A stretch of DNA of 50,990 bases from an uncultured Clostridia bacterium (GTDB taxonomy: Bacteria; Bacillota; Clostridia; Christensenellales; Aristaeellaceae): NCBI GenBank assembly GCA_947166705.1, contig CAMVFE010000014.1, forward strand, positions 1 to 50,990, written 5' to 3'. Under the pieces are notes generated by a model. It saw nothing but the letters and a program-made list of their open reading frames with translations, was not told the origin of the DNA and did no database searches. The first letter of the stretch is position 1. Each line of letters starts with the position of its first letter. Position numbers and translations under genes: made by a program. Below, in pieces: positions 1 through 50,990 of this stretch.

Positions 1-2073
1 GTAGGGCAGCTCCATGATCACGCTCTCGATCTCAAACGGCCCGATGCGGTAACCGCTGCTCTTGATGACGTCGTCCGCCCGGCCCACGTACCAGTAGAAG
101 CCGTCCTCATCCCGCCAGGCCACGTCCCCGGTGTGATACCATCCGTCGTGCATGACCTCCCGGGTCTTCTCCTCGTCCCGGTAGTACTCGCGGAACAGGC
201 CGATCGGAATCCCCCTGGAAATATCGATGCAGATCTCTCCGGGCGTGCCGGGGGAAACCGGCTTCCCGTCGGGATCCAGCAGCTCGACCCGGTAGATGGG
301 CGTCACCTTGCCCATGGAGCCCAGCTTGTGGTCCGCGCCGGCCAGGTTGCCGATGATCATGGTGCTCTCGCTCTGTCCAAAGCCCTCCATGACCTGCAGC
401 CCCGTCTGCTTTTCGATCTGCCGGTAAACCTCCGGGTTCAGCGCCTCGCCGGCGCTGGAGGCATGCGTCACGGAGGACAGGTCGTATTTGCTCAGATCCT
501 GCTTGATCAGCATGCGGTACATCGTGGGCGGCGCGCAGAAGGTGGTGATGTGGTATTTCGCGAACAGCGGCAGGATGTCCGCCGCGTCGAACCGGTCGAA
601 GTCGTACACGAAGATGGCCGCCTCGCACAGCCACTGGCCGTAGATCTTTCCCCATCCCGCCTTGGCCCATCCGGTGTCGGAGATGGTCAGGTGCAGTCCG
701 TTCGGGTTGACGCAGTGCCAGTATTTCGCCGTGTGCAGGTGACCCAGCGGGTGGGTGAAGCTGTGGGCCGCGATCTTGGGATATCCCGTCGTGCCGGATG
801 TGAAGTACATCAGCATCAGGTCCTCGCCGCAGGCCGCGTCCTCCGGCCGGTTGAAGTGGGTGGAATACATCAGGTATTCCTCGTCGAAGGTGTGCCAGCC
901 CTCCCGCGTTCCGTTGACGATCAGCTTCAGCTCCAGGCTCGGGGCGTCCTTCGCCGCCAGGTCCGCCTGGTGGGCGGTGTCCCCGTCGGCGGTGCAGAGG
1001 ATGGCCTTCACGCCCGCCGCGTTGAAGCGGTATTCAAAGTCGTGCTCCTGCAACTGGGCCGTCGCCGGAATGGCGATGGCGCCGATTTTCTCCAGCGCCA
1101 GGATGGAGAACCAGAACTGGTAGTGCCGCTTCAGCACCAGCATCACCCGGTCGCCCTTTTTGATTCCCAGCGCCTTGAAGTAGTTGGCGCACCGGTTGGA
1201 TGCCCGCTGGATGTCCCGGAAGGTGAAGCGCCGCTCGGTCTTGTTGTGGTCCAGGTGCAGCATGGCCAGCTTGTTCGGGACCTCCTCCGCGATGGCGTCC
1301 ATGACGTCGAAGGCGAAGTTGAACTTTTCGGTGTTCTTGAAGGTGATCTTCGTGGGCGTCCCGTGCTCGTCCTTGACCACATCCGCGAACCGGTGCCACA
1401 CCCGGGTGCGCCCGTTCTCCGCGGGGAATTCCTGCAGCGCGGGGCCGGAGGTAATCTTTTCCGGCATCAGCTCGGGAATCGGCGCCCCGGTGGGGTTCAG
1501 CACGATGGCATAGAACAGGCAGTCCTGCCCTCCGACGGCGATCATGCCGTGGGGCGTTCCGCTGTCGTAGTAGATGGAGTCCCCGGGATTCAGCACGGAG
1601 CTGTGCTCACCGACCTGGACCTTCAGCTGGCCCTCGATCACGATGTCGCATTCCTGCCCCTCGTGGGTCGTCAGCTTGATGTCCTCCCGCTCGGCCTCCG
1701 CGCTGTATTCCGCGTGGACATACAGGGGCTCGGCGATCCGGTTGCGGAAGGACGCCGCCAGGTTGTAGTACACCATGTCGTGGGCTTCCTCGATGCGCTG
1801 CCCCTCTCCCCGCCGGGTCACGGTGAAGGAGTTCAGGTTCGGGCGGGAGCCCTCGATGATCTCTGTCACGTCCACGCCGAAGGCCAGGGCGCAGCGGTAC
1901 AGGAAGGCGAAGTTCAGGTCGTTCCGGCCCAGCTCGCAGTCGATGTACTCCTGCTCGGAGACGCCGGTCTTCATGGCCATCTCCGCGATGGTGTAGTTCT
2001 CGATCTCCCGCAGCTCCCGGATCCGGTGCGCCATCTCCTGAATCTTAAAATTCAGCCCTGTCGTCTGCTCCAT
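1..2073 (-). CDS. HTH-cupin-acyl-CoA synthetase fusion (3' end outside window)
   Basis: This open frame starts at ATG 2073 and runs off the left edge, giving 691 visible codons that I read without interruption. The N-terminus (about residues 10-75) is an XRE-type helix-turn-helix. Residues about 115-195 form a cupin (HEGQECDIVIEG, then LNPGDSIYYDSGTPH). From about residue 240 it is an AMP-forming acyl-CoA synthetase of the medium-chain/acetyl-CoA synthetase type: the P-loop TSGTTG is near residues 425-430, followed by GFGQSEST, YHTGDVAWRDEDGF and GRADDVIKSSGYRIG. The family adenylates a carboxylic acid and transfers it to CoA. XRE-cupin pairs are normally stand-alone regulators, so this may be a ligand-sensing regulator fused to an enzyme. 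ATG 2073 is preferred over ATG 2079 because GGAGG lies 7 nt upstream of it. A T-box leader sits directly upstream. The acid substrate cannot be read from sequence; branched-chain or aryl acids are plausible. Confidence 0.87.
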   Translation of the reverse strand, partial: MEQTTGLNFKIQEMAHRIRELREIENYTIAEMAMKTGVSEQEYIDCELGRNDLNFAFLYRCALAFGVDVTEIIEGSRPNLNSFTVTRRGEGQRIEEAHDMVYYNLAASFRNRIAEPLYVHAEYSAEAEREDIKLTTHEGQECDIVIEGQLKVQVGEHSSVLNPGDSIYYDSGTPHGMIAVGGQDCLFYAIVLNPTGAPIPELMPEKITSGPALQEFPAENGRTRVWHRFADVVKDEHGTPTKITFKNTEKFNFAFDVMDAIAEEVPNKLAMLHLDHNKTERRFTFRDIQRASNRCANYFKALGIKKGDRVMLVLKRHYQFWFSILALEKIGAIAIPATAQLQEHDFEYRFNAAGVKAILCTADGDTAHQADLAAKDAPSLELKLIVNGTREGWHTFDEEYLMYSTHFNRPEDAACGEDLMLMYFTSGTTGYPKIAAHSFTHPLGHLHTAKYWHCVNPNGLHLTISDTGWAKAGWGKIYGQWLCEAAIFVYDFDRFDAADILPLFAKYHITTFCAPPTMYRMLIKQDLSKYDLSSVTHASSAGEALNPEVYRQIEKQTGLQVMEGFGQSESTMIIGNLAGADHKLGSMGKVTPIYRVELLDPDGKPVSPGTPGEICIDISRGIPIGLFREYYRDEEKTREVMHDGWYHTGDVAWRDEDGFYWYVGRADDVIKSSGYRIGPFEIESVIMELPY

Positions 2074-2094
2074 GCTCATTCCTCCTCGTCCGCG

Positions 2095-2371
2095 GCAAAA
2101 AAAACGTCTCAAAGCATTGCTTTGAGACGAGTATAAGCCTATACCCGCGGTACCACTCAAATTGCGGAGCCGCGCTCCGCCCCTTCAGGCTCCCTCCGGT
2201 ATCCCGGCAAGCCCTTTGCCCTGACGCGGCAGGATCGGGAAGGCTCTACTCAGGCGGACCCTTTCTTCCTTCCGGCTCAGGAGCGACTGATCTCCGGCCC
2301 CTTCCCGCGGCTCGCACCGTCCGCCGCGTCTCTGAAGCGGGGCTGCCGGACATCCTCTCCGTCACAGCTTT
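2095..2371 (-). promoter_or_regulatory. T-box riboswitch leader
   Basis: Reading the minus strand, the leader carries T-box landmarks in order: an AG-bulge sequence CAGAGA, the Stem I distal loop GGACGGTGCGAGCC, a GAGTAG segment, and the T-box GAGTGGTACCGCGG (about 2158-2145). A perfect terminator hairpin (2129-2105) with eight U follows. TCCGG/CCGGA and CCCC/GGGG pair as the upper part of Stem I. The specifier lies in the internal loop around GATCAGTCG, but its register is uncertain: ATC (Ile), CAG (Gln) and GTC (Val) are all possible. T-boxes bind uncharged tRNA and turn on downstream genes. Here the downstream gene is the HTH-cupin-acyl-CoA synthetase fusion, not an aminoacyl-tRNA synthetase. 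Confidence 0.9.
2097..2129 (-). terminator. T-box intrinsic terminator
   Basis: CGTCTCAAAG and CTTTGAGACG form a perfect stem around a short loop, followed by eight T on the minus strand. It lies between the T-box sequence and the start codon at 2073, as expected for the terminator that competes with the tRNA-stabilised antiterminator. Confidence 0.9.
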
Positions 2372-2377
2372 GCGGAC

Positions 2378-2407
2378 AGTCTACCGCATCTTCCGCGCCC
2401 TTGTCAA
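2378..2407 (-). promoter_or_regulatory. Promoter of the T-box transcript
   Basis: Sigma-A-like promoter on the minus strand: TTGACA (2407-2402), an 18-nt spacer and TAGACT (2383-2378). Transcription would start near 2371, just before Stem I of the T-box. Confidence 0.8.
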
Positions 2408-2491
2408 CAGAAAAACGAAAAATGTACCGTCGCTTCCTGTTGGTTTGTCTTGCACAGGTTATATTAGTTCCGAGGCCAGGGGCAGCCCTTG

Positions 2492-3082
2492 TCAGTCCAG
2501 ATTCACATCGCTGCAGGGAATCCAGCTGCGAAGGATCTTCCCGTCCGTGTGATAGCTTTCCACCATATAGTAATCGTTCTCCGAAGCAATGACAGCCACG
2601 CGGTCGCCGCGGCGATAATCCCGGTCCCCGTAGGAAGCGAAAATGCTGTCCGGGCCGAAGCGGGGTGCAACGTTCGTATTTACGGTTCCGTATCCGATAT
2701 ATGTAAAGGCATCCTGTTCCGGGAGGCTTTTCAGCCGGGACATGCTGATGTCCAGCCGTTTGGCTCCCGTCCACGCTCTGCGGTATCCTCCTCCGTAGGA
2801 GAATTCAACCTCGACCCACATCACGCCTCCGTTGTCGTAAGCCCGGGATACGGCCGTGACATACTGGCCCTTCATTTTGTAGGTGCCGCAGCCCGTATAG
2901 TCCGTGGAAGGGCCGCTGCGGGTTGCTAAGTCCTCTGTCAGCTTCGCCTGCACGGTGGCCGTATTATTCCGGCTGTCCGTTCCCGAAGCATGGTTGTTGG
3001 GTACGCTCCACCCGCCCGCGGAAGCGGCCGTGAAGATCAGGCACAGACAAACCGCCGTCACCACGCAAAGAATTCTTTTCAT
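2492..3082 (-). CDS. Secreted SH3-like (SH3b) domain protein
   Basis: A 196-residue protein with an N-terminal signal peptide (MKRILCVV start, hydrophobic core, cleavage near AASA-G at residue 22). Two repeats resembling bacterial SH3 domains follow: one around TRSGPSTDYTGCGTY (about residues 45-105), the other around APRFGPDSIFASYGD (about 130-190). Such modules usually bind cell wall or act as targeting domains. No catalytic domain is visible, so it may be an envelope-associated binding protein. The ribosome site GGGAGG lies 7 nt before ATG. It is a single gene with its own promoter; its stop codon lies about 85 nt upstream of the T-box promoter on the same strand. The function is not established. 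Confidence 0.8.
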   Translation of the reverse strand: MKRILCVVTAVCLCLIFTAASAGGWSVPNNHASGTDSRNNTATVQAKLTEDLATRSGPSTDYTGCGTYKMKGQYVTAVSRAYDNGGVMWVEVEFSYGGGYRRAWTGAKRLDISMSRLKSLPEQDAFTYIGYGTVNTNVAPRFGPDSIFASYGDRDYRRGDRVAVIASENDYYMVESYHTDGKILRSWIPCSDVNLD

Positions 3083-3136
3083 TCCGATGCCTCCCTGCTC
3101 TTCATTTTCCGGATGTCTTCATCCTTCTCTGTCAGC

Positions 3137-3165
3137 ATTATATCCGGGCTTTTCCCTACCGTCAA
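3137..3165 (-). promoter_or_regulatory. Promoter of SH3-like protein gene
   Basis: TTGACG (3165-3160), 17-nt spacer and a consensus TATAAT (3142-3137) on the minus strand, about 55 nt upstream of the start codon. Confidence 0.82.
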
Positions 3166-3213
3166 GGCGGAATAGCCCATCCGTCAGGGATGGTCTGGGT
3201 CTGGGTTCATATC

Positions 3214-3242
3214 TTGAAAGAAATGCTCGGGTATGATATGTT
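3214..3242 (+). promoter_or_regulatory. Possible promoter of HTH/P-loop/CYTH gene
   Basis: TTGAAA (3214-3219), 17-nt spacer and TATGTT (3237-3242). Both boxes deviate from consensus, so this is a weak candidate. Confidence 0.4.
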
Positions 3243-3327
3243 CTGTAATAGATTATCTTCCAGCGGGCGACCGGATCCCCTTGTGATAACAAAAGTCACC
3301 GATTAAGCTTTACCCGGAGGTAGGAGA

Positions 3328-4632
3328 ATGCAGGATTTTCAGTTCGGTAATCGTCTGTGCATGCTTCGGCAAAAGGCGCATTTGTCCCAGTCCCAGCTGG
3401 GTGAGAAGCTGGGCGTTTCCGGCAAAGCCGTGTCAAAATGGGAAAACGGCAAAGCAAAGCCGGGGCTTGATCTCGTAAGCCGGCTGGCCGACGCGCTCGG
3501 CGTTTCCCTGGATGAACTGCTGCGCACTGCTCCGGAGGAAAAGGTAATCACGAAAATCGTGATTACCGGCGGTCCCTGTGCAGGAAAAACCACAGCCATG
3601 AGCTGGATTCAGAACGCTTTTACCAAAATGGGCTACGCGGTACTGTTTGTGGACGAAACCGCAACGCAGCTGATTACCGGCGGTGCGGCGCCGTGGCTCA
3701 ACGGATCCAACAGGGATTTCCAATGGCATCTGATTCAGCTGCAGAAAGCAAAGGAAGCTGCATTCGAGGAGATTGCCCGAACGATGACGAGCGACAAGGT
3801 CCTCATCGTCTGCGACAGGGCGGCCATGGACAACTGCGCCTACATGTCGGATCAGGAATTTGCCTGGGTGCTCCGAAAGCTGCAGACCAACAAGGTAGCG
3901 CTGCGCGATCATTATGACGCGGTGTTCCATCTGGTCACGGCTGCGAAGGGAGCCGAAAAATATTATACCCTGGCGAACAACCAGGCGAGGACGGAGACCG
4001 TGGAGGAAGCCGCGGCGCTGGATGACAGGCTCATCGCTTCCTGGACGGGGCATCCGCACCTTCGGGTAATTGATAACTCCACCGGCTTTGACGAAAAGAT
4101 GCTTCGGCTCATCCGCGAAATCACCGTCTTCCTGGGCGAACCCAGTCCACTGGAAATTGAACGGAAGTTCCTGATTGAACGGCCGGGCCTCCGCATGCTG
4201 GAAGCGCTGCCCCGCTGCGAGCGCGTGGACATTATTCAGACTTATCTCAAAGCAGATAAGAACGCTGACGAAGTGCGTGTTCGTCAGCGTGGGGTCAACG
4301 GTCATTATATCTACTTCAGAACAAGAAAAAAGAAGCTGTCCGACATGAAGCGGGTGGAAGAGGAAGAGAGGCTGACTCAGGAGGAATATCTTTCCCTGCT
4401 GGTCCAGGCTGATCCCGCTTACCGCCCGATCCATAAGGAACGTTACTGTCTGAGTGAAAACGGTTTCTATTATGAGATTGACATTTATCCGGAATGGCCG
4501 GATAAGGCCATCATGGAGATAGAGCTTCACAGCGAGCAGCAGAAAATCGTGTTTCCGGAAGGAATCAACGTGATTCGCGAAGTGACAGACTGCCCGGAGT
4601 TTTCCAACCGTGAAATCGCGAGGATCAGGTAG
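3328..4632 (+). CDS. HTH-XRE / P-loop kinase-like / CYTH fusion protein
   Basis: This 434-residue protein has three modules. Residues about 5-65 are an XRE helix-turn-helix (LSQSQLGEKLGVSGKAVSKW). Residues about 75-265 are a P-loop domain of the AAA_28 type with Walker A GGPCAGKTT (81-89) and a VLIVCDRAAMD strand. Residues about 272-434 are a CYTH/triphosphate-tunnel domain with the signature E276-I-E278-R-K280, basic strands (VRVRQR, YFRTRKKK) and acidic strands (YEIDIYPEW, IMEIELH). CYTH enzymes act on triphosphates or adenylate-type substrates, and AAA_28 domains phosphorylate small molecules. The HTH suggests DNA binding. GGAGG sits 7 nt before ATG. It is convergent with the next gene, 12 nt away, with no terminator between. 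The substrate is unknown. Confidence 0.85.
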   Translation: MQDFQFGNRLCMLRQKAHLSQSQLGEKLGVSGKAVSKWENGKAKPGLDLVSRLADALGVSLDELLRTAPEEKVITKIVITGGPCAGKTTAMSWIQNAFTKMGYAVLFVDETATQLITGGAAPWLNGSNRDFQWHLIQLQKAKEAAFEEIARTMTSDKVLIVCDRAAMDNCAYMSDQEFAWVLRKLQTNKVALRDHYDAVFHLVTAAKGAEKYYTLANNQARTETVEEAAALDDRLIASWTGHPHLRVIDNSTGFDEKMLRLIREITVFLGEPSPLEIERKFLIERPGLRMLEALPRCERVDIIQTYLKADKNADEVRVRQRGVNGHYIYFRTRKKKLSDMKRVEEEERLTQEEYLSLLVQADPAYRPIHKERYCLSENGFYYEIDIYPEWPDKAIMEIELHSEQQKIVFPEGINVIREVTDCPEFSNREIARIR

Positions 4633-4644
4633 CGGATCCTCCCG

Positions 4645-5055
4645 TTACACGTCAAACTCTTCCTTCAGGTCCATCATGCCCCGAATCTCGGCATGGCCGT
4701 CCTCCAGGTAGAACAGTCCCATCTCCCAGCCGTTCTGATCGTACATGGCCATAATCTGCGGCATGGCTTCGCGCACCTTATCAAGCAGCGCGGCATCCTT
4801 CACGACTTTGGCCTTCCCGTCGTAGCGCATAAATTCGCCCCCGTTCACTGCCAGGACTTCGACCCTGGGGTTCGCCGTGAGCTGTCTGAATACGTTCTTG
4901 AAGGTCCCGCAGCCGAAATACAGTTTGCCATCCGCCATCATCTGGAAGCCGAAGGGCCGGCCTTTGGGCTGATCCCCGTCCGTCGTCAGAAAATAGAAGG
5001 TCTTTGCGTTGTTCAGGAACTCATGTACTTTTTCCGCGTTCGTCATGTTCGTCAT
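4645..5055 (-). CDS. Pyridoxamine 5'-phosphate oxidase-family (FMN-binding) protein
   Basis: A small 136-residue split-barrel flavin-binding protein. The strand pattern TFYFLTTDGDQPKGRPFGF, LYFGCGTFKNVFRQL, PRVEVLAVNGGEF and the C-terminal GLFYLEDGHAEI match the PPOX-type family common in Clostridia, where members are often annotated as nitroimidazole-resistance-like or general flavin reductases. Two in-frame starts exist: ATG 5055 has AAGGAG almost touching it, whereas ATG 5046 (MTNAEK) has the same site 10 nt away, so translation may start at 5046. The substrate cannot be inferred. The upstream region carries a good promoter and paired direct repeats. Confidence 0.82.
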   Translation of the reverse strand: MTNMTNAEKVHEFLNNAKTFYFLTTDGDQPKGRPFGFQMMADGKLYFGCGTFKNVFRQLTANPRVEVLAVNGGEFMRYDGKAKVVKDAALLDKVREAMPQIMAMYDQNGWEMGLFYLEDGHAEIRGMMDLKEEFDV

Positions 5056-5081
5056 GCTCCTTCTGTTTTGTTGCTTTCTTG

Positions 5082-5101
5082 AACCGCCTGAATTGGCGGT
5101 T
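5082..5101. repeat. Perfect inverted repeat in 5' leader of PPOX-family gene
   Basis: AACCGCC (5082-5088) and GGCGGTT (5095-5101) flank a 6-nt loop. It lies in the untranslated leader about 27 nt before the start codon and could be an RNA hairpin or an operator. Confidence 0.6.
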
Positions 5102-5120
5102 GTTTCTTTGAGCCGACCTG

Positions 5121-5149
5121 ATTATACGGGTTTTTCCCCGTACGCGCAA
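5121..5149 (-). promoter_or_regulatory. Promoter of PPOX-family gene
   Basis: TTGCGC (5149-5144), 17-nt spacer and consensus TATAAT (5126-5121) on the minus strand. Confidence 0.72.
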
Positions 5150-5167
5150 GCATATCCCCGTACGCGC
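5135..5167. repeat. Tandem 13-bp direct repeats over the promoter
   Basis: TCCCCGTACGCGC occurs at 5135-5147 and again at 5155-5167. The copies are 20 bp apart start to start, about two helical turns, and the first overlaps the -35 box and spacer. This is the geometry of a regulator binding site. Confidence 0.7.
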
Positions 5168-5510
5168 CGCGGCGCCTTCTCTTCGTCCCTTACAGCGCGA
5201 TGGTCAGGCAGTTGCCCTGCAGTTTCAGGCGCGCCGGGAAGCGCGGCAGCCGCTTCCCGCGGATAAGTTGGTTTATACTATCACGCGGATACTTCGGCAT
5301 CAATGCCGGCATGCGTTTGGGGGCCGAAAGCGGATAATATTACCGCTGCGCGTCGTCAGAGAAGGGCGCCGCTCTGTTCAGAACGGCGCCCTTCTGCCCG
5401 GGATTCGTTTCGGAATCCGCTTTCCCGGCTGAGCGGATCCAGTATCCGGACTGATTTCGGCCTTCCCTTTCCCGCCGCGGCTCTGCCCCGCGCCGGGCCT
5501 GCCCCGCCGC
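5168..5510. other. Gene-free stretch with a hairpin
   Basis: I see no supportable gene here. The main feature is a long inverted repeat, GAAGGGCGCCG (5361-5371) and CGGCGCCCTTC (5384-5394), with an inner TCTG/CAGA stem. It lies about 115 nt beyond the metY stop and lacks a U-run in either direction, so it is at best a weak transcription end. Confidence 0.5.
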
Positions 5511-6815
5511 TTACCTGACTGCCTCGAACGCGGTCTCCAGCGCGGCGATCAGGTCGTTTGCGTTTTCTGTGCCGATGGAGAGTCGGATGGTGTTCGGCCT
5601 GATGCCCTGGTCCAGCAGCTCCTCGTCCGTCAGCTGGCTGTGGGTGGTCGTGTAGGGATGGATCACCAGGGACTTGACATCCGCCACATTGGCCAGCAGG
5701 GAGAAGATGGCCAGATTGTCGATGAACTTCTTGGCAGTGTCGCTATCTCCCCTGATTTCAAAAGTGAAGATGCTGCCGCCACCGTTCGGGAAATACTTTT
5801 TGTACAGCGCGTGGCTCGGCTCGGAGGGCAGCGAAGGATGATGCACCGCCTCCACCTGGGGATGCTTCGAGAGGAAATCCACGATCTTCAGCGCGTTCTC
5901 CACATGCCTTTCCACCCGCAGGGAGAGGGTCTCCAGCCCCTGCAGGAAGATGAACGCGTGGAACGGGGACAGGGTGGATCCGGTGTCCCGCAGCAGGATC
6001 GCCCGGATATAGGTGGCGAAGGCGGCGGGGCCAACCGCGTCGTAGAAGGAAATGCCGTGGTAGCTGGGGTTGGGCTCGCTGATCCAGGGATATTTTCCGC
6101 TGGCCTTCCAGTCGAACTTTCCGCCCTCGACGATGACCCCGCCGATGGCCGTGCCGTGGCCGCCGATGAACTTGGTGGCGGAGTGGACGACGATGTCCGC
6201 GCCCCACTCGAAAGGCCTGACCAGGTAGGGCGTGGCGAAGGTGGAATCAACCACCAGCGGAATCCCGTGGGCGTGGGCGATCTTCGCGATTTTCTCGATA
6301 TCAACGATATTGCTGTTGGGATTGCCCAGCGTTTCGATGAAAATGGCCTTGGTGTTTTCCTGAATGGCGGCTTCGAAGCTTCCCTCCTGATCGGGATCCA
6401 CGAAGGTCGTCGTAATCCCGGAAGTCAGCGGAAGCGTATGCGCTAGCAGGTTGAATGTGCCGCCGTAGATCGTCTTGGACGCGACGATGTGCTCGCCGGC
6501 CCGGGCCAGCGCCTGGAAGGTGTAGTTGATGGCCGCCGCCCCGGAGGCCACCGCCAGCGCGGCGGTGCCGTTCTCGAGGGCCGCGATGCGCGCCTCAAAG
6601 ACGCTCTGGGTCGGATTGGTCAGCCGGCCGTAGATATTCCCCGCGTCCCGGAGGCCGAAGCGGTCCGAGGCGTGCTGGCTGTCATGGAAGACGTAGGAGG
6701 TGGTGGCGTAGATCGGCACGGCCCGGGCGTCGGTGACGGGGTCGGCCTGCTCCTGCCCGATGTGAAGCTGCTTGGTTTCAAAGGACCAGCTGGCGGAATT
6801 CTTTATATCTGACAT
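5511..6815 (-). CDS. metY: O-acetylhomoserine sulfhydrylase (MetY type)
   Basis: A 434-residue PLP enzyme of the Cys/Met metabolism family. Diagnostic features are TTSYVFHDSQHASDRFGLRD near the N-terminus, NIYGRLTNPTQ, SGAAAINYTFQALARAG, ETLGNPNSNI and the PLP lysine in VVHSATKFIGGHG (K215). The length and the long insert after the PLP site (KYPWISEPNPSYHG) fit O-acetylhomoserine aminocarboxypropyltransferase rather than cystathionine lyases. The reaction is O-acetylhomoserine plus sulfide giving homocysteine. AAGGAG lies 9 nt before ATG. A leader of about 170 nt with strong secondary structure precedes it. A second, more divergent paralog is encoded at 19887-21158. The gene stands alone. Confidence 0.93.
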   Translation of the reverse strand: MSDIKNSASWSFETKQLHIGQEQADPVTDARAVPIYATTSYVFHDSQHASDRFGLRDAGNIYGRLTNPTQSVFEARIAALENGTAALAVASGAAAINYTFQALARAGEHIVASKTIYGGTFNLLAHTLPLTSGITTTFVDPDQEGSFEAAIQENTKAIFIETLGNPNSNIVDIEKIAKIAHAHGIPLVVDSTFATPYLVRPFEWGADIVVHSATKFIGGHGTAIGGVIVEGGKFDWKASGKYPWISEPNPSYHGISFYDAVGPAAFATYIRAILLRDTGSTLSPFHAFIFLQGLETLSLRVERHVENALKIVDFLSKHPQVEAVHHPSLPSEPSHALYKKYFPNGGGSIFTFEIRGDSDTAKKFIDNLAIFSLLANVADVKSLVIHPYTTTHSQLTDEELLDQGIRPNTIRLSIGTENANDLIAALETAFEAVR

Positions 6816-6990
6816 TTTCTTATTCTCCTTCTCATTTTATTTTTACTGTTTTTGCCTGTCCCCTCCCGGGCCGGGAAGGACAGGCCTGCAGATTTCATTC
6901 TTTTCTTCGCCGCGCATTCGGTCCCGGCTCAGGGCCGAGGCCCGCAGGCAGCTTCGACATCGCATTCCCGTCACTTCCCTTCTCTTGATG
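6816..6990 (-). promoter_or_regulatory. Structured leader of metY, class unknown
   Basis: The transcript leader is about 170 nt. It holds a repeated GAATGCG element, a GGGCC/GGCCC hairpin, and a strong hairpin near the start codon (GCCTGTCC paired with GGACAGGC, plus CCCGG/CCGGG, about 6857-6887). I could not match it to the SAM-I consensus or another riboswitch class. Regulation by the sulfur supply is plausible for this gene but is an inference. Confidence 0.4.
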
Positions 6991-6995
6991 CGCTG

Positions 6996-7025
6996 ATTTT
7001 ATCCGCATCCCGGGCGCCTGTCCAA
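6996..7025 (-). promoter_or_regulatory. Likely promoter of metY
   Basis: TTGGAC (7025-7020), 18-nt spacer and TAAAAT (7001-6996) on the minus strand. Confidence 0.55.
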
Positions 7026-7241
7026 TACAGAAATACAATCCTCCGCCATAGGCTCAGGCTATAAGGAAGCTCAATTTGGAAAAATAACCGGGGATATTTT
7101 TCCGACCTGATCCTTTATTTCCCCCTCCCCATCGCGTATTCTTTACACGTACCGATAAGGTGCCTGCAGAATCCCGGTTCGCGGGCTCCGGTCGGGAACC
7201 GCGTCGGTACAGGTGAAACAACGAAACGGAGGGACTCAAAA
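7026..7241. other. Divergent intergenic region
   Basis: No gene is visible between the metY promoter and the small membrane-protein gene. TTTACA near 7141 could be part of a plus-strand promoter, but I find no convincing -10 box. Confidence 0.4.
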
Positions 7242-7559
7242 ATGCTGCGTCTGCTTGGAATTCTGACTCTGGGGAATCTGCTCTTCTGCGACGGCCGTCA
7301 TGCCCGTCACGGCGGCCTCCTCGGCGGTCTCTTTTTCCTGCCCGCGCTGCTGTTCGGCGGATGGATCGCTGTCGCGGTGGTCTGCGGAGTCCTGAGCCTG
7401 GTCGCCGCTGTGATCGGCGGCGTCTTCTCGGGCCTGGCTTCCCTTGCCTCCGGTGCGTTCTCGGGCGGCGGCGTGCTTCTCGGAATCGTGATCGGCCTGG
7501 CTGCCTTCTACGGCTTCCGGAGCCGGAGGGTCGCGGAAACCGCCGATGGCCGGGAGTAA
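7242..7559 (+). CDS. Small glycine-rich membrane protein
   Basis: A 105-residue protein that is mostly hydrophobic. Segments near residues 28-60 and 80-95 (FFLPALLFGGWIAVAVVCGV and GGGVLLGIVIGLAAFYGF) should span the membrane, with a glycine-rich stretch between them and a charged tail (RSRRVAETADGRE). GGAGGG lies about 10 nt before ATG. I do not recognise a named family. It is 87 nt upstream of the DUF4342 gene on the same strand and they probably share a transcript, so it may act in envelope stress or membrane protection. That role is inferred only from the neighbour. Confidence 0.7.
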   Translation: MLRLLGILTLGNLLFCDGRHARHGGLLGGLFFLPALLFGGWIAVAVVCGVLSLVAAVIGGVFSGLASLASGAFSGGGVLLGIVIGLAAFYGFRSRRVAETADGRE

Positions 7560-7646
7560 ACGGATAAGAAAGACTGCCTGCTGCGGAAATCTGCCCGCGG
7601 ATTCCCGGCAGGCTGAAGTTGAACGATAAAAAAGGAGGAAACAAAA

Positions 7647-8084
7647 ATGGCAAAGACTTTTCTGGATGAACTGACCGGATACCGCGTCAAGGTTGAGAAG
7701 GATGGCCGGGAAATCGTGAACGTGCCTGGAATTCTGGTCCTGCCCGGCCTGCTGCTGGCTCCGAAGGCGAGCCTGATCGGGATGGTCGCCGCGCCGCTGC
7801 TTGGCTGCAGCGTCCATCTGGAGAACGACGAAGGCCGGGAAATCGACATGGGCAAGGCCGTGAAGGACGCGGCGGACACCGTCGCCGATACAGCGGCCAC
7901 CGCCGCGCGGAGCGTCCGGGAGGAGATTGAGAAGGCCTGGGACGCCCTTTCCGCCGATGATCCGGAGGGCTGCCCCGAAGGGCAGGAGAACGGGGAGGAC
8001 GAGGAGGACGCCGGGGCGCAGGAAGCTCCGGAGGAGAACGAGCCCCGGATTCATGTCAACCCGGAAGATAACGAGAAAGTGTAA
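7647..8084 (+). CDS. DUF4342-like protein with acidic tail
   Basis: A 145-residue protein. The first 65 residues (VKVEKDGREIVNVPG, a hydrophobic stretch with LAPKASLIGMVAAPLLGC, then SVHLEND) match the DUF4342 pattern as I know it: a short beta unit, a hydrophobic hairpin, then a return strand. The middle is helical (AVKDAADTVADTAATAARSVREEIEKAWDAL in outline) and the tail is very acidic (EDEEDAGAQEAPEE). DUF4342 proteins have no established function. AAAGGAGG precedes the ATG. It is likely co-transcribed with the small membrane protein upstream, and a terminator follows at once. Confidence 0.75.
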   Translation: MAKTFLDELTGYRVKVEKDGREIVNVPGILVLPGLLLAPKASLIGMVAAPLLGCSVHLENDEGREIDMGKAVKDAADTVADTAATAARSVREEIEKAWDALSADDPEGCPEGQENGEDEEDAGAQEAPEENEPRIHVNPEDNEKV

Positions 8085-8090
8085 GCCTAT

Positions 8091-8120
8091 GGGGCCGGCC
8101 GTCAGGCCGGTCCCCTTTCG
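8091..8120 (+). terminator. Terminator after DUF4342-like gene
   Basis: GGGGCCGGCC (8091-8100) pairs with GGCCGG-T-CCCC (8105-8115) around a GTCA loop, followed by TTTCGTTT. It begins 6 nt after the stop codon. Confidence 0.75.
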
Positions 8121-8286
8121 TTTGTCTCCCCCCTCTTCGATGCGTCGGGAAGCTTCCGCCCGCGAAAGGCGCAATAAAGGAACCCGGACGTCTTCCGGGC
8201 TGAAATGCCCGGAAATCCATGGATGAAAAGCCCGGGGATTCCGGAATGAATCCGCATCGGAAAAGCCCTGAACAGCCCGGATACGG

Positions 8287-8314
8287 TTGACCCCGCGGGG
8301 AATCTGACTATAAT
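8287..8314 (+). promoter_or_regulatory. Promoter of PlsC-like gene
   Basis: TTGACC (8287-8292), 16-nt spacer and consensus TATAAT (8309-8314). Confidence 0.8.
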
Positions 8315-8349
8315 GGTGTCGTCTGAAACTGCGCTCCGGAGGCATGGAG

Positions 8350-9018
8350 ATGGGTAAGCATTTTTACGCGGCTGCGATCCCGCTGGTACGGCTGTTTATT
8401 CCGAAACTGAAGGTGGAATGGGAGGTTCCCTATGACGGGGAACCCTGTGTTTTTGTGGCGAACCACGAGCGCGCCATCGGGCCGCTGGAGATGGCCGTGA
8501 ATTTTCCCCTGCGGAAGGAGAGTCACATCTGGATCTTCGCGGATCCCCTGAGCCGGGAGACGACGCCGGCCTATGTGCGCCAGGATCACTGGTGGAATGA
8601 AAACGGGAAGCTGGCTCCCCTTTGGAACCGGATCATCCCGCCGGTCGTTTCCTGGATCCTGCCCCCGATTCTCCGCTCCGTGCCCCATGTTCCGGTCTAT
8701 CACGACGGGCGCGCCGCCACCACCATGAAGGAGAGTCTGCGCCTGCTGCGGGCGGGGCGGAACCTGGTGATCTTTCCGGAGATTCCCACGGGCTACGGGG
8801 AGCACGATACCGAAAAGATCAACGAGGGCTGGCTGATGATCCTGCCGATGTTTGAGAAGCGGGAGGGAAAGCCGCTGAAAATCCGGCCCGTCCGGCTGGA
8901 CCTGGCCTCCAGGCGGATGATCGTCCGCGCGCCCTTCACGATGGACCCCGCGCTTCCGCTGCGGGATCAGGTTCCGGAGCTCTCCCGGAAGGTGCTCCGC
9001 GGGATATTCGATTTGTAA
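8350..9018 (+). CDS. PlsC-like acyltransferase, atypical active site
   Basis: A protein of about 222 residues resembling 1-acyl-glycerol-3-phosphate acyltransferases. It has the NH motif (VANHERAIGPLEM) and the later VIFPEIPTGYG, corresponding to the FPEGTRS block. The canonical HX4D dyad reads H-ERAI-G, so the aspartate that activates the histidine in this family is absent at its usual place. It may therefore be a divergent acyltransferase or a non-catalytic relative. A hydrophobic helix (WNRIIPPVVSWILPPILRSV) could anchor it to the membrane. ATG 8344 has GGAGG almost adjacent, whereas ATG 8350 has it 7 nt away, so I chose 8350. Single gene with its own promoter and terminator. Confidence 0.75.
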   Translation: MGKHFYAAAIPLVRLFIPKLKVEWEVPYDGEPCVFVANHERAIGPLEMAVNFPLRKESHIWIFADPLSRETTPAYVRQDHWWNENGKLAPLWNRIIPPVVSWILPPILRSVPHVPVYHDGRAATTMKESLRLLRAGRNLVIFPEIPTGYGEHDTEKINEGWLMILPMFEKREGKPLKIRPVRLDLASRRMIVRAPFTMDPALPLRDQVPELSRKVLRGIFDL

Positions 9019-9086
9019 CGGAATATCACATCTACCCACATTTCAAAATCAGAAAGCCACCCGTCGCCTGACTCCTTTCAGCGCGA

Positions 9087-9122
9087 AGCGCTTCACCGTA
9101 AAAGGCGAAGCGCTGTTTTCTT
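9087..9122 (+). terminator. Terminator after PlsC-like gene
   Basis: AGCGCTTC (9087-9094) and GAAGCGCT (9107-9114) form the stem, followed by GTTTTCTTT. It also lies between convergent genes. Confidence 0.8.
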
Positions 9123-9149
9123 TATCGGGCTGAAAGCCGCGGATCGGGA

Positions 9150-10547
9150 TCAGAGGACGGAAATCAACTTCTGATTGCAGCGGCGGTAGTAATACAGGCA
9201 GATGAACAGGGCCGCCAGCTCCGCCGCCGGGAAGCACCACCACACCGCGTACACGTTTCCGGTCAGCCGGGCGATGAGCCAGGCGGCGGGAAGCAGGATC
9301 ACCAGCTGGCGGCAGATGCTCATGACCATGCTGTACACGCCCTTCCCGACGGCCTGGAAAACCGTGGAAAGGATGATGCCGACGGCGGCCAGCAGGAAGC
9401 TGGAGGAGATGATCCGCATGGCCACGACGCCGATGCTGGTCATCTGGGCGGTGATCTCCGCCTCCGCCTCCGATTCGAAGACAGCCATCAGCTGCCCGGG
9501 GAAGATCATGAAGATCAGCGTTCCCGCGAGCATGATGACGCAGGCCCAGGTGAGGGCGACCCGGATGCAGTCGTAAATCCGCTGCCGGATCCGCGCCCCG
9601 AAATTATACGCGATGATGGCGATGATGCCGTTGGACAGGCCGAAGACCGGCATGAAGATGAAGGACTGCAGCTTGAAGTAGACCGACATGACGTTCAGCG
9701 CAGCGTTGCTCTGCTCAAAGCCGGAAAGGATCCCGTTCATGCCGATATTCATCACCGAACCGATGGACGCCATGACCGTGCTGGGCAGTCCGACGGAGAC
9801 GATATCGCGCAGATCACCCGGGCTCACGGCAAAGTCCTTCCTGTTCAGCCGCAGCTCCGGATTCTTCTTCTGATTGATGGCAAAGCCGACGATGGCGGAA
9901 ACGAACTGGCCGATCACGGTGGCGGCGGCCGCGCCCGAAACGCCCATGCGAGGGCAGCCCAGATACCCGAAGATCAGGATCGGATCCAGGACAATGTTCG
10001 TCAGGGCCCCGCACAGCTGGGTTACCATGGACAGGACGGAGTTGCCCGTCGCCTGCAGCAGGCGCTCAAAAAAGATCGCCAGAAACAGCCCCAGGCTGAA
10101 GACGGTGACGATGCTCAGGTAGTCCTTTCCCATGGCGAGGATACGGTCCGCGCTCGCCAGGTTGTCGGAAACCACGGTCCGCATCACCGGTCCGGCCAGC
10201 AGCAGGCCGAAGAGGAGGAACAGCACGCTGCCCAGCGTCTCCACCAGGGCCCCGTTCCATCCGGCGCGGCGCGCCTCCCCCGGGTTCCGCTCGCCCAGCC
10301 TGCGGCTCAGCAGGCTGTTGATTCCGGTGCCCATGCCGGTGGACAGCGCGATCATCAGCATCTGGAACGGCGCGGCCAGGGAAACGGCGGTCAGCCCGTT
10401 GGGGTCAAACCGGGAGACGAAAATGCTGTCCACCACGTTGTAAAGCGCCTGGATCAGCATGGAAAACATGATGGGAATGCTGACCTTGGGCACCAGACGG
10501 GTCATCCGCATGGTCCCGAGGATTTCGGAACGGTCCTGTTTCTGCAT
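9150..10547 (-). CDS. MATE-family efflux transporter
   Basis: A 465-residue membrane protein of the multidrug and toxic compound extrusion family. It has about 12 hydrophobic segments and the family pattern PIMFSMLIQALYNVVDSIFV at the N-terminus, with a matching second half (FKLQSFIFMPVFGLSNGIIA). MATE proteins export cationic compounds in exchange for sodium or protons across the inner membrane. AAAGGA lies 5 nt before ATG. It lies 137 nt downstream of a second MATE gene and ends the four-gene export block. The two MATE proteins are clearly different in sequence, so this is not a recent duplication. The substrate is unknown. Confidence 0.92.
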   Translation of the reverse strand: MQKQDRSEILGTMRMTRLVPKVSIPIMFSMLIQALYNVVDSIFVSRFDPNGLTAVSLAAPFQMLMIALSTGMGTGINSLLSRRLGERNPGEARRAGWNGALVETLGSVLFLLFGLLLAGPVMRTVVSDNLASADRILAMGKDYLSIVTVFSLGLFLAIFFERLLQATGNSVLSMVTQLCGALTNIVLDPILIFGYLGCPRMGVSGAAAATVIGQFVSAIVGFAINQKKNPELRLNRKDFAVSPGDLRDIVSVGLPSTVMASIGSVMNIGMNGILSGFEQSNAALNVMSVYFKLQSFIFMPVFGLSNGIIAIIAYNFGARIRQRIYDCIRVALTWACVIMLAGTLIFMIFPGQLMAVFESEAEAEITAQMTSIGVVAMRIISSSFLLAAVGIILSTVFQAVGKGVYSMVMSICRQLVILLPAAWLIARLTGNVYAVWWCFPAAELAALFICLYYYRRCNQKLISVL

Positions 10548-10684
10548 GGCTTTCCTTTCCCGCGGTCGGCCGGAATCCGGCCCCCGGTTTGTACATATCT
10601 GCGGGAAGGGGCCCGGCCCCGTCCCGGCTGAGGATCATAAAGTCTTGATGTGCTTCTGTCAGGCGGGCGGCGCGTCCGGGGCGG

Positions 10685-12103
10685 TCATCCCGCTTCCGGC
10701 GCAGGGTTCTCCTCCCCCGCCGTCTCCGCGTCCTCCCCGGAGATGCTCAGTCCGCCGTGCTTCCGGATCCAGTAGGCGATCATCAGGAAGAAGCAGCACG
10801 CCCAGCCCACCGGGTACCCGAAGCCGACCCACTTCGGCACGTTGGCGATGTACCGCGTCAGCACGAACAGGTAAACCTGCCGGATGCCGACGAAGGCGGC
10901 CAGCATGACGATCATGGGCCCCCGGGAGTCCCCCTCTCCCCGCAGCGCGCTGGCCATCACGTGGTTGACGCAGTTGAACAGCAGGAAGAACACGTTCGTC
11001 CGCAGGAACAGGGCACCGAACTCAATCACCTGCCCGTCCGACGTAAACAGGCCGACGGAAGGCTCCGCGAAAAGGAAGAGCCCCGCCGCGACCGCCGCGG
11101 TCACGCCCACGCTCATCGCGATGGTGATCCACGCGCCCCGGGCGGCCCTTTTTTTCTTGCCCGCGCCCAGATTCTGGGAAACGAAGGTGGTCGCCGCCAT
11201 GGCCATGCTCTGCATGGGCAGCATGATGAACGTATCCAGCTTGTTGTAGCAGCTCCAGCCCGCCATGCAGGCGGACCCGAAGTAATTCACATAGCTCTGG
11301 ACGAAGACGTTGGAGAACGCGGTGATCACGCTCTGGATGCCCGCCGGCAGCCCGACGGCGAAGATTCTCTTCAGGATGCCCCGGTCCACGCGCAGGTCCT
11401 TCCAGCTCAGCCGGTAGATGTCCTCCGTCCTCGTCAGCAGCGCCAGCACCAGCGCGGCGGACACGAACTGGGACACCACCGTCGCCACCGCCACCCCGCT
11501 GATGCCCATGCCGAAGGTGATCACGAACAGCAGGTCCAGCGCGATGTTCAGGACGCTGGTGATGATCAGGAAAATCAGCGGCCGCGTGGAATCCCCCACC
11601 GCGCGCAGGATTCCGCTGCCCATATTGTAGATCAGCAGGCCGGAAATGCCCGCGAAATAGATCGTCAGATAGGTTTCCGCGTCCTGAAGCACATCCTCCG
11701 GGGTGGACATGAAGCGCAGCATGGGCTTCACCGTCGCCGCCCCGGCGGCGGTGAACGCCGCGCTGAGCAGGAAGGTCGCCATCATCGTGGTCTCGATGGC
11801 GTTATGCAGCTCCTTCATGTTCCGCTGGCCGAAGTAGTTGCTGATCACGACCCCCGCGCCGACGGAGAATCCGTTGAAGAAGAACACCGCCATATTGACG
11901 ATGATCGACGTGGAGCCGACAGCCGCCAGCGCCTGGGTGCTCACGTAGTTGCCGACGACCAGGGTGTCCACCGTGTTGTACAGCATCTGGAAGATGTTGC
12001 CCAGCATCAGCGGCAGGGAAAACAGGACGATCTGGCGGACCATGGATCCGCTGGTCATATCCCGGGTGGTGGTTCTGCGGGGTACCGTCTGCAGGTGTTT
12101 CAT
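10685..12103 (-). CDS. MATE-family efflux transporter
   Basis: A 472-residue MATE transporter with the N-terminal signature LPLMLGNIFQMLYNTVDTLVV, followed by GNYVSTQALAAVG and a repeat in the second half (DTFIMLPMQSMAMAATTFVSQNLGAG). About 12 membrane helices are predicted from hydrophobicity. The C-terminal tail is acidic and outside the fold (EDAETAGEENPAPEAG). AAAGGA precedes ATG by 4 nt. The gene lies 97 nt downstream of an ABC exporter pair on the same strand and probably belongs to the same export cluster. Substrate unknown. Confidence 0.92.
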   Translation of the reverse strand: MKHLQTVPRRTTTRDMTSGSMVRQIVLFSLPLMLGNIFQMLYNTVDTLVVGNYVSTQALAAVGSTSIIVNMAVFFFNGFSVGAGVVISNYFGQRNMKELHNAIETTMMATFLLSAAFTAAGAATVKPMLRFMSTPEDVLQDAETYLTIYFAGISGLLIYNMGSGILRAVGDSTRPLIFLIITSVLNIALDLLFVITFGMGISGVAVATVVSQFVSAALVLALLTRTEDIYRLSWKDLRVDRGILKRIFAVGLPAGIQSVITAFSNVFVQSYVNYFGSACMAGWSCYNKLDTFIMLPMQSMAMAATTFVSQNLGAGKKKRAARGAWITIAMSVGVTAAVAAGLFLFAEPSVGLFTSDGQVIEFGALFLRTNVFFLLFNCVNHVMASALRGEGDSRGPMIVMLAAFVGIRQVYLFVLTRYIANVPKWVGFGYPVGWACCFFLMIAYWIRKHGGLSISGEDAETAGEENPAPEAG

Positions 12104-12200
12104 GCTGTCCTTTCAGGAATCTTCCGCTTCGGGGAAAAGGCTCCGTTTTCCGGGGCCGGCTCCCCGCCTTCCGGGCTCTCGCCGCGTTTGTCCGCGGGCC

Positions 12201-14165
12201 TTATTCGAGCTCGAAGGCGCCGGTGTAAAGCTGGTAGTACTGCCCCTTCGCGGCGATCAGCTGGTCGTGGGTGCCGCGCTCGATGATGCGGCCGTGGTCC
12301 AGCACCATGATGACGTCGCTGTTCTGCACCGTGGACAGCCTGTGGGCGATGACGAACACGGTCCGGCCCTGCATAAGCCGGTCCATGCCGCGCTGCACGA
12401 GGGCTTCGGTGCGGGTGTCGATGGAGGAGGTCGCCTCGTCGAGGATCATGACCGGCGGGTCGGAGACCGCGGCCCGGGCGATGGAGATCAGCTGCCGCTG
12501 TCCCTGGCTCAGCCCGCTTCCGTCCCCGGACAGCATCGTCTGGTAGCCCTCCGGCAGGCGGGTGATGAAGTCATGGGCGTTGGCCATCTTCGCGGCCTCG
12601 ATGCATTCCTCGTCCGTCGCGTCCAGCTTGCCGTAGCGGATGTTGTCCATGACGGTGCCGGTGAAGAGGTTCACCTCCTGCAGCACGACCCCCAGGGAGT
12701 GCCGCAGGTCCGGCTTGGCGATCTTGTTGATGTTGATCCCGTCGTACCTCACCTTGCCGTCCGCGATGTCGTAGAAGCGGTTGATCAGGTTGGTGATCGT
12801 GGTCTTCCCGGCGCCGGTGGCGCCGACGAAGGCCACCTTCTGGCCGGGCCGGGCGTACAGCGAGATATCATGCAGCACGGTCTTCTCCGGCACGTAGGCG
12901 AAATCCACATCTTCCATCACCACGTCGCCCTGCAGCCGGGTATAGGTGACGGATCCGTCCGCGGAATGGGGATGCTTCCAGGCCCACAGCCCGGTCCGCT
13001 CGTCCGTCTCGGTGAGCTCCCCGTCCTGCTCCTTCACGTTGACCAGGTGCACGTACCCGGCGTCCTTCTCGGATTCCTCGTCCATCAGGGCGAAGATCCG
13101 CTCCGCGCCGGCCAGCGCCATGGCGATGAAGTTGATCTGCTGCGCGACCTGGTTGATGGGCTGCATGAAGTTGCGGCTCAGGGTCAGGAAGGCGGCGATG
13201 GCGCCCAGGCTCAGGGGGCCGGCGCCCCTCAGGCTCAGGTTGGTGGCCCCGGCGATGGCCAGCGCGCCGCCGACGATCGCCAGGATCACGTACAGCAGGT
13301 GGCCCATGTTGTTGTTCACCGGGCCGAGGATGTTGGTCAGCTTGTTGGCCTCAGTCATGTTTCCGCAAAGCTCGTCGTTCCGGCGGTCGAATTCCTCCTC
13401 CGCTTCGGGCTCGTGGTTGAAGACCTTGACGACCTTCTGGCCGTTGATCATCTCCTCGATATATCCGTTCAGGCTGGCCAGGGAGGTCTGCTGCTTCACA
13501 AAGAACGCCGCGCTCCGCCCGCCCAGCTTCGTGGTGGCCTTCAGCATGAAGAAGGTGCCGGCCAGCACCACCAGCGTCAGCCAGACGCTGCAGTTCAGCA
13601 TGGACACAAACACGACCAGCAGCGTGATGGCCGAGGAAACCGTCTGAGGCAGCACCTGGCTCACCATCTGGCGCAGGGTGTCCGTGTCGTTGGTGTAATG
13701 GCTCATGACCTCGCCGTGGGTATGCGTGTCGAAATACCGGATGGGCAGGGTCTGCATGTGGGCGAACATCTCGTCCCGGACGGTGCGCAGGACGCTCTGG
13801 GAAACCACGGCCATGATCCTGGCCTGGGTGAAGACCGCCGCGATGGCGAGCAGGTACAGGGCCGCCATCTGCAGGATCGCCCGCAGCAGCCCGCTGAAAT
13901 CGGGGCTGGACGTCGCCAGCAGCGGCGTGATGTAGTCATCGATGATCCGCCCGAGGAAGGTGGCGGCGGAGGCGGTGGCGACGGCGTTGATCAGGATGCA
14001 GGCCAGCACCAGGACCAGCCGCGGCCAGAAGGGCACGATGTATTTCATCAGCCGGGCGACCGTCTCCTTATGGATGGGCTGGCGCGGTCCCATGGCGCGC
14101 GGGCCGCGGGGGCCTCCGCCGGCCATCGGCGCGGGCCTGGCCGGGACGTTCTTCTTCTCGCTCAT
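12201..14165 (-). CDS. ABC exporter half-transporter, catalytic subunit
   Basis: A 654-residue fused membrane plus ATP-binding subunit. A proline/glycine-rich N-terminus (about 30 residues) precedes six transmembrane helices, then the ATPase domain with Walker A GATGAGKTT, signature LSQGQRQ, Walker B VMILDEATSSID (catalytic glutamate present) and the switch HRLS. An insert of about 40 residues between membrane and ATPase domains (KEQDGELTETDERTGLWAWK) is typical of clostridial members. Its start ATG overlaps the TGA stop of the partner gene by 4 nt (ATGA), indicating translational coupling. With its partner it should form a heterodimeric lipid or drug exporter of the LmrCD/BmrCD kind. Confidence 0.93.
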   Translation of the reverse strand: MSEKKNVPARPAPMAGGGPRGPRAMGPRQPIHKETVARLMKYIVPFWPRLVLVLACILINAVATASAATFLGRIIDDYITPLLATSSPDFSGLLRAILQMAALYLLAIAAVFTQARIMAVVSQSVLRTVRDEMFAHMQTLPIRYFDTHTHGEVMSHYTNDTDTLRQMVSQVLPQTVSSAITLLVVFVSMLNCSVWLTLVVLAGTFFMLKATTKLGGRSAAFFVKQQTSLASLNGYIEEMINGQKVVKVFNHEPEAEEEFDRRNDELCGNMTEANKLTNILGPVNNNMGHLLYVILAIVGGALAIAGATNLSLRGAGPLSLGAIAAFLTLSRNFMQPINQVAQQINFIAMALAGAERIFALMDEESEKDAGYVHLVNVKEQDGELTETDERTGLWAWKHPHSADGSVTYTRLQGDVVMEDVDFAYVPEKTVLHDISLYARPGQKVAFVGATGAGKTTITNLINRFYDIADGKVRYDGININKIAKPDLRHSLGVVLQEVNLFTGTVMDNIRYGKLDATDEECIEAAKMANAHDFITRLPEGYQTMLSGDGSGLSQGQRQLISIARAAVSDPPVMILDEATSSIDTRTEALVQRGMDRLMQGRTVFVIAHRLSTVQNSDVIMVLDHGRIIERGTHDQLIAAKGQYYQLYTGAFELE

Positions 14166-15910
14166 TCCTCCGCGCCTCCCTTCGTCTGCGAATCATGCAC
14201 CTCGCGGTAGATTTCGCACCGGGTCATCAGCTCCTCGTGGGTACCCGCGTCCGCGACGGTTCCGTTGTCCAGCACGATGATCAGGTCCGCGTCCCGCACG
14301 GAGGACACCCGCTGGGCGATGATGATCTTGGTCGTTTCCGGAATGTAGCTGCGGAAGCCCGCCCGGATCAGGGCGTCGGTCTTCGTATCCACCGCGCTGG
14401 TGCTGTCGTCGAGGATCAGGATCTTCGGCTTCTTCAGCAGCGCCCGGGCGATGCACAGCCGCTGCTTCTGCCCGCCGGATACGTTGGTGCCGCCCTGCTC
14501 GATCCAGGTGTCGTATTTGTCGGGCATCTCCCGGATGAAGGCATCCGCCTGGGCGAGCCGGCAGGCCTCCTCGATCTCCGCGTCGGTCGCCGCCTCGTTT
14601 CCCCAGCGCAGGTTGTCCCGGATGGTGCCGGAGAAAAGCTCGTTCTTCTGAAGCACCATGGCCACGCCCTCCCGGAGGGCGGTCAGGTCGTAATCCCTCG
14701 TGTCGATCCCGCCGACGCGCACCGCGCCCCCGGAAACGTCGTACAGCCGGGGAATCAGCTGCACCAGCGAGGTCTTGCCCGATCCGGTGCCGCCCAGGAT
14801 GCCGACCATGGCGCCGGAGGGAATGTGGATGTCGATGCCGCTCAGGGTGTCGCGCTCGCTGGTTTTCGCGTACCGGAAGCTGACATGGTCGAAGTCCACG
14901 GAGCCGTCGGGAATCTCCTTCACGGCGTTCTCCGGGCTCAGGATGTCGCTCTTCTCGTCCAGCACCTCGACGATACGCTGGGCGGAAGCGCGGCTCATGG
15001 TGATCATCAGGAACACCATGGACACCATCATCAGGCTGGACAGGATCTGGATCACGTAGGTGATCAGGCTCATCAGCTGCCCGGTGGTCATGCCGATGTC
15101 CGGGTTGTTGCCGGAGGCCACGATGGCCCGGGCGCCCAGCCAGGAGATCACCAGCGTGCAGGCGTAGATGCAGACCATCATCAGCGGGCTCATGAACGCC
15201 AGCTGCTTCTCCGCCTTCGTGAAATCCTGGTAGATGGAGGCGGAGATGCCGTTGAATTTCTGCACCTCGTAATCCTCCCGGACGAAGTTCTTCACCACGC
15301 GGATGCCGCGCAGGTTCTCCTGCACAACGTTGTTCAGCCGGTCGTAGGTCTTGAACACCCGCCGGAAGATCGGATGGGTCCGGCTCATGATGAAGTAGAT
15401 GCCGAAGCCCAGCACCGGCAGCGTGAACAGGAAGACCATGCTGATCCGCGCGTTGATGGTCAGCGCCATGATCATGGAGAAGATCAGCGTCATCGGGGCG
15501 CGCACCGCCATCCGGAGGATCATCTGGAAGGCGTTCTGCACGTTGGTCACGTCCGTGGTCAGCCGCGTGATGATGGACGAGGTGCTGAACTTGTCGATGT
15601 TGGAGAAGGAATAATCCTGGATGGCATAATACATATCATGCCGCAGGTTCCGCGCGAAGCCGCAGGAGGAAACCGCCGCCATCCTGCCGCTCATGACGCC
15701 CGAGAACAGGGAAATCATCGCCGTCACCAGCAGGATGCCGCCGTACAGCCAGATGCAGCTCATATCCCCCCGCTCGATGCCGCGGTCGATCAGGTAGCTC
15801 ATCACCAGGGGAATAACGGTTTCCATGGAAACCTCCCCCACCATGAACAGTGGGGTGGCGATCGCCTGCCTTTTGTATTGTCGGACATGGGAAGCCAGTT
15901 TCTTGATCAT
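14162..15910 (-). CDS. ABC exporter half-transporter, degenerate ATP-site subunit
   Basis: A 582-residue fused membrane and ATPase protein, the first gene of the export block. It has six hydrophobic helices, Walker A GGTGSGKTS, signature VSGGQKQRL and Walker B ILILDDSTSAVD. The residue after the Walker B aspartate is D rather than the catalytic glutamate, while the partner keeps E. One consensus and one degenerate ATP site is the hallmark of heterodimeric ABC exporters. The switch histidine also differs (AQRVSS instead of AHRLS). The promoter lies about 140 nt upstream. It is translationally coupled to the downstream partner by an ATGA overlap. Confidence 0.93.
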   Translation of the reverse strand: MIKKLASHVRQYKRQAIATPLFMVGEVSMETVIPLVMSYLIDRGIERGDMSCIWLYGGILLVTAMISLFSGVMSGRMAAVSSCGFARNLRHDMYYAIQDYSFSNIDKFSTSSIITRLTTDVTNVQNAFQMILRMAVRAPMTLIFSMIMALTINARISMVFLFTLPVLGFGIYFIMSRTHPIFRRVFKTYDRLNNVVQENLRGIRVVKNFVREDYEVQKFNGISASIYQDFTKAEKQLAFMSPLMMVCIYACTLVISWLGARAIVASGNNPDIGMTTGQLMSLITYVIQILSSLMMVSMVFLMITMSRASAQRIVEVLDEKSDILSPENAVKEIPDGSVDFDHVSFRYAKTSERDTLSGIDIHIPSGAMVGILGGTGSGKTSLVQLIPRLYDVSGGAVRVGGIDTRDYDLTALREGVAMVLQKNELFSGTIRDNLRWGNEAATDAEIEEACRLAQADAFIREMPDKYDTWIEQGGTNVSGGQKQRLCIARALLKKPKILILDDSTSAVDTKTDALIRAGFRSYIPETTKIIIAQRVSSVRDADLIIVLDNGTVADAGTHEELMTRCEIYREVHDSQTKGGAEE

Positions 15911-16047
15911 CCGCTTTTCTGTTCCTTTCCAGTTTCAGGCCCGGCGGCCGGAAAAAAGCCCGTCCGGGAGCTGCCGTCCCTCCGGAGGGCTCCGGAGCGT
16001 CTTCCGCGGTTCCCGGAAGGCCCCGCCGCGCAAAAATCCGCATCTTC

Positions 16048-16076
16048 AAGATAGAAGCTTTCCCGGCGTTTGTCAA
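16048..16076 (-). promoter_or_regulatory. Promoter of the export cluster
   Basis: TTGACA (16076-16071), 17-nt spacer and TATCTT (16053-16048) on the minus strand, leaving a leader of about 130 nt. Confidence 0.72.
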
Positions 16077-16142
16077 GAATTGTCACAGAATCTTCACAGG
16101 GATTCCGTCCTGAAATACCGGCCCTTTTCCGTTTTCTTCCGC

Positions 16143-16173
16143 TTGACGGGGAGGGAGGGGGGCAGGTTATAAT
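16143..16173 (+). promoter_or_regulatory. Promoter of arabinofuranosidase gene
   Basis: TTGACG (16143-16148), 19-nt spacer and consensus TATAAT (16168-16173). The spacer is 2 nt longer than ideal. It is divergent from the export-cluster promoter. Confidence 0.65.
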
Positions 16174-16235
16174 AATATAAAAGGAAGGCGGCGGTTCCGC
16201 GCCGCCCCGAAGACGACGTACAGGAGGATTTCCCC

Positions 16236-17699
16236 ATGGCAGTCATCACCCTGGATCCGGCCCGCAGCGCCGGCACCATCAGCAAAAACATCTACGGTCA
16301 TTTTTCCGAGCATCTGGGCCGCTGTATCTACCAGGGCCTCTACGTCGGGGAGGACAGCCCGATTCCCAATGTCCGCGGCATCCGGACGGACGCGGTGGAG
16401 GCGCTGCGGAAGATCGCGGTGCCCGTGCTCCGCTGGCCCGGCGGCTGCTTCGCGGACGAGTACCACTGGCGGGACGGCATCGGCCCGAAGGCGGACCGCC
16501 GGCGCATGGTCAACACGAACTGGGGCGGCGTGGTGGAGGATAACTCCTTCGGCACCCATGAGTTCATGGACCTCTGCGAACAGGTGGGCTGCGACGCGTA
16601 CATCAACGCGAACGTCGGCAGCGGCACCGTCCGGGAGATGGCGGAATGGATCGAGTACATGAATTCCGACGGGGATTCGACGGTGGTCCGGGAGCGCCGG
16701 GCCAACGGCCGGCAGGATTCGTGGGGCGTTCGATACTGGGGCATTGGGAACGAGAGCTGGGGCTGCGGCGGCAACATGCGCCCGGAATACTATGCCGATG
16801 TCTATAAGCGGTACCAGACCTTCTGCCGCACCTACGGGGAGAACCGTCCCTTCCGCATCGCCTGCGGCGCCAGCGATTTCAATTACCGCTGGACGGAGGT
16901 GCTGATGCGGGAGGCCGCGGGCTTCATGGACGGCCTGTCCGTGCATTATTACACCCTCTGCGGGGACACCTGGGACAAAAAGGGAAGCGCCACGGACTTC
17001 ACCCCGGAGGATTACTACAAGACCCTGAAGAAGGCCTCCCGGATGGACGAGCTGCTCTGCGGCCACGACGCCGTCATGACCCGCTACGATCCGGAGAAGC
17101 GCGTCGGCCTGATCGTGGACGAATGGGGCGCCTGGTACGACGTGGAGCCGGGGACAAACCCGGGCTTCCTCTATCAGCAGAACACCATGCGGGACGCCAT
17201 GATCGCGGCCCTGACCCTGAACATCTTCAACCGGCACTGCGACCGCGTGGTCATGGCCAACCTTGCCCAGACCGTCAACGTGCTCCAGTCCGTGCTGCTG
17301 ACCGAAGGCGCGCGCACCGTGCTGACCCCCACCTACCATGTCTTTGACCTCTACAGGGCCCACCAGGGCGGCCGGGAGGTCGGCTGCTATGTCACCACCG
17401 GGCGCGCCGGGACGGAAGCCTGGTCCCTGGACCAGATTTCCGCCTCCGCCTCGCAGAAGGACGGCGTCCTCACCGTGACCGCCGCCAACCTGGACGCGGA
17501 AGCCCCGGCCGGGCTGCGGATCACGGGCTTCCGGGCCGCCCGGATTTCCGCCCGGGCGCTCTCCGGGGAAATGCATCAGAAGAACGATTTTGACGCCTAT
17601 CCCCTCGCCGTCCGGGAGCTTTCCGCCAGCCTGGACGAAAACGGCGACGCCGTGCTGACGCTTCCCGCCTGCTCGGTGGCGGAAATCACCCTCGCATGA
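16236..17699 (+). CDS. abfA: Alpha-L-arabinofuranosidase, GH51
   Basis: A 487-residue enzyme of glycoside hydrolase family 51. Markers are [20 protein letters not shown] at the N-terminus, [20 protein letters not shown], the acid/base glutamate in [12 protein letters not shown] (E173) and the nucleophile in [11 protein letters not shown] (E296), then a C-terminal beta-sandwich. It removes terminal arabinofuranose from arabinan or arabinoxylan oligosaccharides. No signal peptide is present, so it should act in the cytoplasm on imported oligosaccharides. AGGAGG lies 8 nt before ATG. The next small gene overlaps its stop by 4 nt. No transporter gene remains nearby except a decayed permease tail at about 18060. 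Confidence 0.93.
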
Positions 17700-17965
17700 A
17701 CGCCGGAAAACCCTGCGTCCGCTGTCTCCTCCGGGAGATGCCGGACGCCGCGGCCCTGGCCGCCTCCCTGCGGGAGCTGATCGCGCTGATTCCGGAGGAG
17801 GAGCGGGCCCCCGCGCCCCTGGCGGAGGCCCGCCTCGCGGCATGCCGGGCCTGCCCGCACCTCCGCCGGGGCACCTGCGTCCTCTGCGGCTGCTACGTGG
17901 AGCACCGGGCGGAGCGGAAAGGCGCCGCCTGTCCGGATGTTCCGGACCGGTGGGCCGGGCGCTGA
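17696..17965 (+). CDS. DUF6171-like small cysteine-rich protein
   Basis: An 89-residue protein with cysteine pairs CVRC near the N-terminus (LLREMPD follows) and a second cluster in the C-terminal half ([32 protein letters not shown], quoted in outline), the usual layout of the clostridial DUF6171 family. The cysteines could bind zinc or an iron-sulfur cluster. No function is established. The ATG overlaps the TGA of the arabinofuranosidase gene by 4 nt, so the two are translated together, although a link in function is not obvious. Confidence 0.72.
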
Positions 17966-18059
17966 AAGCCCCGTTATGCTGTTTTCTGCAGATGATTCTT
18001 CTGTTTCCCTCAGATTATATTTCCGTTTTTCCGCAGATCATTCTTCGTTATTTTCTTAG

Positions 18060-18140
18060 GATATCGCCGGCTTGATCATCATCTACGCGGTCTTCCGGCG
18101 CCAGTTCATCGAAGGCATCGCCCTGACGGGCATCAAACAA
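18060..18140 (+). pseudogene. Remnant tail of a MalG-type sugar ABC permease
   Basis: One frame reads D-I-A-G then [20 protein letters not shown] followed by I-K. This matches the extreme C-terminus of carbohydrate ABC permeases, where a hydrophobic strand is followed by a conserved F-x-x-G-I-A-L-T-G-x-K ending. A stop codon lies directly upstream in frame and no rest of the gene is present. The usual stop after the lysine is replaced by CAA. It stands downstream of the GH51 gene, so it probably marks a lost arabino-oligosaccharide importer. Confidence 0.6.
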
Positions 18141-18159
18141 TCTCCCGGACTGTCTTCCG

Positions 18160-18190
18160 CGGGCGGCTTTCCCGCCCGTGTTCTTCTGTT
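18160..18190 (+). terminator. Possible old operon terminator
   Basis: CGGGCGG (18160-18166) pairs with CCGCCCG (18172-18178), followed by TGTTCTTCTGTT. It stands about 20 nt after the permease remnant, where the terminator of the lost operon would be expected. Confidence 0.5.
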
Positions 18191-18304
18191 CCGGCGCCGC
18201 GCGGAACCGGAAGCGGGAACGTCCGCGGCGGCAGGCCTTTTGCGGGCGCCCCGAAAATGCCCCAAAAGCATCAAAAAAACAGGCGCCGCACCCCTGCGCC
18301 GCGC

Positions 18305-18333
18305 TTGACAGTTCAACACGCTGCTGTTATGAT
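18305..18333 (+). promoter_or_regulatory. Promoter of cysK
   Basis: Consensus TTGACA (18305-18310), 17-nt spacer and TATGAT (18328-18333), about 30 nt upstream of the start codon. Confidence 0.85.
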
Positions 18334-18369
18334 TTTTTATCAGAAGAAAAAAGGAAAGAAGGTCGAACC

Positions 18370-19302
18370 ATGGCAGGCATCTACCGCGGAACCCTGGACC
18401 TGATCGGTAACACGCCCCTCGTGGAGGTCGTCAATCTGGAAAAGAAGCTTGCGCTGGAAGCCACGGTCCTGGTGAAGCTGGAATACTTCAATCCCGCCGG
18501 CAGCGTCAAGGATCGGATCGCCAAGGCCATGATCGAGGACGCGGAAGCCAGGGGCCTTCTGAAGGAGGGTTCCGTCATCATCGAGCCCACCAGCGGCAAC
18601 ACGGGTATCGGCCTGGCCTCCATCGCCGCCGCGAAGGGGTACCGCGTCATCCTGACCATGCCGGAGACCATGAGCGTGGAGCGCCGGAACATCCTGAGAG
18701 CCTACGGGGCGGAGCTGGTGCTCACCGAAGGCTCAAAGGGCATGAAGGGGGCCATTGAAAAGGCGGAGGAGCTGGCGCGGGAAATCCCCGGCGGATTCAT
18801 TCCGGGTCAGTTTGTGAACCCGGCGAACCCGGCCGCACACAGGGCGGCCACGGGGCCGGAAATCTGGAACGACACCGACGGCCGGGTGGATATCTTCATC
18901 GCCGGCGTCGGAACCGGCGGAACGCTGACCGGCGTGGGGGAATACCTGAAGGAAAAAAATCCCGCGGTGAAGGTGGTCGCGCTGGAGCCGGCCGATTCCC
19001 CCGTGCTTTCCGAAGGCCGCGGCGGTGCGCATAAGATCCAGGGGATCGGCGCCGGCTTCGTGCCGGAGGTGCTGAACACCGCGGTCTATGACGAAGTGAT
19101 CAGAGCGCCGCATGAGGAGGCCTTCGCGGCCGCCCGCCTGCTGGCCCGCACCGAGGGCATCTCCGTGGGCATCTCCTCCGGCGCGGCGCTCTGGGGCGCC
19201 GTCGAGCTGGCCCGCCGGCCGGAAAACCGGGGCCGGATGATCGTGGCGCTGCTGCCGGACAGCGGGGACCGTTACTATTCCACTCCCCTGTTCACGGAAT
19301 AA
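18370..19302 (+). CDS. cysK: Cysteine synthase A
   Basis: A 310-residue fold-type II PLP enzyme that makes L-cysteine from O-acetylserine and sulfide. The PLP lysine is K47 in [10 protein letters not shown]. The substrate loop [12 protein letters not shown], the phosphate-binding [10 protein letters not shown] and the C-terminal SSGAALWGA and [12 protein letters not shown] all match CysK. The start is ATG 18370 ([17 protein letters not shown]), which fits family length and the AAGG ribosome site; the reading frame is open further upstream, but that part crosses the promoter. It is a single-gene unit and lies within 2 kb of the second O-acetylhomoserine sulfhydrylase gene, so sulfide fixation genes are clustered. 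Confidence 0.94.
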
Positions 19303-19341
19303 AAGGCTTCCTCACGGTTTTTGCGCAGGGAGTTGAAGCGG

Positions 19342-19612
19342 ATGTCAGAGATGGCCGCAAAGGGAGAATCCGGCATTCTGAAAATCACCGTGGAGGCTTC
19401 CATGGATCAGATTCAGACGGTGACGGACTTTGTGAACCGTCAGCTGGAAGCGTACGGATGCCCGGAGCGGACGAGGATTCAGCTGGATGTGGCGATTGAC
19501 GAAATCTTCGGCAACATCGTCCGGTATGCTTACGGCTCGGAAGCTGGTCGATGGGATGAGCTACGAGCGTGTGGACGGACGCAATATCCTACGTATCACG
19601 AAAAAGTTCTGA
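19342..19612 (+). pseudogene. Internally deleted anti-sigma/serine kinase (RsbW-SpoIIAB-like)
   Basis: From ATG 19342 (GGGAG 9 nt upstream) the frame encodes about 66 residues of an HATPase_c_2-type domain, ending in the N-box IDEIFGNIVRYAYG. It then loses frame near 19541. From there a second frame encodes the normal end of such proteins, K-L-V-D-G then MSYERVDGRNILRITKKF, with stop TGA at 19610-19612. The middle, including the ATP-lid G-boxes, is missing. Intact relatives are about 140 residues. The product of the first frame would be a non-functional 104-residue chimera. Confidence 0.72.
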
Positions 19613-19634
19613 CGGGCGCCGGAGCAGGGAAAAC

Positions 19635-19676
19635 AAAACCGTCTCCGCCTCAGTGAAGGGGCGGAGACGGTTTTTT
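19635..19676 (+). terminator. Strong intrinsic terminator
   Basis: CCGTCTCCGCC (19639-19649) and GGCGGAGACGG (19660-19670) form a perfect 11-bp stem, followed by six T. A run of A on the 5' side (19635-19638) makes it partly bidirectional. It follows the decayed kinase gene. Confidence 0.9.
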
Positions 19677-19886
19677 CTGTACGAGCACGAGCAAATTATG
19701 CTGTATATTTCTGATCTCTCCCGGATCTCTGGGCCGCCGGAAACCGGTCCGCTCAATCGGTCGGGATGAACACGAGGTTTTCATCTCCGGCGCTCCCGGG
19801 TTTTTTCGTCTGTGAAAGGGGCCCCCGGCCTTCCCGGGCGGTATCGGCGTCCCGAAGATGGCCGTCCGGCTCATGCAATAATCTGG
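19677..19886. other. Convergent intergenic region
   Basis: No gene is visible. A GC-rich hairpin made from GCCCCCGG and CCGGGCGG (about 19829-19849) could end the minus-strand operon. Its U-run is short (CCCCTTTC). Confidence 0.4.
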
Positions 19887-21158
19887 TCAGCCCAGCGCCT
19901 GCGCCAGATCCTCGATCAGGTCCTCGGCGCTCTCCAGCCCGACGCTCAGCCGCACCAGGTCCGGGGATACGCCGGCGGCCTCCAGCTCCTCATCGCTCAT
20001 CTGCCGGTGGGTGGCGCTGGCCGGATGCAGGCAGCAGGTCCGGGCGTCGGCCACATGGGTCTCGATTGCCGCAACCTTCAGCCGCTTCATAAACTCCTCG
20101 GCCGCCTTCCTGCCGCCCTTCACCCCGAAGGAGATGACGCCGCAGGATCCGCCCGGCAGATATTTCATCGCGCGTTCGTGATACTTATCCCCCTTCAGCC
20201 CGCAGTACCGGACCCAGGCGACCTTCTCATGCCCCGCCAGATACTCCGCGATCCGCTGCGCGCTCTCGCAGTGGCGCTGCATGCGCACATGCAGGCTTTC
20301 CAGCCCGATGCCCAGCAGGAAGGCGCTCTGGGGGCTCTGGACGGATCCGAAGTCCCGCATCAGCTGGCTCGTGGCCTTGGTGATGAAGGCCTTTTCCTTC
20401 CCGAACTGCCGGGTGTAGACGACCCCGTGGTAGCTTTCGTCCGGCTCCGTCAGCCCCGGATACTTCTCCGCGTGCGCGTCCCAGTCGAAGCGGCCGCTGT
20501 CCACGATGCAGCCGCCCACGGCGCTGCCGTGGCCGTCCATGTACTTGGTGGTGGAATGGGTGACGATATCCGCGCCCCACTCAAAGGGCCGGCAGTTCAC
20601 CGGGGTCGCGAAGGTATTGTCCACGATCAGGGGCACCCCGTGCCGGTGTGCAGCGCTGGCGAACATCTCGATATCCAGCACGCACAGTGCCGGATTGGCG
20701 ATGGTTTCCCCGAACAGCGCCTTCGTGTTCGGCCGGAAAGCCGCGTCCAGCTCCTCCTCCGTGCAGTCGGGGCTGACGAAGGTGAAGTCGATTCCCATCT
20801 TCTTCATCGTCACGGCGAACAGGTTGTAGGTTCCCCCGTAGATGGCGGAGCTCGCCACCACGTGGTCCCCGGCGTTGGCGATGTTGAACACCGCGTAAAA
20901 ATTCGCCGCCTGGCCGGAGCCCGTCAGCATCGCCGCGGTCCCGCCCTCCAGCTCGCAGATCCGCGCCGCGACGGTGTCGCAGGTCGGGTTCTGCAGCCGG
21001 GAGTAAAAATATCCCTCCGCCTGCAGGTCAAAGAGCCTGCCCATGTCCTCGCTCGTATCGTACCTGAAGGTGGTGGACTGAATGATCGGGATCTGGCGGG
21101 GCTCGCCGTTCCCGGGCCTGTAGCCCCCCTGCACGCAGCGGGTTTCAATTCGGGACAT
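19887..21158 (-). CDS. O-acetylhomoserine sulfhydrylase-family PLP enzyme (second copy)
   Basis: A 423-residue enzyme of the Cys/Met metabolism family. It shows PIIQSTTFRYDTSEDMGRLF, YFYSRLQNPT, TGSGQAANFYAVFN, ETIANPALCVLDIE and the PLP lysine K205 in VTHSTTKYMDGHG. The long loop after the PLP lysine and the ending RLSVGLESAEDLIEDLAQAL fit O-acetylhomoserine sulfhydrylase; methionine gamma-lyase activity cannot be excluded. It is clearly diverged from the 5511-6815 copy (HSTTKYMDGHG versus HSATKFIGGHG), so the two may differ in substrate or regulation. AGGAGGAGG lies about 7 nt before ATG. It is the last gene of the long minus-strand block, 33 nt after argH. Confidence 0.88.
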   Translation of the reverse strand: MSRIETRCVQGGYRPGNGEPRQIPIIQSTTFRYDTSEDMGRLFDLQAEGYFYSRLQNPTCDTVAARICELEGGTAAMLTGSGQAANFYAVFNIANAGDHVVASSAIYGGTYNLFAVTMKKMGIDFTFVSPDCTEEELDAAFRPNTKALFGETIANPALCVLDIEMFASAAHRHGVPLIVDNTFATPVNCRPFEWGADIVTHSTTKYMDGHGSAVGGCIVDSGRFDWDAHAEKYPGLTEPDESYHGVVYTRQFGKEKAFITKATSQLMRDFGSVQSPQSAFLLGIGLESLHVRMQRHCESAQRIAEYLAGHEKVAWVRYCGLKGDKYHERAMKYLPGGSCGVISFGVKGGRKAAEEFMKRLKVAAIETHVADARTCCLHPASATHRQMSDEELEAAGVSPDLVRLSVGLESAEDLIEDLAQALG

Positions 21159-21191
21159 CTGTCTTTTCCTCCTCCTGCCGGAATCCGGTGC

Positions 21192-22565
21192 TTATTCCTT
21201 CAGCTTCCTTTCGGCGCTCTCGATCGCCGCCAGCACCATGTCCGGGGCCGGCGCGCCCGGAATCCTGCGCTTTTCGACGCAGGCGGTCATGCTCAGGTCC
21301 TCGAACACGTCCGCTTCAAAGGCGGGATGGAAGGCCTTCAGCTCCTCCAGGCTCAGATCCAGCAGGGCCTTCTTTTCATTCAGGCAGTGCGCGACCAGCT
21401 CTCCCACGACCCGGTGGGCATCCCGGAAGGGAACGCCCCGGCGGACCAGATAATCCGCGCAGTCCGTCGCGTTCGTAAAGCCGCCGGAGGCGCCCCGCTC
21501 CATCTCCTCCCGGCGGAAGGTCAGGGTTTTCAGCATCGCCGTGAAGACCGTCAGGCCCTTGACCAGCGTATCCCGGGCGTCGAAGAAGGCTTCCTTGTCC
21601 TCCTGCATGTCCTTGTTGTAGGCCAGGGGAATCCCCTTCATCACGGTCAGCAGTGCCGTCAGGTCCCCGTAGACCCGCCCCGTCTTTCCCCGGATCAGCT
21701 CCGCCACGTCCGGGTTCTTCTTCTGTGGCATGATGCTCGATCCGGTGGCAAAGCCGTCGTCCATCTCCACGAAGCGGAATTCGTTCGTGTTCCAGAGGAT
21801 CAACTCCTCGCAGAAGCGGCTCAGATGCATCATGCAGATCGCCGCGGCGGAGAGGTAGTCCAGCAGGAAATCCCGGTCCGATACGCCGTCCAGGCTGTTC
21901 TCGGAAATCCGGGAAAAGCCCAGCAGCTCCGCGACCCGCTCCCGGTTCAGGGGATAGGTGGTTCCGGCCAGGGCGCCGGATCCCAGCACCATCACGTCCG
22001 CCGCCTCCCCCGCCCTGCGGAAGCGGTCCCGGTCCCGCAGGAACATCTGCACATAGGCCATCATGTGATGAGCCAGGGTGATGGGCTGGGCCTTCTGCAG
22101 GTGGGTGTATCCGGGCATGATGGTATACAGGTTCTCCCTCGCGATGCCCAGCAGCGCCCGGATCAGGTCCTCCAGCATGTCCTCGGTCTCGCGGCAGGCG
22201 GTTCGCGCGTACATCCGCGTGTCCAGGGCCACCTGGTCGTTCCGGCTCCGGCCGGTATGCAGGCGCTTGCCCGCCTCCCCAATCCGCTCCGTCAGCAGGG
22301 ACTCCACGTTCATGTGGATGTCCTCCGCGTCCTTCTGCCACTGAATCTTCCCCTCCCGGGCGTCCCGAAGGATGCCCTCCAGGCCCGCGACGATCTTTTC
22401 CGCGTCCTCCCGGGGAATGATGCCCTGCTCGCCCAGCATGGTGGCATGGGCGATGGATCCGGCGATATCCTGCTCATAAAGCCGCTGGTCGAAGGAAATG
22501 CTGGAATGGAAATCGTCCACCAGCTGATCCGTTGCCTTGCCGAAGCGGCCCGCCCACAGTTTCAT
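21192..22565 (-). CDS. argH: Argininosuccinate lyase
   Basis: A 457-residue member of the fumarase/aspartase superfamily that splits argininosuccinate into arginine and fumarate, the last step of arginine synthesis. Characteristic segments are LWAGRFGKATDQLVDDFHSS, LHTGRSRNDQVALDTRMY, the general-acid region PGYTHLQKAQPI, and the signature GSSIMPQKKNPD (about 275-286) on the mobile catalytic loop. AAGGAG sits 9 nt before ATG. No other arginine gene is in the window, so argH is separated from argG or argF here. It lies 16 nt after the nucleoside kinase gene in the minus-strand operon. Confidence 0.96.
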   Translation of the reverse strand: MKLWAGRFGKATDQLVDDFHSSISFDQRLYEQDIAGSIAHATMLGEQGIIPREDAEKIVAGLEGILRDAREGKIQWQKDAEDIHMNVESLLTERIGEAGKRLHTGRSRNDQVALDTRMYARTACRETEDMLEDLIRALLGIARENLYTIMPGYTHLQKAQPITLAHHMMAYVQMFLRDRDRFRRAGEAADVMVLGSGALAGTTYPLNRERVAELLGFSRISENSLDGVSDRDFLLDYLSAAAICMMHLSRFCEELILWNTNEFRFVEMDDGFATGSSIMPQKKNPDVAELIRGKTGRVYGDLTALLTVMKGIPLAYNKDMQEDKEAFFDARDTLVKGLTVFTAMLKTLTFRREEMERGASGGFTNATDCADYLVRRGVPFRDAHRVVGELVAHCLNEKKALLDLSLEELKAFHPAFEADVFEDLSMTACVEKRRIPGAPAPDMVLAAIESAERKLKE

Positions 22566-22581
22566 ATCCCTGTACTCCTTT

Positions 22582-24228
22582 TTACTGTTCTTCCAGCGTG
22601 CAGCCCCCGATGAACTCGCGCAGCAGGCTCAGGGGCGGAATCTCGTCGAGGATCTTCTCCCCCGCGTCCGGCAGGTAGTTCAGCGTCTTGATCAGCCGGC
22701 GGGCCAGCAGGTAGTTCGGCGAATCCTCCGGAATCGAGCGCAGCATGTCGTACACGAAGGGCTTGAGCACCGGCAGCTCATAGTGCAGCGCGGTGTTGAA
22801 CATGCTGTCCGCGTTCTCCTGGTAGGGGAAGATCCACTTTTCCTCTCCGCGGCGCACGCTGGGCCACATGGACAGCGTTTCCTCCGGCGGGGTTCCGCGG
22901 AACAGCCGATCCCGCACCACCCGCCTCAGCAGGCGCACGTCCGTGGTCCGGATGCGGTTGTGGTCGTCCAGGTTCAGGCAGGTCAGCGCGGAGACGAAGA
23001 CCCGGTAGACCTCTTCCGCCGGGAACAGGGAGGATACCTCCGGATTCAGGCCGTGAATGCCCTCGAGGATGATCACCTCGTCCGGCTGGAGCTGGATCTC
23101 CTCGTCCCCGTACTCCCGCTTTCCGGTGTTGAAGTTGAAGACGGGCATCTTCACCGGCTGCCCGTCCAGCAGCGCGGCGATCTTTTCCGCCATCAGCGGC
23201 AGATCCAGCGCCGACAGGGATTCCAGGTCGACGATGCCGTCCTCGCCCGGCGCGATCGCGTCGCGGTCCAGGTAAAAATCGTCCATGGAAATCCGGCGGG
23301 CCGGATGTCCCTGCACCTGCAGGTGAACCGCCAGCCGCCCGGCGAAGGTGGTCTTGCCGCTGGCGGAAGGCCCGGCGACCAGCACGATATGCTTGTACTG
23401 CTGGCTGATCTTCTGGGCGATCTCGCTCAGGGCGCCCTCATGCAGCGCCTCGTTCACGCGGATGAAGTTCCGCAGCTCGTTTTTCTCGATCATCCGGGAC
23501 ACGTCGGTGACGTTGCGGATGCCGAGGATGTCGCACCAGCGGGCGCTCTGCTGGAAAATGGCCAGATGCTTCGGCCGGTACAGGTAGGGCGCCGCGTGGT
23601 CGAAATCCTTTCCCGCCGGCAGTTGCAGCACGAAGCCGCCCCGCAGCTCGAACAGCGTGAACACCCGCATGTAGCCGGTGGAGGGAGCCATCGCGCCGTA
23701 GAAGTATTCCGACATCCCGTCCACGGTGTACATATCGAAGTAGGGCACGGGCCGGCGCTCAAGCAGCTCGACCTTGTCGGGCTGCTGCTCCTCCGTGAAG
23801 TAGTCCATGGCCTCCTCCCGGGTCCACCGCTTCTTCTCAAAGGGCAGGTCCAGATCAGTCAGGCGGCGCATCTCGTTCTCGATCCGTACGATATCCTGCC
23901 GGTGCAGCGTCCTTCCCGGAAGCCGCACGAACACCCCGTACCCGACGGAGTACTCAATCCGGACCTGCTCGTAGGGGAAAAGGTGCCTCAGCGCCAGCAG
24001 CATCACGAAGCGCAGGGACCGCTCGTAGATCCGGCGGCCTTCCTCATGCTCCAGCGTCAGCGGGATCAGGGAACAGTCCGCCGTCACCGGCTCCCGCAGC
24101 TCCACGGCCAGCCCGCCCTTCAGCGCGGCCAGCGTCCCGTGGGGAAAGCAGTTCAGCGCCTTCAGGCAATCCTCAACCCTGGTTCCCTCCGGCAGTTCAG
24201 CCTCCAGATGATTGCAACGAATAATCAT
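22582..24228 (-). CDS. Nucleoside (uridine-type) kinase with N-terminal tRNA-synthetase-like region
   Basis: A 548-residue protein. The C-terminal half (about 280-480) is a uridine kinase/phosphoribulokinase-like P-loop domain: GPSASGKTT (286-294), RISMDDFYLDRD and VIILEGIHGLNPE. The N-terminal part resembles the TGS and second additional domains of threonyl-tRNA synthetase, the usual architecture of clostridial nucleoside kinases. It should phosphorylate a nucleoside such as uridine or cytidine; the actual substrate is unknown. The start is ATG 24228 (MIIRCNHLEAE) with AGGAGG 6 nt upstream; the frame is open further upstream but would overlap the exonuclease gene. Confidence 0.85.
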   Translation of the reverse strand: MIIRCNHLEAELPEGTRVEDCLKALNCFPHGTLAALKGGLAVELREPVTADCSLIPLTLEHEEGRRIYERSLRFVMLLALRHLFPYEQVRIEYSVGYGVFVRLPGRTLHRQDIVRIENEMRRLTDLDLPFEKKRWTREEAMDYFTEEQQPDKVELLERRPVPYFDMYTVDGMSEYFYGAMAPSTGYMRVFTLFELRGGFVLQLPAGKDFDHAAPYLYRPKHLAIFQQSARWCDILGIRNVTDVSRMIEKNELRNFIRVNEALHEGALSEIAQKISQQYKHIVLVAGPSASGKTTFAGRLAVHLQVQGHPARRISMDDFYLDRDAIAPGEDGIVDLESLSALDLPLMAEKIAALLDGQPVKMPVFNFNTGKREYGDEEIQLQPDEVIILEGIHGLNPEVSSLFPAEEVYRVFVSALTCLNLDDHNRIRTTDVRLLRRVVRDRLFRGTPPEETLSMWPSVRRGEEKWIFPYQENADSMFNTALHYELPVLKPFVYDMLRSIPEDSPNYLLARRLIKTLNYLPDAGEKILDEIPPLSLLREFIGGCTLEEQ

Positions 24229-24250
24229 GGCGGTCCTCCTTTTCCTTGCT

Positions 24251-25237
24251 TCAGATCTCAAACGGCATGGAGGAACGGGCGGCGCTTCCCGGCCGCTCCG
24301 GCCCGGGGGCCGAAGCGCCCTCCTCCCGCATCTTTTTCGCCTGGAACTGCTTGGTATGCACGTAGGCGATATGCGAGTGGGTCGCCGGGACAACCGAGCG
24401 GCGGAGCAGGATCTGTCCCTCCTCCTCCCGCAGGCCGAGGCGGAGCAGCATCCTTCCGTGGCTCGCGCACTTCCCGATCCCGATGTATTTATCCGGACTC
24501 TGGGATACATATTCGCCGTCGAGCGTCAGAATCCTGCCGCAGCGGGGGCAGGCAGGCCTGAGCGCCGTCTCGCTCTCCAGCGCGGCCTCCGCGGTGGGAA
24601 AGGGCGTCGCGGGCGTCTTTTCCCGGGTTTTCCGCTGGCGGTGGATCAGCTCCTTCGGCTGCAGCTCGAATTCCGTCGCTGCCGCGGGATCCGGCAGCGT
24701 CTGAAACACCAGCGCCGTGTACCAGGCGTCGTTTCTCGCGTTGTGGAAGGCCATGCTCTCGTCCGGCTCAATGCTCACCTTCTCCATCGCACTTCTGAGC
24801 GACGGCCGCTCCTTCAGCTCATGGGTCCGGGCGAAGAGCGCCTGGATGTCGCAGATCGGGGCCAGGGGGATATCCTGGCATTCGAAGAAGGTGACGTTCT
24901 GGTGCAGGACGCTGATATCGTCGCAGCCCCAGGTGAGCAGCACGTAGTCCTCCCCGCACCAGGCCGCGAACTCCTCCAGCGCCTCCCGGAAGGCGGGCGC
25001 GCCGGCCAGCTCCTCAGGTCCCAGGCCGGTCATCCGGCGGATCCGGGGGTGAATCTGCAGGTAGCAGGTAGGCGCGATCGGCAGGCTCAGCGTGTCCAGG
25101 ATGTTCAGGTTCTCATCCATCTTCACGGCGCCGATCTGAATCATTTCAAAGATCAGCCGGTCTCCCACCTTCCGGTAGGCGGCGCTCTGCCAGGAGATCG
25201 GCTGGTTCCATTCCAGGTCGAGGACAATGTAGTGCAT
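24251..25237 (-). CDS. DEDDh 3'-5' exonuclease domain protein with zinc-ribbon-like tail
   Basis: A 328-residue protein. Residues 1-185 form an RNase T/DnaQ-type exonuclease: the first acidic pair is in YIVLDLEWNQ (D, E), a middle aspartate is in LLTWGCDDISVL, and the last motif FHNARNDAWYTA fits H-x4-D. It resembles KapD-like nucleases. The C-terminal third has cysteines spaced like a zinc ribbon (ACPRCGR, then IGKCASHGRM). Such enzymes trim RNA or DNA 3' ends; the target is unknown. ATG 25237 (MHYIVLDLEW) is preferred over an upstream TTG because AAGGAG lies about 12 nt before it. A promoter directly precedes it. Confidence 0.83.
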   Translation of the reverse strand: MHYIVLDLEWNQPISWQSAAYRKVGDRLIFEMIQIGAVKMDENLNILDTLSLPIAPTCYLQIHPRIRRMTGLGPEELAGAPAFREALEEFAAWCGEDYVLLTWGCDDISVLHQNVTFFECQDIPLAPICDIQALFARTHELKERPSLRSAMEKVSIEPDESMAFHNARNDAWYTALVFQTLPDPAAATEFELQPKELIHRQRKTREKTPATPFPTAEAALESETALRPACPRCGRILTLDGEYVSQSPDKYIGIGKCASHGRMLLRLGLREEEGQILLRRSVVPATHSHIAYVHTKQFQAKKMREEGASAPGPERPGSAARSSMPFEI

Positions 25238-25275
25238 CGGTTTTCCAGGCTCCTTCTGTTCCGTCGGATTTTTCA

Positions 25276-25304
25276 AGTATACGAGAGAAATGCGGGTTTG
25301 GCAA
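25276..25304 (-). promoter_or_regulatory. Internal promoter before exonuclease gene
   Basis: TTGCCA (25304-25299), 17-nt spacer and TATACT (25281-25276) on the minus strand. It could drive the exonuclease, kinase, argH and sulfhydrylase genes independently of the upstream operon. Confidence 0.72.
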
Positions 25305-25340
25305 GCCGTCTCCCCGCCGCCCGTCCGCGCGTCCCGCCGC

Positions 25341-26585
25341 TCATTCCGCGGCGCGGGCGCCGGCCAGCGCGCCGGTGGCGAAGGCGATCTGCAGGTTGTA
25401 TCCCCCCGTATGGGCGTCCACGTCCAGCAGCTCCCCCGCGAAATAAAGGCCCGCCACCCGCCGGCTCTCCATGGTTCCCGGGTTGACGTCCCGGACGCTG
25501 ACGCCGCCCCGGGTCACGACCGCCTCTTCGACCGGCCGCTTTCCCCGCATGGGCAGCGGCATTTCCTTCATGCCGCGGACCAGGGCTTCCCGCTGGGCTC
25601 CCGTCACCTGGCTGCAGGGCAGGTCCCCGGGCAGGCCACACAGCCGCGGAAAGGCCGCGGCCAGGCTGCCGGGCATCAGGGCGCCGAGCATGTTCCGCAG
25701 CTGCTTCCTTCCGCCGCTTTCCAGCTCCCGCCGCACCCGGGCGTCCAGCTGTTCCCGGGTCAGCCCGGGCTTCAGGTCCAGCTCCAGCCGGCAGTCTCCG
25801 CATTCCGCCGGCAGATGGCAGCTGGCCTCGAGAATCAGTGGGCCCGAATAGCCGAAGTGGGTAAACAGCATCTCCCCCAGCTCCGTGTACAGGGTCTTCC
25901 CCTTCTCCCTCAGGGTGATCCGCACGTTTCTCAGGCTCAGCCCCTGCAGGGAGGCGGGCCAGGCTTCCGACGCCGTGATCCCGACCAGCACCGGCTCCGC
26001 CGGCGTCAGCGTATGTCCCGTTTCCCGGGCCATCCGGTATCCGTCTCCCCGGGATCCGGTGGACGGATAGCTGAGTCCGCCCGTCGCCAGGATCACCCGG
26101 TCCGCTTCGATCACGCTTCCGTCCGCGAAGCGCACCCCCGTCACCCGGGGCCTTCCGCCCTCCGGATCCTCCGCGGTCTCCAGGCTCCGGGCCTCCCGGT
26201 TCATCAGGAATTCGACCCCCTGCCGCCGGCAGATCCCGGTCAGCGTCTTCGTCACGTCGCTGGCCTTCATGGACCGCGGGTAGGCGCGCCTTCCCCTCTG
26301 GACCTCCACCGGGCAGCCGTTCTCCTCCAGCAGGGCGATCATGTCCTGCGGGGAGAACCAGTGCAGCGCGCTGAACAGGAAGCGGGGATTCCGGGGCACT
26401 TCCTTCAGGAATTCCTCCGTCGTGCAGTCGTTGGTGACGTTGCACCGCCCCTTCCCGGTGATGTAGATCTTCTTTCCCGCCTTCTCGTTGTGCTCCGCCA
26501 CCGTCACGGCGGCTCCGCCGCGGCTGGCGTGCACGGCGGCCATCAGGCCCGCCGCTCCCGCGCCGATGATCAGGATCCGTGTCAT
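25341..26585 (-). CDS. HI0933/YhiN-family flavoprotein
   Basis: A 414-residue FAD-binding oxidoreductase. The N-terminal Rossmann motif is ILIIGAGAAGLMAA, followed by the family-specific GKKIYITGKGRCNVTN, VILATGGLSYPSTGSRGDGY and the C-terminal GLYFAGELLDVDAHTGGYNL. The HI0933/YhiN family has no firmly established reaction; some members are annotated as aminoacetone oxidase. I chose ATG 26585 (MTRILIIGAG) because GGAAGG lies just before it, whereas the upstream ATG 26612 has no ribosome site and sits inside a hairpin. It lies 86 nt after the coiled-coil gene. Confidence 0.88.
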   Translation of the reverse strand: MTRILIIGAGAAGLMAAVHASRGGAAVTVAEHNEKAGKKIYITGKGRCNVTNDCTTEEFLKEVPRNPRFLFSALHWFSPQDMIALLEENGCPVEVQRGRRAYPRSMKASDVTKTLTGICRRQGVEFLMNREARSLETAEDPEGGRPRVTGVRFADGSVIEADRVILATGGLSYPSTGSRGDGYRMARETGHTLTPAEPVLVGITASEAWPASLQGLSLRNVRITLREKGKTLYTELGEMLFTHFGYSGPLILEASCHLPAECGDCRLELDLKPGLTREQLDARVRRELESGGRKQLRNMLGALMPGSLAAAFPRLCGLPGDLPCSQVTGAQREALVRGMKEMPLPMRGKRPVEEAVVTRGGVSVRDVNPGTMESRRVAGLYFAGELLDVDAHTGGYNLQIAFATGALAGARAAE

Positions 26586-26614
26586 TTTCCCTTCCGTCCG
26601 CTTTCTCTTCATTC

Positions 26615-26651
26615 AAAGGCCCGGCGCCGTTCCGCGGGGACGTGCCGGGCC
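26615..26651 (-). terminator. Terminator-like hairpin after coiled-coil gene
   Basis: GGCCCGGC and GCCGGGCC (26651-26644 with 26625-26618) pair across an 18-nt loop, followed by only three T. It probably reduces rather than stops read-through. Confidence 0.4.
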
Positions 26652-26671
26652 TGTCTTCCCTTTCCGGGGTT

Positions 26672-27415
26672 TTATCTGCGGTTCCGAACCTCGCTGCGCT
26701 CGAGCCGGATCGCGTTGAGCATCTCGCTGATGCTCCGGTCCGCCTCCATCAGCTGCTGGTCCACGAAGTCCACCGCATTCTTCCGCAGCTGGGCGGTCTC
26801 CTGCTGCACCTTCTCCCGGATTTCATCGCTTTCCACCCGGGCCCGGCGGACGATGCTTTCCTCCTCCACCATCTGGCGCGCCTTCTTCTCCGCGTCCTCG
26901 AGCATCCTGGCGGCCTCGGCGCGGGCGGCCTCCACGCAGGCGGAAGCCTCCTGGTTCGCCTGCTCCATCAGGCGGTTCCCCTCCCGGTTGGCCTGATCCA
27001 GCAGGTCCCGGGCATGGGCGTTCGCCTCGCTCACCGCCTGCTGGGCCTGCGCCTGCGCCTCGTTCAGGATCCGGCTCTTCGATTCCTCCGTCTCCCGGCG
27101 GATCGTCTCCTCCGCCTTCACGATCTCCGCCGCCTTGCGCACCGTGCCCGGCAGGTTCTCCTCCAGGTAATCCAGCTGGGCCTGCAGAACCGCGCGGTTC
27201 ACCACGCAGTTTTCCGAGTTCATGAGCGCCTTCTTCGCGTTGCTCAGCTCCCGGCGCATGGCCTTGACCGCCTCAATGCAGTTCTGGGCGCTGCCCGGCT
27301 CCACCGGGCGCCTCTCCTGGGCCCTCTCTCCCGCGTTCTCCTCCCGGGCGGGCTGCGCCGCCGTGTTCTGCGCCTGTTCCTCCCGGTTCTGGCTCCTTCT
27401 CCTGGGCGTTTCCAT
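26672..27415 (-). CDS. Coiled-coil protein next to coaD
   Basis: A 247-residue protein with a disordered, charged first 45 residues (METPRRRSQNREEQAQN) and then a long amphipathic helix of about 190 residues rich in Ala, Glu, Arg and Gln (EEENLPGTV is broken only once). This is a continuous coiled coil resembling DivIVA or ATP synthase b-subunit families. No signal peptide or membrane segment is present. Proteins of this type between coaD and other housekeeping genes are frequent in Clostridia and are often annotated loosely as ATPase; I see no ATP-binding motif. GGGAGG lies 10 nt before ATG. Confidence 0.72.
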   Translation of the reverse strand: METPRRRSQNREEQAQNTAAQPAREENAGERAQERRPVEPGSAQNCIEAVKAMRRELSNAKKALMNSENCVVNRAVLQAQLDYLEENLPGTVRKAAEIVKAEETIRRETEESKSRILNEAQAQAQQAVSEANAHARDLLDQANREGNRLMEQANQEASACVEAARAEAARMLEDAEKKARQMVEEESIVRRARVESDEIREKVQQETAQLRKNAVDFVDQQLMEADRSISEMLNAIRLERSEVRNRR

Positions 27416-27446
27416 TCCTGCTTCGCCTCCCCTGTTTCTGTTCCCT

Positions 27447-27935
27447 TCAGGGCCGTCTCTCCGACAGCGCCCTCAGAATCTCCTCCGCGCATTCCGGCGG
27501 GAGAAACTCCCGTACATCCCCGCCGAAAGCCGCAATCTCCTTCACCGCCGAGGAGGAAATCCACTGCTTTCCCTCTCCCGCCGGCAGCAGCAGCGTCTCC
27601 ATCTCCGGGTTCAGCGTCCGGTTGGCCTGGGCCGCCGCGCTTTCCGCGTCGTATTCCGTCCCGTTCCGGACGCCCCGGAGCACCGTGCGCTCCCCCTTCT
27701 CCCGCATGTAGCCGCTCAGCAGGCCTTCCCACTGTTCGACCCGGACGTTTCCCATCTCCCGGCAGGCCGCCTTCAGCATCTTCACCCGCGCCTCCGGAGG
27801 AAACATCCCCTGCTTGTGCACGTTCACCATGACCACGACCGTCACCCGGTCGAACATCTCCGCCGCCCGGCGGATCAGATCCGTGTGTCCCTTCGTCACG
27901 GGGTCAAAGGACCCCGGTATCACGCACCCGCTCAT
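27447..27935 (-). CDS. coaD: Phosphopantetheine adenylyltransferase
   Basis: A 162-residue enzyme of coenzyme A synthesis that adenylates 4'-phosphopantetheine. The nucleotidyltransferase motif GSFDPVTKGHTD (H17) and the second motif WISSSAVKEIA, with NGTEYDAE between them, identify CoaD. Length is typical of the family. GGGGTG precedes ATG by about 7 nt. The start lies inside the end of rsmD (32-nt overlap), the common rsmD-coaD arrangement. Confidence 0.95.
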   Translation of the reverse strand: MSGCVIPGSFDPVTKGHTDLIRRAAEMFDRVTVVVMVNVHKQGMFPPEARVKMLKAACREMGNVRVEQWEGLLSGYMREKGERTVLRGVRNGTEYDAESAAAQANRTLNPEMETLLLPAGEGKQWISSSAVKEIAAFGGDVREFLPPECAEEILRALSERRP

Positions 27936-28467
27936 AGATTTTCACCCCGCAGTATCCCCAGCTTCTCTCCTTCAAGGCTTCCAGCCCGGGCGCGACGAGC
28001 ACCTCCGCCCCGGCCTGATGCTCGAGGACGAGCAGCGCCTCCTCCGCCATCAGCGGCTTCATCCGCTCCGTGACCTCCCGCAGATCCGTCATGGCATAGG
28101 GCGGATCCAGGAAGATCAGGTCGAAGCGCTCCCCTTCCGCAGCCAGCAGGTCCGCCGTCCGTTCCCACTCGCCACGCAAAAGCCGCGTCCGGTCCGCGAA
28201 GCCCAGCGCCTCCGTGTTTTTCTTCTCAATCCTGCAGGCTTCCCGGTCCCGGTCCGCGATCACCGCGCGGGCGGCTCCCCGGCTCAGCGCCTCCAGCGCC
28301 AGGGCGCCGCTTCCCCCGAACAGGTCCAGCACCCGCGCGTCCCGCAGGCTTCCCTGCAGCATATTGAACAGGTTTTCCCGCACCCGGTCCAGCGTCGGCC
28401 GGGTGTCCCGGCCCTCCGGCGCCTCGATGCGGCGGCCGCGGGCGGTGCCCGCAATAATCCTCAGCAT
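27904..28467 (-). CDS. rsmD: 16S rRNA (guanine-966-N2) methyltransferase
   Basis: A 187-residue Rossmann-fold methyltransferase. Family features are MLRIIAGTARGRRIEAP, the RPTLDRVRENLFNML block, the SAM-binding VLDLFGGSGALALEAL and the catalytic LDPPY. It methylates a guanine in the small ribosomal subunit RNA. The start codon is one base after the stop of the membrane-protein gene, and the 3' end overlaps coaD by 32 nt, so it sits inside a tightly translated string of genes. Confidence 0.95.
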   Translation of the reverse strand: MLRIIAGTARGRRIEAPEGRDTRPTLDRVRENLFNMLQGSLRDARVLDLFGGSGALALEALSRGAARAVIADRDREACRIEKKNTEALGFADRTRLLRGEWERTADLLAAEGERFDLIFLDPPYAMTDLREVTERMKPLMAEEALLVLEHQAGAEVLVAPGLEALKERSWGYCGVKIYERVRDTGVL

Positions 28468-28468
28468 C

Positions 28469-29278
28469 TCAGTTCAGCTGCTCCGGCGTCCGCGGCTTTC
28501 CCGCCGCCCGCTTCTTCCGGGCCTTCCTTTCCCGGCGCGCCCGCTGGCGGATGCTCTCGGCGATGCCCGTGTGGATCCTCGTCCGCTCCCGGCGTCCCTG
28601 CAGGTATCCCGTTCCGTAGGCGCAGGCGGGAATCAGCAGGATCAGGGGGCTGAGCCTCTCCAGCAGCAGCATGCCCTGGCGGTTCTCCCCGCCGATCATG
28701 GCGACGAAGGGCATCAGCGCCACCCGGACGATCATCCGCAGCGCGTCCTCCGCCGTCAGCCCCGGGGCCGCGGCGTAGGCAGCCAGGGCGTTCCCGATGT
28801 CGCTCCGCCGGCGGTAGGCGTTCAGCCACCCCGGCAGGGTTCCCGCCTCCGTCGTCTGCGGCGCGGCCATGACGGCCAGCGCAGCGGCGCACAGCAGGAT
28901 GGGCAGGCTTCCGATCAGCGCCGTCAGATATCCCTTCAGGGGATGAAAGCAGACCGCCTTCTCCGAGGCGGAATAATCCTTGCCCTTCTCCTTCTTCTGC
29001 CACAGGATCTCGCCCCGGGCAACCGCCTCCGCGCCCTTTCCGACCGCGTTGCTGTAAAGCACGGCGGGCCCGGCCAGTGCGACCACGCCGTTGAGCAGGA
29101 TGCGCAGCGGCAGGCTGTCGAAGCTCAGGGAGCTGCAGACCAGGAACGACATCACCCCGATCAGCAGCAGCATGCCCAGAAAGCCCAGGGCGCCGGGCAG
29201 GGTTTTTTCATCCGTCGGTGAGCCCGTGATATAGGGCTTCACCACCTTCTCCGCCGGCTTCTTGTTTTTCTCCGTCAT
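28469..29278 (-). CDS. Unknown multi-spanning membrane protein between alr and rsmD
   Basis: A 269-residue protein with a lysine-rich cytoplasmic start (MTEKNKKPAEKVVKPY) and about five hydrophobic segments, for example LGFLGMLLLIGVMSFLVCS, ILLNGVVALAGPAVLY, LIGSLPILLCAAALAVMAA and LIVRVALMPFVAMIGG in outline. It ends in a strongly basic tail (RQRARRERKARKKRAAG). I do not recognise a named family. ATG 29278 has GGAGGG 6 nt upstream and overlaps the alr stop. The position between cell-wall and ribosome genes does not define a function. Confidence 0.75.
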   Translation of the reverse strand: MTEKNKKPAEKVVKPYITGSPTDEKTLPGALGFLGMLLLIGVMSFLVCSSLSFDSLPLRILLNGVVALAGPAVLYSNAVGKGAEAVARGEILWQKKEKGKDYSASEKAVCFHPLKGYLTALIGSLPILLCAAALAVMAAPQTTEAGTLPGWLNAYRRRSDIGNALAAYAAAPGLTAEDALRMIVRVALMPFVAMIGGENRQGMLLLERLSPLILLIPACAYGTGYLQGRRERTRIHTGIAESIRQRARRERKARKKRAAGKPRTPEQLN

Positions 29279-29280
29279 GT

Positions 29281-30423
29281 TCAACCCTCCGTCCTTTCCC
29301 GGGCCTCTCTTTTTTCCCGGGGCGCCGCGATGCGCCTTTCGACCCGGCTTCCGCAGCTGAGCAGCACCTCATAGGAGATCGTGCCGCTCCACCGGGCGAT
29401 ATCCTCCGCGGTGATGGTCTCGCCGCCGTCGGTGCCCATCAGCGTGACGGGATCCTCCTCACGCGCCTCCGGGATATCCGTCACGTCCGCCATCATCTGG
29501 TCCATGCAGATCCGGCCGACGACCGGGGCGCGCCTTCCGCGGATCAGCACCTCCGCGCGGCCTCCGGCCGCCCGGTGGTAGCCGTCCCCGTATCCGCAGG
29601 TCACCGTCGCGATCCGCGCCGGCTTCTCCGTCCGCCACGTGCGTCCGTAGCTGATGTAGGTTCCCGCCGGCACTTCCTTCACATAGCTGATCCGGGCCCG
29701 CCAGGACATGCAGGGCTTCAGGGGAAGCCCCGTCTCCACCGGCGGGTATCCGTAGAGGCTGATGCCCTCCCGCACCATGTCCAGCGCCCATTCCGGATGC
29801 CGCAGGGATGCGGCGGAATTGGCGCAGTGCCGGATCACCTTCAGCCCCTCCGTCATTTCCAGAAAGCGCCGGAACTGTTCCCCGGAATAGGCCTCCCCCG
29901 CGTCGTCCCCGTCCGCGTCGCTGAAATGGGTATAGGCGCCGGTCAGGCGGACCCGTCCGCACCGCGCCAGCGCCGCCAGCACCGCGTCCCGCTCCTCCCG
30001 GGTGCGGACGCCGATGCGGCCCATGCCGCTGTCGATCTTCAGGTGCACCTCCATGGTTCCCGCCCCGCCGAGGGCTTCGGCCGCCTCCTGGCAGGCCTGG
30101 ACCATCCAGGGCGCGCAGACCGTCGCCGTGAGCCCATGGGCCGCGGAGATCCCCGCATCCTCCCGGCTGACGGCGCCCAGGATCAGAATCGGCGCGCCGA
30201 TCCCCGCCTCCCGCAGCGCGATGCCTTCCTCCGCCGTGGCCACAGCCAGCGCCTCCGCGCCGCCTGCCAGGGCGGCCCGGGCGGCGGTGGCCGCGCCGTG
30301 GCCGTATCCGTCCGCCTTCACGACCGCCATCATCTTCGCGCTCCGGGGCACGGCGCCCCGGAGCGCGGCCATGTTTTCCCGGATGGCTTCCGGGTCGATG
30401 ATGCGGATATTTCTGGGTGTCAT
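29281..30423 (-). CDS. alr: Alanine racemase
   Basis: A 380-residue fold-type III PLP enzyme that makes D-alanine for peptidoglycan. The PLP lysine is K36 in MMAVVKADGYGHGAA. The second catalytic residue is the tyrosine in VTCGYGDGYHR, and the active-site loop VVGRICMDQMMADVT is also present. AAAGGA lies shortly before the start. It follows murC by 54 nt, so two peptidoglycan precursor genes are neighbours. The downstream membrane-protein gene overlaps its stop. Confidence 0.96.
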   Translation of the reverse strand: MTPRNIRIIDPEAIRENMAALRGAVPRSAKMMAVVKADGYGHGAATAARAALAGGAEALAVATAEEGIALREAGIGAPILILGAVSREDAGISAAHGLTATVCAPWMVQACQEAAEALGGAGTMEVHLKIDSGMGRIGVRTREERDAVLAALARCGRVRLTGAYTHFSDADGDDAGEAYSGEQFRRFLEMTEGLKVIRHCANSAASLRHPEWALDMVREGISLYGYPPVETGLPLKPCMSWRARISYVKEVPAGTYISYGRTWRTEKPARIATVTCGYGDGYHRAAGGRAEVLIRGRRAPVVGRICMDQMMADVTDIPEAREEDPVTLMGTDGGETITAEDIARWSGTISYEVLLSCGSRVERRIAAPREKREARERTEG

Positions 30424-30477
30424 GCTCTCCGTCCTTTCAGGGCCGGCCCGCCCCCGCCGGGGAAACCGCTTCCCCGC

Positions 30478-31869
30478 TCAGGGAAAGAAATGCCGGTGTA
30501 TCTGTTCGTTCAGCAGGTTGATATCCCCGCAGCCCATGGTGATCACCAGGTCGCCCGCCTGCCAGTGCTCCCGCAGGTACTTTTCCGTATCGTCGAAGCC
30601 CGGCGTCCAGACGGCGTTGATCCCGTTCCGTTTCATCCCCTCCACCAGCATGCCGCTGTTCAGGTCCCCGGGATCCGGCTCCCGGGCGGCGCAGATATCG
30701 GTGACCAGGGTGAAGTCCGCCTCGCGCGTACAGGTCAGATAGTCCTCGAACAGAGTGCGCACCCGGCTGAAGGTGTGGGGCTGCATCACGGCCCAGAGCC
30801 GGCCGCGGCAGCGCTTCCGGGCAATGCTCAGGGCATTGCGCATCTCCGCGGGGTTATGGCCGTAGTCATGGAAGATCTCGACGCCCTCCACGGTGTCCGT
30901 CAGCTCGAAGCGGCGGTGGGCGCCGGTAAAGCGCCCGAGCGTCTCCGCCGCCCGCTCCGCCGGCAGGCCCAACTCCTCCGCCGCGGCCAGGGCGGCCAGT
31001 GCGTTGAGCACGTTGAAGTCCCCCGGCACGCCCATCTTCACCCGGGTGATCTCCCGGTCTCCGTGCATCAGGGTGAAGGACGCGTATCCGCGCTCGTCCT
31101 CCCGGAGGTCCGCCGGGCGCCATTCGTTATTTTCCCCGAGGCCGAAGAACGCCTTCCGGCATCCCAGCTTTTCAATCTGCCTGCTCACCCGGGGATCGTC
31201 CCCGTTGCCCAGGGCGCAGCCGTCCTCCGGCAGCAGGTGCAGGAACTGTCCGAAGGTTTCCTCGATCTCGTCGATATCCCGGTAGCAGTCCAGGTGATCC
31301 GCGTCGATGTTCAGCACCACCGCCACCGTCGGGTTCATGTGCAGGAAGCTGCGGTTGAACTCGCAGGCCTCCGCCACGAAGATGCCGCTGTGGCCGACCC
31401 GGGTGCTGCCGCCGATGGCGTCCAGCCGCCCGCCGATATGGATGCTCGGATCCATCCCGTGCTCCAGCAGCATCTCGCTGAGCATGGAGGTCACCGTCGT
31501 CTTCCCGTGGGCGCCGCATACGCAGGCCGCCTTCGGATATCCCTCCATCAGCTGCCCCAGCAGCCACGCCCGCTCCAGGGACGGAATCCCCAGCCGGTCC
31601 GCCTCCTGCCGCTCCGGGTTGTCCGGGCGGATGGCGGCGCTGTAGCACACGAGGTCGGCCCCGTGCACGTTCTCCGGGCGGTGGCCGATCATCACCTCGG
31701 CGCCCTTCTCCCGGACGTAGTGAATCAGGTAGCCCTCATCCCGGTCGCTTCCGGAAACCCGGTATCCCTGGTCGATCAGCATCTCCGCCAGCCCGCTCAT
31801 GCTGCTGCCGCCGATGCCGATCAGATGGATCCGTCCGCCGGCGTAGTCCCTGATCCGGGGTATGCCCAT
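30478..31869 (-). CDS. murC: UDP-N-acetylmuramate--L-alanine ligase
   Basis: A 463-residue Mur ligase that adds L-alanine to UDP-MurNAc. The N-terminal Rossmann segment IHLIGIGGSSMSGLAEML, the ATP loop CGAHGKTT (about 118-125) and the later IFHDYGHNPAEM are typical. The start is ATG 31869 (MGIPRIRDYAGG), preceded by GGGAGAGGA; the open frame extends upstream into yhbY but that part is a shadow. It lies 14 nt after yhbY. The other mur ligase genes are elsewhere. Confidence 0.95.
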   Translation of the reverse strand: MGIPRIRDYAGGRIHLIGIGGSSMSGLAEMLIDQGYRVSGSDRDEGYLIHYVREKGAEVMIGHRPENVHGADLVCYSAAIRPDNPERQEADRLGIPSLERAWLLGQLMEGYPKAACVCGAHGKTTVTSMLSEMLLEHGMDPSIHIGGRLDAIGGSTRVGHSGIFVAEACEFNRSFLHMNPTVAVVLNIDADHLDCYRDIDEIEETFGQFLHLLPEDGCALGNGDDPRVSRQIEKLGCRKAFFGLGENNEWRPADLREDERGYASFTLMHGDREITRVKMGVPGDFNVLNALAALAAAEELGLPAERAAETLGRFTGAHRRFELTDTVEGVEIFHDYGHNPAEMRNALSIARKRCRGRLWAVMQPHTFSRVRTLFEDYLTCTREADFTLVTDICAAREPDPGDLNSGMLVEGMKRNGINAVWTPGFDDTEKYLREHWQAGDLVITMGCGDINLLNEQIHRHFFP

Positions 31870-31883
31870 TTTCCTCTCCCCTT

Positions 31884-32171
31884 TCACTCCAGGGTAATCC
31901 GCGGGTTTTCGCGGCTGGGCCGGTACATCACGAAGCGCCTGCCGATCTGCTGGATCGGCTCCGCGTGCGTCCTTTCGCACAGCTCCTGCAGCGCTTCCCG
32001 TGCTTCCAGCGGGCATCCCTGCTGCACGCAGCCCTTGATCAGCTCCCGCGCCTCCAGGGCGTCCTCCGCTTCCCGCACGGTGTTCTCCGTGATTCCGTCC
32101 TTCCCGATGTACAGGATGGTCTCCAGCGTATTGGCCATCGCCCGCAGCCGGGCTCTCTGCTTTCCGGTCAT
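31884..32171 (-). CDS. yhbY: YhbY/CRS1-family RNA-binding protein
   Basis: A 95-residue CRM-domain protein. MTGKQRARLRAMAN followed by a YIGKDGIT loop and an RFVMYRPS ending matches YhbY, which associates with the large ribosomal subunit during assembly. The gene is 6 nt after obg, which also acts in ribosome assembly, and this obg-yhbY order is conserved in many Firmicutes. Confidence 0.92.
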   Translation of the reverse strand: MTGKQRARLRAMANTLETILYIGKDGITENTVREAEDALEARELIKGCVQQGCPLEAREALQELCERTHAEPIQQIGRRFVMYRPSRENPRITLE

Positions 32172-32177
32172 TCTGCC

Positions 32178-33449
32178 TCACTCCACAAAATCAAATTCCA
32201 TTCCGCCGATGCTGACCGTGGCGCCCTCCCCGGCGCCGGCCTCCCGCAGCGCGTCGATGACGCCCCATCTGCGCAGCGTCCGGTGGAACCAGTTCAGGCT
32301 GTCCAGGTCGTCGAAATTGACGCTTTCCAGCAGCCGCTCCATCCCGGCGCCCTCGACAAAGTAGGTCGCTCCGTCGAAGACCACCCGGAACTCGTCCTCC
32401 TTCCCCCGCTCCGGCAGGGGCTCTTCCTCCTCCTGGTAGTGGAGGACGGGAGGCAGGTCCTCCAGCATCTTCGCCGCCGCGTCCAGCAGCTCGTCAAAGC
32501 CCTGATGCGCCGCCGCGCTGACGGGGAACACCGGCGTGCCCATGCCCTCCGCCAGGGCCCGGATCCGCTTCAGGTTCTCCTCCGCGCCGGGCAGGTCCAT
32601 CTTGTTGCACACGATGATCTGGGGCTTCTGCCCGAGATCTCCGTAGTTCTCCAGCTCCGTGTTGATGCTCTCCAGATCCTCCGCCGGATCCCGGCCCTCG
32701 CTGCCGCTGGCGTCCACCACGTGCATCAGCAGCCGGGTCCGTTCCACGTGGCGCAGGAAATCATGCCCCAGCCCGGCGCCTTCCGCCGCGCCCTCGATGA
32801 GCCCGGGAATGTCCGCCAGCACGATGTCCTGCCCGTACCGCCGCACGATCCCCAGGTTGGGCGTCAGCGTGGTGAAATGATAGTTGCCGACCTTCGGCCT
32901 GGCGCTGGTCACCACGGACAGGATGGAGCTCTTGCCCACGTTGGGGTATCCGACCAGCCCGATGTCCGCGATGGTCTTCAGCTCAAGCTGCAGGGTGCGG
33001 ATTTCCGTTTTGGTGCCGGGCTTCGCAAAGTTCGGCGCCTGCCGGACGGGGGTCGCGAAATGCCGGTTTCCCCAGCCGCCCCGGCCGCCCCGGAGCAGGA
33101 CCCGGGTTTCCCCGGCCCGGTCCATGTCCGCCATGATCCTTCCGGTCTCCGCGTCCCGGACCACGGTCCCGACGGGCACCTTGACGGTCAGGTCCTCGCC
33201 CCGCTTCCCGCTTCTCAGGCCGCTCATGCCGTCCCCGCCGTTCTCCGCCGTGTACTTGCTGCGGAAGCGGAAGTCCAGCAGGGTGTGCATGTTCTCGTCC
33301 GCGTACAGCAGCACGTCCCCGCCCCGGCCGCCGTCCCCGCCGTCGGGGCCGCCGTTCTGGACATACTTCTCCCGGTGAAAGGAGGCGGAACCGTTCCCGC
33401 CGTTCCCGGCCTTCGCCGTGATCCTGACCCGATCCACAAAATTGCTCAT
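32178..33449 (-). CDS. obg: Obg-family GTPase
   Basis: A 423-residue GTPase with all three family domains: the glycine-rich Obg fold (residues 1-158, KAGNGGNGSASFHREKY and GGDGGRGGDV), the G domain with P-loop GYPNVGKSS (about 167-175), DIPGLIEGA and NKMDLP, and the C-terminal OCT domain (from about 345). It assists assembly of the large ribosomal subunit and stress response. The start has AGGTG 7 nt upstream. In most Firmicutes rplU and rpmA lie directly before obg; here a PFL-family gene does instead. Confidence 0.97.
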   Translation of the reverse strand: MSNFVDRVRITAKAGNGGNGSASFHREKYVQNGGPDGGDGGRGGDVLLYADENMHTLLDFRFRSKYTAENGGDGMSGLRSGKRGEDLTVKVPVGTVVRDAETGRIMADMDRAGETRVLLRGGRGGWGNRHFATPVRQAPNFAKPGTKTEIRTLQLELKTIADIGLVGYPNVGKSSILSVVTSARPKVGNYHFTTLTPNLGIVRRYGQDIVLADIPGLIEGAAEGAGLGHDFLRHVERTRLLMHVVDASGSEGRDPAEDLESINTELENYGDLGQKPQIIVCNKMDLPGAEENLKRIRALAEGMGTPVFPVSAAAHQGFDELLDAAAKMLEDLPPVLHYQEEEEPLPERGKEDEFRVVFDGATYFVEGAGMERLLESVNFDDLDSLNWFHRTLRRWGVIDALREAGAGEGATVSIGGMEFDFVE

Positions 33450-33481
33450 GCTTCACCTGTTTTCCGTCTTGTTTTCCCCGC

Positions 33482-34828
33482 TCAGTTCCGCAGGGAGTGC
33501 AGCGGCGCGGGAATTCGTCCGCCCCGGGCAATGAAGGCCTCATTCCCGCAGGGATTGACCGGCATCACCGGGGCAAAGCCCAGCAGCCCGCCGAACTCCA
33601 CCCGGTCCCCCGCCTTCTTCCCGACGGCCGGAATCACCCGGACCGCCGTGGTCTTGTTGTTCACCACGCCGATGGCCGCCTCGTCGGCGATAATGCCGCT
33701 GATGGCCGCCGCGCTCGTGTCCCCCGGAATGGCGATCATGTCCAGGCCCACGGAGCACACGCAGGTCATGGCCTCCAGCTTCTCCAGCGTCAGGTTTCCC
33801 TTCCCGGCGGCCTCGATCATGCCGATATCCTCGCTCACCGGGATGAAGGCGCCGCTGAGCCCGCCGACATGGCTGCTGGCCATGACGCCGCCCTTCTTGA
33901 CCGCGTCGTTCAGCAGTGCCAGCGCCGCCGTCGTTCCGGGCGCGCCGGTGCTCTCCAGCCCCATTTCCTCCAGAATGTGCGCCACGGAATCCCCCCGCGC
34001 CGGGGTCGGCGCCAGGCTCAGATCCACGATGCCGAAGGGAATGTTCAGCCGCTGGCTGGCCTCCCGGGCCACCAGCTGGCCTACGCGCGTGATCTTGAAG
34101 GCGGTCCGTTTCACCGTCTCCGCCACCACGTCGAAGGGCTGGCCCCGGACCTCCTCCAGCGCCCGCTTGACCACGCCGGGGCCGCTTACGCCCACGTTGA
34201 TGGCGCACTCCGGCTCCCCGACGCCGCAGAAGGCGCCGGCCATGAAGGGGTTGTCCTCCACGGCGTTGGCGAAAACCACCAGCTTCGCGCAGCCCAGCCC
34301 GTCGCTGTCGGCGGTGCGCTCCGCGGTCTGCCGGATGATCTCCCCCATCTCCCGCACGGCGTTCATGTTGATGCCCGCCCGGGTGGAGGCCACGTTCACG
34401 CTGGCGCACAGGCGCTCCGTCTCGCTCAGCACCTCCGGAATGGAGGCCAGCAGCCTTTCGTCCGCCTTCGTGGCGCCCTTGTGCATCAGGGCGCTGTAGC
34501 CGCCCAGGAAATTGACCCCCGTTTCCCGGGCCGCCGCGTCCAGCGCCCGGGCGATGGGCCGCGGATCCCCCTGGCAGATCAGGCTTACCGGGGTCACGCT
34601 GATCCGCTTGTTCACGATGGGAATGCCGAACTCCGCCTCGATCCGCTCGCCCACGGAAACCAGGTTCTTCGCCGTGCCGCAGATTTTGTCGTAAACCCGC
34701 TCCGCGCAAGCTTCCGCGTCCCGGTCGGAGCAGTCCAGCAGGTTGATGCCCAGCGTGATGGTGCGGACATCGAAATGCTCCTCCTGGATCATGCGCAGGG
34801 TCTGCAGTATTTCACCCGTTTCGATCAT
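33482..34828 (-). CDS. PFL/UPF0210 (DUF711) family protein
   Basis: A 448-residue protein of the PFL (UPF0210) family. Recognisable parts are [13 protein letters not shown] near the N-terminus, [35 protein letters not shown] and the C-terminal [14 protein letters not shown]. The fold is related to pyruvate formate-lyase-like proteins, but no reaction is established. GGAGG precedes ATG by 7 nt. It follows the ACT-domain gene by 14 nt; this pair is conserved together in many bacteria and archaea, which suggests that the ACT protein regulates or works with it. Confidence 0.9.
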
Positions 34829-34842
34829 TTTCCGCCCTCCGC

Positions 34843-35115
34843 TCAGATCCGGTGCATCGCGTCAAAAATATCCATCCGCTGAATATGGATCTCCATCTTC
34901 AGCTCCTCCCGGATGGGCTGAAGCGCCCGGTCGATGCCGTCGAAATCCACCGGCGCCCCGCTGAGGTCCACGATCATCATCATCGTGAAATATCCCCCCA
35001 GGATCGTCTGGCTGATGTCCAGAATATTCACGTTCAGCTCGCTCAGGCAGGTCGCCACCCGGGCGATGATGCCCGTCGCGTCCAGTCCCGTCACGCTGAT
35101 CAGTGCCTTCTTCAT
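34843..35115 (-). CDS. ACT-domain (UPF0237) protein
   Basis: A 90-residue protein with one ACT domain: [40 protein letters not shown] and a second alpha-beta unit. ACT domains bind amino acids and similar ligands; this subgroup (UPF0237, GcvR-related) accompanies the PFL-family gene. ATG 35115 is chosen because the domain begins there and the promoter overlaps the upstream extension of the frame. It is the first gene of the long minus-strand operon. Confidence 0.9.
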
Positions 35116-35149
35116 GCTTCCACCCCGCATCCACATAAAAATACAGGAT

Positions 35150-35179
35150 ATTATAGGTTCCACGGGCTTTTGTTGTCAA
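35150..35179 (-). promoter_or_regulatory. Main promoter of the ACT-PFL-obg operon
   Basis: Consensus TTGACA (35179-35174), 18-nt spacer and consensus TATAAT (35155-35150) on the minus strand, 35 nt upstream of the start. Confidence 0.88.
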
Positions 35180-35301
35180 GACGCGCGGGACCTTCCGGCC
35201 CTTTTCTCCGCGGACTGTATTTATTCGGTTTTTATTCGGCTTTTTCGCAGTTTTTCCCGTGGAACCGCGTTTTCCGGCTTTTTTTCTTCGCTGATCTGTG
35301 A

Positions 35302-35307
35302 TAAAAT
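35302..35307 (+). promoter_or_regulatory. Extended -10 promoter of DUF3048 gene
   Basis: TGATAAAAT is an extended -10 element (TG-n-TAAAAT). The -35 region is T-rich and weak. The start codon is 54 nt downstream. Confidence 0.6.
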
Positions 35308-35360
35308 GAATTAGATATTTGTATCGTCCCGGTGTTTTTTGTCAAAGGAGGCACAGAAGC

Positions 35361-36467
35361 ATGAAAAAATGGAAGGGTTTGCTGTCCGCTTTTCTGGCGT
35401 TTATGTTCTGCCTTTCCGCCGCTGCGGCGGAGCCGACGGTCATTCAGCCGGACATGAACCTTCAGCTTTCACAGGAGGTGCTCGCCGGCATCGCGCCGTC
35501 CAATCCGGAGGAGGAGGGCCTCTGTCCCCTGACCGGCCTTCCCATGGTGGATGAGCCCTACACGCCCATCTCCCTGGTGCTGGATGATTCTCCCGAAGTC
35601 TTCCCCCACTGGGGAGTCGCGGATGCGGACTGGATTGCCCAGGTTCCCCTCCGCCGGGACGGGGCCACCCGGCTGGTCGCCGTCTACGGCAGCCGCTACC
35701 CGGAACAGGCCGGCGGCGTCCGTTCCGCCCGGATGACCACCTTCTCCGTCGCCACGCTGTTCACCGCCGCCGCGGCGTCCGGCTGCTGGCCGCCCAACTT
35801 CATGCCGAACGTGAACGTGGAATACTGGATTGACGAGCTGGATTACAACAAGCCCATCCGGTACTACAACCTGCTGGGCACGAAGTACCGCGAGCGCGTA
35901 TCCTTCCTGCCGGAGCCCTGGAACCTGAGCGCCCATATCCGCGAGATTCACGACTCGCTGGCGAAGCGGATCAAAAAGGGCACCACGGCCAAGCCCATCA
36001 AGTTCGAAAGCAGGTTCTTCCGCTTCGCGGACGAGCCCCTCTCCGCGGGCGACGCGGCCGCTTCCGTCGGCTTCCGCTTTATCAACCGGGACGATCCCAC
36101 GCTGCAGAACCTGAACAGCGCCTGCACCTTCGCCTACACGGAGGGGCAGGGCTATACCCGGGATTCCTCCACCGGTCCCTACGCCGACCGGGATACCGGC
36201 GAGGTGCTTTCCTTCGCCAACGTGATCGTGCTGCGCACGCCCATTGAATGGGAGGAAACCAACTATCCCTACTACCTCGACCAGCTGAAGGGTTGCGGGC
36301 AGGCGGAGCTGTTCCAGTCCGGCCGGCACATTACCGGCGCCTGGTACCGCAAGGGCATGAAGAGCCGCCTGGTTCTGCTGGACGACGCCGGGCAGGAAAT
36401 ACCGCTCCAGCGGGGCCGGACCTTCCTGGTCATCGGCGATGAGTTCACCTCCGTTTCCTATGAGTGA
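35361..36467 (+). CDS. DUF3048 (YerB-like) secreted protein
   Basis: A 368-residue exported protein. The signal peptide is MKKWKGLLSAFLAFMFCLSA with cleavage near AAAA-EP (about residue 23). The DUF3048 N-terminal domain follows: CPLTGLPM, ISLVLDDSPE, ADADWIAQVPL and SARMTTFSVATLF. The C-terminal domain carries VIVLRTPIEWEE and HITGAWYRKGMKSRLVLLDDAG, which fits family DUF3048_C. No enzymatic function is established; YerB is a lipoprotein in Bacillus, but no lipobox cysteine is visible here. AAAGGAGG precedes ATG 35361. Confidence 0.87.
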   Translation: MKKWKGLLSAFLAFMFCLSAAAAEPTVIQPDMNLQLSQEVLAGIAPSNPEEEGLCPLTGLPMVDEPYTPISLVLDDSPEVFPHWGVADADWIAQVPLRRDGATRLVAVYGSRYPEQAGGVRSARMTTFSVATLFTAAAASGCWPPNFMPNVNVEYWIDELDYNKPIRYYNLLGTKYRERVSFLPEPWNLSAHIREIHDSLAKRIKKGTTAKPIKFESRFFRFADEPLSAGDAAASVGFRFINRDDPTLQNLNSACTFAYTEGQGYTRDSSTGPYADRDTGEVLSFANVIVLRTPIEWEETNYPYYLDQLKGCGQAELFQSGRHITGAWYRKGMKSRLVLLDDAGQEIPLQRGRTFLVIGDEFTSVSYE

Positions 36468-36492
36468 CGCCCGCGCGGGCTGACCATTGAGG

Positions 36493-37344
36493 ATGAAAAA
36501 AGCTTTAATTATGGAAGGCGGGGCCATGCGCGGCATGTTTACATGCGGCGTCCTGGATGTCCTTCTGGAAAAAGGAATCGTTTTTGACGGCGCCGCCGGT
36601 ATTTCGGCCGGCGCCGTTTTCGGCTGCAATTTCAAATCCGGGCAGGTCGGACGCCCGATCCGCTACAACAAAAAGTACTGCGGCGATCCGAGATACTGCA
36701 GTATTCGTTCCTGGCTGAAAACCGGCGACCTGTACGGCGCGGATTTCTGTTACCGGGAGCTTCCGGATGTACTGGATCCGTTTGACCGGGCGGCCTTCGC
36801 CCGGAATCCGCTGACCTTTTACGTCGGCGCGACGGATGTCGATACCGGAAAGTGCGTATACCATCTTTGTACGGACGGCGGGGAAAAGGACATGCTCTGG
36901 TTCCGGGCTTCAGCCTCCATGCCGGTTGCTTCCAGGCCGGTCCGGATTGACGGCCGCTGCTATCTGGACGGCGGCATAGCGGATTCCGTGCCCTACGCCT
37001 GTATGGAGCAATTGGGATATCACCGCAATGTGATCGTGCTCACGCAGCCTAAAGGCTACCGGAAGAAGGCGGGAAACAGGCTGCCGCTGAAGCTTTTCCT
37101 TCACCGGTATCCGAAGATCCGTGAAGCGATGGAGTGCCGCCACGAAATGTATAACCGGCAGATGGAAGAGCTGGACCGGATGGCGGCGGAAAAGAGAGCC
37201 CTGATCATCCGGCCCCCGGAAGACCTGCGAATCGGGCACACGGAAAAGAACCCGGCGGAACTGGAAAGGGTTTATCTGCTTGGACGGAAAGAGGCGGAAA
37301 AGCGCCTTCCGGAGATCCGGCAATGGCTGCGGGAGGGCGTTTGA
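36493..37344 (+). CDS. Patatin-family phospholipase
   Basis: A 283-residue enzyme of the patatin family. The oxyanion loop EGGAMRG (residues 8-14), the nucleophile serine in GISAGAVFG (S38) and the Asp in YLDGGIADSVPY complete the Ser-Asp dyad. The C-terminal tail (RIGHTEKNPAELERVYLLGRKEA) matches the DUF6363 extension of clostridial patatins. It should hydrolyse lipid esters in the cytoplasm or at the membrane. Ribosome-site support for the start is weak: ATG 36493 (MKKALIMEGG) is the family start, and a TTG two codons earlier is possible. Confidence 0.88.
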   Translation: MKKALIMEGGAMRGMFTCGVLDVLLEKGIVFDGAAGISAGAVFGCNFKSGQVGRPIRYNKKYCGDPRYCSIRSWLKTGDLYGADFCYRELPDVLDPFDRAAFARNPLTFYVGATDVDTGKCVYHLCTDGGEKDMLWFRASASMPVASRPVRIDGRCYLDGGIADSVPYACMEQLGYHRNVIVLTQPKGYRKKAGNRLPLKLFLHRYPKIREAMECRHEMYNRQMEELDRMAAEKRALIIRPPEDLRIGHTEKNPAELERVYLLGRKEAEKRLPEIRQWLREGV

Positions 37345-38979
<1,635 letters not shown>

Positions 38980-39030
38980 TCCTGCCGGGTTTTCCCCGAA
39001 GGATGCTTTCAGGCTGAAAGGGTATTACCG

Positions 39031-39065
39031 CCGGATCCGGATTCTCCCGGATCCGGTTTTCTTTT
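39031..39065 (+). terminator. Terminator of gdhA
   Basis: CCGGATCCGG occurs twice (39031-39040 and 39047-39056). The two copies pair around a 6-nt loop, followed by TTTTCTTTT. Confidence 0.85.
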
Positions 39066-39174
39066 CTCCGCCGGGCAGGCGAAAGGCGCGGGCTTCCGTC
39101 CGCGCCTTTCATTTCTCTCCCGCTCTTCGCCGGATTCGATGGCTCCCGGTCCGGTTCTTCGCCGGAGCGTTTCC

Positions 39175-39972
39175 TCAGCCCTCCGGAAGGATCAGCCGCT
39201 CCGTCTCCGCCATCCGGACGGTCCCGCACAGCAGCACCTTCGCGATCCTGCCGCCGCTCCGCCGCACCTCCGCCCGGAGGATGCCCCCCGGCTGGGCCGC
39301 GGCGGTCCGAAGGCTTCGGCCCTCCCGTTCGCTCATCATGCAGGCGGCGGCCTCCGTGCCGCTTCCGCACGCGGTTTCCCAGACCAGGGTCCCGCTCTCC
39401 CGCACCCACACGAGGGGGATCAGGGTCTCCTGCTCCTCCAGCCACTGAATCAGCCCGGCCGCCGGTTCCCGAAAGCGCTTTCCGGCCTCCAGGAGCAGCC
39501 GCTCCGCCTCCGCCGGCTCCAGCCTTCCCTCCCGGATCAGGTGAACCATCCCCGGCAGGAACACCGCCGTCAGCGGAATGCCCAGGATCTCGCATTCACG
39601 GATCTCCAGCGGCAGGGGCATTTCCACCGTCCCCTCCCAGCTGCCGTCCGCCGCGCGCGCCACGGCGCAGGCGACGGGGCCCTCCGCCCCGGATACCTCC
39701 AGGGCGATCTCCCGCCGCCCGTCCGGCGCCCCGTCCCGGTCCGCGATCCAGGCCGCCGCGGCCATGGACGCGTTGCCGCAGAATTCTCCCCCCATCATCC
39801 GCAGCCGCGCCCGGACGCCGGGGATCGTCGGCGCCTCCAGGTAGCCCACCTGCTCGCACCGGTCCATCAGCGCCGCGGTCACGCGGGGGCGCACCGCTTC
39901 CGTCACCGGATCCAGCACCAGGCAGGTGATGTTGCCCGTCGGATCCAGCCTCACGTATCTGATTTCCCTCAC
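39175..39972 (-). CDS. DapF/CntK-like amino-acid racemase
   Basis: A 265-residue protein of the diaminopimelate epimerase fold. Both catalytic cysteines are present, in MGGEFCGNASMAA and TACGSGTEAAACMM, the two-base arrangement of this superfamily. GGEFCGNA rather than the DapF-type sequence around the first cysteine, and the length, fit CntK-like histidine racemases better than DapF. It likely racemises a free amino acid; the substrate is unknown. The GTG start overlaps the stop of the ABC ATPase gene by 4 nt (GTGA), so it is translated with the importer. It is the last gene of that operon. Confidence 0.78.
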   Translation of the reverse strand: MREIRYVRLDPTGNITCLVLDPVTEAVRPRVTAALMDRCEQVGYLEAPTIPGVRARLRMMGGEFCGNASMAAAAWIADRDGAPDGRREIALEVSGAEGPVACAVARAADGSWEGTVEMPLPLEIRECEILGIPLTAVFLPGMVHLIREGRLEPAEAERLLLEAGKRFREPAAGLIQWLEEQETLIPLVWVRESGTLVWETACGSGTEAAACMMSEREGRSLRTAAAQPGGILRAEVRRSGGRIAKVLLCGTVRMAETERLILPEG

Positions 39973-40733
39973 TGTTCGCTCAGCCTCCGAAGGAACTGGA
40001 TCGTCCGCTCCTGGGTGGGGTGGTCGATCACCTCTCGGGGATCTCCCTGCTCCACGATCACGCCCTCGTTCATGAACACCACCCAGTCCGACACATCGCG
40101 GGCGAAGGCCATCTCATGGGTCACGATCACCATGGTCATCTTCTTTTCCGCCAGGGCGCGGATCACCCGCAGGATCTCCCCCGTCAGCTCCGGGTCCAGC
40201 GCGGAGGTCGGCTCGTCGAAGAACAGGATCTTCGGGTTCATGGCCAGCGCCCGGGCAATGGAAACCCGCTGCTGCTGCCCGCCGGACAGCTGCCAGGGAT
40301 AGGCGTCCGCCTTATCGGCCAGCCCCATCCGGTCCAGCAGCTCCCGGGCCTCCTCCTCCACTTCCTTCCGCGCCCGCCGCTGCACCAGCATCGGCGCCTC
40401 CATGACGTTCTTCAGCACGGAGTAATGGGGAAACAGATTAAAATTCTGAAACACGAGGCCGAACATGTTCCGCACGGCCTTCAGCTCCTGGGGCGCCGCG
40501 TATACGGCCTTTCCCCCGTCGTCCCTCGCCGCGTATTTCCCGTCGTAGATCAGGTCGCCTCCGTCCAGGGTTTCCAGCAGCGTGGCGCAGCGCAGCAGGG
40601 TGGATTTCCCGCTGCCGCTGGGGCCGATGATGGAAAGCACCTGGCTCTCCTCCACGCCGAGGGAGATATCCTTCAGCACCTCCACGCCGTCAAAGCTTTT
40701 CCGGGCGTGATTGATTTCCAGCAGCTTCTTCAT
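39969..40733 (-). CDS. Polar amino-acid ABC transporter ATP-binding protein
   Basis: A 254-residue ATPase of the GlnQ/HisP group. Walker A is GPSGSGKST (37-45), signature LSGGQQQR, Walker B ILFFDEPTSALD, and the switch histidine is in VIVTHEMAF. AGGAGG lies 11 nt before ATG. It supplies energy to the permease encoded directly upstream. Its stop overlaps the racemase start, so both are translated together. Confidence 0.95.
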   Translation of the reverse strand: MKKLLEINHARKSFDGVEVLKDISLGVEESQVLSIIGPSGSGKSTLLRCATLLETLDGGDLIYDGKYAARDDGGKAVYAAPQELKAVRNMFGLVFQNFNLFPHYSVLKNVMEAPMLVQRRARKEVEEEARELLDRMGLADKADAYPWQLSGGQQQRVSIARALAMNPKILFFDEPTSALDPELTGEILRVIRALAEKKMTMVIVTHEMAFARDVSDWVVFMNEGVIVEQGDPREVIDHPTQERTIQFLRRLSEQ

Positions 40734-40751
40734 CCCGCAGGCTCCCTCCTC

Positions 40752-41399
40752 TCAGCGGTAATAGCTCAGGCCCTTCTCAATCCGGCCCATGACGAAATCC
40801 ACAATCAGGTTGAACACATAGTAGAACGCGCCCGCCACGATAAAGGGAATAAAGCTGGTCTGGGAATTGGCGATCTGCTTGCCGATGGTGAACATCTCCT
40901 GGTACGACACGGTGAAGGCCATCGAGGTATCCTTCACCAGCGTCACCACCTCATTGGTCACCGAGGGCAGAATCCGTTTGACAACCTGAGGCAGGATGAT
41001 CCGCATGAAGGTCTGCCCCCTGGAGTAGCCCAGCACCTCCGCGGCTTCATACTGCCCGGCGGGAATGCTTTCAATGCCGCCCCGGTAGATCTCCGCGAAA
41101 TAGGCCGCGTAGTTGATGGCAAAGGCGATGACCACGGGGATCAGCTTGTTCCGGGATACGCTGATTCCGAAAAGATAGTAGGGTCCGTAGGTCACGGCCA
41201 GCAGCTGCAGCATCAGCGGCGTGCCCCGCAGCACGGAAATCACGCCCCGGGTTGCCGCGGAAACGAATCTGTTTCTGCTCATCCGGAGCAGCGCGACCGC
41301 CATGCCCAGCGGCAGGGAAAACAGCAGCGTCAGGAAAAAGATGGCGCAGGTTTTGCCGAAGCCCTCGCCCATCTTAAGCACCATGGTTTCCAGCGTCAT
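40752..41399 (-). CDS. Polar amino-acid ABC transporter permease
   Basis: A 215-residue membrane protein of the HisM/GlnP family with about five helices. The permease signature for contact with the ATPase is in EAAEVLGYSRGQTFMRIILP, and the N-terminal GFGKTCAIFFLTLLFSLPLG is typical. A single permease gene implies a homodimeric channel. ATG 41399 (MTLETMVLKMGEG) has GAGGG 8 nt upstream; an upstream TTG is less likely. Confidence 0.93.
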   Translation of the reverse strand: MTLETMVLKMGEGFGKTCAIFFLTLLFSLPLGMAVALLRMSRNRFVSAATRGVISVLRGTPLMLQLLAVTYGPYYLFGISVSRNKLIPVVIAFAINYAAYFAEIYRGGIESIPAGQYEAAEVLGYSRGQTFMRIILPQVVKRILPSVTNEVVTLVKDTSMAFTVSYQEMFTIGKQIANSQTSFIPFIVAGAFYYVFNLIVDFVMGRIEKGLSYYR

Positions 41400-41420
41400 G
41401 AAATCATCCCTCAACTGTCG

Positions 41421-41447
41421 AAAAACCCCGGAGGGAGTTCCTCCGGG
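41421..41447 (-). terminator. Terminator between binding-protein and permease genes
   Basis: CCCGGAGG (41447-41440) and CCTCCGGG (41434-41427) form a stem with a 5-nt loop, followed by GTTTTT. Partial termination here would give more binding protein than permease. Confidence 0.75.
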
Positions 41448-41472
41448 TGATCAGAATACGGCGTCGGCGGCC

Positions 41473-42246
41473 TTATTCCGCCTTCAGGAAGAGCAGGTTG
41501 TCCACGATCTTCGGATACTTGGCGGCGATCTCCGCGTAGGTGCCGTTTTCCACCAGCGTCTGAACCGCGGCTTCGATCCTGTCGCACAGCTCCTGGTCCT
41601 CAGCCCGGAAAAGCATGCCGTACTGTTCCTTGCCCAGCTCCTCGGGCAGGATGGTCAGGCCTTCATGCTCGGAAAGGTATTTCTCCGCCACCGGCAGGTC
41701 CACGAAAACCGCGTCCACGGCGTTGCCTTCCAGGTTGGTGAAGGCGGTCAGGAAGTTCTCCGTGGTCACCAGCTCCTGGAACGTGGCCGTCAGATCCGCC
41801 AGCTCGCCGTTGAGCAGATCCTCTCCGGAGGTGCCCAGCTGCACGGCCACGATCTTCCCTGCAAGGTCCGCGGAGGACTTGATGCCGCTGTCCGCCTTCA
41901 CGACCAGCACCTGCGTGCTGTCGTAGTAGGGAGCGGAAATCACATAGCCGTTATCGATCATGGCCTGCTTGATCGTCATGCCGGACCAGATCACGTCGCA
42001 CTCATGGGCGTCCAGCTGAACCTCCTTGGTGTCCCAGTTCACCGGGAACACTTCGTAATCCAGGCCCGCCACCTCGCAGGCCGCCTTGGCGATTTCAATG
42101 TCAAAGCCGGTATATTCCCCGTCCGGTCCCATGTAGCTGAAGGGGTTGTACTCCGGATCAATGCCTTGAATGAGCGTATCCGCCAGAGCGGCTCCGCATC
42201 CCAGGGCCATCACGGCCGCCAGCGCCAGCGCCAGTAACTTCTTCAT
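41473..42246 (-). CDS. Amino-acid ABC transporter substrate-binding protein
   Basis: A 257-residue family 3 solute-binding protein. A signal peptide covers the first 22 residues (MKKLLALALAAVMALGCGAALA). Family segments are PEYNPFSYMGPDGEYTGFDIEIA, DVIWSGMTIKQAM and VFVDLPVAEKYL. It captures a polar amino acid outside the membrane. The cysteine in ALGCGA is not in a clean lipobox, so attachment as a lipoprotein is uncertain. AGGAGG lies 7 nt before ATG. It is the first gene of the importer operon. Confidence 0.94.
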   Translation of the reverse strand: MKKLLALALAAVMALGCGAALADTLIQGIDPEYNPFSYMGPDGEYTGFDIEIAKAACEVAGLDYEVFPVNWDTKEVQLDAHECDVIWSGMTIKQAMIDNGYVISAPYYDSTQVLVVKADSGIKSSADLAGKIVAVQLGTSGEDLLNGELADLTATFQELVTTENFLTAFTNLEGNAVDAVFVDLPVAEKYLSEHEGLTILPEELGKEQYGMLFRAEDQELCDRIEAAVQTLVENGTYAEIAAKYPKIVDNLLFLKAE

Positions 42247-42293
42247 GTGTCTGCCTCCTCACGTGCTTTCGCGGGTTTATTTGTTGCGATAAC

Positions 42294-42322
42294 ACATTAC
42301 CACTTTATCGAATTGAAGTCAA
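42294..42322 (-). promoter_or_regulatory. Promoter of amino-acid importer operon
   Basis: TTGACT (42322-42317), 17-nt spacer and TAATGT (42299-42294) on the minus strand. Confidence 0.7.
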
Positions 42323-42385
42323 CCCTCTTTCCCGGCCTTCTCTGTCTTTTTCCGGTATTCCGCCCCGGGGCTCAGAGGAAGCTTC

Positions 42386-42418
42386 GACGGGAAGGGAATC
42401 GACAATGTCGAAGGATAT
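42386..42418. repeat. Nested inverted repeat
   Basis: CTTCGAC and GTCGAAG flank about 18 nt, and TCGACAATGTCGA lies inside the 3' half. It lies between the importer promoter and the end of the neighbouring lipoprotein gene. Its role is unknown. Confidence 0.45.
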
Positions 42419-42477
42419 TCCGCCCGGGCCGCGCAGGGAAGCACCCTGGCAGCGCCGGAAGGTTCCCCGCCATACAG

Positions 42478-42507
42478 AAAACGGCGCCGCGGAAAGGCGC
42501 GGCGCCG
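42478..42507 (-). terminator. Terminator of kinase/lipoprotein operon
   Basis: CGGCGCCGCG/CGCGGCGCCG (42507-42498 with 42491-42482) form the stem, followed by TTTT. It lies 20 nt after the lipoprotein stop. Confidence 0.7.
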
Positions 42508-42526
42508 GTCTGTGTGAAGGAAAAAG

Positions 42527-43831
42527 CTACTCCAGCGTTCCGAAGGCCTTCACCGCCTCCTCCGCCGTCAGGGCGCCGTTTGCGACCTGCCATCCCGCCC
42601 TGCGCACCTGGGCGTCCGGCTCATCCGCCAGCCCCAGCTCCGACAGGTTGATGAAGCGGTCAGCCGGCACCTTCCCGAACGCCGCGTAAACGCCGTCCAG
42701 GGACATGTCCTTGCAAGGGGTGACCATCCGCTTGGCCCGCGCCATCCGGTTCAGCTCCTCCGTGGAAACCAGGAAGCGCATGAACTCGTTGGCCATTTCC
42801 AGGTTCTTGCTGTTCCGGTTCACGGAGAAGCCCATGGAGATCGTATTGATGAAATAGCCGCCCTCAGCGGTGGAGGGTACCGGATGGAAACTGTAGCGGA
42901 AGGGATGCGCGGAGAAGGCCTCGGACTGGCCCTCCCGCTTCTCCGTGCCGGACACGGTATTGGCCGAGGCCAGCATCATGGGCACGTCGCCCTCGAAGAA
43001 GCGCATGATGACCGCGTTGTAATCGTTCTCAAGCTTTCCGCAGCTTTCCGGGTCCAGGAACCCCCGGCCCGCAAAGTCCTCCGCCAGCTCCATCGCGCCG
43101 CGGATGTATTCGCCGGCGCCCGGCTTCATCCCGTTCAGGCTCTCCAGCGCCTCCGCGTTTCCCTGGATTCCGGCGCAGAAGAAGGGATAATACAGCGGGA
43201 ACAGCATCATGCCGCTGCTGTTGTAGGCCATGACCGGGCTGGCATAGCCCGCCTTCTTCAGCGCCTCGCATGCCCGGATCAGCTCCTCATAGGTGGCCGG
43301 CGGGGTGATTTTCTCCTTTGTGAACAGGTCCTCGTTCACCAGCATGCCGTAGGTCGTGGTATAGACCGGCACGGACGGCACCCGGCCGTCCGCGGTGCGG
43401 TACAGGAGGCCGTCCCGGATGCACCCCAGGCCGATGCCGAGGGCCGGATCGGCCAGATCCTCCGCGTTTTCGTAGACGGAATCGTAGCCTTCCCGGTAGG
43501 CCATCCACGGGTAGGAAAAAAAGATGTCCGGAGCCTCGCTGCTCTCCAGCGCGGTCACGATGATGCCGTTATAGTCGTCCAGGAAGGTGTAGCTCATCTC
43601 CACCTCCGGATAGTACTCCGCGAAGCGGTTGAATTCCGCCTCCAGCGCCTCGAAGTTGTTGTAATGCCCCACCACGCTGACCTTCCCACGGGTGCTCCTG
43701 TCCAGCTTCGGAACGAAGCCCGCGGCGCCTTCCTGCTTCGGGGGCATCTCCCGGCTTCCGCAGGCCGTCAGGCTCAGGGCCAGGATCAGGGCCAGGGCCA
43801 GCAGGATTCTGTTCATCTTTCCCTTCTTCAT
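42527..43831 (-). CDS. Extracellular solute-binding lipoprotein (family 1)
   Basis: A 434-residue sugar-type binding protein. The lipobox is LTAC-G in the N-terminal signal (NRILLALALILALSLTACGS). The two-lobed family 1 pattern follows, with PDIFFSYPWMAYREGYDS, VPVYTTTYGMLVNEDLFTKEK, GDVPMMLASANTVSG and a hinge region. No permease or ATPase gene accompanies it. The start ATG 43831 overlaps the stop of the sensor kinase gene by 4 nt (ATGA), with GGAGG about 11 nt upstream. It may be the ligand sensor partner of that kinase rather than a transporter component. Ligand unknown. Confidence 0.88.
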   Translation of the reverse strand: MKKGKMNRILLALALILALSLTACGSREMPPKQEGAAGFVPKLDRSTRGKVSVVGHYNNFEALEAEFNRFAEYYPEVEMSYTFLDDYNGIIVTALESSEAPDIFFSYPWMAYREGYDSVYENAEDLADPALGIGLGCIRDGLLYRTADGRVPSVPVYTTTYGMLVNEDLFTKEKITPPATYEELIRACEALKKAGYASPVMAYNSSGMMLFPLYYPFFCAGIQGNAEALESLNGMKPGAGEYIRGAMELAEDFAGRGFLDPESCGKLENDYNAVIMRFFEGDVPMMLASANTVSGTEKREGQSEAFSAHPFRYSFHPVPSTAEGGYFINTISMGFSVNRNSKNLEMANEFMRFLVSTEELNRMARAKRMVTPCKDMSLDGVYAAFGKVPADRFINLSELGLADEPDAQVRRAGWQVANGALTAEEAVKAFGTLE

Positions 43832-46359
43832 GCCTTGGATTCCTCCTTGATTCTTCTGATCTCCCGGAGCACAAGCTTCATGTCGATCGGCTTGGCGATA
43901 TGCCCGTTCATGCCGGCCGCCAGGCATTCCGCCACGTTCTCGGAAAAAGCGTCCGCCGTCATCGCGATGATGGGAATACCGGCCGCCCACGGATCGTCCA
44001 GCTTCCGGATGGCCCGGGTCGCCTCGATACCGTTCATCTCCGGCATCTGGACGTCCATGAAGATCAGGCTGAACTCCCCTTTTTCGGCGCGGGCCATGCG
44101 CTCCACGGCCAGGCGTCCGTTCCCGGCGCGCTCCGTCCCGATGCCGTGCATCTGCAGCAGCATGGAGATGATTTCCCAGTTGATATCGTTGTCCTCCGCC
44201 ACCAGGACGCGCATCCCTGCCAGGTCGGCGTTTTCGGCGTCCGGATCCGCGGGGGCGGGCTTGCTGCCCATGATCTCGCTGAGCTTTTCATACAGGGTGG
44301 ACCGGAACAGCGGCTTGCTGATGAAGCCGTTCACGCCGGCCTCCCGCGCCGCATCTTCCATATCAGACAGGTCATAGGCGGAGATCAGCAGAATGGGGAG
44401 GTCCCCGCCCGCTCCGGCGCGGATCTGGCGCGCGGCTTCGGTTCCGTCCATGTCCGGCATCTTCCAGTCCAGGATCACCGCCCCGTAATCCTTTCCGGCC
44501 GCCGCCATCCGGACGGCCTCCGCGCCGGAGGCGGCGGTATCCGTCTCGGCCCCGATAGAGCGCAGGGTATCCTTTGCGGTTTCCAGCAGCACCGGGTCGT
44601 CATCGGCCAGCAGGACGCGGATCGGCGGCAGCATCAGGCTTTCCGCCTGCCGGTCCGCCAGCGGGATGTCCAGCGTCACGGTAAACGTGGTCCCTTTTCC
44701 CACCTCGCTCCGGCAGTCGATGGTTCCGTGCATCAGGTCGATCATCTGCCGGGTGATCGCCAGTCCCAGCCCCGTTCCCTGGATGGAGTTCACGCGGCTG
44801 TCCGTCTGTCGGGAGAAGGGCTGGTACATCTTCTCCATGAATTCGGGCGTCATGCCCATGCCGGTGTCGGCCACCGTATAGACCAGGCGGGCGTTTTTTT
44901 CCGTTTCGCCCGGCTCCTCCCGCATGTCCACGCATACCTGTCCTCCGGGCTGGGTATATTTGATTGCGTTGGACAGCAGGTTGATCAGGATCTGGTTGAT
45001 CCGCAGCTGGTCGGCGTACAGGTACTCATGCTCGAAGTGGTTGATGCGGAAATTGAAATCGATGTTCTTCTCCCGGACCATCGGCTGGGAAATGTTCACC
45101 AGGTTCTCGGCGCATTCCGCGATGGAGAAGGTGACCGGGCTCAGGGTCAGCTTCCCGCTCTCCACCTTGGAGATATCCAGGATGTCGTTGATCAGGGTCA
45201 GCAGATGGCTGCTGGCCTGGTTGATCTTGTGCAGCTTGTCCCGAACCGCGGCGGGGTCCTCCACGCTCTTTCCCGCCAGGGTCGTCAGCCCGACGATGGC
45301 GTTCATGGGCGTGCGGATGTCATGGGACATGGTGGACAGGAAATCGGTCTTGGCCTGGTTCGCCCGTTCCGCCTCGGCGGCGGCAGCCTTCAGCTGCCGG
45401 TTGAACGCCGTCAGGAACGCCAGGTTGAAGGCCAGCAGCAGAAGAAGCCCCGCGGTCACGATGCCGATCAGCGTCCAGTTCACCACCGCGCGGCCCAGCT
45501 CATCCTCGGGAATCATCGTCACCAGGATCCAGTCATCAGTGGAGCTGACGCGGGTATGGGCCATCAGGCAGCGCCGCCCCGTGGAATTCCTGATCCCGAC
45601 GATACCCGGCGCGCCCGCGACGCTCTTTTTCAGCGCTTCCAGCTCCGCGGCGCTGGGGTTGTTGTAGGACTGGTAGAATTCAAACAGGTTGGAATTCTTG
45701 AAGGACCGTCCCCGGATGATGTAGTTTCCTGCCGTGTCAATCAGGGATATTTCCGCCTGCCGGTATTCCTCGGTCGGGAAAACCCAGCGCTGTTCAAAGG
45801 CGGAGACCGGAATAATCCGGAGCAGCGCCGCCCGGACCTCCCCGCCGGTTTCCACGTCCCGCAGCGTCAGGGGGCTGCAGAAGGCGATGGACTGCAGGGC
45901 GTTGACCGGATTCGTATAGGCGCGGGTCACCTTCACCGTGCTGCCCTCCTGCAGGAACGCCTCCATTCCGCCGCTGAAAATGTCGATGTTTCTGTAGGAG
46001 ACGGCGTGGTCCGCGCTGCCGGGTGCCTCGGCTGTGGACAGGCCGCTCAGCCCCTGTCCGTCGTCCGTCAGGATATGGGCCGTCACCCCTTCGGTGTCGA
46101 TCGACCGCCGGACAAATTCAATCGCTTCCGCGTCGGTCATCCCGCCTGCGTTGATATAGGCCGCCCAGCTGTTGCAGACCTGCTGCTCTCCCACCAGGTA
46201 GTTGGTGGTCACGCGCTCCATGGCGACCGTCATGTTCTCAAACGCCTCCGTCTTGGACGCGGTCATGTTCTGCTGCTCGCTGCTGACATAGAGCGAAACA
46301 AAGGCCATGATGGCCAGGATGATGAGCACGTTCCCCAGGATCATCAGGCTCTTCTTCAT
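43828..46359 (-). CDS. Hybrid sensor histidine kinase with two receiver domains
   Basis: An 843-residue membrane kinase. An N-terminal helix (residues 7-25), an extracellular Cache-like sensor region (about 30-290) and a second helix (about 295-318) precede the HisKA box with H346 in MSHDIRTPMN. HATPase motifs follow (NLLSNAIKY, ADTGMGM, GTGLGLAI), then two receiver domains with D631 (VILDWKMPDMDG) and D769 (LIFMDVQMPEMNG). No DNA-binding output or partner regulator is encoded nearby. The overlapping solute-binding lipoprotein suggests a complex that senses an external ligand. The promoter is 125 nt upstream. Confidence 0.94.
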   Translation of the reverse strand: MKKSLMILGNVLIILAIMAFVSLYVSSEQQNMTASKTEAFENMTVAMERVTTNYLVGEQQVCNSWAAYINAGGMTDAEAIEFVRRSIDTEGVTAHILTDDGQGLSGLSTAEAPGSADHAVSYRNIDIFSGGMEAFLQEGSTVKVTRAYTNPVNALQSIAFCSPLTLRDVETGGEVRAALLRIIPVSAFEQRWVFPTEEYRQAEISLIDTAGNYIIRGRSFKNSNLFEFYQSYNNPSAAELEALKKSVAGAPGIVGIRNSTGRRCLMAHTRVSSTDDWILVTMIPEDELGRAVVNWTLIGIVTAGLLLLLAFNLAFLTAFNRQLKAAAAEAERANQAKTDFLSTMSHDIRTPMNAIVGLTTLAGKSVEDPAAVRDKLHKINQASSHLLTLINDILDISKVESGKLTLSPVTFSIAECAENLVNISQPMVREKNIDFNFRINHFEHEYLYADQLRINQILINLLSNAIKYTQPGGQVCVDMREEPGETEKNARLVYTVADTGMGMTPEFMEKMYQPFSRQTDSRVNSIQGTGLGLAITRQMIDLMHGTIDCRSEVGKGTTFTVTLDIPLADRQAESLMLPPIRVLLADDDPVLLETAKDTLRSIGAETDTAASGAEAVRMAAAGKDYGAVILDWKMPDMDGTEAARQIRAGAGGDLPILLISAYDLSDMEDAAREAGVNGFISKPLFRSTLYEKLSEIMGSKPAPADPDAENADLAGMRVLVAEDNDINWEIISMLLQMHGIGTERAGNGRLAVERMARAEKGEFSLIFMDVQMPEMNGIEATRAIRKLDDPWAAGIPIIAMTADAFSENVAECLAAGMNGHIAKPIDMKLVLREIRRIKEESKA

Positions 46360-46483
46360 CGTTTCACCCCTGTCCGCGTCCGTTCATGCCGGCTCCGGCG
46401 CGCAAATCTGCCCGGCGTTCTCCTCCCGGGCCGCCGATGCGGTCGTCTTTCCTGCTTTGCGGTTCATTTTTTCCACCGCTTTC

Positions 46484-46512
46484 ATTATACGGGCGAAGGC
46501 TCCGAAAAGCAA
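46484..46512 (-). promoter_or_regulatory. Promoter of sensor kinase gene
   Basis: TTGCTT (46512-46507), 17-nt spacer and consensus TATAAT (46489-46484) on the minus strand. Confidence 0.7.
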
Positions 46513-46661
46513 GGGGGAGCCCACTCTCCGGCGCGCGCCGCCGCCGGATGCCCCCGGCTTTCCGTCCTCGCGCGGGGGCGCCGCAGAGGGCAGGATGAAG
46601 CCGCGGATCATGGGAGGGCGGTTCCCAGGATCATGGCCGGGATGCAAAGCTGCCGCTTCTG
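46513..46661. other. Intergenic stretch between divergent promoters
   Basis: No gene or clear structure is visible in this GC-rich interval between the kinase promoter and the hemolysin III-family promoter. Confidence 0.4.
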
Positions 46662-46670
46662 TGTTAAAAT
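46662..46670 (+). promoter_or_regulatory. Extended -10 promoter of hemolysin III-family gene
   Basis: TGTTAAAAT (TG-n-TAAAAT). The -35 region is weak. It lies about 38 nt before the start codon. Confidence 0.6.
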
Positions 46671-46707
46671 GGTCGGGACGCAATACTCCTGAAAGGAAGA
46701 ACCCCGC

Positions 46708-47358
46708 ATGAAAAAGCTGCCTTCCAACGAACCCCCGAAGCGCTCCGTGCTGGAGGAAGTCGGCAACGCCGTCGTCCATGGCGTGGGCGCTCTTCTGAGC
46801 ATCGCGGGCACCGTGCTGCTCCTGCTCCGGGCCCGCAGCGGCGCCATGGTTTTCTCCGCCGCGGTCTACGGCGCCTGCCTGATCCTGCTCTTCCTGATGA
46901 GCTGCCTGTACCATTCCTTCCGGAGCGGCTCCCGGGTCAAGCGGCTCTGGCGCCGCTTCGATTACTGCTCCATCTACCTGCTCATCGGCGGCACCTTTAC
47001 GCCCTTCTGGCTGGTCTTCTGGGGAAATACCCTGGGCACGGTGCTCTGCGCGGTCCAGTGGGCCGTGATCATCACCGGTATCACCCTGATCTCCGTCTTC
47101 GGGCCGGGCCGCGTCCGTTGGATCCATATGACGCTGTATATCGTCATGGGCTGGAGCGCCCTGGTGTTCCTGCCGGAAATGATCCGCGTCAATCCTCCCC
47201 TCTTCTGGTATACCCTGGCCGGCGGCGTCATCTACACCCTGGGCATCATTCCCTTTGCCATCAAGTCCAGGGGCGCCCATTTTATCTGGCATTTCTTCGT
47301 CTTCTTCGGTGCCCTGGCCCAGTGGCTGGGAATCTATCTTCACCTTTACCTGCCGTAA
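46708..47358 (+). CDS. Hemolysin III (TrhA/YqfA)-family membrane protein
   Basis: A 216-residue protein with seven hydrophobic segments. Family positions include EEVGNAVVHGVGA, the SCLYHSFRSG block with the conserved histidine, FDYCSIYLLIGGTFTP and the C-terminal HFIWHFFVFFGALAQ. The fold is related to adiponectin receptors with a possible metal site made of the histidines. Despite the name, a role in membrane energetics or lipid state is more likely than hemolysis. Single gene; AAGGA lies about 10 nt before ATG. Confidence 0.92.
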   Translation: MKKLPSNEPPKRSVLEEVGNAVVHGVGALLSIAGTVLLLLRARSGAMVFSAAVYGACLILLFLMSCLYHSFRSGSRVKRLWRRFDYCSIYLLIGGTFTPFWLVFWGNTLGTVLCAVQWAVIITGITLISVFGPGRVRWIHMTLYIVMGWSALVFLPEMIRVNPPLFWYTLAGGVIYTLGIIPFAIKSRGAHFIWHFFVFFGALAQWLGIYLHLYLP

Positions 47359-47446
47359 CCGCTCCGCCTTCGGGCAGGTGCCGCGCGCCGGGACAGGCGC
47401 CGCGCCGTCCGCGGGATGCTGCGCGGTTCTTTCTCAGGATGATTTC

Positions 47447-47475
47447 TTGACAAAGGATTCTGTTTAAAATATAAT
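47447..47475 (+). promoter_or_regulatory. Promoter of TetR-CPBP operon
   Basis: Consensus TTGACA (47447-47452), 17-nt spacer and consensus TATAAT (47470-47475). Confidence 0.9.
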
Positions 47476-47487
47476 AACATATGTTAT
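47474..47487. promoter_or_regulatory. Likely TetR operator
   Basis: ATAACATATGTTAT is a perfect 14-bp palindrome. It overlaps the last bases of the -10 box and the transcription start, so a bound dimer would block the promoter of the TetR gene that follows. Confidence 0.72.
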
Positions 47488-47507
47488 AGTATTGTGAGGT
47501 GAAGCGG

Positions 47508-48062
47508 ATGCCCAGAAAGCCGGTCACGACAAGGGAAGCGATGATCGAAGGTGCCTTCGCTCTGATCCGGGAACAGGGGCATGAAGCGCTGACCGTCAGG
47601 AACCTTGCCGCTTTTCTGGGATGTTCCACGCAGCCGGTCATGTATCAGTTTCCGGATACCGGGGTGTTGAAGGAGCTGGCCTATCAGAAGGCCGACGCCT
47701 TTCACAGCGCATATATCCTTGCGGGCGGGGATCTGCTGGAAATCGGAATCAGATATATCCGTTTTGCCGAAGAGGAGCCGCGGCTGTTCCGCTTTCTCTT
47801 TCAGTCCGGCCGTTTTTCGGGTCTCAGCCTGGAGGACCTGATCCGCGCTCCGGAAGCGGCGGATGTGCTGGCCGCGGTCAGATCGGAGGGAGAACTGACG
47901 GCGGAAGAAGCCGCGGCCTTCTTTGAGCCCCTGGCGGCTGTGGTTCACGGTTACGCGAGCCTGATCGCGAACAATGGGATGAAATATGATCCTGACGCAA
48001 TCCGGAAAGCCCTGCTGATGATTGCGGATGGAATCGGGAGAGGGAGAAATCAGAATGACTAA
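47508..48062 (+). CDS. TetR/AcrR-family regulator
   Basis: A 184-residue repressor-type protein. The N-terminal helix-turn-helix (residues about 8-52) contains EGAFALIREQGHEALTVRNL and STQPVMYQF, with an altered recognition helix. The C-terminal part is a ligand-binding dimer domain (AFFEPLAAVVHGYASLIANN). ATG 47508 has GAGGTG 6 nt upstream; a GTG three codons earlier is less likely. A perfect palindrome in its promoter suggests autoregulation. It overlaps the downstream CPBP gene by 8 nt, so the regulator and the protease are controlled together. Confidence 0.9.
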   Translation: MPRKPVTTREAMIEGAFALIREQGHEALTVRNLAAFLGCSTQPVMYQFPDTGVLKELAYQKADAFHSAYILAGGDLLEIGIRYIRFAEEEPRLFRFLFQSGRFSGLSLEDLIRAPEAADVLAAVRSEGELTAEEAAAFFEPLAAVVHGYASLIANNGMKYDPDAIRKALLMIADGIGRGRNQND

Positions 48063-48798
48063 GCTGTATCGGAAGAGTGAGATCACCTTTGCGGTCCTGT
48101 GGATCGCTGCCTATGTAGTCCTGACAAGCCTTGCGGACCAGCTCTCCGAGTCTGTCGGCATCATAAAGTCCGTTACGGCCGCGGTGCATGCCGCGATGTC
48201 CCTGATCCTTTTTTTCTGGATCCGGAACAATCACCTGGGCGAAAAATACGGCTTTCGCAGGCCCGCGATTCCCGCGAAGCGTTTTCTGTATTATGTCCCG
48301 CTGATTCTCATCGCGTCGGCCTCCCTCTGGCGCGGATTCAAAACGCAGTACGGTTTTCCGGAAGCCGCGCTGTATATCGTCAGCATGTGCTGTGTCGGCT
48401 TTCTGGAGGAGGTTATTTTCCGCGGGCTGCTGTTCCGCGCCATGGAAAAAGACAATCTGCGGTCAGCGATTCTGGTTTCTTCGCTGACATTCGGGATCGG
48501 GCATATCGTGAATCTGTTCAACGGAAGCGGCAGGGATATCGTCTCGTCGCTCATCCAGATCGTATTCGCCGTTCTGGTCGGATTTGTTCTCGTATGGATC
48601 TTTTACCACGGGAAGTCCCTGATTCCCTGTATTCTGTTTCATTCGGCCAATAACGCGCTGAATGTGTTTTCCGCGGAAGGGAGCATCGGCCCGCGAGCGG
48701 AAATGATCCTCAATCTGGCGGTCGTCATCGTCCTGCTGGGCGGATACTTATGCTATCTGGTCAGGACATTTCCCCTGAATAAAAAGCAGCCGCGGTGA
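48055..48798 (+). CDS. CPBP-family intramembrane metalloprotease
   Basis: A 247-residue membrane protein with about seven hydrophobic helices. The Abi/CAAX-like motifs are FLEEVIFRGLLFR (EExxxR), the histidine in TFGIGHIVNLF and the later LFHSANNALNVF. Family members cleave within membranes and have roles in processing, bacteriocin immunity or signalling. ATG 48055 has AGGGAG 8 nt upstream and overlaps the TetR stop by 8 nt. The substrate is unknown. Confidence 0.91.
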   Translation: MTKLYRKSEITFAVLWIAAYVVLTSLADQLSESVGIIKSVTAAVHAAMSLILFFWIRNNHLGEKYGFRRPAIPAKRFLYYVPLILIASASLWRGFKTQYGFPEAALYIVSMCCVGFLEEVIFRGLLFRAMEKDNLRSAILVSSLTFGIGHIVNLFNGSGRDIVSSLIQIVFAVLVGFVLVWIFYHGKSLIPCILFHSANNALNVFSAEGSIGPRAEMILNLAVVIVLLGGYLCYLVRTFPLNKKQPR

Positions 48799-48807
48799 AC
48801 GCGGAAA

Positions 48808-48843
48808 AACAGAGCGGAAAGCAGCTTTCCGCTCTGTTTTTTT
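48808..48843. terminator. Bidirectional terminator
   Basis: AACAGAGCGGAAAG (48808-48821) and CTTTCCGCTCTGTT (48825-48838) form a 14-bp stem. T-runs follow on both strands, serving the CPBP gene and the convergent aldolase gene. Confidence 0.9.
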
Positions 48844-48867
48844 CACCGTTGGTCCGTTCCCCGGGTT

Positions 48868-49908
48868 TCAGTTTTCCCTCCCGCTCAGCGCCGCCTCCAG
48901 CGCCGCGAGATCCTCCTCCGTCGTGGACCAGCTGGTCGCGAACCGGACGACGCTGCGGTTTTCATCCGCCTTTTCCCAGAAGCTGAACCGGACCTTCCCG
49001 GCCAGCTTTTTCATTTCTTCATGATCCAGCAGGATGAACTGCTGGTTGGTCGGGGATTCCAGCGCGAAGGTGAGCCCCGCCCTCCGGAAGATGTCCTTCA
49101 TCCTTTCCGCCATGTCGATGGCATGGCGGCTGATCCGGAAATACAGATCGTCCGTGAACAGCGCGTCGAACTGAACACCCAGCAGCCGGCCCTTCGCGAG
49201 CAGCGCGCCCCGCCGCTTGACGGAAGTCAGGAAGTGCTTTGGCCGCCCGCCCCGCGTGAATACGGCCGCCTCGCCGCACAGCGCGCCGACCTTGGTGCCG
49301 CCGATATAGAACACGTCGCAAAGCCGCGCCATCTCCGCAAGCGTCAGATCCGCCGCCGGGCTCATCAGCCCGTACCCGAGCCGCGCCCCATCGATGAACA
49401 GCGAGATCCCGTACTCCCGGCAGACGCCGCTGACGGCCTCGAGCTCCGCCTTCGTGTACAGCGTCCCGTACTCCGTGGGATAAGACAGGTAGACCATCCC
49501 CGGGCGGGTCATATGCTCATGATTCTCATCCGCTTCATAATCCGCCAGGTATCCCGCCAGGTCCTCCGCCCGAATCTTCCCGTTTTCCTGGGGAAGCTCC
49601 AGCACCTCGTGCCCGGTGAACTCGATGGCGCCGGCTTCATGGGCGCTGATATGCCCGGTTTTCGCCGCGATCACGCCTTCGTAGTCCGCCAGCATCGTGG
49701 AAATGATGACGGCGTTGGCCTGCGTGCCGCCGACGAGGAACTCAACCTCCGCGCTCTCCAGCTCGCAGGCCTTCCGGATCTTTTCCTTCGCGGCCTCGCA
49801 CCAGGCGTCCGCCCCGTAGCCGGGCATCGGTTCCAGGTTCGTTTCCGTCAGCCGCCGCAGCACCTCGGGATGCGCACCGCAGATATAGTCGCTTTCAAAG
49901 GATACCAT
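48868..49908 (-). CDS. Threonine aldolase-family PLP enzyme
   Basis: A 346-residue fold-type I PLP enzyme. Family parts are VSFESDYICGAHPEV, FLVGGTQANAVII, GHISAHEAGAIEFTGH, FIDGARLGYGL and the PLP lysine K206 in FYIGGTKVGALCGEA. Low-specificity L-threonine aldolases cleave threonine to glycine and acetaldehyde; related beta-eliminating lyases cannot be excluded. ATG 49908 has GGAG about 10 nt upstream, while GTG 49917 has it too close. It lies 36 nt after an AGCS symporter gene and may share its transcript. Confidence 0.88.
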   Translation of the reverse strand: MVSFESDYICGAHPEVLRRLTETNLEPMPGYGADAWCEAAKEKIRKACELESAEVEFLVGGTQANAVIISTMLADYEGVIAAKTGHISAHEAGAIEFTGHEVLELPQENGKIRAEDLAGYLADYEADENHEHMTRPGMVYLSYPTEYGTLYTKAELEAVSGVCREYGISLFIDGARLGYGLMSPAADLTLAEMARLCDVFYIGGTKVGALCGEAAVFTRGGRPKHFLTSVKRRGALLAKGRLLGVQFDALFTDDLYFRISRHAIDMAERMKDIFRRAGLTFALESPTNQQFILLDHEEMKKLAGKVRFSFWEKADENRSVVRFATSWSTTEEDLAALEAALSGREN

Positions 49909-49944
49909 GCTCTCCACGCTCCGTCTGTATTCTCCGCGCCCGGT

Positions 49945-50990
49945 TTATTCCTCGTCCGGGGTCGCGGGCATGCTTTCCTCTTCCGCCTGGAGATCCTGGA
50001 AGGCGGAGTACATGGGCTCCTCCTTCGATCCGCGCATCACCCGGTTCACGTAGTTCTTCGTGATCTTCGCCACCACGCCGGACAGGGCGATCACGCCGAT
50101 CAGGTTGGGGATCATCATCAGCCCGTTAAAGGTGTCAGCCAGATCCCAGGCCAGGTTGTTTCCCATCACTGCGCCGCCGAACACCAGCAGCACGAAAATC
50201 ACCCGATAGGGAATCGTCCGTTTCTCGCCCAGCAGGTATTCGCAGGCTTTGGTGCCGTAGTGGCTCCAGCCCAGCACCGTGGAGAAGGCGAAGAGCATGA
50301 TGGAAACCGCGATGAAGGCGGATCCGATGAAGCCGAACTGCTTGTCGAAAACCGAGGAGACCAGGTTGGCGTTGCTGAGGCTCAGTGTCGCGCCGGCGCT
50401 GTTGACGTACGTCTCGCTGGCCAGCCTGCCGGTCCCCAGGTCGATGAGCCCGGAGGACAGGATGGAGAAGGCCGTCAGGGTGCAGACGACGATGGTGTCC
50501 GCGAACACCTCAAAGATGCCCCACATGCCCTGCTTCACAGGCTCCCGCACATTGGAATTGGAATGGACCATGACCGAGGAGCCGAGGCCCGCCTCGTTGG
50601 AAAAGACGCCGCGCTTCATGCCCATCTCGATGGCCAGCCGGATGCCGTAACCCACCACGCCGCCGGCCGCCGCCTGCATCCCGAAGGCGCCGCGGAAAAT
50701 CGCGCCGAACACGGAGCGGACATGGGAAATATTGATGAAGAAGATCGCCACCGTACCCACCATGTACAGGATCACCATGAAGGGGACGATCTTTTCCGTC
50801 ACCGCGGCGATCCGCTTCAGTCCGCCGACCACCACCAGGCCGACAAGCACCATGATGATCAGTCCGGTCACCCAGGTGGGAATGCCGAACACCGCATCCA
50901 TGTTCCCGCTGATGGAATTGACCTGGGTCATGTTCCCGATGCCGAAGGAGGCGATCAGGCAGAACAGGGAGAACAGCCAGGCCAGCACCT
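49945..50990 (-). CDS. Sodium:alanine/glycine symporter (AGCS), 5' end outside window
   Basis: The visible 347 codons belong to an alanine/glycine:cation symporter of the AlsT/DagA type. Features include SFGIGNMTQVNSISGNM near the cut, GVFSNEAGLGSSVMVHSNS and VLGWSHYGTKACEYLLG. Eight or more helices are visible. It imports small neutral amino acids with sodium. The N-terminal part, about 100 residues in the family, lies beyond the right edge. The threonine aldolase gene follows. Confidence 0.92.
   Translation of the reverse strand, partial: VLAWLFSLFCLIASFGIGNMTQVNSISGNMDAVFGIPTWVTGLIIMVLVGLVVVGGLKRIAAVTEKIVPFMVILYMVGTVAIFFINISHVRSVFGAIFRGAFGMQAAAGGVVGYGIRLAIEMGMKRGVFSNEAGLGSSVMVHSNSNVREPVKQGMWGIFEVFADTIVVCTLTAFSILSSGLIDLGTGRLASETYVNSAGATLSLSNANLVSSVFDKQFGFIGSAFIAVSIMLFAFSTVLGWSHYGTKACEYLLGEKRTIPYRVIFVLLVFGGAVMGNNLAWDLADTFNGLMMIPNLIGVIALSGVVAKITKNYVNRVMRGSKEEPMYSAFQDLQAEEESMPATPDEE

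Follow-up and report, generated by a model that had tools for sequence, protein, structure and literature searches.

In T-box riboswitches, uncharged tRNA switches the leader RNA between an antiterminator and a terminator. Genes downstream of these switches usually encode tRNA ligases, transporters or classical synthesis enzymes. The enzymes VOR (2-oxoisovalerate:ferredoxin oxidoreductase) and BCAT (branched-chain aminotransferase) are reversible and known in amino-acid fermentation, and VOR can run oxidatively. That rumen anaerobes can build valine, isoleucine and leucine from branched volatile fatty acids was reportedly described by Allison, Peel and Robinson between 1962 and 1971. Valine is described as derived from isobutyrate and isoleucine from 2-methylbutyrate in these organisms, with branched volatile fatty acids also serving as leucine precursors (PMC7356843, citing older work). 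Among acyl-CoA ligases, S. aureus MbcS is described as activating 2-methylbutyrate and isobutyrate selectively (PMC10026030), and M. acetivorans Macs (PDB 3ETC) as preferring 2-methylbutyrate (PMC10455477).

Here we analyse a window of 50,990 nucleotides from an uncultured Clostridia bacterium, in which a T-box leader precedes a gene encoding an HTH-cupin-acyl-CoA ligase fusion. The leader resembles transcriptional T-boxes (RF00230) in its Stem I AGAGA landmark, the purine after the specifier, the UGGN bulge, the competing antiterminator and terminator, and the promoter just upstream, but differs from usual T-boxes in preceding an acyl-CoA ligase gene. The ligase domain is like that of MbcS and Macs, and small branched acids are its likely substrates; unlike those enzymes, the window ligase has N-terminal HTH and cupin domains and T-box control, and comes from a family with Val-linked and Ile-linked paralogues that differ at residue 472. 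The route proposed below shares its substrates, products and kind of habitat with the rumen branched-acid route, whereas the present analysis puts forward candidate genes together with a regulator, in uncultured clostridial lineages. Among the papers searched, we found none naming T-box-controlled ligases for this route, and the surveys of Vitreschak 2008 and Gutierrez-Preciado 2009 may mention it; word finds for acyl-CoA and ferredoxin in the main text of PMC2494555, PMC3766115, PMC7778990 and PMC7583486 returned neither term. What is new is the class of target; the switch itself is of a known kind.

Methods

The window is contig C14 of genome G000, an assembly that is 71% complete and comprises 73 contigs. 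Two sets of related ligase loci were compared with it. In the first set, 40 loci were mapped for gene neighbours, followed by 40 more. The second set consists of the best 80 of 592 relatives from a contig scan, all of them in metagenome-assembled genomes whose sources, where named, include goat, sheep, deer, buffalo, yak, cattle and horse; none of its loci shares 98% identical DNA with the first set.

Specifiers were assigned with a position rule, which puts the end of the specifier triplet six bases ahead of the GAG closing Stem I. In the resulting table of 64 first-set T-boxes (43 Ile, 16 Val and 5 Leu), the offset is 6 in 60 and 7 in four. For many leaders the rule offered more than one candidate, and others (among them L053 16195, L073, L079 and three Leu leaders) were overlooked or wrongly placed; these cases were settled by eye. 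In the second set, 65 specifiers were read by the rule, six of which gave a second candidate that was settled by eye, and a further six were read by eye (L212, L215, L218, L228, L245 and L255); the leader of L242 is cut off. Controls were 20 other T-boxes, hand-picked from the relatives' T-box list while avoiding ligase places. Loose regular-expression searches for specifiers gave many false triplets. An automatic reader read all 20 controls; in the ligase sets it returned other triplets in 52 of 172 matches, plus six CUC, and left seven loci unread. This reader was excluded from the ligase specifier counts, as was a second, less stringent reading of the second-set leaders, which also picked up triplets other than specifiers. 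A count of AGUA-like motifs proved too unspecific and was likewise set aside.

Trp259 of Macs was equated with Trp476 of the window ligase using a numbering offset of 23, derived from Gly459-Tyr460-Lys461; Trp476 lies four residues past residue 472.

Results and discussion

T-box leader and ligase gene in the window

Features of the leader and the gene behind it are summarized in Table 1. The initial annotation had placed a promoter, Stem I landmarks, a T-box and a terminator directly before the fusion gene; all were found on the minus strand at about that place, and the covariance search it had proposed as a check matched a T-box over the whole model, albeit with a score below the curated Rfam gathering score of 93. 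An Rfam scan of the window at the gathering threshold lists no T-box because the leader scores below it; the match appears when E-values are used. On this sequence evidence, the T-box upstream of the ligase gene is real. Its control of the acyl-CoA synthetase fusion, also claimed at the outset, is upheld as judged by position directly before the gene.

Table 1. Features of the T-box leader and ligase gene (forward-strand positions in the window)
Feature	Position	Strand	Basis or remarks
HTH-cupin-AMP-binding acyl-CoA ligase P0001	1..2079	-	HTH_19, Cupin_2 and AMP-binding domains
Codon of Trp476, aligned with Trp259 in the acyl pocket of M. acetivorans Macs	652..654	-	alignment
Codon of Ala472, residue tracking the specifier family-wide	664..666	-	alignment; Val class has Ala, Ile class has Gly
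Probable ribosome binding site GAGGAGGA	2080..2087	-	sequence
Intrinsic terminator	2097..2129	-	hairpin 2129-2105 (11 pairs, loop of 3) and T8 tract
T-box riboswitch leader, RF00230	2120..2374	-	cmscan, model 1-219 (complete), 69.8 bits, E 3.6e-15
Antiterminator	2121..2161	-	3' strand overlaps 5' strand of terminator
T-box sequence GAGTGGTACCGCGG with UGGU bulge	2145..2158	-	sequence; bulge fits ACCA end of A73 tRNAs
Specifier codon GUC (valine), followed by G	2285..2287	-	position rule and congeners
Stem I apical CAGAGA landmark	2326..2334	-	covariance-model alignment
Promoter TTGACA - 18 nt - TAGACT	2378..2407	-	10/12 matches; 1 found vs 0.1 expected in shuffles

One terminator was found against 0.4 expected in shuffles. 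The stretch containing terminator and antiterminator (2092-2162) folds far better than shuffles (z -4.23), and the two structures are mutually exclusive through their common strand; Stem I folded alone (MFE) is no better than shuffles (z -0.06).

Translation of P0001 probably starts at the ATG at 2073-2071, two codons into the reading frame, judging from the spacing to GAGGAGGA. The gene runs off the contig at base 1 and is cut before its C-terminal domain. Its best NCBIfam model is MbcS, at 326.6 bits for the truncated protein and far below the cut-off of 850. Among PDB sequences, 3ETC matches best (E 4.5e-150). The HTH-cupin part may act as an additional, ligand-responsive regulator.

A covariance scan of the whole source genome gave four T-boxes, among which the one in the window ranks second by score; the others score 76.3, 60.9 and 29.4 bits, all likewise below the gathering score. 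Two of these three carry UGG and precede genes that resemble a Trp ECF transporter and an ABC substrate-binding protein (tryptophan transport-like), while the remaining one precedes a thrS-like gene (open reading frames read by eye). The same genome also carries a second HTH-cupin and ligase pair on contig C24 (L174:9397-11691), which is split, has no T-box, is of the Ala type at residue 472, and adjoins genes resembling recO, rpsF, ssb and rpsR (read by eye).

Specifier assignment

The initial annotation had left the specifier ambiguous between ATC, CAG and GTC. Applied to the window leader, the position rule yields GUC. The rule names the right amino acid in all 15 control T-boxes whose gene indicates one: proS (CCC), valS (GUA, GUC, GUC), TrpB-like (UGG in four), tyrS (UAC in two), pheS (UUC in two), asnB (AAC) and isopropylmalate-synthase-like genes (CUC in two), the last two controls being weaker, as they fall below the family cut-off and belong to the pathway in question. 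The five other controls allowed no judgement (aspS AAC; tryptophanase-family, sodium symporter and MocR-like genes UAC; a gene without a match CUC). Congeners have GUA (L036) and GUC (L037) at the Val position, a synonymous change, and the source genome encodes a tRNA-Val(GAC) with A73 and the end CCCACCA, which fits the UGGU bulge. Of the three triplets first proposed, GTC is thus retained, and the specifier resolves to GUC, valine, from position, congeners and tRNA together.

The other two triplets were rejected. The tRNA-Gln(CUG) of the source genome has G73 (TGGGGAA pairs with TTCCCCA, then G; read by eye), and CAG therefore does not fit the window T-box. If AUC (2291-2289) were the specifier, the window ligase would serve isoleucine; this triplet begins four bases ahead of GUC, has a purine on its 3' side, and is the commonest specifier in the first ligase-locus set (43 of 64). 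It does not, however, lie at the position established with the controls, at which the congeners have GUA or GUC, and the window protein groups with Val-labelled congeners on the ligase tree and has Ala472. We consider an isoleucine assignment highly improbable.

The window leader lacks the GAA strand (S-turn) usual on the 5' side of the specifier and has UCA there instead, unlike 17 of the 20 control T-boxes; the other three controls likewise have no GAA. Among first-set T-boxes, GAA lies within five bases of the codon in two of the 16 Val leaders and in none of the 43 Ile or 5 Leu leaders. All three control valS T-boxes have the strand, which is mostly absent from the ligase T-boxes (2288-2294 in the window), perhaps reflecting two T-box lineages for one tRNA.

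T-boxes before ligases in related genomes

Matches to P0001 occur in 176 of 200 genomes of the order, counting any AMP-binding relative, and T-boxes were found in 45 of 47 hand-chosen genomes with good ligase matches. A T-box could be assigned to 57 of 96 tabulated ligases, 41 of them Ile (AUC) and 16 Val (GUA, GUC, GUG), and to 36 of the 47 fused ligases among the 96. The 39 ligases left without one include five that are second genes behind an Ile-clade ligase, and two (L080, L109) that do carry an AUC T-box beyond the distance limit used. In L044 the search returned no T-box upstream of the ligases. Seven loci (L051-L054 and L056-L058) contain tandem ligases with two T-boxes, one Ile and one Val. 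Ligases are often split in the loci listed from the further 40, where an HTH-cupin reading frame of approximately 180-230 amino acids is followed by the ligase.

In the second set, a T-box lies directly upstream in 72 of the 80 loci (best 80 of 592 relatives). Six of the eight others carry one at a distance of approximately 2.4-2.6 kb, probably ahead of the gene that precedes the ligase; in L183 the 3 kb upstream of the ligase contain no T-box, and the contig of L207 is without upstream sequence. The 71 specifiers read among these best 80 of 592 comprise 48 Val and 23 Ile, with no other amino acid represented. The initial annotation had supposed that the ligase acts on branched or aromatic acids. 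Trp, Phe and Tyr specifiers were found neither in the table of 64 nor among the 71 read (best 80 of 592), and aromatic acids are accordingly considered unlikely substrates; a branched-chain acid is most likely, isobutyrate in the case of the window ligase. From these alignments and leaders, the link between T-boxes and this ligase family recurs widely, with a Val/Ile split in both RNA and protein.

One observation against this pattern comes from a congener (G079, L035:2560-3140), in which no T-box was found before a ligase that is 92% identical to that of the window. This ligase starts shortly past a reading frame upstream of it, an arrangement that would fit deletion of the leader. Three relatives with AUC T-boxes are located on viral contigs. 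Leu (CUC) T-boxes are present at L052:2874-3113, L056:2410-2651, L057:2254-2470, L058:3013-3286 and L053:16195-16014, and also at L276 and L280. Those of L052, L056 and L058 stand directly before an isopropylmalate-synthase-like gene that is followed by a protein of 826-838 amino acids, which in L058 combines a xylose-isomerase-like TIM barrel with an AMP-binding ligase in one chain. These loci could represent an isovalerate or leucine branch.

Ligase clades and residue 472

On a quick maximum-likelihood tree of 96 ligase domains, the Val/Ile label requires 4 changes against a shuffled mean of approximately 14, with none of 500 shuffles as low, a test that near relatives inflate. A single aligned position, residue 472, follows the label closely: all 64 ligases labelled Val have Ala there, and 61 of the 64 labelled Ile have Gly (alignment including the best 80 of 592). 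The three exceptions, which combine an Ile T-box with Ala472 (L071, L097, L101), are HTH-less ligases of one family. The rule holds in two sister pairs of opposite label (L049 with L050, and L047 with the fused ligase of L060) as well as in the HTH-less Val ligase of L060, and therefore reflects more than a single ancient divergence. Where no T-box was assigned, the residue is Ala in 23 ligases and Gly in 16. Macs has Gly at the aligned position, and its acyl-pocket Trp259 is kept in the window ligase. Residue 472 may line the acyl pocket.

Proposed pathway and genomic context

The initial annotation had conjectured a link to reductive amino-acid synthesis, and in relatives VOR subunits and BCAT do occur in the same clusters as the ligases. 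We propose the following sequence of events. When valine is short, uncharged tRNA-Val(GAC) would bind the GUC specifier through its anticodon and the UGGU bulge through its ACCA end. As established for T-boxes in general, the antiterminator would then replace the terminator, allowing transcription into the ligase gene; the parts are recognised by sequence and the tRNA response is predicted from them. The ligase, a relative of methylbutyryl-CoA synthetases, would convert a branched short-chain acid of the gut, most likely isobutyrate, into its CoA ester, which VOR would reductively carboxylate to 2-oxoisovalerate for conversion into valine by BCAT. A paralogue with an AUC specifier would do the same with 2-methylbutyrate for isoleucine. 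We assign a probability of roughly 0.74 to this reading, in which valine starvation induces isobutyryl-CoA synthesis, reductive carboxylation and valine formation, with the Ile paralogue acting likewise on 2-methylbutyrate.

VorB-like genes are located near ligases in 9 of the 40 mapped loci (L041-L044, L049, L052, L054, L058 and L060), L053 being a tenth locus identified by a separate search, and BCAT in 7 of the 40; these counts are lower bounds because many contigs end early. In L043, VorB scores 539.2 (cut-off 399) and BCAT 481.7 (cut-off 307) against NCBIfam models. The source genome has VorB and BCAT genes on contigs other than that of the ligase, and its VOR genes showed no T-box nearby. 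The left edge of the window, where the initial annotation had suggested looking for ior/vor genes, is the contig end and leaves no neighbours in view.

Genes of the usual pathway are distributed differently. ilvC exceeds its cut-off in 62 of 200 genomes, namely in none of the 22 with a placed Val-type ligase vs 62 of the 178 others (p 3e-4, kinship ignored); six of the 22 have weak matches of at most 27 bits against a cut-off of 226. It was also not above cut-off in G100, G133, G171, G183 and G194, which have likely but unplaced Val-type copies. Among 30 chosen genomes, ilvD exceeds its cut-off in 0 of the 22 Val-ligase genomes vs 7 of 8 ilvC-positive genomes, the eighth of which (G101) has ilvD in pieces below cut-off; two of the 22 have matches short of the cut-off of 618 (G040, 572 bits; G104, 509 bits). 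Six of these eight ilvC-positive genomes gave an Ile T-box reading, G013 and G101 being unread. Neither ilvC nor ilvD was found in the source genome or in three congeners that are 97-99% complete, and all four have VorB and BCAT; for the source genome alone this is weak evidence, because its assembly is 71% complete.

These distributions bear on two other explanations. The ligase might make branched acyl-CoA primers for branched-chain fatty acids, the T-box merely signalling amino-acid shortage. S. aureus MbcS is described as doing so with the same acids (PMC10026030), and primers derived from valine and isoleucine would presumably become scarce together with them; the clustering of ligases with VOR and BCAT, and the placement of Val-type ligases in genomes without ilvC above cut-off, argue against a primer function, which we regard as unlikely. 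Alternatively, VOR and ligase might together work in the oxidative direction, breaking branched-chain amino acids down to acids and conserving energy, as the reversibility of VOR and BCAT would allow. T-boxes, however, turn genes on under scarcity of an amino acid, the opposite of what degradation would call for; the ligase is of the AMP-binding, AMP-forming kind, which spends ATP; and the Val-ligase genomes are without ilvC and ilvD above cut-off. Such a degradative role appears even less likely than primer supply. A T-box that is on when the amino acid is short, combined with missing ilvC and ilvD, favours synthesis over degradation.

If valine starvation does induce its synthesis from isobutyrate in this manner, the route known in rumen anaerobes since the 1960s would gain genes and regulation, acid activation would join the T-box repertoire, and valine would be rebuilt from fermentation waste rather than via the usual pathway. 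The tRNA specificity of the switch would further indicate the probable substrate of each ligase. Cross-feeding of gut communities on isobutyrate and 2-methylbutyrate would be explained, and auxotrophy calls for genomes without ilvC and ilvD would be corrected.

More tentatively, and with less than even odds in our estimation, the loci may form a branched-acid salvage regulon that takes the place of the classical ilv pathway throughout families of gut clostridia. Distinct T-boxes for Val, Ile and Leu would act on paralogous acyl-CoA ligases, together with the pair of isopropylmalate-synthase-like protein and TIM-barrel ligase; the specifier would be a readout of the substrate, Ala or Gly at residue 472 would set isobutyrate vs 2-methylbutyrate, and the HTH-cupin part would be the ligase's own second regulator.

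Two further proteins are encoded within the clusters of relatives. A CobQ/ParA-like P-loop protein is encoded in L041 (8129-8818) and six other loci, in most of these clusters between ligase and VOR genes, and is perhaps an iron-sulphur or assembly factor. In L056 (9208-10644), a protein combining an ACT domain with a metallo-beta-lactamase fold is encoded between the Ile and Val ligases, and is a possible amino-acid sensor.
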